In this document: one piece after another, positions 1-64,000 of the stretch | Layout: every line of letters starts with the position of its first letter | How positions within the stretch are numbered: position 1 is the stretch's first letter | NCBI RefSeq assembly: GCF_033558715.1 | Contig: NZ_CP114606.1 | Location: 186,001 to 250,000 of the forward strand | DNA: 64,000 bases | Reading direction: 5' to 3' | Origin: Acinetobacter sp. YWS30-1 | Lineage (GTDB): Bacteria > Pseudomonadota > Gammaproteobacteria > Pseudomonadales > Moraxellaceae | The notes under the pieces: generated by a model | The model's input: the letters and a program-made list of their open reading frames with translations, nothing else | Told to the model about the DNA's origin: nothing | Database searches by the model: none | Position numbers and translations under genes: made by a program

Positions 1-49
1 GAGGCTCATTATCATCATCAAAATTTAGGGGTTTTTCATCATCTTTCAT
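1..49 (-). CDS. N-terminal fragment of an unidentified acidic protein (runs off the left edge)
   Basis: An ATG on the minus strand opens a frame that stays open for 16 codons to the window edge. It encodes an Asp/Glu-rich start (MKDDEKPLNF then DDDNEP). The upstream GGA is a weak ribosome-binding match. No domain is visible in so short a piece and I do not recognise it. The frame may be a chance opening, although the tRNA-Ser terminator just upstream makes a new gene start here plausible. Confidence 0.35.
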   Translation of the reverse strand, partial: MKDDEKPLNFDDDNEP

Positions 50-187
50 AGCGATCCATCATTTTTTACCAAGATAGGATCATGCTCGAATATTCCTCAG
101 TGTCATTCAACAGCCATCCGGCATCATTTATGTAACTTGTATAGTTATTCTTTTATTTTTAATCCATTCCCTAATAATTTCGGCAAC

Positions 188-222
188 AAAAAAGGCTCAA
201 CCCCTTTAAGATCAAGCCTTTT
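188..222 (-). terminator. Intrinsic terminator after tRNA-Ser
   Basis: An 8-bp stem (AAAAGGCT with AGCCTTTT) is followed on the minus strand by a run of T. It lies just downstream of the minus-strand tRNA-Ser. Confidence 0.65.
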
Positions 223-254
223 GCACTACGGTGAACTACCGTAAAAGTCGAATT

Positions 255-345
255 TGGCGGTGAGAGAGGGATTCGAACCCTCGATACGCTATAAACGTAT
301 ACACACTTTCCAGGCGTGCTCCTTCAGCCACTCGGACACCTCACC
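255..345 (-). tRNA. tRNA-Ser (anticodon GGA)
   Basis: Read on the minus strand, this 91-nt gene has the GGTGAGG/TCTCACC acceptor stem, a long variable arm typical of class II tRNAs, a GGTTCGAATCC T-arm and an encoded CCA end. The anticodon loop CTGGAAA gives anticodon GGA, which reads UCC/UCU serine codons. Confidence 0.95.
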
Positions 346-466
346 ATGGCCGTGGATGATATAGAAAAAAAGCCAGTCTGCCAAGCTTGAAACAATTGAT
401 TTGCGGAAAAACTTTGAGCGCAATGCTATGATTCGCAAAAATGCTTGTTAAAAACGAAGACGATAT

Positions 467-2347
467 ATGCAAAGCACTGCACAGAAAGCAGCTCTCCCGG
501 TAATTACGCTGGCTGCGCTTGGGGTTGTTTTTGGAGATATTGGAACCAGTCCATTGTATGCACTACGCCAATGTTTCTTGACGTCGCACCTTGCCATTAG
601 TGAAGCTTCGGTGTTGGGCATTTTGTCCTTGATCTTCTGGTGCATCATGCTGACGGTGAGCTTCAAATACGTCACTATTATCATGCGTGCCGATAACAAC
701 GGTGAGGGCGGAATCATGTCCTTACTAGCTCTCAATTTGCGAACTACACGCATTTCTGATGACAAGAAAATTTACCTGATTGCGCTTGGCTTTATTGGGG
801 CATCGCTGTTTTTTGGTGATGGAATTATTACCCCGGCGATTTCCGTATTATCTGCGGTTGAAGGGCTGAGTATTGCCACGCCTGTGTTTAATCAATGGTT
901 AGAACCTCTATCGATCGGGATTATTGCGGGACTCTTTCTGGTGCAACGTCATGGTACCGGAACCATGGGTAAATTTTTTGGTCCACTGACCTTACTCTGG
1001 TTCCTGTCGATTGGTGGTTTTGGTTTATGGAGCATTATCCAGACCCCGACAGTACTGGCCATGGTGAATCCATACTGGGCCTATCATTTTGTGGTCGATC
1101 AGCCTTTTGTAGCCTTCTTGACCATGGGCGCCGTGATTCTGACCATGACCGGGGGTGAAGCTATTTATGCTGATATGGGGCACTTTGGTCGTCTGCCGAT
1201 TCGTCTGGCCTGGTTCATTATTGTGTTGCCCTGTTTGTTACTGAATTATGCTGGGCAGGGCGCGTTGTTGCTGCGCCGTCCTGAAGCACTGGAAAATCCT
1301 TTTTATATGCTGCTTCCAGAATGGGGCTTATATCCAATGATTGGTTTGGCAACGGCAGCTGCTGTGATTGCCTCACAGGCGGTGATTACCGGGGTGTTCT
1401 CCATGGTGAATCAGGCTATTCAACTGCGCTATTTACCGCGTCTGAGCGTAAAACATACCTCAGCTGAAGAGCGTGGACAGATTTATCTGCCATTCATTAA
1501 CTGGATGCTGTTTATTTCCGTGGTGATTCTGATTTTACTCTTTGAAAATAGTGCCCGCTTGGCGAGTGCTTATGGGGTCGCAGTCACCATGACTATGCTG
1601 TGTGGCACCATTTTAATTAGCATTCTGGCTTACGGTTTCTGGCGCTGGCCAATCTGGAAAGTGGTGTTATTTGCCACACCATTCCTGATGCTGGATCTGG
1701 TTTTTGTAGCCTCAACATCTTTAAAAATTGCATCAGGTGGCTGGGTGCCGATCCTGCTCGGGGCGGCATTATTTACGATTCTGATGACCTGGAAAGATGG
1801 TCGTGCACTGGTTCTGAACCGTCTGGAAAAAGATGCGCTACCGATTGACTTGTTCATTAAGAGTATCTCAATTGGGGGAGGCACCAAGTTTGTGCCGGGT
1901 GAAGCAATTTTCCTGACCGGAACCCCGACCATTGTGCCGCATGCCATGTTGCACAATATCAAGCACAACAAGGTGCTACATGAGCGCAATATTCTAGTGA
2001 CGGTTATTACCCGGGATATTCCTTTTGTAGGCGATGAAGAACGCATCAAACTGGAAAAACTCAGTGAACATTTTTATCGAGTCACGATGTATTACGGGTT
2101 TAAGGATCAGCCAAATATCCCGGAAGCATTGCAACATGCGTATGCAGAATGGGGCTTTGAATATGACCTGATGCAGATCAGTTTCTTTATCTCCCGGGAA
2201 CGGATTATGCATACGGTGGGAGAGGGAATGGCACCCTGGCGGGAAAAACTGTTTGTTTCCATGCAGCGTAATACCAGTCCGGTCAGCGACTTCTACCAGA
2301 TCCCGACCAACCGGGTGGTTGAACTGGGTAGCCAGATCGAGATGTAA
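467..2347 (+). CDS. kup: Low-affinity potassium uptake protein Kup
   Basis: Inner-membrane K+/H+ symporter of the KUP/HAK/KT family. The family hallmark [10 protein letters not shown] is at residues 23-32, and [12 protein letters not shown] follows near residue 80. About twelve hydrophobic segments fill the first ~440 residues, and a hydrophilic cytoplasmic C-terminal domain follows. The length of 626 residues is normal for the family. It stands alone, divergent from tRNA-Ser, and ends at its own intrinsic terminator, so it is probably monocistronic. The ATG at 467 directly precedes the conserved N-terminus, and no better start is visible. Identification is confident. The symbol rests on family membership and does not say whether other trk/kdp systems exist elsewhere. 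Confidence 0.95.
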
Positions 2348-2353
2348 AAATAG

Positions 2354-2382
2354 AAAAACCAGAGCTAGGCTCTGGTTTTTTT
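2354..2382 (+). terminator. Intrinsic terminator of kup
   Basis: CCAGAGC and GCTCTGG form a 7-bp stem with a 3-nt loop and seven T residues, starting about 7 nt after the kup stop codon. Confidence 0.9.
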
Positions 2383-2415
2383 AGGGGAGAGAAATTTAGA
2401 AAGCTTTATAACAAA

Positions 2416-2973
2416 TTATTGTTCTGTTGCTTCTGTCTCAACCGGCATTTCAGGGGCGGCGTTTAAAGGTGCATCTACCGCAGGATCAGCTTCAGCTTCT
2501 ACTGCAATTTCAGTTTGCTCAGTCATCGCAGCCGCTTCAGGTGCAGCAGCTTGCTGTTCTTCAAGAGCTGGTTGCTCTACAGCTTCACCCATAGTCATTT
2601 CCTGTTCTGTAGCAGGGGCTGCTGGTTCAGACTCAAGATTGGCTGGAGCTGGATTGGTATCCGGCATTTCTGGTTGTGCAACAGGTGCATCAGGCATGCC
2701 TGGTGTTGGCATTGGCTGATTTGGCATTGATTGTTGTGGCTGCTGGCCTGGCTGAGCAGGTGCAGACATTGGCTGGTTTACCAGACGGATCTGTCCAGAG
2801 TTCACCAGGCTTTCCAGTGAGGCTTGCTGACCATTTACAGTGGTACTAATTTTAGCTTTAGATAAGCTTTCAAGTGTTTCACCCGCTTGTACAGGAGGCT
2901 CAGCGAATGCGCCGGCACTGATCACACTTGTAAATATTCCGAGACCTAATAACTTAGATAGTTTGGAATTCAT
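2416..2973 (-). CDS. Exported Pro/Glu/Ala-rich protein of unknown function
   Basis: 185 residues. A Sec-type signal peptide runs from residue 1 to about 24 (hydrophobic core LLGLGIFTSVISAGAFA, AxA-type site before EPP). About 50 ordinary residues follow. The rest is low-complexity sequence rich in Pro, Glu, Ala, Gln and Met, with repeated PMPTPGMP- and PEMP-like units, which suggests an extended, acidic, unstructured periplasmic or surface segment. There are no cysteines in the mature part and no recognisable domain. It is convergent with kup and divergent from the nuclease gene. I do not recognise a function. The acidic disorder could reflect a linker or chaperone-like role, but that is a guess. 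Confidence 0.7.
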   Translation of the reverse strand: MNSKLSKLLGLGIFTSVISAGAFAEPPVQAGETLESLSKAKISTTVNGQQASLESLVNSGQIRLVNQPMSAPAQPGQQPQQSMPNQPMPTPGMPDAPVAQPEMPDTNPAPANLESEPAAPATEQEMTMGEAVEQPALEEQQAAAPEAAAMTEQTEIAVEAEADPAVDAPLNAAPEMPVETEATEQ

Positions 2974-3239
2974 AAATTAACTCCATTGCTAATAATTGTA
3001 CGTAATTTGAGTAGTCAAATAGCTTTGCACACTCAAGACGAGGTCACAATCAAAGCTACTTAAAGGTTAAAAAACCGCGCTGAAAGCTCACTAAAAAAAC
3101 GACACTTTGTTACAAGATTTAAGAATATAGGGGTAGATTGTGTAATTATTAGGCAAATAAAGAGGGTAAGATATACTTCATATACATGGCTTGTTAAGCT
3201 CGCAAAACCCCCGATTTTGATCTTAAAAGCACGTGTAGC

Positions 3240-4337
3240 ATGGCAAAGAAGCAGCGTAAGTCGAAGAATTCAGTTTTTCAGTTTTTTAATGAAAATAGCG
3301 TGAAAGTGATCCTGGCAATGGTCGCTTCCGGGAGTTTTGCGATTGCGTTTGGCCAGGAAAAAATCAGTCAGTGGATTTCTCTGCCTTCTACATCGAATTC
3401 GAGCTGTCTGGAACAGTTTTACCGGGACATCCCGCCTTCCTTAATGAAAGACAGCCTGAAAAAAGACAGTTATTCACTGTGTTTTAATGGCTTTAATGTG
3501 GGTTATTCTGGGGTATCCAAAACGCCACTATGGGTGGCGGAGGCCTTAACACCGAAGCGTCTGAGCCAGAAAATTCCACGTGAAGACAATTTCCATGAAG
3601 AAACACGACTGAGTGCTGCTCATCGCGCGACTTTGGCTGACTATCGTGGTTCAGGCTATGACCGTGGCCATATGGCACCAAATGCAGATATGCCAAATAA
3701 AGCTTCACAGTCTGACAGTTTCTCGCTGGCCAATATGGTCCCGCAGGCACCAAAGAACAATCAGCAGGTTTGGCGTGAGCTGGAAGAAGCAACCCGTGCC
3801 ATTGTGACCAAGCAGAAGCAGGACGTATATGTAGTGACCGGGCCGGTCTTTGCTGCCAAAAAGCTGAAAACTATTGGCAAGGGTGTAATTGTACCAACTG
3901 CCGTGTATAAAGCGATCTACATGCCGAAAACTGGTGCCATTGGTGCCTACTATGCACCTAATGATAATTCGCTCAAGGTTCGCATTGTCAGTGTCTGCTA
4001 TCTGGAAGAGCAGCTTGGCATTAACCTGTTTCCTCAGTTAACTGAAGAACAGAAACGCAATACCTATCATCTGCCACTGACTGCAAATGCTGTGAAGGCC
4101 AACCAGAAAATTGCCTATTCGAATTGGGATGCAGAAAGCCAGTGTGCTGAAGATGTGCCGAAAGAAGATCTGGAAAAACTGCAGCGTGAGTTCAAACCGT
4201 CGGCTTCAAGTTCGGCCAGTACAAGCAATACCAGCTCATCAGTTAATAAGAACGGGATCGATCATGATACCCAGGACACGATTGTTAAACAGCTGATTGA
4301 GGCCTTACTGCAATACATCCTGCAGCTGCTGAAATAG
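3240..4337 (+). CDS. Membrane-anchored DNA/RNA non-specific endonuclease (NUC1 / beta-beta-alpha-metal family)
   Basis: 365 residues. A basic N-terminus and one hydrophobic segment (about residues 21-38, VKVILAMVASGSFAIAFG) suggest a membrane anchor or uncleaved signal. The nuclease core follows with the family signature DRGHMAPNAD at 141-150, in which H144 is the expected general base. Downstream come N165 and the conserved NMVPQAPKNNQQVW-LE helix that carries the metal-binding asparagine. The C-terminal ~50 residues are a Ser-rich linker and a short hydrophobic helix. The family (Serratia nuclease, NucA, EndoG) cuts DNA and RNA without sequence specificity. Periplasmic or surface location is inferred from the N-terminus. 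A degradative or nutritional role is likelier than a toxin role, because no immunity gene is evident beside it. Confidence 0.88.
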   Translation: MAKKQRKSKNSVFQFFNENSVKVILAMVASGSFAIAFGQEKISQWISLPSTSNSSCLEQFYRDIPPSLMKDSLKKDSYSLCFNGFNVGYSGVSKTPLWVAEALTPKRLSQKIPREDNFHEETRLSAAHRATLADYRGSGYDRGHMAPNADMPNKASQSDSFSLANMVPQAPKNNQQVWRELEEATRAIVTKQKQDVYVVTGPVFAAKKLKTIGKGVIVPTAVYKAIYMPKTGAIGAYYAPNDNSLKVRIVSVCYLEEQLGINLFPQLTEEQKRNTYHLPLTANAVKANQKIAYSNWDAESQCAEDVPKEDLEKLQREFKPSASSSASTSNTSSSVNKNGIDHDTQDTIVKQLIEALLQYILQLLK

Positions 4338-4422
4338 TGAAAAGGAGCTTGCTGTAAAAAGCAGGCTTCAGGTAGCATGCTGAAGACAGGTGAGTAAAAA
4401 TAATAAAACAGAGTAGAAATTA

Positions 4423-4668
4423 ATGTTTAAAGCATTTGAAAATGGAACCGAATCGCATGCGATTCATGATCTGACAGTTGAGAATGATCTGGACCGTGTC
4501 AGTCTGTATGGCAATCTGCAAATTACTAAAGACCAGGCTGGTCTCAAGGCAGCCAAAGTCTTGCAGGCACTGTTAAATGATATTGTGCAGCAACTCGAAG
4601 AAACACCGGATCTGCCAGAAAAAATTGAACGCAATGATGCAGATGAAATTGAAAATCCATTTTTATAG
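4423..4668 (+). CDS. Small acidic cytoplasmic protein of unknown function
   Basis: 81 residues with no signal peptide or membrane segment. It has a central predicted helix (KDQAGLKAAKVLQALLNDIVQQLEE) and an acidic tail ending NPFL. It starts about 85 nt after the nuclease stop and ends at a shared bidirectional terminator, so co-transcription with the nuclease is possible. I do not recognise it. Normal codon use and the clear terminator behind it argue that it is a real gene. A nuclease inhibitor is conceivable by position, but nothing in the sequence shows it. Confidence 0.65.
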   Translation: MFKAFENGTESHAIHDLTVENDLDRVSLYGNLQITKDQAGLKAAKVLQALLNDIVQQLEETPDLPEKIERNDADEIENPFL

Positions 4669-4694
4669 AAATTTCTTAATCACTATTCTGGCTA

Positions 4695-4726
4695 GAAAAA
4701 AGCTCCTTTGATGAGGAGCTTTTTTA
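4695..4726. terminator. Bidirectional intrinsic terminator
   Basis: AGCTCCT and AGGAGCT form a stem flanked by A6 on the left and T6 on the right. It can serve both the plus-strand small gene and the minus-strand AraC gene. Confidence 0.9.
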
Positions 4727-4740
4727 TTTTATTCAAACTT

Positions 4741-5811
4741 TTAAATCTGATATGGGACATTAATCTCTGCGGTAGCAGGATAGTCCAGAAATTTTTCCTG
4801 CACCTGGGTTTTTAGATATTCTGAGCGCCATTGTTGTGGTGTTTGAGCCGTCCACTGCTTGAAGGCACGCTGAAATGCGCTCTGCTCAGAATAGCCAAGC
4901 AGCATGCTGATTTCCTGCAGACTCAGATGAGGGTCTTTCAGATATTGCATGGCCATCATGCAGCGGATTTCCTGCATACGCTGCTGATAGGTCTGACCCT
5001 GTTTTTGCAGGTAACGTTGTAGCTGACGTACAGAAAAATTCATCTGTTTGGCGATATGTTCAATCTGGAACATATTTTTCTGCAGACCCACCAGAATCGC
5101 CTGTTGCAAGCGCTGATCAATCTGGGTGGAGTTCGGAAGTTTTTCCAGCACCGCTTCTGCCTGTTGCATCAGTAATTTCTGTAAGGTCTGATCACCTTTC
5201 TTTAAAGGCGTAGACATTTCACTCACAGGAATCAGTACCTGATTTTTGGCCTGTCCAAAACGGACCTTGCAGCGGAAATACTGTTCATAGACCGCAATAT
5301 TTTTATTGACCGGATGCTGAAAATGGACTTCATGCAGATGCAGTTGATGCTGGTCAAGAATGCTTGAGCGAATAAATTCAGTCATGAGCGCGATAGCAAT
5401 CTCATCTGTGAGTTGCGTACTCACTTTAAACGGAATCTCGCTCCAGGAAATGGACAGGTAATCTCGATCCAGACTGACCTGTAAAGGACTGCCATCATAG
5501 ATCAGGCGATGATAGTCATGATAACGCATAAAGGCTTCGCCCAGCGTTTCACTGGATAATGCCAGATAGCCAATAATACCCAGATGCTTGGCTTGCACCA
5601 GTTGCGCGATTTCCAGGCCGAGTGCTGGCCGCTGCAACTCCTGGTCCAGCTGGCTGAGCAGATCACGCCAGAGAATATAATCAAAACGCTCCAGGTTCTG
5701 GATCGCAAACAATTTCTTGGGAATGTCCAGTTGTTTGAGCTGGTAATAGTCCAAAAGCAAATGTCCTAAACCACCATATACCGAACCGACATAATCTTGG
5801 GGAACGTGCAT
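4741..5811 (-). CDS. AraC-family transcriptional regulator (Arabinose_bd-type sensor domain)
   Basis: 356 residues. The N-terminal ~200 residues match the layout of the AraC ligand-binding domain seen in OruR/ArgR-like regulators (Arabinose_bd family). The C-terminal ~100 residues carry two helix-turn-helix units: the first around IEHIAKQMNFSVRQLQRYL, the second around LSLQEISMLLGYSEQSAFQRAFKQW, which is the classic AraC signature. It is divergent from a membrane hydroxylase gene, and the shared spacer holds two GTCAAT half-sites 22 bp apart, as expected for an AraC-type activator. The same arrangement recurs downstream of the hydroxylase. The inducer is unknown; by context a lipid or sterol-like molecule is possible. 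Confidence 0.9.
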   Translation of the reverse strand: MHVPQDYVGSVYGGLGHLLLDYYQLKQLDIPKKLFAIQNLERFDYILWRDLLSQLDQELQRPALGLEIAQLVQAKHLGIIGYLALSSETLGEAFMRYHDYHRLIYDGSPLQVSLDRDYLSISWSEIPFKVSTQLTDEIAIALMTEFIRSSILDQHQLHLHEVHFQHPVNKNIAVYEQYFRCKVRFGQAKNQVLIPVSEMSTPLKKGDQTLQKLLMQQAEAVLEKLPNSTQIDQRLQQAILVGLQKNMFQIEHIAKQMNFSVRQLQRYLQKQGQTYQQRMQEIRCMMAMQYLKDPHLSLQEISMLLGYSEQSAFQRAFKQWTAQTPQQWRSEYLKTQVQEKFLDYPATAEINVPYQI

Positions 5812-5840
5812 TTTTTAATTCTTTTGTTCTGTCGTTTTTT

Positions 5841-5894
5841 GTCAATGATATTGAAATTATCGGTCAATATCTAGCCCTTTGTTTGACCTATAGT
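5841..5894 (+). promoter_or_regulatory. Predicted AraC-type operator/promoter of the hydroxylase gene
   Basis: GTCAAT half-sites start at 5841 and 5863 (22 bp apart, two helical turns). The -10-like TATAGT is at 5889-5894, 26 bp after the start of the second half-site. The second half-site overlaps the -35 position, which has no good TTGACA match, as in activator-dependent class II promoters. The same geometry occurs at 6588-6641. Binding by the divergent AraC protein is inferred. Confidence 0.6.
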
Positions 5895-5919
5895 GTAAAC
5901 AAACAGGGAGGAAAAGATC

Positions 5920-6513
5920 ATGTGGAAAGGCTTTCTAGCAGGACTGGTCGTAGCCAATGGCTTTGAATGGTTTGCGCATAAATATGTGCTGCATGGTACG
6001 CATCGAGCAGGGCAGACGCGTTATAGCCCAGTGCCGGACAGCATGCGTTCACATTGGGAACATCATCGTGAAGTTCGCAAGACCAGATTTTCTGATTATG
6101 CCTATGTGGAAGGTTTGAAAAACTGGCGAATCCGCAATGAAATCGGTTCACTGGCCGTCGCAGCAAGCGTATTCGGGCTGGCTTTTTATCCCTTGTCCAA
6201 AGGTATGTTTTTGGCCACGCTGTATAGTGCAGGCAATTATTTCTATATGCATCGGCGAGCACATCTGGAGCCAGAATGGGCCAGAAAAAAAATTCCCTGG
6301 CATTATGATCACCATATGAATAGTAACCAAGACGCCAACTGGTGTGTAACCAAGCCCTGGTTTGATTATTTGATGGGAACCCGGGTGATTTCCTCAGCAG
6401 ATTTACAGGAAAAAAATCCCCTTGGTATTGTCTTGCCGGAACAGATCTCTATGCGCTTAACCCACTTAACCCAGCGTTATTTCCCGGCTAAATGGGCTAA
6501 AGATCGTGATTAA
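5920..6513 (+). CDS. Fatty acid hydroxylase / sterol desaturase superfamily membrane protein
   Basis: 197 residues with the histidine clusters of the di-iron membrane hydroxylase superfamily: HKYVLH (20-25), HWEHH (45-49), HRRAH (111-115) and HYDHH (128-132). A hydrophobic stretch lies between the second and third clusters (about 75-108). The family introduces hydroxyl groups or double bonds into lipids such as fatty acids, sterols and carotenoids. This is a short, bacterial-size member. The start has a good ribosome site (GGGAGG about 8 nt upstream). It sits divergent from the AraC gene behind the predicted AraC-type promoter. The substrate cannot be read from the sequence. Confidence 0.85.
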   Translation: MWKGFLAGLVVANGFEWFAHKYVLHGTHRAGQTRYSPVPDSMRSHWEHHREVRKTRFSDYAYVEGLKNWRIRNEIGSLAVAASVFGLAFYPLSKGMFLATLYSAGNYFYMHRRAHLEPEWARKKIPWHYDHHMNSNQDANWCVTKPWFDYLMGTRVISSADLQEKNPLGIVLPEQISMRLTHLTQRYFPAKWAKDRD

Positions 6514-6587
6514 ATAACTTAAATTTCGAGTAATCTGCCACATAAAATGTTAACCATTTCTCACTTTGGTTAACCCTGTCGTGATTT

Positions 6588-6641
6588 GTCAATAAATTCT
6601 GCATATATTGTCAATATTGTGCTCAGGATTTCACCTATATT
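6588..6641 (+). promoter_or_regulatory. Second predicted AraC-type operator/promoter, driving a non-coding transcript
   Basis: GTCAAT half-sites start at 6588 and 6610 (22 bp apart). TATATT at 6636-6641 starts 26 bp after the second half-site begins. Spacing matches the promoter at 5841-5894 exactly, and flanks are shared (TTTGTCAAT for the distal half, GTCAATAT for the proximal half, ACCTATA at the -10). No protein gene follows on this strand before hisF, which runs the other way. Confidence 0.6.
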
Positions 6642-6647
6642 TGCGTC

Positions 6648-6768
6648 GGTTGATGATTGAAAGTCTTATCAACCTGCATACAGATTGAGTTATATTGTAA
6701 ATGTCAAAGATACCAAGTGCTGTAGTTCTTCTTGGTTTTTATAGGGAGTCGCAAGACTCCTTTTTTTT
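6648..6768 (+). ncRNA. Predicted small regulatory RNA (about 121 nt), possibly AraC-controlled
   Basis: The start is placed about 7 nt after the -10 box at 6636-6641. Three hairpins are visible. The first is GGTTGAT (6648-6654) with ATCAACC (6668-6674), right at the predicted 5' end. The second is ACCAAG (6712-6717) with CTTGGT (6731-6736). The third is a terminator, GGAGTC (6745-6750) with GACTCC (6755-6760), closed by a GCAA tetraloop and followed by eight T. The terminator is about 230 nt past the hydroxylase stop, so it is not a simple gene-end terminator. Other features of an Hfq-type sRNA cannot be judged. Two short frames inside lack ribosome sites, and one runs through the terminator. 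The exact 5' end is inferred. Confidence 0.6.
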
Positions 6769-6803
6769 GTCCAGAATTTAAATGATTTCTAAGAATAATG
6801 CAT

Positions 6804-6835
6804 AAAAAAAGAGCGTGATATTCACGCTCTTTTTC
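6804..6835. terminator. Intrinsic terminator downstream of hisF
   Basis: GAGCGTGA and TCACGCTC form a stem with a 3-nt loop, flanked by A-rich and T-rich runs. It lies directly after the hisF stop on the minus strand and can work in both directions. Confidence 0.9.
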
Positions 6836-6851
6836 ATTTGAAGGCTGTCGT

Positions 6852-7610
6852 TTAAAGACGCATTTCAATACCTTGAGCAGCTAGATAAGCCTTGGCTTCA
6901 GGAATGGTATGTTGGCCAAAGTGGAAAATAGAGGCGGCAAGTACTGCATCGGCACCACCATGGATAATCCCGTCAGCCAGATGCTGCAAGTTGCCTACGC
7001 CACCAGAGGCAATCGTTGGTACAGTGACGCGGTCATTGATAGCACGCATGAGTGGAATGTCATAACCTGCTTTGGTGCCATCGGCATCCATAGAGGTAAT
7101 TAACAGTTCGCCTGCGCCGTAGCTGGCCATTTTTTCTGCCCATTCCAGGGCATCAATGCCGGTCGGTTTGCGTCCGCCGTGGGTAAAGATTTCCCATTTA
7201 TTCTCGCCAGTTTTTTTGGCATCAATCGCTACCACGATACATTGCGCGCCAAAACGCTGTGAGGCTTCCTGTACAAACTCAGGGTTGAAGACGGCTGCCG
7301 AGTTGATGCTGACTTTATCCGCACCTGCATTTAATAGTAGACGAATATCTTCGACTTTACGCACGCCACCGCCTACTGTAAGCGGTACGAATACAGATTC
7401 AGCCATACGCTCAACGGTACGGTAAGTGGTGTCGCGTCCATGATGTGTAGCGGTAATATCAAGGAAAGTAATTTCATCGGCACCTTGTTCATTATAACGG
7501 CGTGCCACTTCTACCGGGTCACCCGCATCACGAATATCAAGGAACTGAACACCCTTGACTACGCGACCGTTGTCGACGTCCAGACAAGGAATAATACGTT
7601 TAGCTAGCAT
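6852..7610 (-). CDS. hisF: Imidazole glycerol phosphate synthase subunit HisF
   Basis: 252 residues, a (beta/alpha)8 barrel that uses ammonia delivered by HisH to close the imidazole ring, producing IGP and AICAR in histidine synthesis. The start [12 protein letters not shown] is the invariant HisF N-terminus, with catalytic Asp at residue 11; the second catalytic Asp is in VVAIDAKK (near 130). Phosphate-binding TVGGGV and ASGGVG loops are present. I chose the ATG at 7610 (GGAAAAATTT upstream) rather than a TTG four codons earlier. It sits apart from hisA/hisH/hisB, but all four share the same strand. Confidence 0.97.
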
Positions 7611-7723
7611 AAATTTTTCCAATTATTACAGCCGATTATGAAACTCACCCACGCAAGCGCTACACCTTGGTAGATGGAAACGGTATTCTAGCAAAAATAT
7701 GTAAGTTTTTTCGCAGGTTTTCT

Positions 7724-8671
7724 ATGTCGGTTTATACCACTTTGACTTTAAAGGAAGTTCAGGATTTCGCAGCACCCTATGGACTTGAGGTGATTGATCT
7801 GATTCCCATTCAAGGAGGTATCCAGAATACAAACTATTTTCTGGTCTGCGAAAACCAGCAATATGTGCTGACCGTTTTTGAAGATATGGATGAACAGGCC
7901 GCCGGAGAACTGGTGCCGGTCTTGCAGCATCTGGGGCAGGCAGGTCTGGCCGTACCGGTGCCTTTATCCCATTCAGGCAAAGCCATTCATACGCTAAAAA
8001 ATAAGCCGGCACAAATTGCACCACGCATGATGGGCGAGCATCCGATGCCATCTACCGTTGCGCAGGCGGAAGCGATTGCCATTGCTCAGGCCAAAATGCA
8101 TGTCGCACTGAAAGATTTTAAACTTGAGCGCGCCTTTGTCCGTGACCATGCCTACTGGTATAACGTAGCACAGGAAATTAAACCGAGTCTGAACGCAGCA
8201 GATAAAGTCTTACTGGGTAAACTTCTGGGCCTGTATGAAGCTTTAACCGCAGTATATCCGGATCGTCCACGTGGCTTTATCCATTCGGATCTGTTCCGTG
8301 ACAATACCCTGTTTGAGGGTGATCAGCTGAAAGGAATTCTGGACTTTTATGAGCTGAATAAAGATGAATTCCTGTTTGATATCGCGATTACTTTAAATGA
8401 CTTCTGTACCAATTATCCAGAAGTTACTTTAAATGCAGAAAAGGCCAATGCCTTTTTAAAAGCTTATGAAACTGTTCGTCCTTTAACAGAAGATGAAAAA
8501 TCATGTCTGGAGCTTTACCTGGCAATGGCTGCGGGCCGTTTCTGGATGATGCGTTTACAAGTGGCACAGAAAAATGCGGCTGAAGGCCGCACCGGTGAAG
8601 ATATTCTGCAAAAAAATCCGGAAGAGATGCGTAACATGCTGATTGAACGTTTAAAATTTGTGACAGCTTAA
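7724..8671 (+). CDS. thrB: Homoserine kinase, ThrB type II (APH-like fold)
   Basis: 315 residues. It phosphorylates homoserine to O-phosphohomoserine in threonine synthesis. It belongs to the aminoglycoside-phosphotransferase-like homoserine kinases used by Pseudomonas and Acinetobacter, not the GHMP type of E. coli. The catalytic loop GFIHSDLFRDNTLF and the metal-binding LKGILDFYE (the HxDxxxxN...D pattern) are intact. An N-terminal nucleotide-binding region is around GGIQNTNYFLV. The start at 7724 (MSVYTTLTLKEV) is preferred over an upstream in-frame codon, because it fits the family N-terminus and follows GCAGG. It is divergent from hisF. The cold-shock/DUF1294 gene follows 26 nt behind. 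Confidence 0.92.
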   Translation: MSVYTTLTLKEVQDFAAPYGLEVIDLIPIQGGIQNTNYFLVCENQQYVLTVFEDMDEQAAGELVPVLQHLGQAGLAVPVPLSHSGKAIHTLKNKPAQIAPRMMGEHPMPSTVAQAEAIAIAQAKMHVALKDFKLERAFVRDHAYWYNVAQEIKPSLNAADKVLLGKLLGLYEALTAVYPDRPRGFIHSDLFRDNTLFEGDQLKGILDFYELNKDEFLFDIAITLNDFCTNYPEVTLNAEKANAFLKAYETVRPLTEDEKSCLELYLAMAAGRFWMMRLQVAQKNAAEGRTGEDILQKNPEEMRNMLIERLKFVTA

Positions 8672-8697
8672 ATTAAAAATAAACAGGAACAGGCAAA

Positions 8698-9324
8698 ATG
8701 CGCGATCAGGGACGTTTGGTAGAATGGTTTGATGACAAAGGCTATGGCTTTATTCAGCCCAATGATCCGGCCAAAGATCGCGTGTTTTTGCATATCAAAG
8801 ATTTTGCCCGTCCCGGTCCACGGCCAATTGTTGGTTGTGCGCTAGATTATCTGGTGATTCTAGATGAGCAGGGACGTTATCGTGCCCAGCAGGTTATGTA
8901 CCTGAAAGCATCACAAACCAAAACGGCAAAAACAAAAACTAAAACATCAGGCCGAAGCCAGCCAGAAAAACTACAGCCGATGCAGGTTGCTTCTGTGGCC
9001 TATATTTTGGTACTGGCGGGACTCAGTTTAGCTGGCTTGTTGAGTGGAATGGTCCTGTTACTGGTGAGCCTGATGAATGTTCTCAGTTACTGGCTATATG
9101 CCCAGGATAAGGAAGCGGCACAACTGGGCAATCGCCGTATTCCTGAAAACACCCTGCATTTGGTGGCTTTTTTGGGAGGGTGGCCGGCAGCCTGGCTGGC
9201 ACAGCAAAAATTACGTCATAAAACACAAAAACAACCCTTCCGGCAAATTTATTTTTGTACTATAGCTTTTAACATCATTTTGATTATATGGCTGATTTCT
9301 CCCTTTAACAGCCTGAATATCTAG
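8698..9324 (+). CDS. Cold-shock domain plus DUF1294 membrane protein
   Basis: 208 residues. Residues 1-70 are a cold-shock (S1-like) nucleic-acid-binding domain, with RNP1-like KGYGFIQP and RNP2-like VFLHI. A basic Lys/Thr linker follows (about 75-95). The remaining half has hydrophobic segments typical of DUF1294 (PENTLHLVAFLGGWPAAWLAQQ-LRHKT) and a final membrane helix. This architecture is widespread in proteobacteria, but its role is not established. The fusion suggests an RNA-binding domain held at the inner membrane. It is 26 nt after thrB and 20 nt before the next membrane gene, so all three are likely co-transcribed. Confidence 0.85.
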   Translation: MRDQGRLVEWFDDKGYGFIQPNDPAKDRVFLHIKDFARPGPRPIVGCALDYLVILDEQGRYRAQQVMYLKASQTKTAKTKTKTSGRSQPEKLQPMQVASVAYILVLAGLSLAGLLSGMVLLLVSLMNVLSYWLYAQDKEAAQLGNRRIPENTLHLVAFLGGWPAAWLAQQKLRHKTQKQPFRQIYFCTIAFNIILIIWLISPFNSLNI

Positions 9325-9344
9325 AAACAACCACAGGAGCGTAG

Positions 9345-9740
9345 ATGAACTATTCAATTGATAAAGACTCAAATCGCACGCTAACCCTGATTCTTTATAT
9401 CTTATATATTGTGGCCATTTTTAGTGGTGGCTTGCTGGCAGTGATTGCGCTGATTATTAACTATGTGAAGCGCTCGGATGTACGAGGTTCGATTTTTGAA
9501 AGCCATTTTACCTGGCAAATCCGCAGTTTCTGGTGGTATCTGTTCTGGAATATTGTAGCCTTTGTGCCGTTCCTATTCCTGTTCTTTACCCATGAAGATC
9601 CGGACCTGTTTGCAGGCGTCGCTTTTGGTGCATCCACTTTCTGTCTGGTTGTGGTCTTTGTTTCCTGGATCTGGATTGTCTATCGCGCGATTCGCGGCAT
9701 TATGCGTCTGAATGACAATCGACCGATGTATACCAAATAA
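9345..9740 (+). CDS. DUF4870-like small membrane protein
   Basis: 131 residues with about three membrane helices (roughly 14-40, 60-82 and 88-115). The central motif VRGSIFESHFTWQIRSFWW resembles the helix-loop of the DUF4870/Tic20-like family. A good ribosome site (AGGAG) precedes the ATG. It is the last gene of the short thrB-led group and ends before a strong hairpin. No biochemical function is established for the family. Confidence 0.75.
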   Translation: MNYSIDKDSNRTLTLILYILYIVAIFSGGLLAVIALIINYVKRSDVRGSIFESHFTWQIRSFWWYLFWNIVAFVPFLFLFFTHEDPDLFAGVAFGASTFCLVVVFVSWIWIVYRAIRGIMRLNDNRPMYTK

Positions 9741-9766
9741 GATTAGCTATATTTCTCTAGATAAAA

Positions 9767-9795
9767 AACTCCCCCTTTTTTTAAGAGGGGGAGTT
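9767..9795. terminator. Bidirectional terminator between convergent genes
   Basis: AACTCCCCC and GGGGGAGTT form a 9-bp stem. It is followed by T-rich sequence on the minus strand, serving mainly the DMT transporter gene. Confidence 0.85.
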
Positions 9796-9802
9796 CATAA
9801 GC

Positions 9803-10732
9803 TTAGGAAAGATCTTCCTTCAACTCTTCTATTTTTTCTTTTCTGAAAAACTTGAGTTTCCACTCACTGGCAATCACCCCAAGTACCACCATCAATCCGC
9901 CTAGAAGTGCCAGCGCAGGCAAACGTTCTCCCGCCATACGTCCAAATAAACTTGCCCAGATCGGTTCACCGGCATAAATGATCGCAGCTTGAGAAGGATC
10001 TACCATTTCCTGCGCCCAGTTCATCACTAGCTGAATACAGGCACTGGCAATACCGAGACCGACCAAAATACCTGCCAGATGCCAATGGAAGTCAGGTAAC
10101 TGTGATTCACCCAGCATCGGTGCAATCAGAAAACAAAATAACGAGGCAAAAATGAGTTGTAGCACGGTGACACGCCGAGTATTCACCTTCGGAGCAAAAT
10201 GACTGATAAAAATAATCTCAAGCGCAATGGCAATCGAGCCGAGCAAAGTCAAAGTCTGACCAAAATTCAGCTGAATGGCACCAAAGCCATTACCGGTTAA
10301 AAAGACCAGACCAAGAAAGGCAAACAGGGCACCGACCCAGGTCATGAAGTGCGGTTTCTTACGAAATAGCAGCCATAGCAGTAGCGGCACTAAGGGAACA
10401 TACAGCGCAGTCAAAAAGGCCGATTCACTGCTACTAATCGTTTGCAAGCCCACCGTTTGTGTTCCATAACCGATCGCAATCACAGCCCCAATGATGGCAC
10501 CCGCTGCCACTTCTTTAAGCGTCATGCCTTTCAAGTGCTTCAGCGACAGCAGAGTTACGGCAATTGCCGCCGCTGCAAAGCGTAATCCGACAAAGATCAC
10601 CGGACTACTGAAATTCAGGCCATATTGTACAGTGATAAAGCTGCCACCCCAGATGATGGTAATGAGGATCAGAGCAAGTTGAGGAACTTTCGTCCTCCAG
10701 GTAGAGGATGTTTGGGAAACAGATGTCGACAT
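9803..10732 (-). CDS. EamA/DMT-family permease
   Basis: 309 residues in about ten membrane helices arranged as two EamA repeats. The first starts at IIWGGSFITVQYGL; the second ends at GEPIWASLFGRMAGERLPALALLGGLMVVLGV. Members are drug/metabolite exporters such as RhaT- or YdcZ-like permeases, with substrates that cannot be predicted. The ATG at 10732 (MSTSVSQTSS) is preferred to a TTG nine codons upstream, although neither has a strong ribosome site. The C-terminal tail is charged (KEKIEELKEDLS). It lies on the his strand between hisA and hisF but is separated from hisA by a terminator. Confidence 0.88.
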   Translation of the reverse strand: MSTSVSQTSSTWRTKVPQLALILITIIWGGSFITVQYGLNFSSPVIFVGLRFAAAAIAVTLLSLKHLKGMTLKEVAAGAIIGAVIAIGYGTQTVGLQTISSSESAFLTALYVPLVPLLLWLLFRKKPHFMTWVGALFAFLGLVFLTGNGFGAIQLNFGQTLTLLGSIAIALEIIFISHFAPKVNTRRVTVLQLIFASLFCFLIAPMLGESQLPDFHWHLAGILVGLGIASACIQLVMNWAQEMVDPSQAAIIYAGEPIWASLFGRMAGERLPALALLGGLMVVLGVIASEWKLKFFRKEKIEELKEDLS

Positions 10733-10760
10733 GGGAGAGAGGATCAAAAAATTGAACAAT

Positions 10761-10788
10761 AAAAAAAGAGGTCCACAGACCTCTTTTT
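10761..10788 (-). terminator. Terminator of hisA
   Basis: GAGGTC and GACCTC form a stem with a CACA loop and flanking A/T runs, just after the hisA stop on the minus strand. Confidence 0.88.
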
Positions 10789-10800
10789 CAGCAGACGCTA

Positions 10801-11535
10801 TTATAGCGCTTCTTGTTCATCCAGCAATAATTGTGCTTCACGTAGATTTAAAGTGCCTTCATAGATCGCACGACCGGTAATCGCACCTAAAATGCCAGGC
10901 TGATCTTTCAGGTTACGCACGTCATCCATATTGGTTACACCACCTGAAGCAATTACAGGCAGACCTGAATATTGTGCCAGATGTACAGTTTGCTCAATGT
11001 TGACACCCTGCATCATGCCATCACGGGCAATATCGGTATAAACAATACTAGACACGCCTGCATCCGCAAAACGTTTTGCCAGATCAGTCGCTTTTACATC
11101 AGTCACATTCGCCCAGCCATCCGTTGCCACCATGCCGTTCATGGCATCGACACCCACAATAATGTGGCCTGCAAATTTTTTGCATGCTTCTTCTACAAAT
11201 TCAGGATTTTGTACTGCTTTTGTACCAATAATCACAAAAGATACGCCTGCTTCCAGATAATGCTCGATAGTTTCCAGTGAGCGGATCCCGCCACCAATCT
11301 GGATAGGCAATTCTGGCTGTGATTTGGCAATGGCTTCTACCACTGGCTTATGAATCGGTGTACCTGCGAAAGCACCATTTAAATCTACTAAATGCAAGCG
11401 GCGAGCGCCTTCATTTACCCAATGCTGTGCTGTTGCCACCGGATCGTCAGAAAATACGGTATCGTCTTCCATACGACCTTGTTTTAAACGGACACATTTG
11501 CCATCTTTCAGGTCAATTGCAGGGATGATCAGCAT
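10801..11535 (-). CDS. hisA: Phosphoribosylformimino-AICAR ribotide isomerase HisA
   Basis: 244 residues, a (beta/alpha)8 barrel that isomerises ProFAR to PRFAR, the substrate of HisF/HisH. The N-terminus [17 protein letters not shown] carries catalytic Asp8. The phosphate loops IGGGIRS and ASGGV and the second-half [12 protein letters not shown] motif are present. The ATG at 11535 follows a usable AGGAGCG-like site. It shares the minus strand with hisB and hisH, but about 1 kb including a DEDDy exonuclease gene separates them. Confidence 0.97.
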
Positions 11536-11757
11536 GCTTTCGCTCCTTGCTCAATCTTTAGAATGAATTTCAGTGAGTTCATCTTAGCAAATAAAGTCGA
11601 AATTTCTAACTCTTAAACGGTATGAAAAAAGAAAACCTGTCTGAAGATATGCTGGAGTGACAGGATTTTATTCTTCAATTTTTTTATTCTTTGCAATACT
11701 CCTGATGGAATCTGATATCAAAATGATATTTCGCTAGAAAACTGATCTTCTGTTTGT

Positions 11758-12438
11758 TCAAATTTTTGAATGCGGGCGAATTTTCAATTTTAGTGAAGTA
11801 TTGGGAACTTCCTTAGGACCCAAGCCACGGTGCAGCAATTCTTCAAAGACCAGTAAAGGTGCATAGGCATCTGCAGCCGCATATTCAATTTGTGCCTGAC
11901 TGAGATGTTTTTTCGCCCAGTTCGATGTCGTAACCCGTTTTGATTTAGGAAAATTCACCTGAAATAGCAAAGCCATCGCATTTTTTAATCCAAGAGGATT
12001 TTTAATGCCGAACGCACCAAAGCACTTTGACAGTTCAATCACACTGTTCAGCTCAATGCCTCTTTTACGGAAAAGATGCGCATCATTTTTCAGGCCAAAA
12101 CCAACTTTAATCTGGTCTCGATTGGCAAAAATCGGTTTCAGAAAATCCCAAATGGCAGTATTCATCTGAAACAGGTAGGCCTTTTCCAGAGTGGCCAGCT
12201 GAATCAGATGCGGACCAGTGGACACTTCACCAACCTTGAAGGTCGGTTTAGACTCAGTGTCCAGACCAAAGACTGCGATCTGCCCAAGTTCTTCGCGTAG
12301 AGCTTCACATTGCTGAATGCTGTTAATCACCACAATATTTTCAGGCGCGATATTTTGAAAAGGTGGAAAATTTGCTATTGCCTCTTTACTCGGCAGAATA
12401 TCGTTAAGCTGGGTATCCATGATTAAAGCATCTTCCAT
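11758..12438 (-). CDS. DEDDy 3'-5' exonuclease domain protein (RNase D-like)
   Basis: 226 residues. It contains the three exonuclease motifs: Exo I FGLDTESKP, Exo II VGFGLKNDAHLF, and Exo III YAAADAYAPL with the DEDDy tyrosine. There is no HRDC domain, so it is shorter than RNase D and closer to stand-alone exonuclease-domain proteins. It probably trims RNA or DNA 3' ends; the substrate is unknown. A second start six codons in (12420) has a better-placed GGAAGA and may be the real one. It sits between hisH and hisA without sharing their function. Confidence 0.85.
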   Translation of the reverse strand: MEDALIMDTQLNDILPSKEAIANFPPFQNIAPENIVVINSIQQCEALREELGQIAVFGLDTESKPTFKVGEVSTGPHLIQLATLEKAYLFQMNTAIWDFLKPIFANRDQIKVGFGLKNDAHLFRKRGIELNSVIELSKCFGAFGIKNPLGLKNAMALLFQVNFPKSKRVTTSNWAKKHLSQAQIEYAAADAYAPLLVFEELLHRGLGPKEVPNTSLKLKIRPHSKI

Positions 12439-12530
12439 TGATGAATATTCAGGTTGAATAGAGCATACCTTAGAGAAGGAAGCTTGGATGTGAATTATTT
12501 TTCAAAAATAAAATTTTAAGCTGTAGCCCA

Positions 12531-12559
12531 TAAAAAAGCCCGCATGATGCGAGCTTTTT
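12531..12559 (-). terminator. Terminator of hisBH
   Basis: AAAAGC...CGCAT / ATGCG...GCTTTT stem just past the hisH stop codon, with T-rich sequence in the minus direction. Confidence 0.75.
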
Positions 12560-12571
12560 GAATGTATTGGA

Positions 12572-13189
12572 TTAGATATTCCAATCCACAAAGTTTTTTA
12601 GCAATTGAAGGCCTGCAGTATGGCTCTTTTCCGGATGGAACTGGGTCGCAAACAGGTTGTCTTTATGCAGGGCAGTACAGAAATCAATACCATAGTTACA
12701 GGTCGCTGCCACGATGCTTGGATCTTGTGGTTCCACATAGTAACTGTGCACGAAATAGAAACGTGCATCCTGAGCAATGTCTTTCCACATCGGATGGCTT
12801 GGATCGGCCTGATGTACCTGGTTCCAGCCCATATGCGGTACTTTTAAACCTGCCATTTCCGGGAAGTGTTTGACTTCACCGGCAAAAATGCCCAGTGCAT
12901 CCGCACCGCCATTTTCTTCGGAACGTTGCATCAGGGCCTGCATACCGACACAGATGGCCAATACCGGTTTGTTGAACACGGCATTACGTACGACTTCATC
13001 AATTCCAGCTTCATGCATGCCTTGCATACAGTCACGCATTGCACCTACACCCGGAAAAACGATTTTGTCGGCTTGGGCAATCAGTTTTGGATCATTGGTC
13101 ACATCTACCGTTGCACCGACGTGTTCAAGTGCTTTGGCTGCTGAGTGTAGGTTTCCCATGCCATAGTCAAGAAGGGCAATACGGGTCAT
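12572..13189 (-). CDS. hisH: Imidazole glycerol phosphate synthase glutaminase subunit HisH
   Basis: 205 residues. Class I glutamine amidotransferase that feeds ammonia to HisF. The N-terminus [13 protein letters not shown] is typical. The nucleophile is in [10 protein letters not shown] and the His-Glu pair is in ATQFHPEKS. The start overlaps the hisB stop by one base (TAATG), so translation is coupled and hisB-hisH form a transcription unit. Confidence 0.97.
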
Positions 13190-13782
13190 TACAAGGTACC
13201 TTTGGTTGAAGCAACAGTATTCGCAGCACGTGGATCAACTTCACATGCCATACGCAGTGCACGGGCAAATGCCTTAAATACACTTTCGATCTGGTGGTGA
13301 CTGTTTTTACCTTTCAGGTTGTCAATGTGTACAGTCATCAGCGAGTGGTTGACAAAGCCCTGGAAAAACTCAGAAAACAGGTCTACATCAAAACGGCCAA
13401 TCATGGCACGGGTAAATGGAATGTCCATAAACAGACCCGGACGGCCAGACAGATCCACCACGACACGGCTTAAAGATTCATCAAGCGGCGCATAGAAGTG
13501 TCCATAACGGCGTAGGCCCTTTTTATCACCCAAAGCCTGAGCGAAGGCTTGACCTAAGGTAATACCACAGTCTTCTACGGTATGATGGTCATCAATTTCC
13601 AGATCTCCATCACAATGAATATCAATATCAAACAGACCATGTCGCTTGATTTGATCAATCATATGATCTAAAAATGGAATACCAGTGTTTAAAGTGCCTT
13701 GACCAGTACCATCGAGGTTCAAACGAACTCGAATTTTGGTTTCGTTGGTATTTCTTACCACTTCACTGATACGATCTGTCAT
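13189..13782 (-). CDS. hisB: Imidazoleglycerol-phosphate dehydratase HisB
   Basis: 197 residues, the monofunctional dehydratase (not the E. coli fusion with a phosphatase). Metal-binding histidine signatures are present: [27 protein letters not shown] and, near the C-terminus, [17 protein letters not shown]. The ATG at 13782 (MTDRISEV) has GAGGAA eight bases upstream and is preferred to a TTG eight codons earlier. First gene of the hisB-hisH unit. Confidence 0.97.
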
Positions 13783-13878
13783 AGACACGTTCCTCAAATA
13801 CGTCAAAATGATTGATGTAGAAAATATTTTCGCCGTGACGACGTCACCGCATATTAGATTGCTCAGGAGGGTTTATCA

Positions 13879-14256
13879 ATGCCTATTACCGTACATGCTT
13901 ATACTTCTCTAGAAAACGACGAAGTGCGCAGCCAGCTTGAGCGACTGTATGACACTAGCCCTGAATTTAGTGATGGGGCAGATGCCATTGAACATCTAGA
14001 GCAAAACCTTGCACAGTATACCTTACTTTATACCGCAGAATTTAACACCAAAATCATCGGCGCCATCTGGTGCACGGGACAAGGCGAAAGCCGAACCCTG
14101 GAAAATATTGTGGTGCATCCGGCCAACCGTGGACGCGGGGTTGCAGAAAGGCTGGTGAGTGAGGCATGCCGCATGGAAGAGGAAAAAGGAGTAAAAGCAT
14201 TCGTACCGGGATGCGGAGCCATTCACCGCTGTCTGGCAAATCTTGAAAAAATTTAG
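13879..14256 (+). CDS. GNAT-fold protein, PanZ/PanM-like
   Basis: 125 residues. A GNAT acetyl-CoA-binding domain with motif A around LENIVVHPANRGRGVAERLV (about 76-95). The short length and layout resemble PanZ/PanM, the acetyl-CoA sensor that activates self-cleavage of aspartate decarboxylase PanD in enterobacteria. The C-terminus is compact (GAIHRCLANLEKI). It follows a good AGGAGGG ribosome site and stands alone, divergent from hisB and ended by a UUCG terminator. The PanZ link is by resemblance; a plain small-molecule acetyltransferase is the alternative. Confidence 0.7.
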   Translation: MPITVHAYTSLENDEVRSQLERLYDTSPEFSDGADAIEHLEQNLAQYTLLYTAEFNTKIIGAIWCTGQGESRTLENIVVHPANRGRGVAERLVSEACRMEEEKGVKAFVPGCGAIHRCLANLEKI

Positions 14257-14271
14257 ATACAGATAAATTTC

Positions 14272-14297
14272 AAGCAGCCTTCGGGCTGCTTTTTTTG
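14272..14297 (+). terminator. Intrinsic terminator with UUCG loop
   Basis: AAGCAGCC / GGCTGCTT stem closed by TTCG and followed by a T run, 15 nt after the GNAT stop. Confidence 0.93.
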
Positions 14298-14418
14298 TAA
14301 ATACCGGATTCAATTTATTTTATTAGTCAGGTATTTGCTGAAAATATGAAAATATTGCTGTATAAACATGCAAATCGATGGAAAAGTAAACATTTGATGA
14401 TTTTTATACGTTATGTAC

Positions 14419-14449
14419 TTGACGATTAAGAGCTGAAACTGTTTAATAC
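14419..14449 (+). promoter_or_regulatory. Promoter of the first tRNA-Phe gene
   Basis: TTGACG (14419-14424) and TTAATAC ending at 14449, 18-19 bp spacer, about 8 nt before the tRNA. The second copy has the same layout. Confidence 0.6.
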
Positions 14450-14457
14450 GCGACATC

Positions 14458-14533
14458 GGCGTGATAGCTCAGTTGGTAGAGCAACGGATTGAAAATCCGT
14501 GTGTCCCCAGTTCGATCCTGGGTCTCGCCACCA
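14458..14533 (+). tRNA. tRNA-Phe (anticodon GAA), copy 1
   Basis: 76 nt with encoded CCA. Anticodon loop TTGAAAA gives GAA. D-arm GCTC/GAGC, T-arm CCCAG-TTCGATC-CTGGG. The acceptor GGCGTGA / TCTCGCC has a U-U opposition at pair 5:68. Identical to copy 2. Confidence 0.96.
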
Positions 14534-14559
14534 TATTCAAAACGATTTTAAAGTTTTCA

Positions 14560-14587
14560 ATCCCTGATCCCATCAGGGATTTTTTTT
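14560..14587 (+). terminator. Terminator after tRNA-Phe copy 1
   Basis: ATCCCTGAT / ATCAGGGAT nine-bp stem, CCC loop, seven T. Confidence 0.92.
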
Positions 14588-14631
14588 AGGCCAAAATTCA
14601 GACACTCAATCTTTTTTTTTCATAATTTCGA

Positions 14632-14662
14632 TTGACTAATGTGTCCAGATACGGCTTAATAC
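14632..14662 (+). promoter_or_regulatory. Promoter of the second tRNA-Phe gene
   Basis: TTGACT (14632-14637) and TTAATAC ending at 14662, the same spacing as the first copy's promoter, so each tRNA-Phe copy has its own promoter. Confidence 0.6.
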
Positions 14663-14670
14663 ACCGCATC

Positions 14671-14746
14671 GGCGTGATAGCTCAGTTGGTAGAGCAACGG
14701 ATTGAAAATCCGTGTGTCCCCAGTTCGATCCTGGGTCTCGCCACCA
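14671..14746 (+). tRNA. tRNA-Phe (anticodon GAA), copy 2
   Basis: 76 nt, base-for-base identical to the copy at 14458 including the CCA end and the U-U opposition in the acceptor stem. It has its own promoter-like sequence and terminator, so this is a tandem duplication of a whole transcription unit. Confidence 0.96.
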
Positions 14747-14752
14747 TATTCG

Positions 14753-14785
14753 AAAAAACCTCAAACAATGTTTGAGGTTTTTTTT
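14753..14785 (+). terminator. Terminator after tRNA-Phe copy 2
   Basis: AACCTCAAAC / GTTTGAGGTT ten-bp stem followed by a run of T. Its sequence differs from the first copy's terminator. Confidence 0.92.
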
Positions 14786-14950
14786 CGCCTGTGATTTTTG
14801 ATTCAGCCTAAGAATTAACTTGTTTTGCCATTCATCTGAGCAGGAATGAGTTCTCAAAATAATCAAGGTAATCTAATAGATAATTAAATACAGACTTTAG
14901 CAACCGATAAAGGCACTCAGGTTGTGAAATTTGAAGTAGGGGGAAAGCCC

Positions 14951-15472
14951 ATGAATAGTCTAAAAACATCTTTATTTGGGATTCTGTTAGGTACATTGAG
15001 CATAGCAGTACATGCAGAAGAACAGAAACCGGTACTTACCTTACCGACGATGACCATTATGGCTGAACCTGAAATGAGTAATGAGACTGGCTATGTCCCG
15101 TTTATTGAGAATGAAGCCAATCGTCTTGCCTTGCAGCATCAGGTAATCCGGGGAACTAAGGATGCAGAAAATTTTATGGTCAATCCAAATGTGCTGGCAA
15201 ACCTCGATATTAAGCCGACCCAAGCTCCAGATTTGAGTTTACTGTCACCTGCACTGCAACAGTATGTGAGGACCATTGCCCAGGGCTTACAATCTGGTGA
15301 TCCAACCCAAGGGCTGTATACACTGCTGGAGAATGTCGGGATCGATCGTAGCAGCAGCTTGCAACCAGGACGCGGTCTTCAACTACAGATTAATCTGGAC
15401 AAGGTGAATCTGGGCTTATTAGAAAACTACAACAATCCATCTCCTGTAGCGCAATTTCCAAGATCTCCTTAA
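14951..15472 (+). CDS. Exported protein with TonB-box-like N-terminus (paralogue A)
   Basis: 173 residues from the ATG at 14951 (MNSLKTSLFG), which has GGGGGA upstream; an in-frame codon nine positions earlier is less likely. The signal peptide ends about residue 22 (SIAVHA, then EEQ). The mature N-terminus has LPTMTIMAEPEM, which resembles the TonB box of outer-membrane receptors. A conserved block YVRTIAQGLQSGDPTQGLY and GIDRS follows. It shares this plan with the gene at 15701. At this length a receptor barrel is impossible, so it is a small periplasmic or outer-membrane-associated protein of unknown role. Confidence 0.75.
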   Translation: MNSLKTSLFGILLGTLSIAVHAEEQKPVLTLPTMTIMAEPEMSNETGYVPFIENEANRLALQHQVIRGTKDAENFMVNPNVLANLDIKPTQAPDLSLLSPALQQYVRTIAQGLQSGDPTQGLYTLLENVGIDRSSSLQPGRGLQLQINLDKVNLGLLENYNNPSPVAQFPRSP

Positions 15473-15488
15473 AGGATGAGCCAGTAAT

Positions 15489-15526
15489 GCAAATCAATCC
15501 CCATATTGGGGATTTTTGCTTTTTTA
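15489..15526 (+). terminator. Terminator between the two paralogues
   Basis: AATCCCC / GGGGATT stem with ATATT loop, extended by GCAAA/TTTGC and followed by T-rich sequence. The two paralogues are therefore probably separate transcripts. Confidence 0.8.
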
Positions 15527-15700
15527 AATCTAACTTCTGAATAATTCATATTTTTTAGGAGCTTTGCTCCTGATTTGCTGGTTGGCTTTATGAGGGTGTA
15601 ATGGATTCGATTGACCGTTTATCAAACTTAACAATAAGAAGCTGTATTACTTGTAAGATTTAATCTGACGCTTTCCCTTTTCCAACCGAGGGGTAATAAG

Positions 15701-16201
15701 ATGAATCTCCTAAAATCCATTCAAAGCTTGGGCCTGATGCTGACCTGTACTGCTTTTACTCTCCCTGTACTGAGTCATGCAGCTCCTGCTCATTCTGAAG
15801 CAACGGTACTTCCCACCTTAACTGTCATGGCAGAGCCTGAAATGCGTGCTGTGACGGAAATAACGCCTTATCAGGAAGGTGCCAGCCAGCGTAAGGCTTT
15901 GCAGATGCGCCTGATGAAAATTGAACGCGATATCCAGGCTTATAGTGTCGATGGTGATGTCGTTGCAAATATTGACATGGGGGCAGCAGCGCCTAATCCA
16001 GATCTGGACAGTCTGCCTACTGTGTTCCGGGAATATGTACTGGCAGTAGCGCAAGGCTTGCAGTCCTCAGATCCAAGAAATGGAATCTATGTGATTTTGC
16101 AACCTTTTGGCATTGACCGGAATGCCACCAATGTCCAGATCGTCAGGGAGCAGTTTGATCCGAATCGGCTTGAGCTCAGTCTGCCTTTTGGTTCGCGCTA
16201 G
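15701..16201 (+). CDS. Exported protein with TonB-box-like N-terminus (paralogue B)
   Basis: 166 residues. The signal peptide runs to about residue 27 (LPVLSHA, then APA). VLPTLTVMAEPEM near residues 36-48 matches paralogue A. REYVLAVAQGLQSSDPRNGIYVIL then GIDRN is the shared C-terminal block. The middle third diverges from A. A clear GAGGGG ribosome site lies upstream. The pair looks like an old tandem duplication. No membrane helix or cysteine pattern is seen in the mature part, and I recognise no function. Confidence 0.75.
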   Translation: MNLLKSIQSLGLMLTCTAFTLPVLSHAAPAHSEATVLPTLTVMAEPEMRAVTEITPYQEGASQRKALQMRLMKIERDIQAYSVDGDVVANIDMGAAAPNPDLDSLPTVFREYVLAVAQGLQSSDPRNGIYVILQPFGIDRNATNVQIVREQFDPNRLELSLPFGSR

Positions 16202-16265
16202 CACATAATCCGATGGGTCAGGCTGATCAGGTCAGTCAGTTTCGGTATAGCCAGATCACGTCATG

Positions 16266-16312
16266 AAGAAAGGAAGTCTGAAAACTTATTTCCTTTCTTC
16301 AGGCTTTTTACT
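16266..16312 (+). terminator. Possible terminator after paralogue B
   Basis: GAAAGGAA / TTCCTTTC can pair and overlaps an alternative hairpin ending in AGGCTTTTTA. The U-tract is short, so this is a moderate call. Confidence 0.5.
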
Positions 16313-16442
16313 GGATTCATTTTTTCAGTATTGAGGAAGCACGTTCACAAATGTGAAAAGCTCTATGTCTTGAATTATGCTGGAAAAATAAGCATAGTGT
16401 AAAAAATCAACAAGATCTGGATGACAGACTTGGAGCGTGTAG

Positions 16443-17192
16443 ATGCCCCGTGTTTTTATGATTATCGCTGGAGTGGTACTGGCAATTTTGATCTGGTTAT
16501 TTTATCAAAATTCTGTAGAGCAGAAACAGCAGGCCGATTTGCAAGAATATGAAACGGTACTGGAAGAAAAAACTGGATCTATTTTGCAGCAGGCACAGGA
16601 TTGGTCTAAACCGATTCGGATTGATCTGGAAGATGATCGTTTGGATGGAGATTATGCCGTAATGGCCCAGTTTATTCTGGGTCAGATGCGTGATCGTGCC
16701 GAGGCTCGTAATCAGTACTTACGTGACCTCAAAGCAGCGAACTGGGATAGTTTTCTGGATATTGACCGCTTAGCCAAAGATCAGGCTCAAGACTATAAAG
16801 AAACCGAAGCCATGCTGAAGCGCGTGCATGAAATTGTCGAGGGTTATGAACAGACAATTCAACAGCGGGCAACCCAGCAGTTAGAGCAGGTGAAACAGCT
16901 GGATATTAAAAATCGCTATCGTCAGCAGCTGGCAGATAATCTGAAAGCCAATCAGCAGCAGGATAATGCCTATGCAATTTTTGAAATTGAGAAACAGAGT
17001 CTGGCCAAAGCAGACCAGTTATTTCTGGTGCTGAAAAACAATAAATGGGAAAAGAAAAACCAGACCTTTATGTTCTATGAAGATGCACCCTTAAAGCAAT
17101 TCAATAAGCTCTATCAGGAAATAGTGCAGCTTAACCAGCAAATGACTCAAGTGGATCAGCAGGCTCTTAAAGAAGCAGAGAACAAACTCTAA
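16443..17192 (+). CDS. Signal-anchored coiled-coil protein of unknown function
   Basis: 249 residues. One N-terminal membrane helix (about 5-21, FMIIAGVVLAILIWLFY) is followed by a long charged, Gln-rich helical region with heptad-like spacing, consistent with coiled coil facing the periplasm. No catalytic motif or cysteines are seen. GGAG lies 8 nt before the ATG. It stands between paralogue B and tehB without obvious co-transcription. I do not recognise it. Similar N-anchored helical proteins often serve as envelope scaffolds, but that is inference. Confidence 0.7.
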   Translation: MPRVFMIIAGVVLAILIWLFYQNSVEQKQQADLQEYETVLEEKTGSILQQAQDWSKPIRIDLEDDRLDGDYAVMAQFILGQMRDRAEARNQYLRDLKAANWDSFLDIDRLAKDQAQDYKETEAMLKRVHEIVEGYEQTIQQRATQQLEQVKQLDIKNRYRQQLADNLKANQQQDNAYAIFEIEKQSLAKADQLFLVLKNNKWEKKNQTFMFYEDAPLKQFNKLYQEIVQLNQQMTQVDQQALKEAENKL

Positions 17193-17386
17193 ATATAAGG
17201 GTCTTATGGATTTTTATGCGCTAAATTGTATTGAGGTTTTCTTGCTAGATCGATCAGTCTTGCTGCATTGCTTACATCAAAGATGTACCAGTTCTCATCT
17301 GTAATAGAACCAACTATGCTTGAGAAAAATGAATATCCAGAAGCATGCTTGCAGACGGAAAGAGAAGATAGGGAGCACAAGCTTTT

Positions 17387-18250
17387 ATGCAACAACTGAG
17401 ATGTTATAAAGAATTTCCGGTCTGGTCACAGCAAGCTATTCCACAAGGGTTCAAGCAGCCACATAATACCAAAGCGGGGACTTGGGCAAAGCTGACCGTT
17501 CTTAAAGGTGAGCTGCATTTTGCCATGCTGGATCAGTCAGGTCATATACAGTCTGAACATGTATTTACGCCAGAGCAGCAACCACCGTTTATTGAGCCAC
17601 AGGTGTGGCATAAGATTATTTCTGCCAGTGAAGATGCAGAATGTCAGCTGCGTTTTTACTGCAAACCTGAGAATTACTTCAGCAAAAAATATCAGCTAAG
17701 CCCGACTCATTCGGAAATTCTGGCGGCTATGCCGTATTTAAAGGGTGGCCGTGCGCTGGATGTCGGTTGTGGTTCAGGCCGCAATTCGCTGTATTTGAGC
17801 CAGAACGGTTTTGAAGTCAACGCCTGGGATGTGAATGAAAATAGTCTGCAGACCTTAAGACAAATCATTCAGGCCGAAGAAATCGGGAATATTCAGGTTC
17901 AGCAACGGGATTTAAATTTTGACCCCAGTATTCAGGGCCAATATGACTTTATCTGCTGTACGGTAGTGATGATGTTCCTGCAGGCCGATACCATTCCACC
18001 TCTTATTGCACAGATGCAGCAGGCGACAGTGCCGGGCGGTTATAACCTGATTGTCTGTGCGATGGATACCGATGATATTTCGGCACAGCCAGACTTTCCG
18101 TTTAGTTTTAAGCCGGGACAGCTCAGTGCCTATTATGAAGGCTGGAATATTGTGAAATACAATGAAGATATCGGTGAGCTATACCGTGTCGATGAGCAGG
18201 GCCAGCGGATTAAGCAGCATTTTGCCACCATGTTGGCGCAGAAGGTTTAA
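17387..18250 (+). CDS. tehB: Tellurite-resistance type SAM methyltransferase TehB (long form)
   Basis: 287 residues. The N-terminal ~90 residues form the cupin-like TehB-associated domain (LRCYKEFPVWSQQAIPQGF through VWHKIISAS). The SAM-dependent methyltransferase domain follows, with motif I ALDVGCGSGRNSLYL near 125-139 and a later TVVMMFLQAD segment. This two-domain layout and length match Haemophilus-type TehB rather than the shorter E. coli protein. TehB homologues methylate tellurite or selenite and can contribute to oxidant tolerance. No tehA is beside it. The gene appears monocistronic, ending at a bidirectional hairpin. Confidence 0.88.
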   Translation: MQQLRCYKEFPVWSQQAIPQGFKQPHNTKAGTWAKLTVLKGELHFAMLDQSGHIQSEHVFTPEQQPPFIEPQVWHKIISASEDAECQLRFYCKPENYFSKKYQLSPTHSEILAAMPYLKGGRALDVGCGSGRNSLYLSQNGFEVNAWDVNENSLQTLRQIIQAEEIGNIQVQQRDLNFDPSIQGQYDFICCTVVMMFLQADTIPPLIAQMQQATVPGGYNLIVCAMDTDDISAQPDFPFSFKPGQLSAYYEGWNIVKYNEDIGELYRVDEQGQRIKQHFATMLAQKV

Positions 18251-18298
18251 ATAAGATTAAGTCTTTTAATTCCTGAAAATAAATTAAATCATCCAAAA

Positions 18299-18328
18299 TA
18301 AAAAAGATGTCAAGCTGACATCTTTTTT
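18299..18328. terminator. Bidirectional terminator between tehB and the Ala-rich protein
   Basis: AAAAGATGTCA / TGACATCTTTT stem with AGC loop and A/T runs on both sides. Confidence 0.9.
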
Positions 18329-18342
18329 ATGCTTAAAAAATC

Positions 18343-18840
18343 TTAAGCCGCTTTTTTAAACCAAGAGAACCAGCCTTTTTTCTCGGCTTTTACAGCTGCT
18401 TCAGCAGGTGCTGCTTCTACTGGTTGAGCTGCTGCAGCTTTTACTTCTTCAGCTTTGGCTACAGTTGCTTCTTTTACTTCAGCAGTTTTTACAGCTGCAT
18501 CAGTTTTCACAGCTTCTACTTTAGTATCCGCTACAGTTTTTGCTGCTACCACTTTAGCGTTCGCTGCTTCTTTAGTTTGAGCAGCTTGTTGTTGAGCTGT
18601 TTCTACTTTAGCGACAACTGCTTGTTTTTCAGCAGTAGCTTTGACAGCAGTATCTTGTGCTTTAACGGTTGCAGTCGCTACTTTTGCTTGTGCAGGCGCG
18701 GTTGCTTGTTGAGTAGTTTGAGCTGCAACAGTTTTTGCTTGTTCTTTCATTGCAGCAACAGGAGAAACTGTTGTAGAAGCCATAGCAGAAGCTGAAGTTG
18801 CAACGATAGCAGTTGCTAGAAGTATTTTAAGCATTTTCAT
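18343..18840 (-). CDS. Exported Ala/Lys/Val-rich helical repeat protein
   Basis: 165 residues from the start MKMLKILLATAIVATSASAMA, which has GGGG seven bases upstream; an ATG four codons earlier is possible. After the signal peptide the sequence is almost only A, K, V, T, E and Q in histone-H1- or LEA-like patterns (ATVKAQDTAVKATAEKQ, AVKTAEVKEATVAKAEEVK). It ends in GWFSWFKKAA, an aromatic amphipathic tail that could dock to a membrane. Such composition predicts a long, flexible, stress-type helix. The unusual codon run is compositional and not a sign of transfer. Function unknown. Confidence 0.7.
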   Translation of the reverse strand: MKMLKILLATAIVATSASAMASTTVSPVAAMKEQAKTVAAQTTQQATAPAQAKVATATVKAQDTAVKATAEKQAVVAKVETAQQQAAQTKEAANAKVVAAKTVADTKVEAVKTDAAVKTAEVKEATVAKAEEVKAAAAQPVEAAPAEAAVKAEKKGWFSWFKKAA

Positions 18841-19014
18841 GCGTAACCCCATAAATAAAGGAGAGAAATGTGAGGCTATGATACGCTTGTCAAATATAAG
18901 TGGCTGATGAATAAGTTTTTATTGGTTGAATATTCAACTAAATTTACAAAGGGATAACACTTTGGTTGTTAAATAACTATAATCGTGAAAAATATATAAT
19001 TAATAGAGGGTTAG

Positions 19015-19479
19015 GTGAGCGGGCTAGAAACAAATGGTTATATTACATGTGCTTCTTGTAATACAATAAATAAGCTTCATGAGATTGGTGAACAAGGTCT
19101 TTATCATTGTGGTACTTGCCAAAATCCATTAATTTTCATTAATAAAGAAAAACCTAAATCAGGTTTTATGAAAATTCTTGTTATTGCTGGATTGAGTGGG
19201 GTTGCTGGTGGTGTAGGCATAGATCAAATAAAAGACGCTCTCAAACCCACTGAAATTAATTATTCGAGAATACAAACTAATTGGACTGATAAGCAGGTTA
19301 GGCAGTTTGATCTTAATTGTAAGGCAAATTTGGCTATGCAAAAGAAAAGATGGGATGCTGAACGTATTGATAAGACATGCACATGTTTTACGACGTACAT
19401 AGTTGAAAATACTAATTATCCACTCTGGGGTGAGTTAGATCCTAAAGTGGTTGATGCAGGTACAAATGAATGCATTTAG
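19015..19479 (+). CDS. Zinc-ribbon membrane protein of unknown function
   Basis: 154 residues starting at GTG, with AGAGGG upstream. The N-terminus has two CxxC pairs (CASC and CGTC, about residues 13-38) forming a likely zinc ribbon. A single hydrophobic segment follows (about 52-68, MKILVIAGLSGVAGGVG), then a C-terminal part with four more cysteines (LNCKANL, DKTCTCF, TNECI). The DNA is visibly more AT-rich than flanking core genes. The last ten bases overlap the start of the next gene, so the two are translationally coupled. I do not recognise the family. Confidence 0.65.
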   Translation: MSGLETNGYITCASCNTINKLHEIGEQGLYHCGTCQNPLIFINKEKPKSGFMKILVIAGLSGVAGGVGIDQIKDALKPTEINYSRIQTNWTDKQVRQFDLNCKANLAMQKKRWDAERIDKTCTCFTTYIVENTNYPLWGELDPKVVDAGTNECI

Positions 19480-19805
19480 AAAATAATGAAAAAGATCAAT
19501 TAAATTTAAACCCTAATTTGGAAAAGTTTTTAAACTTAATTGAAGAAGTTTATACAGGTAATTTAAAGGCTTTTAGCGATGCATTTTCCGATGAAGATGC
19601 TTCTTTTTATGAGCGCTTAAAAAAAGATATTCAGAGGGCAAAACAAGGGTCATTAACCATTAAGAAAGAAGATGCATTGAAGAAATATATATTTTTTCTT
19701 GAATATAAACAGTGGGAAAAGAATACAGGCAATAAATTTTCTAAGAAATTAGATTTACAAATAGATACAGCAATTGAAGCCTTATGTAAGGCAACTGGGC
19801 AGTGA
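19470..19805 (+). CDS. Small helical protein coupled to the zinc-ribbon gene
   Basis: 111 residues, hydrophilic, predicted mostly helical, with no signal peptide or motif that I recognise. Its ATG lies ten bases before the upstream stop codon, so expression is coupled to the zinc-ribbon membrane protein. AT-rich like its neighbour. It converges on the Cys-tailed gene with about 19 bases between stops. The close packing suggests the two coupled genes were acquired as a unit. Confidence 0.6.
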   Translation: MHLENNEKDQLNLNPNLEKFLNLIEEVYTGNLKAFSDAFSDEDASFYERLKKDIQRAKQGSLTIKKEDALKKYIFFLEYKQWEKNTGNKFSKKLDLQIDTAIEALCKATGQ

Positions 19806-19824
19806 TACTGCCCAGTATAAAAAG

Positions 19825-20328
19825 CTATTTACATGCACCAGGTACACGACATGCACAGCTTGAAGGAGCGTGACAGGCGTGATCATCACCACAGCGTGCT
19901 TCAATTGTGAAATCAGGGTATGGGCCAAACCAAACTTCATAAAGTTCTTTAGTTCGCTGGAAAGTATTTTTCAAATTTTGTTGGTCGACTTCATCATGGA
20001 TTCCAAAATATGGATAGTGGTGCAGATAAGCTCCAAAAATTTTCAAGCAATCCATGTGGTAATTTCGAGTATCTAAAATGTGAGCATGCCAAAACTCATC
20101 AACAAGTTTATTAGGTACTAGCGTTTCTTTTGGATAGAAATATTTTAACGCTAGAAAACGTTTATATTCTTGCTCTGCAAATTCGCAAACTTTTTTTGAC
20201 ATGGTTGCTTCTTTACCTGATGTTAATTTAAATTTTAATTTATTGAAATTTAAACTCTCAACCGAAGTCGGCATGTTTGAGCTTGCTAGAGTAGCTTTAT
20301 GGTTAAAGTCTATTGCTAAATTTCCCAT
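19825..20328 (-). CDS. DUF1399/glycine-rich-domain-like protein with cysteine-rich tail
   Basis: 167 residues. The core VPNKLVDEFWHAHILDTRNYHMDCLKIFGAYLHHYPYFG (about residues 76-113) matches the His-rich signature of the GRPR/DUF1399 family (glycine-rich-domain-containing proteins). The family function is unknown. The C-terminal 22 residues hold five cysteines in a CxxxxxC, CxC, CxxxxxC pattern with two His (CGDDHACHAPSSCACRVPGAC), unlike the rest of the protein. This could be a metal-binding tail or a modified peptide segment. An internal Met at MSKKVCEF is an alternative start. The DNA is AT-rich. Confidence 0.65.
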   Translation of the reverse strand: MGNLAIDFNHKATLASSNMPTSVESLNFNKLKFKLTSGKEATMSKKVCEFAEQEYKRFLALKYFYPKETLVPNKLVDEFWHAHILDTRNYHMDCLKIFGAYLHHYPYFGIHDEVDQQNLKNTFQRTKELYEVWFGPYPDFTIEARCGDDHACHAPSSCACRVPGACK

Positions 20329-20415
20329 TTCTTTTTCCTTAGTAGGTTTATAGCGTTGTTGCTATGTAGGAAATATTGCCATGTAGCTTTATTTGGATTG
20401 GGGAATTTTAAGGGA

Positions 20416-20448
20416 CAAAAAAAACCCGCAAAAGCGGGTTTTTTTTTG
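20416..20448 (-). terminator. Terminator of fadBA
   Basis: AACCCGC / GCGGGTT stem with AAAA loop and long A/T tracts on both sides, directly after the fadA stop. Confidence 0.93.
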
Positions 20449-20465
20449 ATCTTGGTATTTAAGAA

Positions 20466-21638
<1,173 letters not shown>

Positions 21639-21650
21639 TCACGTCACTCC

Positions 21651-23801
21651 TTAACCGTAGAATTTTTTGTTGTTAGCAGCCATGTCGCGCAATGATTGCG
21701 GCGCTTCATAAGCCTTACCTAAGTGCGCGTATTTGTCGCAAAGTGCAACATACTCAGCTACACCAGTCTGGTCGATATAACGGCATGGACCACCACGGAA
21801 TGGAGGGAAACCTACACCCATGATCATCGCCATATCTGCTTCAGCCGGAGTTGCAACAATGTTGTCTTCCAGGCAACGAACAGTTTCGTTACAGAAAGCC
21901 AGCATCATACGGTCAATGATCTCTTGAGGATCAAATTCACGTTTTTCAGCAGTTGCAACAGATGCCACAAGCTCGTATGCAGTTGGATCAACCACTTTGG
22001 CTTTTTTGCCTTTACGGTCAAGTTCGTATTTGTAGAAACCAACGTCATTCTTTTGACCCAGACGGTTGTTTTCGTACATCACTTGGATTGAACCTTTGAA
22101 ATCAGGTTTCATACGATCCGGGAAGCCTTCAGCCATCACTTCTGCACCGTGAACGCCAGTATCGATACCAACCACGTCCATCAGGTAAGCAGGACCCATA
22201 GGCCAGCCGAATTTTTCCATCACTTTGTCGATTTGCTGGAAGTCAGCACCATCTTTCAGTAACAGGTCAAATGCACCGAAGTAAGGGAACAGTACGCGGT
22301 TTACCAGGAAGCCCGGGCAGTCATTCACTACGATTGGTGTTTTACCCATTTTCTGAGCAAGCACAACAGTCGTTGCAATCGCTTCAGCAGAAGTCCTCTC
22401 ACCACGAATCACTTCTACCAATGGCATCATGTGTACCGGGTTAAAGAAGTGCATACCCACGAAGTTTTCAGGACGTTCCAGATTTTCAGCCAGACGCGTA
22501 ATTGAAATCGTAGATGTGTTCGACGCAATAATCGTGTTTTCACGTACTTTAGATTCAGTTTCTTTCAGTACGATACCTTTCACTTTCGGGTTTTCAGTTA
22601 CTGCTTCGATCACGATGTCGACTTCTTTAAACTCGTCATAGCTTAAAGTAGGACGGATGCGAGCAAGAGTTTCACCCATTTGCGCCGGTTTCATTTTCTT
22701 GCGTTCAACCTGCTTGGTCAGCAGTTTATTCGCTTCAGACATACCCAGTGCAAGTTGCTGGTTACCGATGTCTTTCATGATGATTGGAGTGCCTTTGCTT
22801 GCCGCCTGGTAAGCAATACCACCACCCATGATCCCTGCGCCTAGAACGGCAGCCTGGTTCACTGGATGTGCACCTTGTTCATATTTTTTAGAAGTTTTCT
22901 TCACCACCTGGTCGTTCATGAACAGACCGATTAACGCACCCGCTTGTGGAGTTACCGCAGCTTTCGCAAAGCCTTGAGCTTCAACTTTTAACGCTTCATC
23001 GCGGTGTAAGCTTGCACCTGCCTGAAGAGAATCAAGCAATAGTTTTGGCGCCGGGTATTGAGCAGGGTTTGCTTTTGCAAGAACCGCACCTTTCGCCGTA
23101 TTGAATGCCATCATTTGCTCAAGCATGTTCAGCTTGATTGGATCCAGTTTTTCCTGGCGTTTTGCCTGCCAGTCTAAACGACCGTGAATTGCCTGTTTCA
23201 CCAGGTCAATCGCAGCATCTTTCAGTTTGTCTGCAGCCACAACCGCATCAACAGCACCATCTTTCAGTGCAGCAGCCGGTTTTTTCGGAGTAGCCATGGC
23301 CATCCATTCAACTGCATTGTCGATACCGATCAGACGGCTTAAGCGAACCGTACCACCGAAACCAGGGAAGATACCAAGTTTGATTTCAGGCAGGCCGACT
23401 TGCGCCTGTTCTGACATCACACGGTAGTCACAGACTAAGCACATCTCGAAACCGCCACCTAGTGCCATACCGTTAATCGCGGCAACTTTAGGAATGTCCA
23501 GGTCTTCGAAGCTGTTAAAAATTTCATGAACTGGTAGTGCCCAGTCAACAATTGCCTGTTCGCCTTGAGCAAAGTTATCGCCGAATTCAGTAATGTCAGC
23601 ACCTACAATAAATGTAGACTTACCTGAAGTCACGATTAAACCCTGAATGTCAGCAGCGGAAACTGCGTCAATCGCAGCCTTGAAATCTTCAATCGTTGCA
23701 CGGTTGAATTTGTTAACCGACTCACCTTGTAAGTCAAAGCGGAATTCTGCAATTCCGTCCTCAAGCATTTGGACGGTAATGGCATTGCCAGCGTGGATCA
23801 T
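21651..23801 (-). CDS. fadB: Fatty oxidation complex alpha subunit FadB
   Basis: 716 residues from the ATG at 23801 ([11 protein letters not shown]), which has AAGGAGA upstream; an open frame continues 51 codons further but reads as leader. The N-terminal ~190 residues are the enoyl-CoA hydratase/isomerase domain, with [16 protein letters not shown] and a second oxyanion-loop region. From about residue 320 the 3-hydroxyacyl-CoA dehydrogenase begins with the NAD-binding [32 protein letters not shown] carries the catalytic His. Near-standard length. Forms the multienzyme complex with FadA. Confidence 0.97.
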
Positions 23802-24290
23802 GCCCTGATCTCCTTTATTTTGGAGGACTTCTAAGTTGATGTTGTGAAGCAAGCGCGCATTTCCCGCGCACTTTTTTACTTCGCTAATCTTACGATAACT
23901 ATATCCAAAAAGAACAACACAAGTTGTATCAAGCCGTGACGCAAGGGTCATCAATTTTCATCGCTCAATCAAGGCGTTGTCATGTCCGGAATACAGTGAA
24001 CCGTTATCGCAGTGTAATGAAGTTATTGTTTCAATTTCACTTTTTTATTGCTGTCGCGCTGTTTTTATAACGTAAATTGACCAGATAGGGAATGTTTGCT
24101 GTGTGGTGTTTTGGTCAAAATAGTCAATTGAGATTCAAATTATTCGATACGGATGTAAGAAAATGTATGCAACGCTGTGTTCTACAAGCGGGTAGGGAGA
24201 GCAAAAGCAGCTTTGTTATAATGCGGCCCAGATGTGACTTTTTTATTTTTCCCCGTTCTTTTTTAGGGCTAGGATTTTTTGGGTATTGAT
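23802..24290. other. Divergent fadB-lpxO spacer
   Basis: 489 bp without a credible gene. It must hold the start signals of both fadBA and lpxO. An extended -10 (TGT then TATAAT at 24217-24222) faces lpxO. I could not find a palindrome matching the PsrA or FadR consensus. A 65-codon frame at 24092-24289 lacks a start signal and is not accepted. Confidence 0.5.
24214..24222 (+). promoter_or_regulatory. Extended -10 promoter of lpxO
   Basis: TGTTATAAT is a good extended -10 box. No clear -35 lies at the usual distance. The start codon of lpxO is about 70 bases downstream. Confidence 0.5.
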
Positions 24291-25208
24291 ATGCTTAAGT
24301 GGATTATTTTGGCCATCTTTGTCATCTCAGCGTTATATATTCAGCGACGTGGCACAGTTCGGCATTCTTTTTATCGCCAGTTTTTTGACCATTCGACCCT
24401 GTTTGCACCGATCAATTTTCTGATGTACGCCTTTTCAAGCGTACCGAATCAGCCTTATATCGATACGCAGCATTTTAAAGACCTAAAAGTGCTGGATGAA
24501 AACTGGGAAATGATTCGTGACGAAGCACAGGCACTCTATCAAAAAGGCGGGATCAAGGCTTCGAGCAAATATGATGACCTGGGGTTTAACTCATTTTTTA
24601 AGACTGGCTGGAAACGCTTCTATTTAAAATGGTATGACTCGGCGCATCCCTCTGCAGCAGAACTCTGCCCAAAAACTACCGTCTTGCTCAAAACTTTGCC
24701 TACCATTAAAGCGGCCATGTTTACCGAGCTGGCACCCGATAGCCGTTTGGTCCGTCATCGTGACCCTTATGCCGGTTCATTGCGTTATCACTTGGGCTTA
24801 ATGACCCCGAATGATGACCGCTGCTTTATCGATGTCGATGGTCAGCGTTATTCCTGGCGCGACGGCGAGAGCGTGGTATTTGATGAAACCTATATTCATT
24901 ATGCCGAAAACAAGACTGACCAGAACCGGATCATTTTCTTTGCTGATGTCGAGCGACCTTTAAAAACCCGCTGGATGGAACGCTTCAATCACTGGTTTGG
25001 TAAAAAAGTGATGACAGCAGCCAGTTCACCGAATGAGGTTGGGGATCAGACTGGTGGCTTAAACAAAGTCTTTGGTTATGTCTATCAACTCCGGGTAAAA
25101 GCCAAAGCTTTAAAAGCACAGAACCGCCAGCTGTACTATTTCCTGAAATGGTTCCTGATGCTGGGTATTTTCTTCCTGATCTTTATTCGTCCTTATCTGT
25201 TTGCCTAA
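24291..25208 (+). CDS. lpxO: Lipid A hydroxylase LpxO (aspartyl/asparaginyl beta-hydroxylase family)
   Basis: 305 residues. Fe(II)/2-oxoglutarate dioxygenase that 2-hydroxylates the secondary acyl chain of lipid A at the inner membrane. An N-terminal anchor helix (about 3-18) and a C-terminal helix (LKWFLMLGIFFLIFI) flank the cytoplasmic domain. LVRHRDPYAGSLRYHLGL carries the first iron-binding histidine; VVFDETYIHYAENKTDQNRIIFFADVERPL carries the second histidine and the 2-oxoglutarate arginine. The ATG at 24291 is chosen; a TTG four codons upstream is poorer. Its terminator is interrupted by the insertion sequence that follows. Confidence 0.92.
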   Translation: MLKWIILAIFVISALYIQRRGTVRHSFYRQFFDHSTLFAPINFLMYAFSSVPNQPYIDTQHFKDLKVLDENWEMIRDEAQALYQKGGIKASSKYDDLGFNSFFKTGWKRFYLKWYDSAHPSAAELCPKTTVLLKTLPTIKAAMFTELAPDSRLVRHRDPYAGSLRYHLGLMTPNDDRCFIDVDGQRYSWRDGESVVFDETYIHYAENKTDQNRIIFFADVERPLKTRWMERFNHWFGKKVMTAASSPNEVGDQTGGLNKVFGYVYQLRVKAKALKAQNRQLYYFLKWFLMLGIFFLIFIRPYLFA

Positions 25209-25231
25209 GCTGCAACATAAAAAATAAAGCG

Positions 25232-25241
25232 CCCACATGGG
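25232..25241 (+). repeat. Left target-site duplication of the IS
   Basis: CCCACATGGG, repeated exactly at 26633-26642 on the other side of the element. Confidence 0.9.
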
Positions 25242-25242
25242 T

Positions 25243-25279
25243 AATGCCAGTCAGTTAAGAGATTGACTGGCATTTTTTT
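25243..25279 (+). terminator. Terminator formed by the IS left end
   Basis: AATGCCAGTCA (25243-25253) pairs with TGACTGGCATT (25264-25274): an 11-bp stem with a 10-nt loop, with a T run 25273-25279. It would stop transcripts entering the element from lpxO. Confidence 0.75.
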
Positions 25280-26589
25280 GGGTATTTCTGTGGTTTCCCT
25301 TTCACAACTCGTGGGTAGTTTCTACTTCTTTTTTTCGGTAAAACATACCTTTTAGATTTTTCCATTAAACTTTCTAGATGTTTAGGCAAATTACCTGCGG
25401 AAGCCAAAGAATCAAACTTCAATAGGTTAAGGATAGCAATAGAGGTAATATGAAAGCTCATTCTCAAAGGACTGACTTTTGCACGTTGCGCCATATATTT
25501 CATTTGTCTTCTTAGAATATTATAGGCAATAAAGACTCCCCATAATTCTTGATAAATCAAGGCAGGTTGTTTACTCCTTAAATGCTTCCCTTCCTGTAAG
25601 TTACTCTTGATTTCTTGGTAACACATTTCTATTTCCCAACGCTGGGCATAGAGTTTTGCTAAAGCTAATAATGGATATCTCTTTGAATCTATTAGTGAAG
25701 TGATATAACGTCTAATCTTACCTGCCTGCTCAACCTCAATGAGACGTGCCTCCCAATAGTCTCCTAAGGCTGGATTAAGTTTTTTAGCTCTTGTTGATAT
25801 CGGCATTCTAATATGAAAGTCATGTTGCGAATTACGCTCCACAATCTCATACCGTAAATTATCTTTTGCACGCATAAGCCAATGACTTTCTTCTGCACGT
25901 TTTTGCCACCCGATGAGAAAATCTGCAGAGAAATAGGCTCGATCAAATAGGGTAATACTGTGTGAACAAGGAGATAATTGGCTTGCCAGTGTGAGTTCAC
26001 CTTGATCCATACTGCCTATTTGAGCATCTATAATTTCATGGGTCGCGGTATTTACTAAGCAGGTTGCTCTCACTTGTGGATAAGGAGCATCAGCAGTTTT
26101 TCCTTTAGATGAACCAAAGTGTGCAAAATTCTCATCTGTATAAGGCATAGACCAAACAACACCATCAACAGCGCACACACTCAGACCGTGAAAGTTTGAG
26201 TATTGCTGCTGAGATTCTTCAAACCAGGCTTGGCTAAGTAAAGAAAATAGCGCATTTAAAGGTTCTGATCCTAAACGTTGTCGTGCTTGTACTACTGCGC
26301 TAGGAACACAATATTCTGTTGTACCAAATACAAGTTTTAGCTGTTCTACGACATATCCGATAGGTTGATTTCGAAATAAAGCGAGTCCAATGACAAGCCA
26401 CACCACATGTTCAGCAGGTAACTTCCTTCTTCTAATTGATGCCTTACCTGTTTGATGCAGACTTTCCTCAATCCAGTTGAAATCAATAAATTCACTAAAA
26501 TGGCTAAGTGAAGGTAAAGAATGTTGAAGGGTGCAATCTAAATTTTCAGATAAAGTCATAAAAAAATGAGCGTATTTACATACACTCAT
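25255..26589 (-). CDS. IS4-group DDE transposase
   Basis: 444 residues. The RNase-H-like DDE domain shows CAVDGVVWSMP (first Asp), ITLFDRAYFSADFL (second Asp) and the IS4 signature YAQRWEIEMCYQEIK, fitting Y-x2-R-x3-E-x6-K with the catalytic Glu. N-terminal RRRKLPAEHVVWLVIGLAL and C-terminal YPRVVKGKPQKYP also resemble E. coli IS4 transposase. The stop codon lies inside the left inverted repeat. The first ATG sits in an inverted repeat (ATGAGTGTAT / ATACGCTCAT); the Met ten codons later (26559) may be the working start, in which case the hairpin could limit expression from outside transcripts. Frame intact. Confidence 0.95.
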   Translation of the reverse strand: MSVCKYAHFFMTLSENLDCTLQHSLPSLSHFSEFIDFNWIEESLHQTGKASIRRRKLPAEHVVWLVIGLALFRNQPIGYVVEQLKLVFGTTEYCVPSAVVQARQRLGSEPLNALFSLLSQAWFEESQQQYSNFHGLSVCAVDGVVWSMPYTDENFAHFGSSKGKTADAPYPQVRATCLVNTATHEIIDAQIGSMDQGELTLASQLSPCSHSITLFDRAYFSADFLIGWQKRAEESHWLMRAKDNLRYEIVERNSQHDFHIRMPISTRAKKLNPALGDYWEARLIEVEQAGKIRRYITSLIDSKRYPLLALAKLYAQRWEIEMCYQEIKSNLQEGKHLRSKQPALIYQELWGVFIAYNILRRQMKYMAQRAKVSPLRMSFHITSIAILNLLKFDSLASAGNLPKHLESLMEKSKRYVLPKKRSRNYPRVVKGKPQKYPKKCQSIS

Positions 26590-26632
26590 TTTTACTACAT
26601 TTTACTAATATTTGCTTAACTGACTGGCATTA

Positions 26633-26642
26633 CCCACATGGG
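26633..26642 (+). repeat. Right target-site duplication of the IS
   Basis: CCCACATGGG, identical to 25232-25241. The T run of the original lpxO terminator follows it. Confidence 0.9.
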
Positions 26643-26714
26643 CGTTTTTTATTACTTGCAGAGATTCACCACATCATTCTGATTTTGTGTAAGATAAAAC
26701 AAAATAGGGGGAAG

Positions 26715-27134
26715 ATGATGCGTGTATTTCGTTCCAAAAAAGACTGGTGGCTGCTGGCATTTTTGATCTGTATGAGCGGTTTGTTATTGCAATTATTACT
26801 GACCATGCAGGCCAAAGGGACGATGGCTCAATATCCGGTGCATACCGCAGTCTATATACTTACAATCCTCTTGGTCTGGTGGCCGGTTTGGAGTACCCGT
26901 TATATCGTGCAGGATGGGCAGTTGATTATCAAAAGCTTGTGGCTGACCTGGCAAATTCCGCTTGGTTCGATTCAGAATATCCAGCCTACAGATCACTCAG
27001 AAATTGCACCTGCTTTGTCTTTCAAGCGTTTAAAAGTTAGCTATATGCTGGCAGATCAACAAAAGTATGTCCTGATTTCACCTAAAGACCCGGATGCATT
27101 GATTCAGGCGATTCAAGCACATCAAACAGTTTAA
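26715..27134 (+). CDS. PH-like (bPH) membrane protein
   Basis: 139 residues from the ATG at 26715 with GGGGGA upstream; an in-frame start ten codons earlier is less likely. Two membrane helices (about 12-32 and 44-62) are followed by a small beta-rich cytoplasmic domain, WSTRYIVQDGQLIIKSLWLTWQIPLGSIQNIQP, resembling bacterial pleckstrin-homology domains of two-helix membrane proteins. The family role is unknown. The last four bases overlap the end of the convergent ATPase gene. Confidence 0.75.
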   Translation: MMRVFRSKKDWWLLAFLICMSGLLLQLLLTMQAKGTMAQYPVHTAVYILTILLVWWPVWSTRYIVQDGQLIIKSLWLTWQIPLGSIQNIQPTDHSEIAPALSFKRLKVSYMLADQQKYVLISPKDPDALIQAIQAHQTV

Positions 27135-28195
27135 TTGGAATCGGAGGCTTGAGGCTGAACTAGCAATTGACCATTAATGCAGTCCAGATGGAGTTGCAGT
27201 TGTTCTGGATGGTTCAGGAAATAAATCGCTAAGATCGGTTCCAGTTCAGTCCGTATTTTTCGGCCCAGATGACGGGCGCCATAACGGATGTCATGACCCT
27301 GATAAAAATGGGCCTTGGCTGCATCAGTGAGGTGAATCTGTCGTTTCTGATGTTGCAGACGTTGATTTAATTTATCCAGCTCAATCTCAACCAGTCGTGG
27401 CAGGGCATCATTTTGGACAGCCTGATAGTGCAAGGTACGGTCAATCCGGTTTAAAAATTCAGGATCGAACTTGCGCTGCATGACTTTTTCAATAATCTGC
27501 TGGGTCGGTACTTTTTTCAGACATAGTTGCTGCATTTTTTGCGGCAGATAGCTGAGCTTTTCCAGATATTGTTGCGCGGCTTGTGCACCGACATTACTGG
27601 TCATAAAAATCATGCAATTACGAAAATCGATGGTTTTGGTACCAGCAGTCAACGTCAGTCGACCAGTATCCAGTACATTCATCAGACCACGAATCACTTC
27701 AGTACTGGCTTTTTCCAGTTCATCAAACAGCATGATGCCGGGACGGGTATGGCTTCCGGCAATAGCGGTTTCATCAAACAGGCTATGGCCTTTTTTAGAG
27801 CCCACATAACCCGGAGGCGCGCCAGTCAGGGCAGCTGCATAATGTTCCTGCGCCAAAGTATTCATATCAATCCGGCAGAAAGCATCAGGACGGCCATAAA
27901 TTGCTTCGGCAATCAGACGCACGGTCTCGGTTTTGCCGACACCGGTCGGGCCAAGCATTAAGGTAACCGAAAGCGGACGTTCAGGACTGGAAAAGTCAGC
28001 CTTGACCACATGCAGCATTTTTTCAATTTCATTTAAGGCCGCATCCTGACCGATGATCCGTTCCCGTAGCAACTGCATCACAGCCTGAGGTTCAAAATGA
28101 AAACGCGGTTTCCCAATTAAAAGGTCACGCTCAGATTGGCTATGGCTAGAGGTGGCAGGTTGCACAACATGAATACCGGATTGGGAACTTGTCAT
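27131..28195 (-). CDS. Solo Clp/Hsp100 D2-type AAA+ ATPase
   Basis: 354 residues containing only one AAA+ module. Walker A is GPTGVGKTETV (near 82-92) and Walker B is GIMLFDELEKA. The pore loop GAPPGYVGSKKG, sensor 1 FMTSNVGA and arginine-finger region FDPEFLNRID follow. The C-terminal D2-small domain ends around IRYGARHLGRKI. There is no N-domain, no first ATPase module and no zinc finger; the first ~35 residues are a Ser/Gln-rich tail. It resembles the second half of ClpA/ClpB. I see no IGF/IGL-type loop for ClpP docking, so an unfoldase or assembly role is likelier than proteolysis. It appears monocistronic. Confidence 0.85.
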   Translation of the reverse strand: MTSSQSGIHVVQPATSSHSQSERDLLIGKPRFHFEPQAVMQLLRERIIGQDAALNEIEKMLHVVKADFSSPERPLSVTLMLGPTGVGKTETVRLIAEAIYGRPDAFCRIDMNTLAQEHYAAALTGAPPGYVGSKKGHSLFDETAIAGSHTRPGIMLFDELEKASTEVIRGLMNVLDTGRLTLTAGTKTIDFRNCMIFMTSNVGAQAAQQYLEKLSYLPQKMQQLCLKKVPTQQIIEKVMQRKFDPEFLNRIDRTLHYQAVQNDALPRLVEIELDKLNQRLQHQKRQIHLTDAAKAHFYQGHDIRYGARHLGRKIRTELEPILAIYFLNHPEQLQLHLDCINGQLLVQPQASDSN

Positions 28196-28419
28196 CTTGG
28201 ATCATCTCGAGATTGGACCTGTCGAGCATAGCAAAGTTAGTTCAGGCGACTTATAGCTTTTAGCAATCAGACCATATTGGGTTGCTTATAAATACGGCGG
28301 TCTGGGCATAACCTGTTTCACTTTCGATGACAGTTCGGGTGAATTTTGTGTCATCGCTTGAAAATGACACATTAAACATCACATATATCTGCATATTGCA
28401 GGTGAAAAATAGGTTTTAG

Positions 28420-30219
28420 GTGAACGAGAACGCACGCCCTCATATTGAAAAAATCTTGGCCAATATGACCACCTTACCCGGGGTCTACCGGATGTATGGC
28501 AAAGATGGCGAACTCTTATATGTGGGAAAAGCCAAGAACCTGAAAAATCGGGTATCTAGTTATTTTGTCAAAACCCTTGATCATCCCAAGACTCAAGCTT
28601 TGGTGGCACGGATTTATGACATTCAGACCTTGGTGGTGCGTTCAGAAACTGAAGCTTTATTGCTAGAGCAAAACCTGATCAAGCTGCATCGTCCACCGTA
28701 TAACATCATGCTGCGTGATGACAAATCCTATGTCTATATTTTTGTCTCTGCAGACAAGCCCTATCCGCGGATTGCCAGCGGTCGTGGTAAGGGCAAACAT
28801 CAGGTCGGCAAGTTCTTTGGACCTTATCCGAGTGCTTACAATGCCCGCGATACTTTGGTTATTCTGCAAAAATTATTCAATGTACGTTCTTGTGAGAATG
28901 GTTTCTTTGCCAATCGTACTCGACCTTGTTTGCAATATCAGATCAAGCGCTGTTCCGGCCCTTGTGTCGGCCTGATTTCACCTGAGGATTATCAGGAAGA
29001 TGTCAATAATTCGATTCGCTTCCTGCAAGGCGATACCAAAGAGTTGAATCAGGAACTGATTGCCAAGATGGAAGCAGCCGCAGAAAATCTGGAATTTGAA
29101 AAGGCGGTATTTTATCGTGACCGGATGGCATTACTGCGTGATGTACAGGCCCAGCAGGCGATTTATAAAGTCAAAGGTGAGGCAGATATTCTGGCGATTG
29201 CCTACCAGGCAGGAGTAACTTGTGTGCAGATCATGCATGTGCGTAATGGCAAGATGCTCGGCGGTAAAGGCTATTTTCCGGATATGCTGAGTGACGATCT
29301 GGGACAAATGCTCTCGGATTTTATTGCCAACTTCTACTTCCAGGTTGCCGATGAAATTCCTTCTGAACTGATCGTAAATATTGAAATGCCAGATCGGAAG
29401 GAGCTGGAAGCCGCACTTTCTCAACATTTTGACAAGAAAATTCAGATCAAATCCAAAGTTCGGGAAACCCGTGCCGAATGGCTGGAACTTGCACAGATGA
29501 ATGTGCAACATGCCATTCAGGGCAAGCTGGCCAATCACTTTGAGCTGAATGAACGTTTCCATCAGTTAGAGGAAGTCGTGGGACGGCCGGTAGATCGGAT
29601 TGAGTGTTTCGATATCTCGCATACCATGGGTGAAGATACGGTTGCTTCTTGCGTAGTCTTTGATAGTGGAGGCGCGCGCAAACGCGATTATCGCCAGTTT
29701 TCTATCAATGATATTCAGGCGGGTGATGACTATGCCGCGATGCGTCAGGCCTTAACCCGTCGTTATAAAAAAGCCATGCTGCCAGATTTGCTGCTGATTG
29801 ACGGTGGTAAAGGGCAATTGCATATGGCGATGGAAGTCATGCAGGAACTTGGGCTGGATGCCTTTATGGTCGGTGTGTCTAAAGGCGAAGGACGTAAGCC
29901 GGGTCTGGAAACCCTGCATTTTACCGATGGCGGTAAGATCCAGCTTCCAGAAGATCATAAGGCCCTGCATCTGATCCAGCAGGTACGTGATGAAGCTCAC
30001 CGTTTTGCCATTACCCGCCATCGGGCCAAACGCGATAAAAAACGGGGTTCATCCGTATTGGAAGTGATCCCAGGATTAGGGCCGAAGCGCCGTCGTGATT
30101 TATTGACCCATTTTGGCGGGATTCAGGGTGTGCTTAAAGCTTCAGAAAAAGACCTGCAACTGGTGCCAGGTCTGGGTTCTGTGATGGCCCGGATGATTTA
30201 TAAAGTTCTGCATGAGTAA
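28420..30219 (+). CDS. uvrC: Excinuclease ABC subunit C
   Basis: 599 residues. Makes the dual incisions in nucleotide-excision repair with UvrA and UvrB. The N-terminal GIY-YIG nuclease is [32 protein letters not shown] four-Cys cluster region appears around C-x-x-x...[13 protein letters not shown]. The UvrB-interacting UVR motif is near 205-235. The C-terminal RNase-H-like nuclease has [13 protein letters not shown] and LLIDGGKGQ, and the final helix-hairpin-helix pair is [19 protein letters not shown] and [14 protein letters not shown]. The GTG start at 28420 has AGGTTTTAG ahead; ATG alternatives would delete the domain. Confidence 0.96.
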
Positions 30220-30337
30220 TTGTTTTATATCAATTACAAGTGCAAAAATGCACATTGACCTTCGAGTCAAAGGTCATTTCTATTCATAGATTTTTCCAGC
30301 AATATATCGGTTCATCAGACAAAGTTGAAGGATCGAT

Positions 30338-31132
30338 ATGTCTTTGCAAACACTGTACGCACAAATTGCGCAGCAAGAATGGATTGAAATGCCGCCAGGC
30401 TGGGGACAAGGAAGAACCATCTACGGTGGACTTGCAGCTGCAGTCATGATGCAAAAAGCTGTGGTAATAATCAATGATCCTACTAAACGTTTGCTGAGTA
30501 CCAGTGTGACTTTTGTTGGCCCGGTACAGGAAGGCAAAGCACGCCTGACTGCGGAAATTCTGCGTGAAGGCAAATCGGTCACTACCATCGAAGTGCGTCT
30601 ATGGCAGGATGAGGCTGTTCAGAGCATTCTGATTGCCAGTTTCGGCGTAGCGCGCGATTCTAGCATTCAGGTACATCAGGAAATGCAGGCTCCGGATTAT
30701 GCTCCTCCTGACGCCTTGTTTCAGATTCCTGCACAGTTCAAGCTTCCAAAGTGTTTTGATCATTTCGAACTCAGATGGGCGGATTTGAATCTGCCGTGCA
30801 GTTCAAGTGTACGTCCTGATTTTGAAGGCTGGTGCCGCTTCCATCCAGATCAACATTCTGACCGTGAATTTCAGTTAGCTGACCTGATGGCCATTTTTGA
30901 CATCTGGCCACCTGGGGTGTTACCGATGTTTCAGACACTGGCCCCAGCGAGCAGCCTGACCTGGACTGTAACCTATGTGCATCCAGTGCAGCATCAGCTA
31001 CATGATTGGTTTAAATATAAAGTGATTACCGACCATGCGGCTGACGGTTATTCAACAGAACATGCCTATCTGTGGGATGTAGAAAATCGGCTGATTGCGA
31101 TGGCCAGACAGACAGTGACGGTGTTTGCCTAG
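30338..31132 (+). CDS. Acyl-CoA thioesterase (TesB-like double hotdog)
   Basis: 264 residues with two hotdog-type halves. The first contains WGQGRTIYGGLAAAVMMQKA then STSVTFVGPVQEGKARLTAEILREGKSVTTIEVRL. The second contains LADLMAIFDIWPPGVL and LTWTVTYVHPV. This pattern fits the thioesterase-family (4HBT_3) proteins that hydrolyse acyl-CoA. It sits between uvrC and pgsA without tight coupling. The physiological substrate is unknown. Confidence 0.85.
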   Translation: MSLQTLYAQIAQQEWIEMPPGWGQGRTIYGGLAAAVMMQKAVVIINDPTKRLLSTSVTFVGPVQEGKARLTAEILREGKSVTTIEVRLWQDEAVQSILIASFGVARDSSIQVHQEMQAPDYAPPDALFQIPAQFKLPKCFDHFELRWADLNLPCSSSVRPDFEGWCRFHPDQHSDREFQLADLMAIFDIWPPGVLPMFQTLAPASSLTWTVTYVHPVQHQLHDWFKYKVITDHAADGYSTEHAYLWDVENRLIAMARQTVTVFA

Positions 31133-31227
31133 TGACACTTCAAGTCAATTCGTATAAAGTGAAGCGTATTAATGATGGATTAAACCTCGAAAAAAGTGTG
31201 CATTTTCATCGTACATGAGGGGAACAA

Positions 31228-31827
31228 TTGGCGGTGTCTATGACTACAGGTCGTATCCTGAATATTCCAAATATCTTGACCTTGGCTCGTATTATCCTGA
31301 TTCCGGTTTTTTTATTGGTCGCATATTGGCCACCGGCAATGGGATTTAATGAAACCAGTCCTGATGTGACGCGGCATATTATCTTAACGACAATTTTTGT
31401 AGTGGCTGCAGTCACTGACTGGTTTGATGGTTATCTGGCGCGTACTCTGAATCAGACGTCTGCTTTTGGTCGTTTTTTGGATCCAGTTGCAGACAAGTTG
31501 ATGGTCGCTGCTGCGCTTATTGTCTTAGTGCAATGGCAACCTTCGATCTCGATGGCTTTTGCAGCGATTGTGATTATTTCACGGGAAATTACAGTTTCAG
31601 CTTTACGTGAATGGATGGCTGAACTCGGTGCGCGTACCAGTGTGGCGGTGTCGACAGTGGGTAAATACAAAACCGCGTTCCAGATGATCGCAATTACGGT
31701 TTTCCTGCTGAACTGGCCACCGCTAGAAATGCTGGCTTATGCTTTGCTATATACAGCTGTGGTACTGACCTTATGGTCAATGTTTATTTATCTAAAAGCA
31801 GCCTGGCCATATCTGAAACAGCCTTAA
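31228..31827 (+). CDS. pgsA: CDP-diacylglycerol-glycerol-3-phosphate 3-phosphatidyltransferase
   Basis: About 199 residues. Makes phosphatidylglycerol-phosphate, the precursor of phosphatidylglycerol, at the inner membrane. The CDP-alcohol phosphatidyltransferase signature DWFDGYLARTLNQTSAFGRFLDPVADK is complete (D-x2-DG-x2-AR-x8-G-x3-D-x3-D). About five membrane helices flank it. The start is ambiguous: TTG at 31228 has GAGGGG at good distance, while ATG at 31240 begins MTTGRILNIPNILTLARI, closer to the usual family start. Ends at an intrinsic terminator. Confidence 0.93.
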   Translation: MAVSMTTGRILNIPNILTLARIILIPVFLLVAYWPPAMGFNETSPDVTRHIILTTIFVVAAVTDWFDGYLARTLNQTSAFGRFLDPVADKLMVAAALIVLVQWQPSISMAFAAIVIISREITVSALREWMAELGARTSVAVSTVGKYKTAFQMIAITVFLLNWPPLEMLAYALLYTAVVLTLWSMFIYLKAAWPYLKQP

Positions 31828-31831
31828 TCAA

Positions 31832-31859
31832 TAAAAGCTCCTTAAAGGGGCTTTTTTTT
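31832..31859 (+). terminator. Terminator of pgsA
   Basis: AAAAGCTCC / GGGGCTTTT near-perfect stem with a T8 tail, 5 nt after the pgsA stop. Confidence 0.85.
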
Positions 31860-32238
31860 ATAGCTGAAATAGGAAATATAAAAATAGCAGGCAAAAAAAT
31901 ACCCAGCCTTTGGGGGAAGAACTGGGATGAAATCGGGGGTATTTCTCAGTTATTATTATAGTTATTCAAAGATATCTCATCTTCTTGCTGGTCATTATAG
32001 GGAGCACCTTCCACAAAATCATGTGGTTTCTTGTAGCTGAATGTTGTGTTTTGTGAGAGCAATGTATACAGAATTTACAATTGATTATTTTGATACAAAT
32101 CTGATTGCTTTTCAGTAAGATAATGGCTGCTTAAATTTAAAAAACACGGTAGGAAAATGACAGGTTTTGAGCCTGTTTTTTAGGTCAATAATTTTCGATT
32201 TCATGAAAGTTAAAATAGTTTTTAGAGTGCTTTTAAGA

Positions 32239-32266
32239 GAAATAGAGTATCTGAAATAGAGTATCT
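32239..32266 (+). repeat. Exact 14-bp tandem duplication
   Basis: GAAATAGAGTATCT occurs twice in immediate succession (32239-32252 and 32253-32266). Confidence 0.9.
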
Positions 32267-32481
32267 ATAGAAAAAGAATATCCGAGGAGTCTCTTGTCAG
32301 GTATTTAACTCATGATCTGATGAAGAAGTAATTTTCAAATTAAAAAGGGAATTCTTTTTATAGGTTACTTTTTTATAGCATTCGAAGTGATACCTTTCGC
32401 TTAATTTACGTAAGAGAAAAGCTTGAGCTTAGATAAAAAAATTTCCATGTAAGGAGTTTTTTTATTCTATGAACTTATAGC

Positions 32482-32763
32482 TGCTTGTCTTGTGTAAAAA
32501 ACAAAAAGAGTAGGGCTTTAAACTAAAAGGGGAATCTTTCATAGATTTCCTTTTTGACAAGTAAAATTATGCGCTTCGCTTGTCTTGCAGAAAAATAAGG
32601 CAGTGTCTTAGCTTTTTCACTTGAAGCATAGCTTCTTATCTTGCACAAGGGCAGAGCAGTGCTCTTTCCCATAAAAAGAGCCTCAAAAGAGACTCTTTTT
32701 AAATGCTTGCCTACGCGGACTTCGTCCTTGTCTTGCGTAAAAAAGAAAAGCAGTGCTTTCTTT
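32482..32763 (+). repeat. Four degenerate copies of a CTTGTCTTGCG...GCAGTGCTTT repeat
   Basis: Copies lie at about 32482-32519, 32571-32610, 32631-32670 and 32719-32763. Each has a CTTGTCTTGYG-like head, an A-rich middle and a GCAGTGCTTT-like tail. The last reaches the end of yggX. A hairpin AAAAAGAG / CTCTTTTT at 32674-32700 lies between the last two. Confidence 0.65.
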
Positions 32764-32765
32764 TT

Positions 32766-33035
32766 TTACTCAGGCTTTAGACCTTCAGCTTTTTCCAATG
32801 ATTCATCATTGTTAAAGAACTTCTCGCGTTGCTCTTCAAGGAACTTTTTCGCATCCGGTTCAAACACGTTTAAACGCTTTTCATTGATCAGCGTGGTCTG
32901 GTGTTTCAGCCATTCTTGCCAAGCCTGTTTAGATATCGTATCAAACAGTTCCTGACCCTTTGCACCCGGGAATGGTGCAAAGTCTAAACCTTCCATTTCT
33001 TGTTGATACTTACGGCAAAAAACTTGTCGAGACAT
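32766..33035 (-). CDS. yggX: Fe(2+)-trafficking / oxidative damage protection protein YggX
   Basis: 89 residues, the usual family size. N-terminus [24 protein letters not shown] with the conserved cysteine at position 7; [23 protein letters not shown] is the family core. YggX protects iron-sulphur proteins from oxidative damage, probably by handling labile iron. It lies 29 nt downstream of argH on the same strand and may be read from the argH promoter. Confidence 0.95.
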
Positions 33036-33064
33036 ATCAATACTCCAATTTAAAGCGAAAGCAA

Positions 33065-34495
33065 TTAAGCGTAAAGTTTCTCTAGGCGAGCATGCGCACG
33101 TTCGATCGCAGCTTCAACCTGTGCAGGTGCAGTACCACCGATGTGATTACGTGCATTCACAGATGCTTCTAAGGTCAGGGCTTTTTCGAATACATCTGCC
33201 TGAATCAGATCAGAGAACTGTTGCAGTTGCTCAAGTGTCAGTTCAGACAGGTCTTTACCTTCCTGTACACCCAGAGCTACCGCTTTACCCACAATTTCGT
33301 GTGCATCACGGAATGCTACGCCATTTTTTACCAGATAATCTGCCAGGTCAGTGGCCGTTGAGAAGCCACGAAGTGCTGCTTCACGCATAATTTCGATGTT
33401 TGGTACAAGCGCAGGAATCATATCCGCAAATGCCATTAATGAACCACGGACGGTATCGATCGCATCAAATAATGGTTCTTTGTCTTCCTGGTTATCTTTG
33501 TTGTAAGCAAGCGGTTGACCTTTCATTAGGGTCAACAAGCTCATCAGATCACCATATACACGGCCAGTTTTACCACGGATCAGTTCAGGTACATCCGGGT
33601 TTTTCTTCTGCGGCATAATAGATGAACCAGTACAGAAACGGTCTGGAATATTTACGAACTTGAACTGAGCCGATGTCCATAGGATCATTTCTTCAGACAT
33701 ACGTGACAGGTGCATCATAATTAAAGATGCCGCAGCATTGAATTCAATACCGAAATCACGGTCAGAAACAGCATCAAGTGAGTTTTCAGCAACAGCTTCA
33801 AAACCTAGAAGCTCAGCGGTATAAGCACGGTCAATCGGGTAAGTCGTACCTGCCAGAGCAGCAGAACCGAGTGGCATACGGTTAACACGTTTACGGCAAT
33901 CAATCAGACGCTCAGAGTCACGTACCAGCATTTCAAACCAAGCCATTAAGTGATGACCAAAAGTCACTGGCTGTGCAGTTTGCAGATGGGTAAAACCTGG
34001 CATGATGGTATTGGTATTTTTCGCTGCCAGACCCAGGATGCCTTTTTGCAATTTTTTCAGTAATTCCAGGATGGCATCAATTTCATCACGGACATACAGA
34101 CGGATATCTGTGGCAACCTGGTCATTACGGCTACGGCCCGTATGCAATTTTTTACCGGTGATGCCGATACGCTGAGTCAGGCGCGACTCAATGTTCATAT
34201 GCACATCTTCAAGGTCAATGCGCCATTCGAAGTTACCTGCTTCAATATCTGCTTTAATGGCAGTCAGACCTTCGATAATGTCATCACGTTCCTGTTCGGT
34301 CAGTACGCCAACTTTTGCCAGCATGGTTGCATGTGCAATCGAGCCTGCAATGTCTTGTTTATAAAAACGTTGGTCAAATTGAACAGATGCTGTAAATTCA
34401 GCAACAAAAGCATCAGTCGCTTCAGAGAAACGACCGCCCCACATACCCGAAGTCTGGGCTTGTGATGGATTTGAGGAATTAGAAGATGTGGTCAT
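33065..34495 (-). CDS. argH: Argininosuccinate lyase
   Basis: 476 residues. Last step of arginine synthesis: argininosuccinate to arginine and fumarate. Fumarase/aspartase superfamily signature [12 protein letters not shown] is intact, as are [12 protein letters not shown] and the catalytic-His region [19 protein letters not shown]. The start (ATG at 34495) lies inside the start region of the divergent sensor kinase gene, so the two genes overlap by about ten bases head to head and share regulatory DNA. Confidence 0.97.
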
Positions 34496-35640
34496 GTCGG
34501 CTCAATCAGATTAAAAGCAGTAGAACGAAAAAGAGTATAACAAATTCAAAGCCCGTTGCCGAAGTCCAAGTCGATCAATCTTTTACATCTCCGACCGGAT
34601 CAGTGCAAAGCTCTTATTTTTTTAGCCAGATCGGCAAGCTGCACTATTTGCTGGAAATGTTTATTGGCGGCAATGTGCTGGCCATGGTCTTAGCCTTGGC
34701 AAAAGCACAGTCCTGGCAGGCACTCAATCTGGCAGATCTGCTTCAATATATGCTGTATATCAACTGGATACTGTTATGTTTTGCAGCGCTAGTCGAGCTT
34801 TTTCATCAGCACTTTCAACGTATGGGGATTAAGCTGGCATTAATCTGCGGATTTTTGCTATTACAGGCGGTTGTTTTGGTGACTACGACCAGTCTGAATG
34901 TGCTGACTTATTTTGGCAGCAATTTGAATTTTCAGGGACTGAGTCTGGCAGTCGCACTGGATCAGGTCGGCCTACATCTGAGTTTTGGTATCCTGTTAGG
35001 CATGTTCTGTTTTCGCTATCTGTATTTGCGTGAACAATGGGCGCAGCAGCAGCACAGTGAATTAAATGCACGGATTCAGGCCATGCAGGCCAGGATTCAT
35101 CCGCATTTTCTGTTTAATAGTCTCAATAGCGTGATTAGCCTGATCAGTATTGACCCGGACAAAGCCGAACAAATGTTGCTGAATTTGTCCCGTCTTTTTC
35201 GGGCCAGTTTTCAGGAATTGAAGCTGGTCAAGTTGCAGGAAGAAATTGAACTCTGCCAGCGCTATCTGGAGATTGAACAGATTCGTCTGGGAGAGCGTTT
35301 GCAGGTCGAATGGAAATTAGAAAACAAAGACTTATACTCACAAGTCCAAATTCCATTATTGACTTTACAACCCCTAGTGGAAAATAGTATTTTCCATGGA
35401 GTTGAAAAAATTTTGACAAAGAGTACCATAAGCATATTGATTGAAATCTTGCAAAATCAAATTAATATCATCATAACAAACCCCTATACGCAGGATAATA
35501 AAACATTAAAAAAGGGACATGGTATTGCAATTGAAAATGTCAGACAGCGTCTGGAAGCTTATTACGGACCTACGATGACGTTTCAGACTTTCGCCGGTGG
35601 AGGGGTGTTTACCACGGTTGTGCAATATCGCTATAAATAA
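34486..35640 (+). CDS. LytS/AlgZ-type sensor histidine kinase
   Basis: 384 residues. The N-terminal half has about four membrane helices (roughly 60-170). The His_kinase domain has the phosphoacceptor motif [17 protein letters not shown]. The HATPase domain carries [18 protein letters not shown] (N-box) and [18 protein letters not shown]. This is the FimS/AlgZ class, which partners LytTR regulators. The annotated start overlaps argH; a GTG at 34600 is an alternative that keeps the membrane part. The gene order argH, kinase, LytTR regulator, hemC is the same as argH-algZ-algR-hemC in Pseudomonas. Confidence 0.9.
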
Positions 35641-35709
35641 AAAGAAATCAAGGAAATCACAGTTAACTTATAATCAAATGAATAATGTTGACTGGATTAA
35701 GGAGGAGAA

Positions 35710-36450
35710 ATGGACGTCCTGATTTGTGACGATGAGCCTTTGGCTGTCGAGCGACTATCACGTTTAGTCTCTCAACTGGGGCATGATGTGGTTGCAACAG
35801 CTACGCATGGTCGTCAAGCAATTGATCTGGCTCACCAGCATGAACCTGATGTCATCTTATTAGATATTCAAATGCCTGAAATGGATGGTTTGACCTGTGC
35901 GCAGCATTTGCGTCAGCTCGACCCGATGCCGGCTATTGTCTTTTGTACGGCCTATGACCAACACGCGCTGGATGCATTCAAGTCTAATGCAGACGGCTAC
36001 CTGCTTAAACCGGTGATGCAACAGGAATTGGCACAGGTTTTAGAGCATCTAATTAAACTTACCCAAGCTCAAATGAGCCAACTAAAACAAAAAGAAAATA
36101 TGGAAGAAATCAATATCAGCCGCCATCAAATTGCGGCAAAGACCTATCGCGGGGTCGAATTGGTGCCAGTTGAAAATATCTATTATTTTCTGGCGGATCA
36201 AAAATATGTGACCGTACGCCATAAAAACGGCAGTGTCCTGATTGATGAAACCCTGAAGGAGTTGGAACAGGAGTTTGGACATCAGTTCATCAGGATTCAC
36301 CGTAATGCACTGGTTTCGGTTCACTATCTGGAAGGCTTGGAAGTGGTGAGTTCCGGCCAGTATCAGGTGCGTTGTCGTGAACTGGAAGAGCGTCTGGCGG
36401 TCAGCCGGCGTCATTTGCCATTCTTGCGGGAACGGATTCAGAAACTCTAA
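35710..36450 (+). CDS. LytTR-family response regulator (AlgR-like)
   Basis: 246 residues. Receiver domain 1-120 with acidic pocket DDEP (about 7-10), phosphoacceptor in DVILLDIQMPEMDG (near residue 54) and Lys in YLLKPV. The LytTR DNA-binding domain follows (about 140-245: GVELVPVENIYYFLADQKYVTV through FIRIHRNALVSVHYL). Cognate of the upstream kinase; AGGAGG lies 5 nt before the ATG. In Pseudomonas the counterpart AlgR controls motility and exopolysaccharide; targets here are unknown. Confidence 0.92.
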   Translation: MDVLICDDEPLAVERLSRLVSQLGHDVVATATHGRQAIDLAHQHEPDVILLDIQMPEMDGLTCAQHLRQLDPMPAIVFCTAYDQHALDAFKSNADGYLLKPVMQQELAQVLEHLIKLTQAQMSQLKQKENMEEINISRHQIAAKTYRGVELVPVENIYYFLADQKYVTVRHKNGSVLIDETLKELEQEFGHQFIRIHRNALVSVHYLEGLEVVSSGQYQVRCRELEERLAVSRRHLPFLRERIQKL

Positions 36451-36564
36451 ACGGATCAATGAGTTCGTCTGGACCAGTATTGAAACTTGCATAAATTCGC
36501 TTGCATTTTCAAGTGAGCAGGTTAAGTTTAGACTATTGTTCTCATTGACTGTTTATTGAAATTT

Positions 36565-37488
36565 ATGAAGACCCTAAAAATTGCTACTCGACAAAGTCCA
36601 CTTGCGCTCTGGCAGGCGGAACATATCCGTGCACGCTTACAGGACCTGCATGCTGGACTTCAGGTCGAGTTAGTCACTTTTGTTACACAGGGTGATAAAA
36701 TTCTTGATACGCCATTGGCTAAAATTGGCGGTAAGGGCTTATTTGTAAAAGAATTAGAAGCAGCCTTACTAGATGGTCGTGCTGATCTGGCAGTCCATTC
36801 AATGAAAGATGTGCCAATGGCTTTGCCTGAAGGCTTATCTTTGGCAGTCATCTGTGAACGTGAAGATCCACTGGATGCTTTTGTCTCAAATACTTATGCC
36901 AGTTTTGACGAATTGCCTCAAGGTGCCAAAGTTGGAACTTCCAGCTTGCGCCGTAAAACCCAGATTTTAAAACAGCGTCCGGACCTTGAGATTATCGATT
37001 TACGCGGTAATGTTGGTACACGCTTATCCAAACTGGATGCAGGTCAGTATGATGCAATCATCCTGGCCAGTGCCGGTTTAAAACGCTTGGGCCTTGCAGA
37101 TCGTATTCGTCATAGTATTGTGCCTGAAGTAAGTTTACCCGCAGTAGGACAGGGTGCACTGGGCCTGGAATGCCGGAGTGGAGATCAAGCGGTATTAGAT
37201 TTAATCCAGCCTCTGTTACATGTAGAAACTGATGCCTGTGTCCGTGCCGAACGTGCCTTTAATGCCTATCTGGAAGGTGGCTGTCAGGTGCCAATCGCAG
37301 GCTATGCCACTTTAAATGAAGGTGTCATTTCGATTGAAGGCCGGGTCGGTAGCGTAGATGGCGCAACTTTGCTACGCGCACAGCAAAGTGGAACCATGGC
37401 AGATGCAGAGCAATTGGGCGTGCAGCTGGCCAAAGATCTACTAGATCAGGGTGCAGGCGAGTTACTGAAAGCCCTTTATTCAAAATAA
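36565..37488 (+). CDS. hemC: Hydroxymethylbilane synthase (porphobilinogen deaminase)
   Basis: 307 residues from the ATG at 36565 ([18 protein letters not shown]); a TTG three codons earlier is disfavoured. Polymerises four porphobilinogens to hydroxymethylbilane. The dipyrromethane cofactor cysteine is in [29 protein letters not shown] and [10 protein letters not shown] substrate-binding motifs are intact. First gene of the hemCDXY group; its stop overlaps the hemD start by one base. Confidence 0.96.
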
Positions 37489-38255
37489 TGTTGTTCATTA
37501 ATACCCGTCCGAGTGATCGTGCTGCAAATTTAACGCAAGCTCTACAGACAGCGCAGATTCCGGTGATAGAGTTGCCCTTGCTAGAACTGGTACAGCAGCC
37601 TTATACGGATGAGCTGGCCAGTTTATTTAGACAACTACCCCAAGCAAAACTGATTGTCGTAGTGAGTCCGACCGCTGCCCAGATGGGCATGCAATATTTG
37701 CAGCAGGCAGGCCTATCATTGCATGATCTTGGAAGTGTCCAGTGGGTCGCTGTAGGTAAAGCTACCGAGCAGGCTTTAGCAAGCTACGGTATCCAGAGTT
37801 ATGTGCCTGATGTGGAGACTTCGGAAGGGATGCTGCAATTGCCTGTGCTACAGCAGTTAGCTACCGGATCAACTGTCGCCTTTTGGCGAGGTGAAGGTGG
37901 GCGTCAGTTTATGATGCAGCATTTAAAGGATCAGCAAATTCATATATTGAATTTCATTTTATATGATCGTCAGTGTCCGCCAGTGACTTCCGAGATATTA
38001 GCTAAACATTTGACGAGCCTTGAAGCTAATCCCCGTTATGCAGTCTTGGTCAGCAGTGAAGCGAGCTGGCTTAACTGGCTAGCCTTGATGCAGCCGTATC
38101 CGCATCTCATTAATCGGGCATTGTATTTGGTTTTGGGGCCGCGTTTGGCTGCCATGCTTGGGGAATATCAACAGCAACATCAGGCTGGTTTTCAATTCGC
38201 TCAGTTAGAGGACTTAAGCGGATCGACGATTTTGCAGCAGCTACTGATGTACTAG
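37488..38255 (+). CDS. hemD: Uroporphyrinogen-III synthase
   Basis: 255 residues. Cyclises hydroxymethylbilane with ring-D inversion. The family is poorly conserved; LFINTRPSDRAANLTQAL at the start, VVVSPTAAQMGMQYL, WVAVGKATEQAL and VAFWRGEGGRQFM fit HemD. The ATG shares its first base with the hemC stop (TAATG), showing translational coupling. Confidence 0.92.
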   Translation: MLFINTRPSDRAANLTQALQTAQIPVIELPLLELVQQPYTDELASLFRQLPQAKLIVVVSPTAAQMGMQYLQQAGLSLHDLGSVQWVAVGKATEQALASYGIQSYVPDVETSEGMLQLPVLQQLATGSTVAFWRGEGGRQFMMQHLKDQQIHILNFILYDRQCPPVTSEILAKHLTSLEANPRYAVLVSSEASWLNWLALMQPYPHLINRALYLVLGPRLAAMLGEYQQQHQAGFQFAQLEDLSGSTILQQLLMY

Positions 38256-38262
38256 GAAACGC

Positions 38263-39102
38263 ATGAAAAAATTATTCATTGTTTTTTTCATCTTGAGCTT
38301 GGCGTGGATTGCCAAGCTGAGCTATGACCTGTTTGGCTTAAATTCAGCACAGACTGAATTGACCCAGAATTTGAAGCAACTGCAACAGCAGAATGCCAAT
38401 CTGAATGATCAGATGGTGGCCTTAAAACGTCAAGTTGCTACGGGCCAAGCGTTAAGCCCTGAAACACCGAACAAGGGGACAGTTCAGGATACTCCTAGGG
38501 CTGATTTGCAGGATGATCTGCCTTTGGTCGAGCAATATCTGGATCTGGTTGAGTTTGCCTTGCAGCAGCAACAATATGCAATGGCTATGGAAAAGTTGAA
38601 TCAATTATCCAATCAGCTTGAACATCTAGAATTGGCACCTGCTCTTCTGGGTAGCCTGAATCAGGCGATTGACAAGGATCGGGAAGTCCTTAAGCAGTTC
38701 ATCAACAATCGTTTAGTACAACAGAATAAATTAAAAGAATTACTGCAACAGATTGATATTGAGATGGAAAAGGAAATCCAGGTGCAGCATCAGCACCGCG
38801 CTACAGCCCAAAGCTCATTTTGGCAGCGCTGGATTCAGATTGAATCAGTCGAGAAACCGAGTGCAGTCTTAATGCAGCGTAATCTGGTCTTAAAAGAAGC
38901 TCAGCTGCGTTTACTGATTGCAGAAAATAGTGCGCAACAAGGACAGCAGGTAGCTTTCCAGCAAGCCCTGAAAAGTGTGATCGAGGTATTGGCTCAACTT
39001 CCGGATGCGCAAAGCAAACAATGGATTCAACGACTGGAGCAAATTAAGGCAGCACCTCAAACGCCTACTCCTCAGCTCAATACGCGTACCCTGATCGGTT
39101 AA
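38263..39102 (+). CDS. hemX: HemX-like membrane protein
   Basis: 279 residues. One N-terminal membrane helix (about 3-20), then a Gln-rich coiled coil (about 28-62) and an alpha-helical periplasmic domain. Position after hemD and this layout identify it as the HemX-type protein, formerly called uroporphyrin-III C-methyltransferase. It lacks a SAM-binding fold, so methyltransferase activity is unlikely. It starts 7 nt after hemD. Confidence 0.8.
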   Translation: MKKLFIVFFILSLAWIAKLSYDLFGLNSAQTELTQNLKQLQQQNANLNDQMVALKRQVATGQALSPETPNKGTVQDTPRADLQDDLPLVEQYLDLVEFALQQQQYAMAMEKLNQLSNQLEHLELAPALLGSLNQAIDKDREVLKQFINNRLVQQNKLKELLQQIDIEMEKEIQVQHQHRATAQSSFWQRWIQIESVEKPSAVLMQRNLVLKEAQLRLLIAENSAQQGQQVAFQQALKSVIEVLAQLPDAQSKQWIQRLEQIKAAPQTPTPQLNTRTLIG

Positions 39103-39108
39103 TTGCTT

Positions 39109-40302
39109 ATGAAACAGATTTTACTTGCTTATTTACTGGTTGGTTTGCTGGGCTTAGCGATCTTGAGCGTACTGAGCTATGGTTATGGTGCGGGCTATGT
39201 CTATCTGTATTGGCGCGGACTACAAATCCAGACCACTTTCTGGTTCCTGGTGGGCTTGCTTATCGTAATCAGCTTTCTGATGCATATGCTGTGGTATGCG
39301 ACCAAGCGTTATCTCAGCTTTAAACAGCGTAAACATGAAACGGTATTCAGCTTTGCCCGCTTGCATCCTTATGAGCAGTTAGCCGTAGTTTGGTTATTAA
39401 ATGCTGCACAAGATCAACGGGATTTTATCCAGCAGTCTTTTAATCAGTCGGGATTGCTCAAGTATATTATTGATGCCCGATTATCCTGGGGACAGCAACA
39501 ATATAGCGAAGCATTAAGTAGTTTAAATCAGTCCAATCCCATGGCATTTGAACTGGCAGAATTACAGCGGATTGAAATCTATTTATCGCAGCAGGATGGT
39601 CAGCAGGCATTAACTCACCTAGAATTTTTAAATCAGCATGAGTTATCTCCTTGGTTAAGACGGGTCAAAACCGCTTATGAGCAGCGTTTAAATGCTTTAT
39701 GGGGGCAATTCGCCTTACAGTTTCCCTGGTTATATTTACGTTCAACCAAATATGGACATTTAGACCAAGAAGTAAAAAAAATATGGCTGCAGCAATTATT
39801 AATAGCTTATGACCAGGCTACTGAAGATGATTTGGAATATTTAAAACAACGTTATCTGGATTTAAAACAGGACATATTTAATCGTGACTATGAAGTCAAG
39901 CTATTATGGTTGAAACTATTATTTAGAATGCCGGAAATGAGCGTTGAGCATGAAAGCCTTGCTAAACACTTACTGGAACTCCAATTTAATCAGGATGTAT
40001 TCTATTTATGGTTCCAGCAGCAGTTATTAAAGCAGTTTCCAGATTATGCAGATATTGAGCAGCAGATCTCAGTTTGGGATGCAAAATATACTGCACTGCC
40101 AATATTAAGTTTTGCCAAATGGCATATTCTACAGGCGACTGGCCGGGTAGAAGAAGCTCAGCAATTGCTGGATCTCTATCCAGATGACATTCGCATGAGC
40201 TATTTGAGAATTAAATCTGTATTACAGGGGAGAGAGGATTTAATACAGCAGTTAAATGCCGTATTTGAATCGAATGTTAATTTTATCGAAATCAGAATTT
40301 GA
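39109..40302 (+). CDS. hemY: HemY-like TPR membrane protein
   Basis: 397 residues from the ATG at 39109 (MKQILLAYLLVGLLG). Two N-terminal membrane helices (about 4-30 and 41-64) are followed by a tetratricopeptide-like helical domain. This matches the proteobacterial HemY, which is not the protoporphyrinogen oxidase of the same name in Bacillus. The start is 6 nt after the hemX stop; AT content rises toward its end. Confidence 0.85.
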   Translation: MKQILLAYLLVGLLGLAILSVLSYGYGAGYVYLYWRGLQIQTTFWFLVGLLIVISFLMHMLWYATKRYLSFKQRKHETVFSFARLHPYEQLAVVWLLNAAQDQRDFIQQSFNQSGLLKYIIDARLSWGQQQYSEALSSLNQSNPMAFELAELQRIEIYLSQQDGQQALTHLEFLNQHELSPWLRRVKTAYEQRLNALWGQFALQFPWLYLRSTKYGHLDQEVKKIWLQQLLIAYDQATEDDLEYLKQRYLDLKQDIFNRDYEVKLLWLKLLFRMPEMSVEHESLAKHLLELQFNQDVFYLWFQQQLLKQFPDYADIEQQISVWDAKYTALPILSFAKWHILQATGRVEEAQQLLDLYPDDIRMSYLRIKSVLQGREDLIQQLNAVFESNVNFIEIRI

Positions 40303-40309
40303 GGAAATA

Positions 40310-40735
40310 ATGTCAGAATTACAACAATATCCGGTGATTTATTCGCAAACTGTTGCATGGGGAGACATGGATGCGTTTGGGCATGTTAATAATGCCATGT
40401 ATTACCGTTATATAGAAAGTGCCCGTTTGGCTTATTTGGGTAAATTAAATATTTTTGATGAAGATATTTTAACAGTAGTGGCTTCAAATCAATGCCGTTA
40501 TTTAAAACCTGTGGTTTATCCAGATCAATTAAAAGTGGCGGCACGAATTGATGAAATTCGGAATAGTGCAGTCAGAATGCATTATTTATTATGGAGTGAA
40601 CAGCAGCAAAGTATCGTAGCTACTTCCGAAGCAGTAATTGTATGTTTAAATAAAAATATGCAGAAAACTGAAATACCTGAACATATTCGAGAAAAAATAA
40701 AATCGCTAGAATTAACTGTACAACATGAAATTTAA
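40310..40735 (+). CDS. Acyl-CoA thioesterase (YbgC/FadM-like hotdog)
   Basis: 141 residues from the ATG at 40310 (MSELQQYPVIYSQ) with GAGGAA upstream. The 4-hydroxybenzoyl-CoA thioesterase-type motif VAWGDMDAFGHVNNAMYYRYIESAR is complete, with the catalytic Asp. An in-frame codon inside hemY is rejected. It lies 7 nt after hemY, so it ends the hem transcript. Substrate unknown; FadM-like long-chain acyl-CoA is possible. Confidence 0.87.
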   Translation: MSELQQYPVIYSQTVAWGDMDAFGHVNNAMYYRYIESARLAYLGKLNIFDEDILTVVASNQCRYLKPVVYPDQLKVAARIDEIRNSAVRMHYLLWSEQQQSIVATSEAVIVCLNKNMQKTEIPEHIREKIKSLELTVQHEI

Positions 40736-40892
40736 TATTAGAGTTTTTATCTCTAATTTAATGATTAATTTTGTAATGACCCTTAAGTTTATTGTTATAC
40801 ATTTAAAATTTTATATTGAATATTACACTTAATATAAATATGATGGGTTCGTTATTTATTAAAAGAAATAATGCTATTTATTGGAGAACATG

Positions 40893-41216
40893 ATGCCAGA
40901 CATTACAAATTTATCAGTTGAAGAGTTAAAACGTTTACAAGCAGAAGCTGAGTCTTTAATTGCTTTGAAAAAAGATCAGGAAATTGAAGATGCTTATCAT
41001 CAGGTATTGGATATTGCCGACAAAGTAGGCTTAACGATTGAACAGCTTCTTGAATTTGGTGCTTCTAAACGTAAAAAAACTGCACGTAAGTCTGTAGAGC
41101 CACGTTATCGCAGTAAAAGCAATCCGGAAGACACCTGGACTGGTCGCGGTAAACAGCCACGCTGGTTAGTTGCTGAATTAGAGAAAGGCGCAAAACTGGA
41201 AGATTTCGTGATCTAA
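40893..41216 (+). CDS. hns: H-NS-family nucleoid-associated protein
   Basis: 107 residues. N-terminal coiled-coil oligomerisation region (about 1-50: LSVEELKRLQAEAESLIALKKDQEIEDAY). The C-terminal AT-hook-like DNA-binding domain is PRYRSKSNPEDTWTGRGKQPRWLVAELEKG. The ATG at 40893 is preferred over the ATG one codon earlier because GGAG is 6 nt upstream. Silences AT-rich, often transferred, DNA. The 150-bp upstream spacer is itself very AT-rich, which fits autoregulation. Confidence 0.93.
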   Translation: MPDITNLSVEELKRLQAEAESLIALKKDQEIEDAYHQVLDIADKVGLTIEQLLEFGASKRKKTARKSVEPRYRSKSNPEDTWTGRGKQPRWLVAELEKGAKLEDFVI

Positions 41217-41274
41217 TCCTTCTGCCGCATTATTCATCATCATGCTGTTATGCATACGGCCTGTGATTGATCAG

Positions 41275-41300
41275 CCAAGCACATCCTGCTTGGTTTTTTT
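41275..41300 (+). terminator. Terminator of hns
   Basis: CCAAGCA / TGCTTGG seven-bp stem with CATCC loop and T7. Confidence 0.93.
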
Positions 41301-41403
41301 ATGCCTATGAATTGGCGTCAGAGAAAAAGTGTGCATAATGTGATTATAAAATGACAAAACTATAAATTTAGGGGTTTCGATTGGATAGGTTGGTCGTGGC
41401 GGG

Positions 41404-42147
41404 ATGAGCAATAAGCCGAAAACATTAAAATGGTTGATATTTGCAATTCTAGCCTTTTTTGTCTTTGTGATTCTGCAAGTTCCTGCAGCTTGGTTAATTT
41501 CAAAATTTTATAAAAATAATCAGGTTTTACATAATGTAAGCGGGAATATCTGGCAGGGAAGTGCGGACTGGAAAAAAGGTAATCTTCGGGGAAGTCTGAA
41601 CTGGCAGGTTCGTCCTTTGGACCTGTTGTTACTGAGATTAGGGGCGAATATTGATCTGCATAGCGGTAATACCCAGTTTTCGGGTGTGATGGGCTATGGT
41701 CTGAATAAAACTTTAACCGTCAAAAATCTTGAGGGACAGCTTGCACCTGAAACTTTAAAGAAGATTGCTGACTGGCAGTGGCCTACCAACCCGATTCAGT
41801 TTAAAGAACTCGATTTTAAATATAAAAAAGAGCAAGGCTTTAGTCATGTAGACGGTCAGATGCAATGGAGCGGTGGTGAACTGATTTACACGTTTGCTCA
41901 GCGTCAGGAGCGCATGAATGTACCGGTTCTGAGTGGTCAGTTATCCGATGAGAATGGGCAGCTGCTGCTGGATGTACGTGACAATCGTGATCAACGTATG
42001 TTGAATATTAAACTGGATCCAACCTTAATGCTGGATATTCAGCTGACACAACGCTTTTTACTTAATGCTCCTTCTTATACCGGTAAAGCTGGGCTGGATA
42101 CTTATGTGATTAGTACCCGTCAGCCTTTGATGGGGGGCTTTAACTGA
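41404..42147 (+). CDS. gspN: Type II secretion protein N
   Basis: 247 residues. One N-terminal membrane helix (about 11-31) and a beta-rich periplasmic domain with NVSGNIWQGSADW and GSLNWQVRPLDLLL, the GspN pattern. GspN is an accessory of the type II secretion system found in Acinetobacter and some others. The gene overlaps gspC by one base (TGATG). Its ribosome site is weak and the exact start could differ by a few codons. Confidence 0.88.
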   Translation: MSNKPKTLKWLIFAILAFFVFVILQVPAAWLISKFYKNNQVLHNVSGNIWQGSADWKKGNLRGSLNWQVRPLDLLLLRLGANIDLHSGNTQFSGVMGYGLNKTLTVKNLEGQLAPETLKKIADWQWPTNPIQFKELDFKYKKEQGFSHVDGQMQWSGGELIYTFAQRQERMNVPVLSGQLSDENGQLLLDVRDNRDQRMLNIKLDPTLMLDIQLTQRFLLNAPSYTGKAGLDTYVISTRQPLMGGFN

Positions 42148-43004
42148 TGGCAAGCCCACTCGATTATTTTAAAAACATTGATCTGAAACAGACAGAGCGT
42201 ATTGCTCCAATTTTACTGTTTCTGCTGATTCTGTATCTATGCTGGAAATTGGCTGCTTTATTCTGGCTTCTGGTGGCTCCTCCACAAGCGATGCAGATTG
42301 ATCAGGTAGAACTGGGGTCACAACAGGCTCAAGTGCCAAATATAAGTGCCTTTTCACTATTTCAGGAAAATACTTACGCAGCGAAAACTGCTGAAACTGC
42401 CAATATTGTCTTACAGGGGGTTGTGGTAGCGAGCCCAAGCTATAACTCTTCAGCAGTCTTGAAAATTAATGACCAGTCTGATCGTTATCGGGTCGGAGAG
42501 GTATTGGGGAATAGCGGTTTTACGCTGGCTGAAGTGTATTGGGACCGGGTGATTTTGCGTAAATCAAGCGGTGCTACCCAAGAAATCCTGTTTAAAGGGC
42601 TGGAAAATGGTTTAAACCAGCCGATTGTGCCGGATATCTCAGCAGCATCTTCAAATTCAATGCCTCCGCTGCATACGGAAAGTGGTATGCCTGAACAACC
42701 TTCACCACAGAGTGAAATCAATCGGGCCATCCAGCAGATGCAGGAAAATAAGGACCAGTACTTACAGAATATGGGGGTAAGTGCAGCAGATGGTGGTTAT
42801 GAAGTCACTTCACGAACACCGGCTGCACTGCGTAATCGCTTGGGATTAAGACCGGGAGACCGGATTTTGTCTTTGAATGGTCAGACCCTGTCGCAGGGAC
42901 AAACCGAAGCACAGTTACTGGAACAGGCTCGACGTGAAGGTCAGGTCAAACTCGAAATAAAACGTGGTGATCAGGTGATGACCATACAACAGGATTTGAA
43001 GTGA
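42147..43004 (+). CDS. gspC: Type II secretion inner-membrane protein GspC
   Basis: 285 residues. A membrane helix near 20-42 is followed by the homology region (ANIVLQGVVVASPSYNSSAVLKIND...YRVGEVL) that contacts the secretin. The C-terminal PDZ-like domain includes LRNRLGLRPGDRILSLNGQTLSQGQTEAQLL. It links the inner-membrane platform to GspD. Confidence 0.93.
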   Translation: MASPLDYFKNIDLKQTERIAPILLFLLILYLCWKLAALFWLLVAPPQAMQIDQVELGSQQAQVPNISAFSLFQENTYAAKTAETANIVLQGVVVASPSYNSSAVLKINDQSDRYRVGEVLGNSGFTLAEVYWDRVILRKSSGATQEILFKGLENGLNQPIVPDISAASSNSMPPLHTESGMPEQPSPQSEINRAIQQMQENKDQYLQNMGVSAADGGYEVTSRTPAALRNRLGLRPGDRILSLNGQTLSQGQTEAQLLEQARREGQVKLEIKRGDQVMTIQQDLK

Positions 43005-43042
43005 TGTGTCATCACGCATAGGGTTAGGAAACACAAAAGTTT

Positions 43043-45295
43043 ATGGCTTTATTTAATAATAATCGATCAGCATGGGCATTCTGTGTGGCCGCACCATTGG
43101 TTGCTATGGTCAGTACGGCAAGTTATGCGCAAACCTGGAAAATCAATCTCCGGGATGCAGACTTAACCGCCTTCATTAATGAAGTGGCAGATATTACCGG
43201 TAAAAATTTTGCGGTAGATCCACGGGTTCGAGGCAATGTCACGGTCATTTCCAACAAGCCACTGAATAAAAATGAAGTTTATGACCTGTTTTTAGGGGTC
43301 TTGAATGTCAATGGTGTGGTGGCCATCCCTTCAGGAAATACCATCAAGCTGGTACCAGACAGCAATGTCAAAAGCTCCGGGATTCCCTATGATGCCCGTC
43401 ATCGTGCGACCGGTGACCAGATTGTCACTCGCGTGATCTGGCTGGAAAATACCAATCCAAATGACCTGATTCCAGCCCTGCGTCCGTTAATGCCACAGTT
43501 TGCCCATTTGGCTGCCGTTCCGGGCACCAATGCATTGATTGTGTCGGACCGGGCGACCAATATCTATCAGCTGGAAACCATCATCCGTAATCTGGATGGC
43601 ACAGGTCAGAATGATATTGAAGCCATTAGTCTACAGTCTAGTCAGGCTGAAGAAATGATTGAGCTGATTGATTCAATGGCAGCAACAGGTGCAGCTAAAG
43701 ATCTGCGTGGTTCACGGGTGCGGGTCATAGCAGATGTGCGTACCAACCGGATTCTGATTAAAGGGGATCCAGCAACGCGCAAGCGTATTCGTCAGATTAT
43801 TGAAACGCTGGATGTGCCTGCAGCAGACCGTCTGGGTGGTTTAAAAGTCTTTCGTTTGAAATATGCCAGTGCCAAGAATCTTTCGGAAATTTTGCAGGGG
43901 TTAGTGACAGGGCAGGCAGTCAATACTGGTTTGGATAATTCTTCTTCCAGCTCATCTTCTTATAATTCGACTAATAACCTGAATAACAATAATACCACTA
44001 GCTCAAATAGCTCAGGTGCATCCAATATTCAGCTCAATACTGGCATGAAAACCGAGCAGGGCGGGATCAGCAGCTTTAATGCCAATGGCGTCAGCATTAT
44101 TGCGGATGCCACGCAGAATTCTCTGGTGGTTAAAGCAGACCCGCAACTGATGCGTGAAATCGAATCTGCCATTGGTCAGTTAGATGTACGCCGTCAACAG
44201 GTTCTGATTGAAGCTGCAATTATTGAAGTAGAAGGGACAGATGCAGATCAGCTGGGTGTGCAATGGGCCTTAGGTGATATCAGCAGCGGAATTGGTCTGA
44301 TCAATTTTGATAATTTTGGCACCAGCCTGAAAAATATTGCAGCAGGTTATCTGACTGGCGGTAGTGCAGGTGCGGCAAGTACTGTAGGTGCAGGCAGTTC
44401 ACTGGTAATCGGTGATTATCGTGAAGGTAGTGATGGTTCACGCCGTTTATACGGCGCGATGATTCAGGCATTAAAAGAAACCACCAAGTCTAATCTGTTG
44501 TCTACACCATCCATTGTGACCATGGACAATGAAGAGGCTTACATCGTTGTCGGTGAAAACGTACCCTTTGTGACCGGTTCAGTTTCTACGGGAGCCGCAG
44601 GTGTTGCTAATCCTTATACCACTATTGAGCGTAAAGATGTCGGTGTAACCTTAAAAGTCGTACCGCACATTGGTGAAGATGGTACGGTACGTCTGGAAGT
44701 TGAGCAGGAAGTCTCAGATGTAAAAGCCAATAAAGGCCAAGCGCAAGATCTGGTCACCAGCAAACGTGCGATTAAAACCTCGATTCTGGCAGAACATGGA
44801 CAAACGATCGTATTAGGTGGCTTGATTTCGGACAATACCAGTTATGGACGTCAGGCAGTACCGGGTCTAGGGGCAATTCCAGGGGTGGGACGTTTGTTCC
44901 GCTCAGAAGGTAAGTCTAATCAGAAACGTAACTTATTGATCTTTATCCATCCAACGATTGTGGGGGATAAAAATGAAGTACGTAAACTGGCTCAACAACG
45001 TTATGCTCAACTCTATAGCCTGCAATTGGCACTCGATTCAGACGGTAATTTTGCCAAGTTGCCGGAAAGTGTTGAAGATGTGTATCAGCAGCGTATTCCA
45101 GTTTCTAAGACACCACTGACGAATTCGTCCTACCAGAATGTTCCGAGTGCGCCAGCATCAACGCGATCAGCCGTAGCAGTTGCTACACCGGTGGCAATTG
45201 AGCCAGGGATTCAGCGACAAGTGGTGCAGCCCGTCCAGCAGGTTGAAAAAAGTAGAAATACCGTTACAACAACAACACTTAGACCCAAAAGCTAG
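43043..45295 (+). CDS. gspD: Type II secretion secretin GspD
   Basis: 750 residues. Signal peptide about 1-29. N0 domain INLRDADLTAFINEVADITGKNF, then N1-N3 repeats with a Ser/Asn-rich insert near 305-335 (SSSSSYNSTNNLNNNNT). The secretin barrel has VPFVTGS and ERKDVGVTLKVVPHI, ending in TIVLGGLISDN and VPGLGAIPGVGRLFRSE. The C-terminal ~70 residues are a likely S-domain or pilotin-binding tail. Forms the outer-membrane channel. Other gsp genes are not in this window, which is usual for the split Acinetobacter T2SS loci. Confidence 0.95.
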   Translation: MALFNNNRSAWAFCVAAPLVAMVSTASYAQTWKINLRDADLTAFINEVADITGKNFAVDPRVRGNVTVISNKPLNKNEVYDLFLGVLNVNGVVAIPSGNTIKLVPDSNVKSSGIPYDARHRATGDQIVTRVIWLENTNPNDLIPALRPLMPQFAHLAAVPGTNALIVSDRATNIYQLETIIRNLDGTGQNDIEAISLQSSQAEEMIELIDSMAATGAAKDLRGSRVRVIADVRTNRILIKGDPATRKRIRQIIETLDVPAADRLGGLKVFRLKYASAKNLSEILQGLVTGQAVNTGLDNSSSSSSSYNSTNNLNNNNTTSSNSSGASNIQLNTGMKTEQGGISSFNANGVSIIADATQNSLVVKADPQLMREIESAIGQLDVRRQQVLIEAAIIEVEGTDADQLGVQWALGDISSGIGLINFDNFGTSLKNIAAGYLTGGSAGAASTVGAGSSLVIGDYREGSDGSRRLYGAMIQALKETTKSNLLSTPSIVTMDNEEAYIVVGENVPFVTGSVSTGAAGVANPYTTIERKDVGVTLKVVPHIGEDGTVRLEVEQEVSDVKANKGQAQDLVTSKRAIKTSILAEHGQTIVLGGLISDNTSYGRQAVPGLGAIPGVGRLFRSEGKSNQKRNLLIFIHPTIVGDKNEVRKLAQQRYAQLYSLQLALDSDGNFAKLPESVEDVYQQRIPVSKTPLTNSSYQNVPSAPASTRSAVAVATPVAIEPGIQRQVVQPVQQVEKSRNTVTTTTLRPKS

Positions 45296-45357
45296 ACCAT
45301 TCGCATTTGCATACAGCATGTTATGATAATGTCAAAGAGAATAGAGAAGTAGATTTC

Positions 45358-46017
45358 ATGACTTGGAAAATACAGGCAATTACCGATGATTTGACCGGAC
45401 AGGAAATAGCGATTGACCGTGACATGCTGGTGGGGCGTCATCAGACAGCTGATATTGTGCTACAGGCTGCGGAAATCTCGCGTAAGCATGCTGCTTTTCT
45501 GCTAAAAGACGATGCTCTGTGGGTACAGGATCTAGGCTCATCTAACGGTACTTTCGTAAATGACCTGCGTATTGAGCAGGAAACGCGATTAAAACAGGAC
45601 GATGTAGTCCAGTTTGCCAGCTTGAAATTTCTGGTTCTTGAACCTGTAGCACCTGTTGCGGTTGCGCCAGAAGTTGAAGAAACAGCAGAGCAAGTGGTTG
45701 AAGAAATCGAAACGGTCGAGAAAACCCCTGCCCAGCAGATGAATGATCAGGGTATTCCAGAATTGAGAGAGCGTGATGCTTCAGTCAACTTGACCCGTGA
45801 TGGTATGCCGACCAATGTTGGTATTCCAAAACCTGCACCAATTGCTGAGGGTGTAGACCTGAGCTCGGTTAAGCCAGAACCCGCACCAATTCCGGTGGAA
45901 CAGCCTGTTTCTCGTGTAGAGCAGGAAAAAGAAGCACAGAAAAATGCATCTATTGGACTGATTTCACTAATCGTTCTGATTATTTTGGCGATTATCGCCT
46001 GGGTGTTGTTTAAATAA
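45358..46017 (+). CDS. FHA-domain tail-anchored protein
   Basis: 219 residues from the ATG at 45358 (MTWKIQAITDDLTG). Forkhead-associated domain about 5-95: LVGRHQTADIVL, EISRKHAAFLL and DLGSSNGTFVND, with the Arg, Ser-x-x-His and Asn-Gly residues that bind phosphothreonine. A Pro/Glu-rich linker follows, then a C-terminal membrane helix (IGLISLIVLIILAIIAWVLF). It lies about 60 nt after gspD; a link to secretion is possible but not shown. The partner kinase is unknown. Confidence 0.85.
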   Translation: MTWKIQAITDDLTGQEIAIDRDMLVGRHQTADIVLQAAEISRKHAAFLLKDDALWVQDLGSSNGTFVNDLRIEQETRLKQDDVVQFASLKFLVLEPVAPVAVAPEVEETAEQVVEEIETVEKTPAQQMNDQGIPELRERDASVNLTRDGMPTNVGIPKPAPIAEGVDLSSVKPEPAPIPVEQPVSRVEQEKEAQKNASIGLISLIVLIILAIIAWVLFK

Positions 46018-46039
46018 GCCCATGATTGGTTACAATCGA

Positions 46040-46064
46040 GGCATGCATCACGCATGCCTTTTTT
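46040..46064 (+). terminator. Terminator after the FHA gene
   Basis: GGCATGC / GCATGCC seven-bp stem with ATCAC loop and T6. Confidence 0.9.
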
Positions 46065-46095
46065 ATAGCTGCAAATAAAGAAAATGAGGGTCAGG

Positions 46096-46764
46096 ATGTC
46101 AATTGCACAACTGGAACAACGTAAGCTGATTTTATTCGATCTGGATGGCACCTTGGTGGATTCAGCCCATGATTTGTATCGGGCCATGAATATGAGCCTG
46201 AATGTCTTGCAGCTACCCCTGGTGACTGAGGAGCAGGTGCGAGTCTGGATTGGTAAAGGGACGTCCAAGTTCTGTGAAAGCGTACTCCAGCATCTGGTGG
46301 GAGAAGTACTACCTGCCCAACATCAGGAATTACTTACGACGTTCCTGGAAATTTATAATGCCGATCCTTGTGTAGATACCAAGCCATTTGATGGAATTAT
46401 CGAGTTTCTGGAATGGGGTAAGGCTAACGATAAAAAACTGATCTGTGTGACCAATAAACCAGAAGAACCGGCACGCAGTATTCTGGATATTCTGGAAATG
46501 GCGAAATACTTTGATGACACCATTGGTGGTGATCGCTTTGCCGAGCGTAAGCCAGATCCGCGTCAGTTGTTGCATTGTGTGGAGCATTATGGCGTGACCA
46601 AAGAGCAGGTACTGATGATCGGGGACTCAGTCAATGACATCGAAGCTGCGCGCCGTGCGGGTATAGATTGTATTGTAGTCAGCTATGGCTATAATCATGG
46701 TGAAAATATAGCAGACTGTGATCCTCAAGAAATTATTGATGATCTACGTGAGTTGCTTGCTTAA
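46096..46764 (+). CDS. gph: Phosphoglycolate phosphatase (HAD family)
   Basis: 222 residues from the ATG at 46096 with AGGGTCAGG upstream; an ATG four codons earlier is possible. HAD motif I LILFDLDGTLVDS, motif II CVTNKP, motif III KPDPRQ and motif IV MIGDSVNDIEAARRAG are all intact, with a C1 cap. Dephosphorylates 2-phosphoglycolate from DNA repair. The gene precedes trpE, as in Pseudomonas. Confidence 0.9.
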   Translation: MSIAQLEQRKLILFDLDGTLVDSAHDLYRAMNMSLNVLQLPLVTEEQVRVWIGKGTSKFCESVLQHLVGEVLPAQHQELLTTFLEIYNADPCVDTKPFDGIIEFLEWGKANDKKLICVTNKPEEPARSILDILEMAKYFDDTIGGDRFAERKPDPRQLLHCVEHYGVTKEQVLMIGDSVNDIEAARRAGIDCIVVSYGYNHGENIADCDPQEIIDDLRELLA

Positions 46765-46785
46765 ATAGGGTACGAAGGAAATAAG

Positions 46786-46848
46786 ATGAATAGTTGTAAG
46801 GTTTTTCGATGGCGTCGCTCAGTCCAATTCCATTTCCATACTGAGTAA
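46786..46848 (+). CDS. 20-codon leader ORF upstream of trpE (predicted)
   Basis: A short frame with a good GAAGGA ribosome site 5-6 nt before the ATG (MNSCKVFRWRR..., 20 codons, one Trp codon at position 9). Its mRNA segment GGTTTTTC (46800-46807) is complementary to GAAAAACC (46863-46870) just before the trpE ATG. Translation of the leader would keep this pairing open, which suggests translational control of trpE. Only one Trp codon is present, so it differs from the E. coli trp leader. Prediction from sequence only. Confidence 0.5.
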   Translation: MNSCKVFRWRRSVQFHFHTE

Positions 46849-46870
46849 CCCTAATTTAAAGAGAAAAACC
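46800..46870 (+). promoter_or_regulatory. Potential RNA pairing that occludes the trpE start region
   Basis: GGTTTTTC at 46800-46807 pairs perfectly (8 bp) with GAAAAACC at 46863-46870, three bases before the trpE ATG. The first arm lies inside the leader frame, the second between the trpE ribosome site and start. Confidence 0.45.
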
Positions 46871-46872
46871 GA

Positions 46873-48366
46873 ATGACAACTTCAGCTCAATTCCAGCAAC
46901 TTGCATCTCAAGGCTACAACCTGATTCCTGTATACCGCCAGCGTCTGGCTGATACCGATACTCCTTTATCTATCTTTGCCCGTCTAAAACAGCACCAACA
47001 GGCTTATCTGTTCGAATCTGTGGAAGGGGGAGAAAACTGGGCGCGCTATTCAATTATCGGCCTGGGTGAATCGACTGTATTCTCCTGTAATGCGGGTGAA
47101 CTGACTGTTCAGCATCCAGATGGCTCTATTGAAAAACAGCACTGTGCCGATCCATTCCAGTATATCCGTGACTTTCAGGCACAGTTTAAAGTACCGACCC
47201 AGGCAGAACTTCCAGCCTTACCAAGCTTTACCGGTGGTCTTGTCGGTTACTTTGGTTATGACTCAGTACGTTATATCGAACCTAAGCTAAAAAATGTGCC
47301 TGAAGCTGATCCGGTAGGCTTGCCAGATATCTGGATGATGCTGTCCAAAACCGTCATCGTATTCGATAATCTGAAAGATACCCTGTTCCTGATTGTCCAT
47401 GCCGATGCAGCGGATCAGGCAGCTTATGAGAAAGCGCAGCAGCAGCTGGATGAGCTGGAAAATATTCTGGCAACACCAGTGAGCCTGAAAGCAGAAAAAC
47501 ATACAGCACCGCACTTTGAGTCTTTAACTGGACATGACAACTTTATTGCCTCTATTGAAAAGGTAAAAGAGTACATTCGTGCCGGAGATGTGATGCAGGT
47601 CGTGCCGGGTCATCGTATGGTTTCTGATTTCGATGGTGAGCCTTTACAGGTCTATCGCGCATTACGTCATCTTAATCCATCACCTTACCTGTTCCTCGTG
47701 CAAGGGCAGACCCTAGAAAATAATACGCCGTTCCATATTGTCGGCTCTTCACCGGAAATTCTTTCTCGTCTGGAAAATGGCATTGCGACTGTTCGTCCAC
47801 TGGCGGGTACGCGTCCACGTGGCAAGACCAAAGAAGAAGATCTGGCACTGGAAAAAGATTTACTGTCTGATGAAAAAGAAATTGCCGAGCACTTAATGCT
47901 GATTGACTTAGGCCGAAATGATGTCGGTCGAGTATCCAAAATCGGTAAAGTGCAAGTCACTGATCAAATGGTGATCGAACGTTACTCGCATGTGATGCAC
48001 ATTGTGTCGAATGTACAAGGTGAAGTGCGGGATGATGTGGATGCGCTGGATGTTTTTAAGGCAACTTTCCCGGCTGGAACACTTTCTGGTGCACCAAAAA
48101 TCCGTGCTATGGAAATTATTGACGAAGTTGAGCCAGTGAAACGCGGAATTTTTGGCGGCGCTGTTGGTTATTTAGGCTGGCATGGCGAAATGGACATGTC
48201 GATCGCGATTCGTACCTGCGTGATTCGTGAAAATAAGGTCTATGTTCAGGCGGGAGCAGGGCTGGTTGCGGACTCAAATCCTGAGTCAGAATGGAATGAA
48301 ACCCAAATAAAAGCTCGTGCAGTGATCAAAGCGGTTGAATTATCATCAAACGGATTGATTTTGTGA
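46873..48366 (+). CDS. trpE: Anthranilate synthase component I
   Basis: 497 residues. Converts chorismate to anthranilate, with ammonia from TrpG. N-terminal domain about 1-180 with the tryptophan-binding region YLFESVEGGENWARYSIIG; LLSDEKEIAEHLMLIDLGRNDVGRVSKIG and FPAGTLSGAPKIRAMEIIDEVEP in the chorismate-binding domain are intact. No trpG follows here; a tRNA cluster does. Confidence 0.96.
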   Translation: MTTSAQFQQLASQGYNLIPVYRQRLADTDTPLSIFARLKQHQQAYLFESVEGGENWARYSIIGLGESTVFSCNAGELTVQHPDGSIEKQHCADPFQYIRDFQAQFKVPTQAELPALPSFTGGLVGYFGYDSVRYIEPKLKNVPEADPVGLPDIWMMLSKTVIVFDNLKDTLFLIVHADAADQAAYEKAQQQLDELENILATPVSLKAEKHTAPHFESLTGHDNFIASIEKVKEYIRAGDVMQVVPGHRMVSDFDGEPLQVYRALRHLNPSPYLFLVQGQTLENNTPFHIVGSSPEILSRLENGIATVRPLAGTRPRGKTKEEDLALEKDLLSDEKEIAEHLMLIDLGRNDVGRVSKIGKVQVTDQMVIERYSHVMHIVSNVQGEVRDDVDALDVFKATFPAGTLSGAPKIRAMEIIDEVEPVKRGIFGGAVGYLGWHGEMDMSIAIRTCVIRENKVYVQAGAGLVADSNPESEWNETQIKARAVIKAVELSSNGLIL

Positions 48367-48395
48367 GTTTTTGGCGTTTTTTTTGAAAAAAACAC

Positions 48396-48423
48396 TTGCA
48401 TGGATTCTGAGTTTTGCTAAACT
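48396..48423 (+). promoter_or_regulatory. Promoter of the tRNA-tuf cluster
   Basis: TTGCAT (48396-48401), 16-bp spacer, TAAACT (48418-48423), about 41 bases before the first tRNA. Confidence 0.6.
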
Positions 48424-48464
48424 GCACACCGTTCCGATACGAAACGTACGAAACACTAAGAAAC

Positions 48465-48540
<76 letters not shown>

Positions 48541-48595
48541 TCTTAGGGAGTTTGGAGTGCGAAGTAAAGAACGACACTGATGTAAGTGTAAAAAT

Positions 48596-48679
48596 GGTGA
48601 GGTTCCCGAGCGGTCAAAGGGGGCGGACTGTAACTCCGCTACGAAAGTTTCGAAGGTTCGAATCCTTCCCTCACCACCA
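48596..48679 (+). tRNA. tRNA-Tyr (anticodon GTA)
   Basis: 84 nt, class II with a long variable arm. Anticodon loop CTGTAAC, T-arm GGTTCGAATCC, encoded CCA. Confidence 0.97.
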
Positions 48680-48715
48680 ATTTTAAGACTTCAAAGTGGT
48701 AAGTACCAACATCGT

Positions 48716-48791
48716 GCGGGAGTAGCTCAGTTGGTAGAGCGGCAGCCTTCCAAGCTGCATGTCGCGAGTTCGATCCTCGTCTCCCGCTCCA
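48716..48791 (+). tRNA. tRNA-Gly (anticodon TCC)
   Basis: 76 nt with GCGGGAG/CTCCCGC acceptor stem, anticodon loop CTTCCAA, encoded CCA. Confidence 0.97.
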
Positions 48792-48812
48792 TTGTTTGAA
48801 GTGCTAATATTT

Positions 48813-48887
<75 letters not shown>

Positions 48888-48922
48888 GATTACAGTTTGG
48901 CAACGTGGTTGCAAAAATATTT

Positions 48923-48950
48923 CAAAAGCAGGCTATTTAGTCTGCTTTTC
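48923..48950 (+). terminator. Hairpin between tRNA-Thr and tuf (possible terminator)
   Basis: AAAAGCAG / CTGCTTTT 8-bp stem with a short T run, about 90 bases before the tuf start. Read-through into tuf is expected by analogy with E. coli. Confidence 0.5.
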
Positions 48951-49038
48951 AAGTATTTGGTGTTTGATTTTTTTTAAACGATATGTCGGAGCTGGGTTTT
49001 ACTCAGAATTGTGTTCGACGTAAACGAGGAAGATGAAC

Positions 49039-50229
49039 ATGGCTAAGGCTAAGTTTGAACGTAATAAGCCACACGTTAACGTGGGCACAATCGGTCACGT
49101 TGACCATGGTAAAACAACTTTAACAGCTGCGATTGCAACTGTATGTGCTAAAAAATTCGGTGGTGAAGCGAAAGACTACGCTGCAATCGACTCTGCACCA
49201 GAAGAAAAAGCACGTGGTATTACAATTAATACTTCACACGTAGAATACGATTCTCCAACTCGTCACTATGCTCACGTAGACTGCCCGGGCCACGCCGATT
49301 ATGTTAAAAACATGATTACTGGTGCTGCTCAGATGGACGGTGCGATCCTTGTATGTGCTGCGACTGACGGTCCAATGCCACAAACTCGTGAACACATCCT
49401 GCTTTCTCGTCAGGTAGGTGTACCTTACATCGTTGTATTCTTGAACAAATGCGACCTTGTAGACGACGAAGAGCTTCTTGAACTGGTTGAAATGGAAGTT
49501 CGTGAACTTCTTTCTACTTACGACTTCCCAGGTGATGACACTCCTGTAATCCGTGGTTCAGCACTTGCTGCACTGAACGGTGAAGCTGGTCAATACGGTG
49601 AAGATGCAGTTGTAGCTCTTGTTGAAGCGCTTGACTCTTACATTCCAGAACCAGAACGTGCAATCGACCAAGCATTCTTGATGCCAATCGAAGACGTATT
49701 CTCAATTTCTGGTCGTGGTACAGTAGTAACTGGCCGTGTAGAAACTGGTGTCATCAAAGTTGGTGAAGAAGTTGAAATCGTGGGTATCAAAGACACAGTT
49801 AAGACTACTGTAACTGGCGTTGAAATGTTCCGTAAACTTCTTGACGAAGGCCGTGCTGGTGAGAACTGTGGTATCTTGCTTCGTGGTACTAAACGTGAAG
49901 ACGTACAACGTGGTCAAGTACTTGCTAAACCAGGTTCTATCAAACCGCACACTAAATTCGATGCAGAAGTATACGTACTTTCTAAAGACGAAGGTGGTCG
50001 TCACACTCCATTCCTGAATGGTTACCGTCCACAGTTCTACTTCCGTACAACTGACGTAACTGGCGCGATTTCTTTGAAAGAAGGCGTTGAAATGGTTATG
50101 CCTGGTGACAACGTAGAAATGTCAGTAGAACTAATTCACCCAATCGCAATGGACCCAGGTCTACGTTTTGCGATCCGTGAGGGTGGTCGTACAGTTGGTG
50201 CTGGTGTAGTTGCTAAAGTAACTGCATAA
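49039..50229 (+). CDS. tuf: Elongation factor Tu
   Basis: 396 residues from the ATG of [26 protein letters not shown], which has GAGGA upstream; an ATG two codons earlier is less likely. GTP-binding motifs [16 protein letters not shown] and NKCD are intact, followed by the two beta-barrel domains. Delivers aminoacyl-tRNA to the ribosome. Codon use is strongly biased, as in highly expressed genes. A second tuf copy (with the str operon) may exist elsewhere. Confidence 0.98.
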
Positions 50230-50275
50230 TCATAGAATAGAAAATAAGCTGGAGTTTCGGCTCCAGTTTATCTAC

Positions 50276-50351
50276 AGGCCAGTAGTTCAATTGGTAGAGC
50301 GTCGGTCTCCAAAACCGAATGTTGGGGGTTCGAGTCCCTCCTGGCCTGCCA
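50276..50351 (+). tRNA. tRNA-Trp (anticodon CCA)
   Basis: 76 nt with AGGCCAG/CTGGCCT acceptor stem, anticodon loop CTCCAAA and encoded CCA end. Lies between tuf and secE, the conserved trpT position. Confidence 0.97.
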
Positions 50352-50369
50352 AGTTTTTTCAAAAGACGC

Positions 50370-50397
50370 TTGATGTCGGCAAAACTGGTCATATAAT
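50370..50397 (+). promoter_or_regulatory. Promoter of secE-nusG
   Basis: TTGATG (50370-50375), 16-bp spacer, perfect TATAAT (50392-50397), 29 bases before the secE ATG. Confidence 0.65.
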
Positions 50398-50426
50398 AAG
50401 TCGCGAAACCTACGACGAGTACAAAA

Positions 50427-50867
50427 ATGTCGAATGATAAATCACGCGACGCATTAAGCGAAGCGGCAATTCCTCAAAGAAATAATCCTGCTGTAGATGT
50501 AAGTTCTGGTTCTCCATTAGACATTGTTCTATGGGTTATCGCCTTGATTTTATTGGTCGGTGCTATGATGGTAAACCAATATTTACCTGCATACTGGGCG
50601 CCTGCGAATGATATTTGGGTGCGCGTTGGGGTAATTTTGGCTTGTATCGTTGTGGCATTCGGTTTATTATACGCCACCCATCAAGGCAAAGGCTTTGTTC
50701 GTCTTCTTAAGGATGCACGAATCGAGTTACGTCGAGTGACCTGGCCTACCAAACAAGAGACTGTGACCACATCTTGGCAAGTCCTTGCTGTTGTAGTGAT
50801 TGCAGCCATTGTTCTATGGTGCTTTGACTATGTTTTAGGCTGGTTAATGAAGTTTATTATCGGGTAA
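50427..50867 (+). CDS. secE: Preprotein translocase subunit SecE
   Basis: 146 residues. Three membrane helices (about 30-50, 60-80 and 115-143), as in the three-helix E. coli form. The conserved cytoplasmic amphipathic stretch ELRRVTWPTKQETVTTSWQVL is present. Essential partner of SecY. It lies 7 nt before nusG in one operon. Confidence 0.95.
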   Translation: MSNDKSRDALSEAAIPQRNNPAVDVSSGSPLDIVLWVIALILLVGAMMVNQYLPAYWAPANDIWVRVGVILACIVVAFGLLYATHQGKGFVRLLKDARIELRRVTWPTKQETVTTSWQVLAVVVIAAIVLWCFDYVLGWLMKFIIG

Positions 50868-50874
50868 GAGAGCT

Positions 50875-51408
50875 ATGAAACGTTGGTACATTATTCATGC
50901 CTATTCAGGTTATGAAAAACAAGTGATGCGTTCGCTTAATGATCGAATCCAGCGTAGCGCTGTTGCCGATAGCTTTGGTGAAGTCCTTGTTCCTACCGAA
51001 GAAGTGGTAGAAATGAAGGATGGCAAGAAGCGTAAATCAGAGCGTAAGTTCTTTCCTGGCTATGTATTAGTCGAAATGGAAATGAACGATGACACTTGGC
51101 ACATCGTGAAAGAGTGTCCAAAAGTGCTTGGTTTTATTGGTGGTACGGCTGAAAAACCGGCTCCAATTACGCAAAAAGAAGCTGATGCAATTCTTGCACG
51201 TGTACGCAATACTGGTGAAGCACCGCGTCCTAAGACCATGTTTGAACCAGGTGAAGAATTACTCGTAATTGACGGTCCATTCACTGACTTTAAAGGTGTA
51301 GTGGAAGAAGTGCTTTACGACAAGTCACGCTTAACGCTGACGATTAACGTATTTAACCGACCAACTCAGGTTGAACTGGAATTTCGCCAAGTCGAAAAAA
51401 CAGTTTAA
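50875..51408 (+). CDS. nusG: Transcription termination/antitermination factor NusG
   Basis: 177 residues. NGN domain (MKRWYIIHAYSGYEKQV... FFPGYVLVEMEMNDDTWH) and C-terminal KOW domain (GEELLVIDGPFTDFKGVVEEV). Binds RNA polymerase, and couples it to Rho or the ribosome. Co-transcribed with secE; a strong hairpin follows. Confidence 0.97.
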   Translation: MKRWYIIHAYSGYEKQVMRSLNDRIQRSAVADSFGEVLVPTEEVVEMKDGKKRKSERKFFPGYVLVEMEMNDDTWHIVKECPKVLGFIGGTAEKPAPITQKEADAILARVRNTGEAPRPKTMFEPGEELLVIDGPFTDFKGVVEEVLYDKSRLTLTINVFNRPTQVELEFRQVEKTV

Positions 51409-51426
51409 TTTGTTCGGGTTGAAAAC

Positions 51427-51475
51427 GCCTGATTTGCGTGCAAATCAGGCATTGTTGTTGTAACGGTATCGTTAC
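51427..51475 (+). promoter_or_regulatory. Two hairpins in the nusG-rplK spacer
   Basis: GCCTGATTTG (51427-51436) / CAAATCAGGC (51441-51450) perfect 10-bp stem followed by an imperfect T-rich run, then GTAACG-GTAT-CGTTAC (51460-51475). The first may be a leaky terminator; the second may be a leader element of rplK. Function inferred. Confidence 0.45.
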
Positions 51476-51525
51476 TTGAAATCATTGGGGAGCCTAACGG
51501 CGTTTGCACCCAGAGGTAATTTGAA

Positions 51526-51954
51526 ATGGCTAAGAAGATTGACGGCTATATCAAGCTGCAAGTTCCAGCTGGTAAAGCGAATCCATCTCCACCGATTGGT
51601 CCTGCACTAGGTCAACGTGGTGTTAACATCATGGCATTCTGTAAAGAATTCAATGCTGCTACACAAAAAGTTGAAGCTGGTCTACCAATTCCAGTCGTGA
51701 TCACTGTGTACAACGACAAGTCGTTCACATTCATCATGAAAACTCCACCTGCTGCTGTTCTTCTTAAGAAAGCTGCTGGTATCCAAAAGGGTTCTTCTGT
51801 ACCTAACAAAACTAAAGTTGGTAAGTTGACTCGTGCTCAATTGGAAGAAATCGCGACTACTAAAGAACCAGACTTAACTGGTGCTGATTTAGACGCGCGT
51901 GTACGTACCATCGCTGGTTCTGCACGTTCTATGGGCTTGGAAGTGGAGCTATAA
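51526..51954 (+). CDS. rplK: 50S ribosomal protein L11
   Basis: 142 residues. Starts [39 protein letters not shown], the L11 signature. Part of the GTPase-associated centre. Three bases before rplA; first gene of the ribosomal block. Confidence 0.98.
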
Positions 51955-51957
51955 GAC

Positions 51958-52653
51958 ATGGCAAAGTTAACTAAACGTCAAAAAGCCATTGCTGCTGCTG
52001 TAGAAGCACAGAAAGTTTACACTTTAGAAGAAGCTGTAGAAGTTCTTACTAGCCTTCCAGCTGCGAAATTCAAAGAATCTTTGGACATCGCTGTAAACCT
52101 GGGTGTTGACCCTCGTAAATCTGATCAAGTTGTTCGTGGCGCGACTACTCTTCCTGCAGGTACTGGTAAAACTGTACGCGTAGCTGTATTTGCTCAAGGC
52201 GCTGCTGCTGAAGCTGCGAAAGAAGCTGGTGCAGACGTTGTTGGTTTCGACGATCTTGCTGAAAGCATCCAAGGCGGAAACCTTGACTTCGACGTAGTGA
52301 TTGCTGCTCCTGATGCAATGCGCGTTGTTGGTAAACTGGGTACGATTCTTGGTCCACGTGGCTTAATGCCAAACCCTAAAGTGGGTACTGTAACTCCTGA
52401 CGTTGCGACTGCAGTTAAAAATGCAAAAGCTGGTCAAGCGCGTTACCGTGTAGACAAAGCAGGTATTATCCACGCTGCGATCGGTCAAGTAGGTTTCTCT
52501 GCTGAAGCTGTTCGTCAAAACGTTGAAGCTCTTGTAGCTGACCTTAAGAAAGCAAAACCTGCTACTTCTAAAGGTGTTTACATTCAAAAGATCACTCTAA
52601 GCTCTACTATGGGTCCTGGTCTGATCGTTGATGTAGCAAACGTTTCTAAATAA
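51958..52653 (+). CDS. rplA: 50S ribosomal protein L1
   Basis: 231 residues. Two-domain L1; [19 protein letters not shown] is the signature. Builds the L1 stalk. In E. coli L1 represses its own operon by binding the rplK leader; the same is likely here. Confidence 0.98.
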
Positions 52654-52959
52654 GTTATAAACTTATACAGAATTTTAAAGCCCTGAGTAAGTTTTAAAGC
52701 ACTGCTTTAAAACTTACGCAAGAAGAAACCGGTTTCGGACTACTTGCGAACTTAGGCAGACTTTGAATTGATAAATGTAAATTTATCAGCGTCAAAGACC
52801 TCAGGCGAGGGGAGTTTTATGCTTTCCTTTTAATACTCCAGCCTGCGTAGACGCGGTGGTGTGATTTGTTCATCCTCCGCGTGTGATTTCAGAGATGAAT
52901 TCACGAATTGGGAGTGTGCTTGTGATCAGGCACATAAATCACCGTTAGGAGGTTTTACA
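52654..52959 (+). promoter_or_regulatory. rplJ leader region (L10-type leader)
   Basis: About 306 bp without a gene. Strong inverted repeats are present: GTAAGTTTTAAAGC (52687-52700) with GCTTTAAAACTTAC (52704-52717), a perfect 12-bp palindrome GAAACCGGTTTC (52725-52736), and TGATAAAT / ATTTATCA near 52769-52788. A long structured leader before rplJ is the known site of autoregulation by L10-L7/L12. The region can also hold an internal promoter. AGGAGG precedes the rplJ ATG. Confidence 0.6.
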
Positions 52960-53466
52960 ATGGCTCTTCTTATTGAAGGCAAAAAACAGATCGTAGCTGA
53001 AGTAAGTGAAATTGCTTCTACTGCATTTGCCGCTGTTGTTGCTGACTACCAAGGTTTAACAGTTGAGCAATTAACTGCTCTTCGTGTTGAAGCTCGTAAA
53101 CTAGGTGTTAAAACACGTATCGTGCGTAACACTCTGGCTAAACGCGCTCTTCAAGATACTCAATTCAATATCTTGAACGACAGCCTTGTTGGCCCAACAA
53201 TCTTAGCTTTCTCGACTTCTGAAGACGACATGGGTGCAGCTGCACGCTTGTTCGAAGAATTCGCAAAAACTAACAAAGCATTCGAACTTAAAGCTGCTGC
53301 ATTTGATGGCAAAGTTTACGAAGGTGCTGAAGTTAGCGTAATCGCGAACCTTCCGAACCAAGAAAAAGCGCTTACTATGCTTGCAAACGTTCTTCAAGCT
53401 CCTATTTCGAAATTGGGTCGCCTTATTACTGCGCTCAAAGAGAAAAACGAGTCAGAAGCTGCATAA
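52960..53466 (+). CDS. rplJ: 50S ribosomal protein L10
   Basis: 168 residues from MALLIEGKKQIVAEVSEIA, with a strong TTAGGAGG site upstream; the frame is open 33 codons further back but that part is leader. Base of the L7/L12 stalk; the C-terminal helix binds L7/L12 dimers. Confidence 0.97.
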   Translation: MALLIEGKKQIVAEVSEIASTAFAAVVADYQGLTVEQLTALRVEARKLGVKTRIVRNTLAKRALQDTQFNILNDSLVGPTILAFSTSEDDMGAAARLFEEFAKTNKAFELKAAAFDGKVYEGAEVSVIANLPNQEKALTMLANVLQAPISKLGRLITALKEKNESEAA

Positions 53467-53514
53467 GCTTAAATTTATTTCCACACCATTCAATTTCCAT
53501 TTGGAGTTATTCTC

Positions 53515-53883
53515 ATGGCTTTAACTAACGAAGAAATCCTAAACGCAGTTGCAGAAAAAACTGTTCTTGAACTTGTTGAACTAATCTCTGCTTTCGAAGA
53601 GAAATTCAACGTATCTGCTGCTGCTGTTGCTGTTGCTGCTGCTCCTGGCGCTGCTGCTGCTGCTGAAGAACAATCAGAATTCAACGTTGAGTTGACTTCT
53701 TTCGGTGGTAACAAAGTTGCTGTAATTAAAGCAGTTCGTGAAGCTACTGGTCTTGGCTTGAAAGAAGCTAAAGACATGGTTGAAGGCGCACCTACAGTTC
53801 TTAAAGAAGGTGTTTCTAAAGAAGAAGGCGAAGAGCTTAAGAAAAAACTTGAAGAAGCTGGTGCTACAGTTACTCTTAAGTAA
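53515..53883 (+). CDS. rplL: 50S ribosomal protein L7/L12
   Basis: 122 residues. N-terminal dimerisation domain, Ala-rich hinge ([19 protein letters not shown]), and C-terminal domain with [24 protein letters not shown]. Present as dimers on the stalk. The following attenuator-like hairpin separates it from rpoB. Confidence 0.98.
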
Positions 53884-53892
53884 TTTCTTAAA

Positions 53893-53957
53893 GGAGCCGG
53901 TTTTTTTATAATCGGCTCCAAAAATTGGCTGATGGCTCTTGGGTCATCAGCCTTTTT
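53893..53957 (+). terminator. Attenuator-type hairpins between rplL and rpoB
   Basis: GGAGCCG / CGGCTCC (53893-53919), then GGCTGATG (53927-53934) / CATCAGCC (53945-53952) with T5. E. coli has a partial terminator at the same place, so partial read-through into rpoB is expected. Confidence 0.75.
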
Positions 53958-54031
53958 GCGTTACAATAATCGGCTCGATTTTTGTTTGCATGATATAAAA
54001 TTCATACAAATTAAAAATAAACATAATGAAC

Positions 54032-54077
54032 AAACGCTTACCAATATTTTTCATTAAAAAAATATTGTTAAGCGTTT
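54032..54077 (+). promoter_or_regulatory. 20-bp stem-loop, candidate RNase III site in the rplL-rpoB spacer
   Basis: The arm at 54032-54051 pairs with 54058-54077 in a 20-bp stem with one mismatch and a six-base loop (CATTAA). Such long, near-perfect stems are typical RNase III targets, and the E. coli rplL-rpoB spacer has one. Inferred. Confidence 0.5.
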
Positions 54078-54191
54078 TAATACCACTAAAAATTGCAGCA
54101 TTTGTAAAGAGTGGTGGCCATATCGGCCAGCGTAATTCCTTCTGAGCCCGTTCTGCAGGCGGGCTTGGTTTACACTTTCCGAGGACTCCAG

Positions 54192-57100
54192 ATGGCATAC
54201 TCATATACCGAAAAGAAACGGATCCGTAAGAATTTTGGTAAATTGCCTAGCGTCATGGATGCTCCGTACCTGCTCGCGATTCAAGTCGACTCGTACAGAA
54301 CATTCTTACAAGATGGCAAATCACCAAAAAACCGCGAAGATATCGGTCTCCAAGCCGCATTTCGTTCAGTTTTTCCTATTGAAAGTTATTCTGGCAATGC
54401 TGCTTTAGAATTCGTTGAGTATAGTCTTGGTAAGCCTGAGTTTGATGTACGCGAATGTATCCTTCGTGGCTCAACTTATGCAGCACCAATGCGCGTAAAA
54501 ATTCGTTTGATCCTGAAAGATCGCGAAACTAAATCAATCAAAGACGTACGTGAACAAGAAGTCTACATGGGCGAAATGCCGCTTATGACAGACAACGGTA
54601 CTTTCGTCATTAACGGTACCGAGCGTGTAATCGTATCGCAATTGCACCGTTCACCGGGCGTATTCTTTGACCACGATAAAGGCAAAACTCACTCAAGCGG
54701 TAAAGTCCTTTATTCAGCTCGTATCATTCCTTACCGTGGTTCATGGTTAGACTTTGAATTCGATGCCAAAGACCTGGTCTACGTACGTATTGACCGTCGT
54801 CGTAAATTGCTTGCGACTGTGGTGCTTCGTGCGCTGGGTTATGCCAACGAACAAATTCTCGACATGTTCTACGAGAAAGTACCTGTGTATCTGGACATGG
54901 GTAGCTACCAGATTGACCTTGTTCCAGAGCGCCTGCGCGGCGAAATGGCACAGTTCGACATTGCTGACAAAGACGGCAAAGTCATTGTTGAACAAGGTAA
55001 ACGTATTAACGCACGTCATGTACGTCAAATGGAAGCATCTGGTCTTGAGAAGCTTTCTGTTCCTGATGAATACCTGTACGAACGTATCACTGCTGAAGAC
55101 ATCCCACTGAAAGATGGTGATGTGATTGCAGCCAATACTGTTCTAAGCCATGAAATTATGGTGAAAATTGCAGAAGGCGGCGTGAAACAGTTCAACATCC
55201 TGTTCACTAACGATATCGACCGTGGTCCATTCATTGCGGATACATTACGTGCTGATACCACAGTAAGCCGTGATGAAGCACTTGTAGAAATCTACAAAGT
55301 CATGCGTCCAGGTGAGCCACCAACAAAAGAAGCTGCTGAGAACCTGTTCAACAACCTGTTCTTCTCTTCTGAGCGTTATGATCTGTCTCCAGTCGGCCGT
55401 ATGAAGTTTAACCGTCGTTTGGGTCGTCCTTACGAAGTGGGTACTGATCAGAAGTCACGCGAAGTTGAAGGCATTCTCTCGAATGAAGATATCACTGATG
55501 TATTAAAAACATTAGTAGAAATCCGTAACGGTAAAGGTGAAGTCGACGATATCGACCACTTGGGTAACCGTCGTGTTCGTTCTGTGGGTGAAATGACTGA
55601 GAACCAATTCCGTGTAGGTCTGGTTCGTGTAGAACGTGCTGTTAAAGAACGTTTGTCTCAAGCTGAAACTGATAATCTGTCTCCGCAAGACCTGATCAAT
55701 GCGAAGCCAGTGGCTGCTGCAATCAAAGAATTCTTTGGTTCAAGCCAGTTGTCTCAGTTCATGGACCAAAACAATCCGTTGTCTGAAATTACACACAAAC
55801 GTCGTGTATCAGCACTTGGGCCTGGTGGTTTGACTCGTGAACGTGCGGGCTTCGAAGTACGTGACGTACATCAAACTCACTATGGTCGTGTATGTCCAAT
55901 TGAGACTCCTGAAGGTCCAAACATTGGTTTGATCAACTCTCTGTCTGTTTACGCCAAATGTAACAACTTCGGTTTCCTGGAAACTCCATACCGTAAAGTG
56001 GTTGATGGCCGCGTAACTGATGACGTTGAATACCTGTCTGCGATTGAAGAAGTAGGTACTGTGATTGCACAGGCCGACTCTGCAGTAGATAAAGACGGCA
56101 ACCTGTCTGAAGAATTCGTTTCTGTACGTCACCAAGGTGAATTCGTACGTATGCCTCCTGAAAAAGTGACGCATATGGATGTATCTGCTCAACAGGTTGT
56201 ATCTGTAGCAGCATCACTGATTCCGTTCCTTGAGCACGATGACGCCAACCGTGCATTGATGGGTTCGAACATGCAACGTCAGGCTGTTCCTACGTTAATC
56301 GCTGACAAACCACTGGTTGGTACCGGTATGGAAGCGAACGTAGCACATGACTCTGGTGTATGTGTAATCGCGAAACGTGGTGGTCGTATTGAATTTGTTG
56401 ACGCTTCGCGTGTCGTGATTCGTGTCAACGAAGACGAAATGGTTGCAGGCGAAGCAGGTGTAGATATCTATAACCTGATCAAATACACACGTTCTAACCA
56501 GAACACTTGTATCAACCAGAAAGTTCTTGTGAACCTGGGCGATAAAGTAGGTCGTGGCGACGTTCTGGCTGACGGTCCATCAACTGATGGTGGTGAGCTA
56601 GCATTGGGTCAAAACATGCGTGTAGCGTTCATGACTTGGAACGGTTACAACTACGAAGACTCGATCTTGTTATCTGAGCGTGTTCTTCAAGAAGACCGTT
56701 TAACGTCTATTCACATCCAGGAACTTTCATGTGTTGCACGTGATACCAAACTGGGTGCTGAAGAAATTACTGCCGATATCCCGAACGTGGGTGAAGCAGC
56801 GCTTTCTAAACTGGACGAGTCAGGTATCGTTTACATCGGTGCTGAAGTGACCGCGGGTGACATCCTGGTAGGTAAAGTAACGCCTAAAGGTGAAACTCAG
56901 TTAACTCCTGAAGAAAAACTGCTTCGTGCAATCTTCGGTGAAAAAGCGGCTGACGTAAAAGACTCTTCTTTACGTGTTCCATCGGGTACTAAAGGTACTG
57001 TGATCGACGTTCAAGTGTTTACACGTGACGGTCTTGAGAAAGACGAACGTGCTCAGGCAATTGAAAAAGCTCAGCTGGATGCTTACCGTAAAGACTTGAA

Positions 57101-58280
57101 AGAAGAATACAAAATCTTCGAAGAAGCAGCACGTGAACGTATTGTACGTCTGTTGAAAGGTCAGGAATCAAACGGTGGCGGTACTACTAAACGCGGTGAC
57201 AAACTGTCTGAAGAATTGTTATCTGGTTTAGAACTTGTAGATCTGCTTGATATCCAACCAAGTGATGAAGCAATTGCTGAACGTTTAACTCAAATTCAAG
57301 TGTTTTTGAAAGAGAAGAGCCTTGAAATTGATGAGAAATTTGCTGAGAAAAAACGCAAACTTTCTACAGGTGATGAACTGACAACTGGCGTATTGAAAGT
57401 TGTTAAGGTTTACCTGGCAGTTAAACGTCGTATTCAGCCTGGTGATAAGATGGCGGGTCGTCACGGTAACAAGGGTGTGGTATCTAACATCCTGCCTGTT
57501 GAAGACATGCCGCACGATGCCAATGGTGTACCAGTAGATATCGTACTGAACCCGCTCGGTGTACCATCACGTATGAACGTGGGTCAGATTCTTGAAACTC
57601 ACTTGGGTATGGCTGCTAAAGGTCTTGGCGATCAAATCGACAAGATGCTGAAAGAACAGCGTACAGTTCTTGAACTGCGTGATTTCCTAGACAAGATTTA
57701 TAATAAGGTTGGCGGTCAGCAAGAAGATCTTGACAGCCTGACTGATGAAGAAATCTTGAAACTGTCTGGTAACTTGCGTAAAGGTGTTCCTCTGGCAACT
57801 CCAGTATTTGATGGTGCTGAAGAAGGTCAGATCAAAGAATTACTTGAGCTTGCTGGCTTGTCACGTACGGGTCAAACTGTATTGTATGATGGTCGTACTG
57901 GTGAACGTTTCGACCGTCCTGTAACTGTAGGTTACATGTACATGCTGAAACTGAACCACTTGGTTGACGACAAGATGCATGCGCGTTCTACTGGTTCTTA
58001 CTCTCTAGTAACGCAACAGCCGCTTGGTGGTAAAGCACAATTCGGTGGTCAGCGTTTCGGTGAGATGGAAGTCTGGGCACTGGAAGCATACGGTGCAGCA
58101 TATACGCTTCAAGAAATGCTTACTGTGAAGTCGGATGACGTTGAAGGCCGTACCCGTATCTATAAGAACATTGTAGATGGTAACCATTATATGGACCCAG
58201 GTATGCCTGAATCGTTCAACGTATTGACCAAAGAGATCCGTTCTTTAGGTATCAACATTGAACTGAAAAATGGTGACTAA
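54192..58280 (+). CDS. rpoB: RNA polymerase beta subunit
   Basis: 1362 residues from [23 protein letters not shown], with GAGGAC upstream; an extra 27 open codons before it are spacer. The length equals the usual Acinetobacter RpoB. The rifampicin region reads [31 protein letters not shown], which looks wild type. [19 protein letters not shown] and [12 protein letters not shown] motifs are intact. Catalytic core of transcription. Confidence 0.99.
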
Positions 58281-58281
58281 G

Positions 58282-58356
58282 AAATCTCCCCCGACCCCTC
58301 TTTAAGAAAGAGGGGAGAAAGTCCCCCCTTTATAAAGGGGGATTTAGGGGGATTTT
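58282..58356. repeat. Compound palindromic repeat between rpoB and rpoC
   Basis: Outer arms AAATC...CCCCC and GGGGGATTT enclose two hairpins: CCCCTCTTT / AAAGAGGGG and CCCCCTTTA / TAAAGGGGG. It resembles REP-like dispersed palindromes of other genomes. Whether copies occur elsewhere cannot be seen here. Confidence 0.7.
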
Positions 58357-58438
58357 TGAGATTCCCGAATTTCAGTAAAAAACAATATTTGTGACCCAGT
58401 CGGGAAGTGAAAATCTCCTCGACACACGGAGAAAAAAA

Positions 58439-61400
58439 TTGAAAGACTTGCTCGATATCATGCGCAAAAAGACGGATTCCGACGGTCATGCTCCAGTAGA
58501 GTTTGATCGTATCCGTATTGGTCTTGCGTCACCAGAAATGATTAAGTCGTGGTCTCATGGTGAAGTTAAAAAGCCAGAAACCATTAACTACCGTACGTTC
58601 AAACCAGAACGTGACGGTCTGTTCTGTGCCAAAATCTTTGGTCCAGTAAAAGATTACGAATGCTTGTGTGGTAAATACAAGCGTATGAAATACAAAGGCG
58701 TCATTTGTGAAAAATGTGGCGTTGAAGTAACAACTGCGAAAGTTCGTCGTGAACGTATGGGTCACATTGAGCTTGCGTCTCCAGTTGCACACATCTGGTT
58801 CCTGAAATCATTGCCTAGCCGTATCGGTCTTTTATTAGATATGACGCTACGTGATATCGAACGCGTATTGTATTTCGAATCTTATGTCGTAACTGACCCA
58901 GGTATGACTCCATTTGAGAAATACCAACTTCTGAACGATGAAGAATACTTCAATGCGTTAGAAGAACACGGTGATGAATTCACTGCGAAAATGGGTGCAG
59001 AAGCGGTTCAAGACTTGCTTAAAGATATCGATCTTGAAGCTGAAATTGCGCGTCTTCGTGAAGAAATCCCTAACACAACTTCAGAAACTAAGCTTAAAAA
59101 AGCCTCTAAACGTCTGAAATTGATGGAAGCATTCAACGATTCGAACAACAAGCCAGAATGGATGGTGATGAACGTACTTCCTGTACTTCCACCAGATCTT
59201 CGTCCGCTTGTACCACTTGAAGGTGGTCGTTTCGCGACTTCTGACCTGAACGACCTTTACCGTCGTGTGATCAACCGTAACAACCGTTTAAAACGTCTTC
59301 TTGACCTTGCGGCTCCAGACATCATCGTACGTAACGAAAAACGTATGTTGCAAGAATCTGTAGATGCATTGCTGGATAACGGTCGTCGTGGTCGTGCAAT
59401 TACTGGTTCTAACAAACGTCCGCTTAAATCTTTGGCAGATATGATCAAAGGTAAACAAGGTCGTTTCCGTCAGAACTTGTTGGGTAAACGTGTCGATTAC
59501 TCTGGTCGTTCGGTAATTACCGTAGGTCCAAGCCTGCGTTTACACCAATGTGGTCTTCCTAAGAAAATGGCGCTTGAGCTGTTCAAGCCATTTATCTTTG
59601 CGAAACTGCAAGCATCTGGTCAGGCTACAACCATTAAAGCTGCGAAGAAAATGGTTGAGCGCGAAACTCCAGAAGTTTGGGACGTTCTAGCATCTGTGAT
59701 TCGTCAACATCCAGTGATGTTGAACCGTGCGCCAACACTTCACCGTCTAGGTCTTCAAGCATTCGAACCTATCCTAATTGAAGGTAAAGCGATCCGTCTT
59801 CACCCGCTCGTATGTGCTGCGTTCAACGCCGACTTCGATGGTGACCAAATGGCGGTACACGTACCATTAACACTTGAAGCTCAGTTAGAAGCTCGTGCGT
59901 TAATGATGTCGACCAACAACATTCTGTCTCCAGCGAACGGTGAGCCAATCATCGTACCGTCTCAGGATGTTGTCTTGGGTCTTTACTACATCACTCGTGA
60001 TGCGGTAAATGCCAAAGGTGAAGGCATGGTGTTTGCGGACACTGACGAAGTGAACCGTGCGCTTGCGACTGGTCAGGTGGATATGCACGCTCGCGTGAAA
60101 GCACGTGTACACCAAACCGTGATCAACGAAAACGGCGAACGTGAACAGCAAACGATTATCGTAGATACAACTCCTGGTCGCTGTCTGCTTTGGGAAGTTG
60201 TGCCTGAAGGTATGGACTTCCAGCAAATTAACGTTGAGATGACTAAAAAGAACATCTCTAAGTTAATCAACTCTTGCTACCGTAAACTGGGTCTGAAAGA
60301 CACTGTTATCTTCGCTGACCAATTGATGTACCTTGGCTTCCGTCAAGCGACTCGTTCTGGTGTTTCTGTAGGTATGGAAGACATGGTCATTCCACCACAA
60401 AAACAAGCGATTATCGGGAAAGCCGAAGCTGAAGTTCGTGAAATTGAACAACAGTTCGAACAAGGTTTCGTAACTGCCGGCGAACGTTATAACAAAGTTG
60501 TCGATATCTGGGCGCGTACTAACGACCAGGTAGCGAAAGCGATGATGGATAACTTGTCATTCACGACTGTTAAGAACAAACAGGGTGAGGACGAGAAACA
60601 GAAATCATTCAACAGCATCTACATGATGTCTGACTCTGGTGCCCGTGGTTCTGCAGCTCAGATTCGTCAGTTGGCTGGTATGCGTGGTCTGATGGCGAAA
60701 CCGGATGGTTCGATCATTGAGACACCAATTAAAGCGAACTTCCGTGAAGGTTTGACAGTACTTCAGTACTTCATTTCAACACACGGTGCGCGTAAAGGTT
60801 TGGCCGATACAGCACTGAAAACAGCGAACTCTGGTTACCTGACTCGTCGTCTGGTAGACGTTGCGCAAGACTTGGTCATCACTGAGCCGGATTGTGGTAC
60901 GTTGTCTGGTCTTGTCATGACTCCGTTCATTCAAGGCGGTGACGTGATCGAGAACCTGGGTACTCGAGTACTAGGTCGTGTAGTTGCTGAAGATGTGAAA
61001 CGTGCTGGTACTGAAGAAGTTATTCTGCCGCGTAACACATTGATCGACGAAAAACTTGCAAACTACCTGGAAGAGCAAGGTGTCGATGAAGTTAAAGTAC
61101 GTTCAGTCGTATCTTGTGAATCTACTTTCGGTGTTTGTGCGAAATGTTACGGTCGTGACCTTGCACGCGGTCACTTGGTAAACCCAGGTGAATCTGTGGG
61201 TGTTATGGCTGCTCAGTCAATTGGTGAGCCGGGTACACAGTTAACCATGCGTACCTTCCACGTAGGTGGTGCTGCGAGCCGAACTTCTGCTGCAAACAGC
61301 GTACAAGTCCGTAATAAAGGTACTGTACGTTTCCATAACGTAAAAACTGTACAACATGCCAAAGGTCACTTGGTATCAACTTCACGTTCAGGTGAAATCG

Positions 61401-62638
61401 GTATTGCAGATGACTTAGGCCGTGAACGTGAACGTTACAAACTGCCATATGGTGCGTCTATCTTGCTGAAAGATGGTGAAGCTGTAGAAGCAGGCGGTAT
61501 CGTAGCGACTTGGGATCCGCATACACATCCACTGGTTACAGAAGTAGCTGGTAAAGTTCGCTTCAGCCAGATTGCTGATGGTGTAACTGCAACATCGAAA
61601 ACTGATGATGCAACTGGTATGACCACTGTTGAAATCTTACCTGTAACAGCACGTCCTGCTTCTGGTAAAGATTTACGTCCAGCTGTTGTGCTTGACACAC
61701 TAGACGGCGGTGAACAGTTCTACTTCTTGCCACAAAACACCATTCTTTCTGTCCGTGATGGCGAAACAATTGGTGTGGGTGACGTAATTGGTCGTGTACC
61801 ACAAGAATCTTCACGTACTCGTGATATTACCGGTGGTCTGCCACGTGTTGCTGACTTGTTCGAAGCGCGTAAACCGAAAGAACATGCAATCCTTGCAGAA
61901 GTTTCAGGTGTTGTAAGTTTCGGTAAAGAGACCAAAGGTAAAAACCGTCTGGTGATTACTCCGGATGATGGTTCTGAGATCTACGAAGAGCTGATTCCGA
62001 AATGGCGTACCATTAACGTGTTCGAAGGCGAACATGTGAACCGTGGTGAAACTATTTCTGATGGTCCACAGAACCCGCATGACATCTTACGTTTGAAAGG
62101 TGAAGTGGCGTTGACTAACTACATCGTGAACGAAGTTCAGGACGTTTACCGTCTGCAAGGTGTAAAAATCAACGACAAGCATATTGAAGTGATCGTACGT
62201 CAAATGCTGCGTAAAGTGGACATCACTGACGGTGGCGATACAAGCTTTATCAAAGGTGAACAAGTGGATTACATCCGTGTGATGCAAGAGAACCAAGCTG
62301 TTCTTGCGCAGAACAAGTTCCCTGCGAAGTTTGAACGTCAATTGATGGGTATTACCAAAGCGTCGCTTTCTACTGACTCGTTCATCTCTGCTGCATCGTT
62401 CCAGGAAACCACTCGTGTGTTAACTGAAGCGGCTGTAACAGGTAAAGAAGATGATTTACGCGGTCTGAAAGAAAACGTAGTTGTAGGTCGTCTGATCCCA
62501 GCGGGTACAGGCCTGGCTTACCACTTAGAGCGTCGTCGTCAGGAAGCAGAAGCTGCAGAATTTGAATTGCACAATGACTTCTCTGATGTAGACCAGGCGT
62601 TGAGCCAAGCATTCAGCGATGAATTTAACGGTCTGTAA
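58439..62638 (+). CDS. rpoC: RNA polymerase beta' subunit
   Basis: 1399 residues from a TTG start ([15 protein letters not shown] follows) with GGAG 8 nt upstream; an earlier in-frame GTG at 58391 lacks family similarity. The zinc-binding [20 protein letters not shown] and the catalytic [12 protein letters not shown] (three Asp for Mg) are intact, with bridge-helix and trigger-loop regions further on. A second cysteine cluster ([13 protein letters not shown]) follows. The TTG matches the family N-terminus; E. coli uses GTG. Confidence 0.99.
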
Positions 62639-62657
62639 TTAGCCGCTAAATCATTTT

Positions 62658-62685
62658 AAAAAGCCACCTTCGGGTGGCTTTTTTA
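62658..62685 (+). terminator. Terminator of rpoBC
   Basis: AAGCCACC / GGTGGCTT stem with TTCG loop and T6, 20 nt after the rpoC stop. Confidence 0.95.
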
Positions 62686-62898
62686 TTTCCTAAAATTATT
62701 CATATTTATATCGCTAGAAAAGATCAGATTATCTGGTGGTTACTTGTCCTAAATATGGAGAAATCATCAATAAAACATGATCTTTCATGCGCTCTTTACA
62801 AAATAAATCATGAGGGTTTCAAGATTTAACATCTTGTTATGAATCGCTCCTTAAAATCAGGTTAATCTTAAGTCAAAGCACGAAGGAAGGCCAAGATC

Positions 62899-63264
62899 AT
62901 GAAAAAGTTAATGAGCGTAATGGCTGTTGCAACTATCTCCACTTTTATGTTGGCAGGCTGTGAAAATATGTCTGCTAAAGATCAGCGTATTGGCGCAGCT
63001 GCGCTCGGTGGTGCAGTGGGTGGTGGTGTAGGTAACAGAGTAGGTGGTGGTGTTGGTGCAGCAGTTGGCGGTGGTGCCGGTGCAGCAGTCGGTAGTAAAG
63101 CTCAAGGTGGTTCAAACCGTAATGCGACCTATAGTGGTGTCGGTGGTGCTGTAGGTTCTGCAGTGGGTAAAAGCATCTTTGGCGGTACAGGTGGGGCTGC
63201 AATTGGTGGTGCCATCGGTGGTGGTGCTGGTGCAGCGATCGAACAGAATAACCGTCGTCGTTAA
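62899..63264 (+). CDS. Glycine-zipper lipoprotein
   Basis: 121 residues. Signal peptide with lipobox LAGC (Cys about residue 20), so it is a lipoprotein. The mature part is mainly Gly/Ala/Val in GxxxG repeats (ALGGAVGGGVGNRVGGGVGAAVGGGAGAAVG and a second block), typical of glycine-zipper (SlyB/OmpATM-like) outer-membrane lipoproteins. The ribosome site is GAAGGAAGG. Role in envelope integrity is inferred from the family. Monocistronic, with its own terminator. Confidence 0.88.
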   Translation: MKKLMSVMAVATISTFMLAGCENMSAKDQRIGAAALGGAVGGGVGNRVGGGVGAAVGGGAGAAVGSKAQGGSNRNATYSGVGGAVGSAVGKSIFGGTGGAAIGGAIGGGAGAAIEQNNRRR

Positions 63265-63292
63265 TCGACAGAACTATCCTCCAGATCGATTT

Positions 63293-63316
63293 AAAAGCGC
63301 CTCAATGGCGCTTTTA
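63293..63316. terminator. Terminator between convergent genes
   Basis: AAAAGCGCC / GGCGCTTTT nine-bp stem with TCAAT loop. Confidence 0.85.
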
Positions 63317-63331
63317 GTTTATTCAATTTCG

Positions 63332-63826
63332 TTATTTAGCTTCTCGAGGCTTGCCTTTGCTCTGTTTAAGGCGGATATAAACGGTCTTTTGTACCTCAGC
63401 GATACGCACACCGGAATCATCATAAATATTAAGCTGATACTGGCGATAAACCGGACTATGGTTAGCTGCCAGTTCTTTTACTGTTTGTACTTCCTGCTTG
63501 GAAATCCGGATGTCAGCATAGACTGTTCCGCGTCCTGGCGCCAGAAACTGAATGGTAGAGCTTTTATCCCAAACAATGTATTTCGGACCAAGATGATGCA
63601 TCAGCAATAACATATAAAAAGGGTCGACCATGGAATACAGGCTGCCACCAAAATGTACTCCCACAATATTCTGATTCTTGCGAGTCAGTGGCATTTTCAC
63701 GCGAACGTGATAATTGGCAAAGTCCATTTCATCAATGACAATGCCTGCTCCACGATAAGGGGCATAGCGATTCAGGATAAATTTGGATAACAAAGGCAGT
63801 TGCTGAATTTTTCGTAATAGGCTCAT
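63332..63826 (-). CDS. DUF4442 hotdog-fold protein (thioesterase-like)
   Basis: 164 residues. VGVHFGGSLYSMVDPFYMLLLMHHLGPKYIVWDK is the DUF4442 core, a hotdog-fold family related to acyl-CoA thioesterases. VHFGGSLYSMVD replaces the usual HGG-type site. Activity not established. Convergent with the lipoprotein gene. Confidence 0.85.
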   Translation of the reverse strand: MSLLRKIQQLPLLSKFILNRYAPYRGAGIVIDEMDFANYHVRVKMPLTRKNQNIVGVHFGGSLYSMVDPFYMLLLMHHLGPKYIVWDKSSTIQFLAPGRGTVYADIRISKQEVQTVKELAANHSPVYRQYQLNIYDDSGVRIAEVQKTVYIRLKQSKGKPREAK

Positions 63827-63943
63827 GCGGATATTCTTTTTTCTGGTCTTGTATGCATACTAGAACAACAAAAATAAGCTGGCATTGATAAATCGTGCCT
63901 ATTTCAACAATAAAAGAGTCAATCAGCGAATAAGGATACATCT

Positions 63944-64000
63944 ATGCAAAGACATAGCCAGTGGGTAGATACCAGCGATCATCAACGTCTCTATGTGAAA
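63944..64000 (+). CDS. Start of a further gene (truncated by the window end)
   Basis: ATG at 63944 with TAAGGA upstream opens MQRHSQWVDTSDHQRLYVK and runs off the right edge. The beginning resembles alpha/beta-hydrolase N-termini, but 19 residues are too few to assign. Confidence 0.55.
   Translation, partial: MQRHSQWVDTSDHQRLYVK

Follow-up and report, generated by a model that had tools for sequence, protein, structure and literature searches.

We identify in Acinetobacter an apparently undescribed small RNA (sRNA) that would be activated by an AraC-type regulator, would probably act by base pairing and would share its activator with a neighboring hydroxylase gene, a reading to which we give, as a whole, a probability of about 70%. 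That positions 6648-6768 hold a real and apparently non-coding sRNA gene seems close to certain from the comparison of genomes. It is also very likely, judging from the sequences of the promoters, that one activator of the AraC type is common to the sRNA and hydroxylase genes, and the sRNA itself probably works by pairing with other RNAs.

The DNA analyzed is a stretch of 64,000 nucleotides (the window) of the forward strand of Acinetobacter sp. YWS30-1 (NZ_CP114606.1, 186,001 to 250,000), whose genome has 3.3 Mb. The araC-type gene (minus strand), the hydroxylase gene (plus), the sRNA candidate (plus), and hisF (minus) follow each other in this order, the first two being divergent (Table 1). 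The regulator matches the Pfam profiles PF12625 (97.3 bits) and HTH_18 (67.7 bits) and reaches no equivalog cut-off of NCBIfam, where the nearest family is QhpR (197.9 of 250). The hydroxylase scores 28.4 bits with PF04116, slightly below the cut-off of 31, and this domain is present in its relatives. Of the named loci that we fetched, the one closest to the window is from A. variabilis NIPH 2171, whose hydroxylase is 98% identical. The presumed link to lipid modification comes from this FA_hydroxylase-type neighbor.

When the whole window was compared with Rfam 15, tRNAs alone reached the gathering score. The literature that we searched, from which supplementary tables and most subscription journals were left out, has no description of this RNA or of its operator. 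This would make it an apparently undescribed sRNA family for which the presumed activator and operator are already identified, and it opens an uncharacterized pair of PF12625 regulator and hydroxylase to experiment.

Table 1. Features of the candidate sRNA locus (positions in the window)
Feature	Position	Strand	Basis or detail
AraC-type regulator gene, presumed activator	4741..5811	-	PF12625 ligand domain and AraC helix-turn-helix
Operator 1, before hydroxylase gene; GTCAAT twice in tandem, 22 bp apart	5830..5870	+	exact match in own-genome search
-10 box TATAGT of hydroxylase gene	5889..5894	+	18 nt past operator 1
Hydroxylase gene, FA_hydroxylase / sterol desaturase type, 197 aa	5920..6513	+	PF04116
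Operator 2, layout as operator 1, upstream of sRNA	6577..6617	+	GTCAAT at 6588-6593 and 6610-6615; exact match
-10 box TATATT of sRNA gene	6636..6641	+	18 nt past operator 2
Candidate sRNA gene, type I, about 121 nt, predicted start 6648	6648..6768	+	fold; model R1
5' hairpin	6648..6674	+	fold
Core hairpin, ACCAAG/CTTGGT, 13-nt loop	6712..6736	+	fold; moderate support in relatives
Core AGTGCTGTAG, genus form AGYGCTGTAG, presumed pairing region	6716..6725	+	conservation, unpaired probability
Intrinsic terminator, GCAA loop, T8	6743..6768	+	stem 6743-6762, T8 6761-6768
hisF	6852..7622	-	3' end at 6852

Operators of the hydroxylase gene and of the candidate sRNA

The two promoters have the same layout. 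The one of the sRNA reads TGTCGTGATTTGTCAAT-N16-GTCAATAT (6577-6617), then 18 nt, then TATATT, and the one of the hydroxylase gene reads TGTCGTTTTTTGTCAAT-N16-GTCAATAT (5830-5870), then 18 nt, then TATAGT. A distance of 22 bp between repeats amounts to about two helical turns and is common for tandem sites of AraC-type proteins. An earlier, sequence-only reading of this DNA had placed a promoter at 6588-6641. A predicted promoter is indeed present there, but it is not of the consensus sigma-70 kind, none of which was listed at the sRNA locus by our scan: its -10 box stands behind the tandem operator, which is of an activator type and overlies the -35 region. The same reading had left control by AraC as a supposition, for which the evidence is now strong but indirect: the operator and its spacing to the -10 box are shared with the hydroxylase gene, which lies beside an araC-type gene, and a search of the own genome (3.3 Mb, up to 3 mismatches) found no place beyond operators 1 and 2, with one match for the reversed control pattern. 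The operator common to the enzyme gene and the RNA gene suggests that both are probably switched on together by one activator.

This layout is conserved among 81 loci, made up of the window and of 80 named loci retrieved via the hydroxylase (the best 80 of 407). An operator scoring at least 20 of 25 lies upstream of the hydroxylase gene in 73 of the 81 loci and downstream of it in 58, and several of the loci that miss this threshold have repeats one base closer. In 80 of the 81 loci no other place scores above 19 for the operator. The exception is L053 (A. terrestris ANC 4471), which has an insert of about 1 kb (approximately 2370-3470) between operator 1 and the hydroxylase start, with a frame that looks transposase-like by eye. 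The best -10 box lies 18 nt past the operator in 69/73 cases for the hydroxylase and 48/57 for the sRNA (8 more at 19, 1 without), with a script that resolved ties in favor of 18. When at least 4 of 6 matches are demanded, the numbers at 18 nt are 69/73 and 38/57 (8 at 19, 11 without), relative to 8 of 405 random places in the control. Almost all loci with the downstream operator (57/58) also carry the recognized terminator, and the last one (L071) carries a variant of it.

Two explanations would dispense with a promoter for the RNA. The region could be merely the 3' untranslated region (UTR) and terminator of the hydroxylase mRNA, any sRNA being a product of processing or read-through. Between 5500 and 6743 the scan lists no other plus-strand terminator, so that the hydroxylase mRNA probably ends at the sRNA terminator and would carry the same sequence, and sRNAs derived from 3' UTRs are known in A. 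baumannii, such as HemZ (PMC12802169). Yet at 57 loci an operator and a -10 box stand at a fixed spacing between the stop codon and the RNA, and operator 2 and its -10 box disappear along with the RNA, which makes this explanation quite improbable. According to the second explanation, operator 2 would be an auxiliary site of the hydroxylase promoter, acting by DNA looping like distal AraC sites. AraC-type proteins can loop DNA, and the two operators are within about 750-830 bp of one another in the genomes listed. We regard this as very improbable, since operator 2 is followed by a -10 box at the same spacing, by the conserved 3' half of the RNA and by a terminator, and since operator 1 occurs alone in the A. 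calcoaceticus-baumannii complex. A predicted promoter of its own and an intrinsic terminator with a U tail, as in base-pairing sRNAs of the Hfq type, are found here both in the sequence and in its conservation.

One genome of the genus has a third exact operator (G031:C4:1246479-1246518), distant from the locus, where the regulator may have a further target.

Structure and conservation of the RNA

The three hairpins noted in the sequence-only reading are all present in the window, the last being a terminator with a GCAA loop and T8, and the RNA ends, as had been said, close to the 3' end of hisF on the other strand, with 83 nt between them. Taken alone, the fold of 6648-6768 is only modestly unusual (z of -2.03, with 7 of 200 shuffles equally good), and terminator-like sites in 5500-7600 are as numerous as expected (2 observed, 2.0 expected). 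The candidate rises above chance because it is conserved in the genus: a DNA search with 6580-6775 found relatives in 69 of 175 genomes, and the covariance model R1 found the type I 3' half, once per genome, in 73 of them. In the 31 matched loci that were read (L001-L031, two of them from the own genome), the hydroxylase gene adjoins in all and hisF in 30. Across the family, R1 matches 73 of 348 genomes under strict filters, all of them Acinetobacter (1 of 16 genera), and no match was found in the 15 other genera searched.

We aligned 41 type I sequences (alignment A2), omitting four near-identical rows of A. lwoffii and four degenerate loci (L048, L052, L054, L082), and including L078 and L087 despite operator scores below 20. 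In the type I RNA the 5' part varies among relatives, while conservation is confined to the 3' part, made of the core, a CTTGG arm, UUUAUA and the GGAGUC terminator. Hence, the conservation in relatives that the earlier reading had asked for was found for the operator, the 3' half and the terminator. It extends in part to the first hairpin: some relatives keep a hairpin at this place, but its sequence changes, and the 5' ends of several relatives form hairpins of differing sequence. The GCTGT columns of the core are at least 90% conserved, and the core is lost in 3 of the 41 rows (L060, L074, L077), which keep operator and terminator. Its mean unpaired probability is 0.82 in the window RNA and 0.36-0.95 in relatives.

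Support for the core hairpin across relatives is moderate. RNAalifold on the 41 sequences predicts the terminator alone, while many relatives can form a stem of 6-8 bp, of varying sequence, around the core. The mean stem score exceeds that of shuffles by a small amount (7.5 vs 6.3); that the difference is so small is due in part to rows in which the core was misplaced by the script. Some loci (L046, L047, L048, L052, L054) have no operator 2, and most of these keep terminator-like remnants of the RNA, apparently a case of gene decay.

Alternatively, an ATG at 6701 could begin the frame of a small protein, about 26 aa long. The frame of this ATG crosses the core in the window, and an in-frame ATG occurs in 11 of 41 relatives. 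However, 19 of the 41 have no start in the frame of the core, the core-to-terminator distances fall into all three classes modulo three (26, 8 and 7 of 41), and the frame passes through the terminator. As no reading frame is conserved, in a test that omitted L060, L074, L077 and four degenerate rows and in which L079 was not placed, we rejected this hardly credible explanation in favor of a non-coding RNA.

A second form of the RNA

Some genomes keep the operator and the place of the RNA but have a different RNA, which we call type II, with UUACCCUCU, a small GCGUU hairpin and an ACCUUG/CAAGGU terminator. The corresponding model, R2, finds it in 34 of the 175 genus genomes (30 strong matches). 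In a tree of hydroxylase and regulator, type II is a single clade (support 100/98) with the A. calcoaceticus-baumannii complex, which has no RNA, next to it, and the three RNA labels require 8 changes on this tree, relative to 31.6 in shuffles (L071 was labeled type II by eye, L078 and L087 type I). This suggests that an old type I gene was lost several times and re-made once, a history that we infer from a tree rooted at its midpoint. If the 3' end of the RNA was indeed replaced in one clade, with operator and position kept, this would show that evolution can direct such a switch to new targets. A single tree on which the RNA is present, absent or changed at its 3' end provides a natural experiment.

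The motif GCGYUG could be taken for a core common to both types; it was not relied on, as it lies within a hairpin stem in type II. One genome (G084) carries RNAs of both types, each accompanied by an operator pair, on contigs C4 and C16, corresponding either to two copies of the locus or to a mixed assembly.

Joint presence and absence of RNA and operators

The RNA and the second operator are present or absent together. We counted operator sites genome-wide with up to 3 mismatches in the 175 genomes, after dropping four weak R2 matches (E of 2.4e-4 to 9.5e-4). At least two sites are found in 85 of the 102 RNA-bearing genomes vs 2 of the 73 RNA-less ones. Among the 72 type I genomes, there are 0, 1, 2, and at least 3 sites in 1, 16, 52, and 3, respectively; the 29 type II genomes have two (24) or at least three (5), and the genome with both RNAs has four. 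The RNA-less genomes have none (34), one (37), or at least two (2). Some of the 17 RNA-bearing genomes with fewer than two sites at this threshold fall short because their repeat spacing differs by one.

The sRNA is absent from all eight sampled loci of the A. calcoaceticus-baumannii complex (L084, L086, L089, L090, L093, L097, L100, L103), where 41-45 nt separate the stop codon of the hydroxylase gene from hisF and the only operator left is operator 1. The papers on sRNAs of the genus that we found concern A. baumannii; since the species of the complex sampled here are without the gene, catalogs of A. baumannii sRNAs may have missed it. The sole locus labeled A. baumannii (L087, ACIN00150) has the RNA; the tree of hydroxylase and regulator places it with A. 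guillouiae, and the species name of this record looks doubtful.

Proposed mechanism and similar systems

In the working that we propose, the AraC-type protein (4741-5811) would meet a signal, perhaps lipid-like, and bind both tandem operators, whose phasing is 22 bp and of which one precedes the hydroxylase gene and the other the sRNA gene. At each of them it would cover the weak -35 region and recruit RNA polymerase to the -10 box 18 nt downstream. The sRNA so transcribed would end at its own U-rich terminator, would probably be held by Hfq via its U-rich 3' end, and its loop core AGYGCUGUAG would pair with target mRNAs, a Porin_7 mRNA being a weak candidate for one of them. A tentative and rather unlikely extension of this scheme is a regulon with essentially no more than two promoters, turning a lipid or envelope signal into envelope-lipid modification and silencing of porin mRNAs.

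Regulator genes beside the sRNA genes that they activate are known from the SgrR-SgrS system of enteric bacteria. The candidate has the same adjacency; in contrast, its operator is shared by an enzyme gene, and SgrR is not of the AraC type. Another sRNA of Acinetobacter, Aar, presumably lies at a locus different from that of the candidate, and the two RNAs are compared here by description only. Aar is, like the candidate, a genus-restricted sRNA of around 100 nt in which the 3' part is conserved and ends in a terminator, and it pairs with the mRNA of an outer-membrane protein via a 9-nt seed (PMC11472050). Both A. baumannii and A. nosocomialis have Aar (PMC11472050), whereas the candidate locus is absent from the A. 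nosocomialis genome sampled here.

sRNAs activated by AraC-type proteins are a kind already known, and TarB would be the closest to the candidate in its working. In Vibrio cholerae, the AraC-family protein ToxT activates the sRNAs TarA and TarB which, like the candidate, have an intrinsic terminator and are preceded by directly repeated boxes of the AraC type, such as drive protein genes as well (PMC3136459). The tandem boxes upstream of a -10 box are thus found in the candidate as in TarB. The systems differ in that ToxT has a large virulence regulon, while the presumed regulator of the candidate has two sites in its own genome, and in that binding of ToxT was shown in V. cholerae (PMC3136459), while the operators described here are known from sequence and the RNAs are likened by layout.

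Search for targets

The complement of the core (CTACAGCRC) has 40 sites in the own genome, one being the opposite strand of the sRNA gene itself, vs 36 for the reversed control, i.e. there is no enrichment of target sites in this genome. One site lies in a Porin_7 gene (L145/L183), where 11 bp complementary to the core cover codons 8-11; it ranks eleventh by duplex energy among the core-complement sites of the genome. Of 18 such genes read in type I genomes, 13 retain the 9-mer (missing in L184, L190, L194, L200, L207), compared with none of 8 read in controls (4 type II, 4 RNA-less with a complex-type operator), counts that leave out one type I gene (L199) and one control (L214) that the scripts did not read. 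This contrast is confounded by kinship. Moreover, two control porins (L213, L217) keep 8 of the 9 letters, and a porin paralog in an RNA-less genome (L224) carries the whole 9-mer. The duplex z-scores of 15 Porin_7-type genes range from -2.39 to +1.32. Synonymous codons are kept at 0.69 in codons 2-14 and 0.57 after codon 21, but also at 0.72 in codons 16-29, so that their conservation is not specific to the site. Among the loci read, no Porin_7-type gene was identified in 11 of 30 type I genomes; hence, the porin cannot be the sole target. It is a weak lead, and we find it doubtful that its mRNA is a direct target of the sRNA.

Four related porins share almost the same 5' untranslated region and signal peptide, although identity in their mature parts is about 50%. 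In the own genome (G000:C1:135802-137629) and in relatives (L184-L198), Porin_7 genes stand in tandem, and one of them preserves this 5' segment between species while its mature porin diverges, down to about 50% identity, as though the 5' module were maintained independently of the protein.

Two other sites were checked in 24 type I genomes and rejected. One precedes a gene that we read as hydrolase-like (L153), and the other lies where a gene that we read as permease-like begins (L154). The former is kept in 1 of 8 located starts, that of the nearest relative (L243), 16 of 24 not being located. The full 9-mer of the latter is found in none of 30 loci read, some of which are paralogs; its nearest relative (L267) keeps 8 of 9 letters.

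Finally, an almost full complement of the sRNA loop, AGAAGAAACTACAGCGC, with one bulged A, occurs elsewhere in the genome (L148, approximately 1478-1545; G000:C1 near 288490). It directly precedes an intrinsic terminator, downstream of which lies a gene that we take to be rpsO, and it may be a sponge-like site or a chance occurrence.
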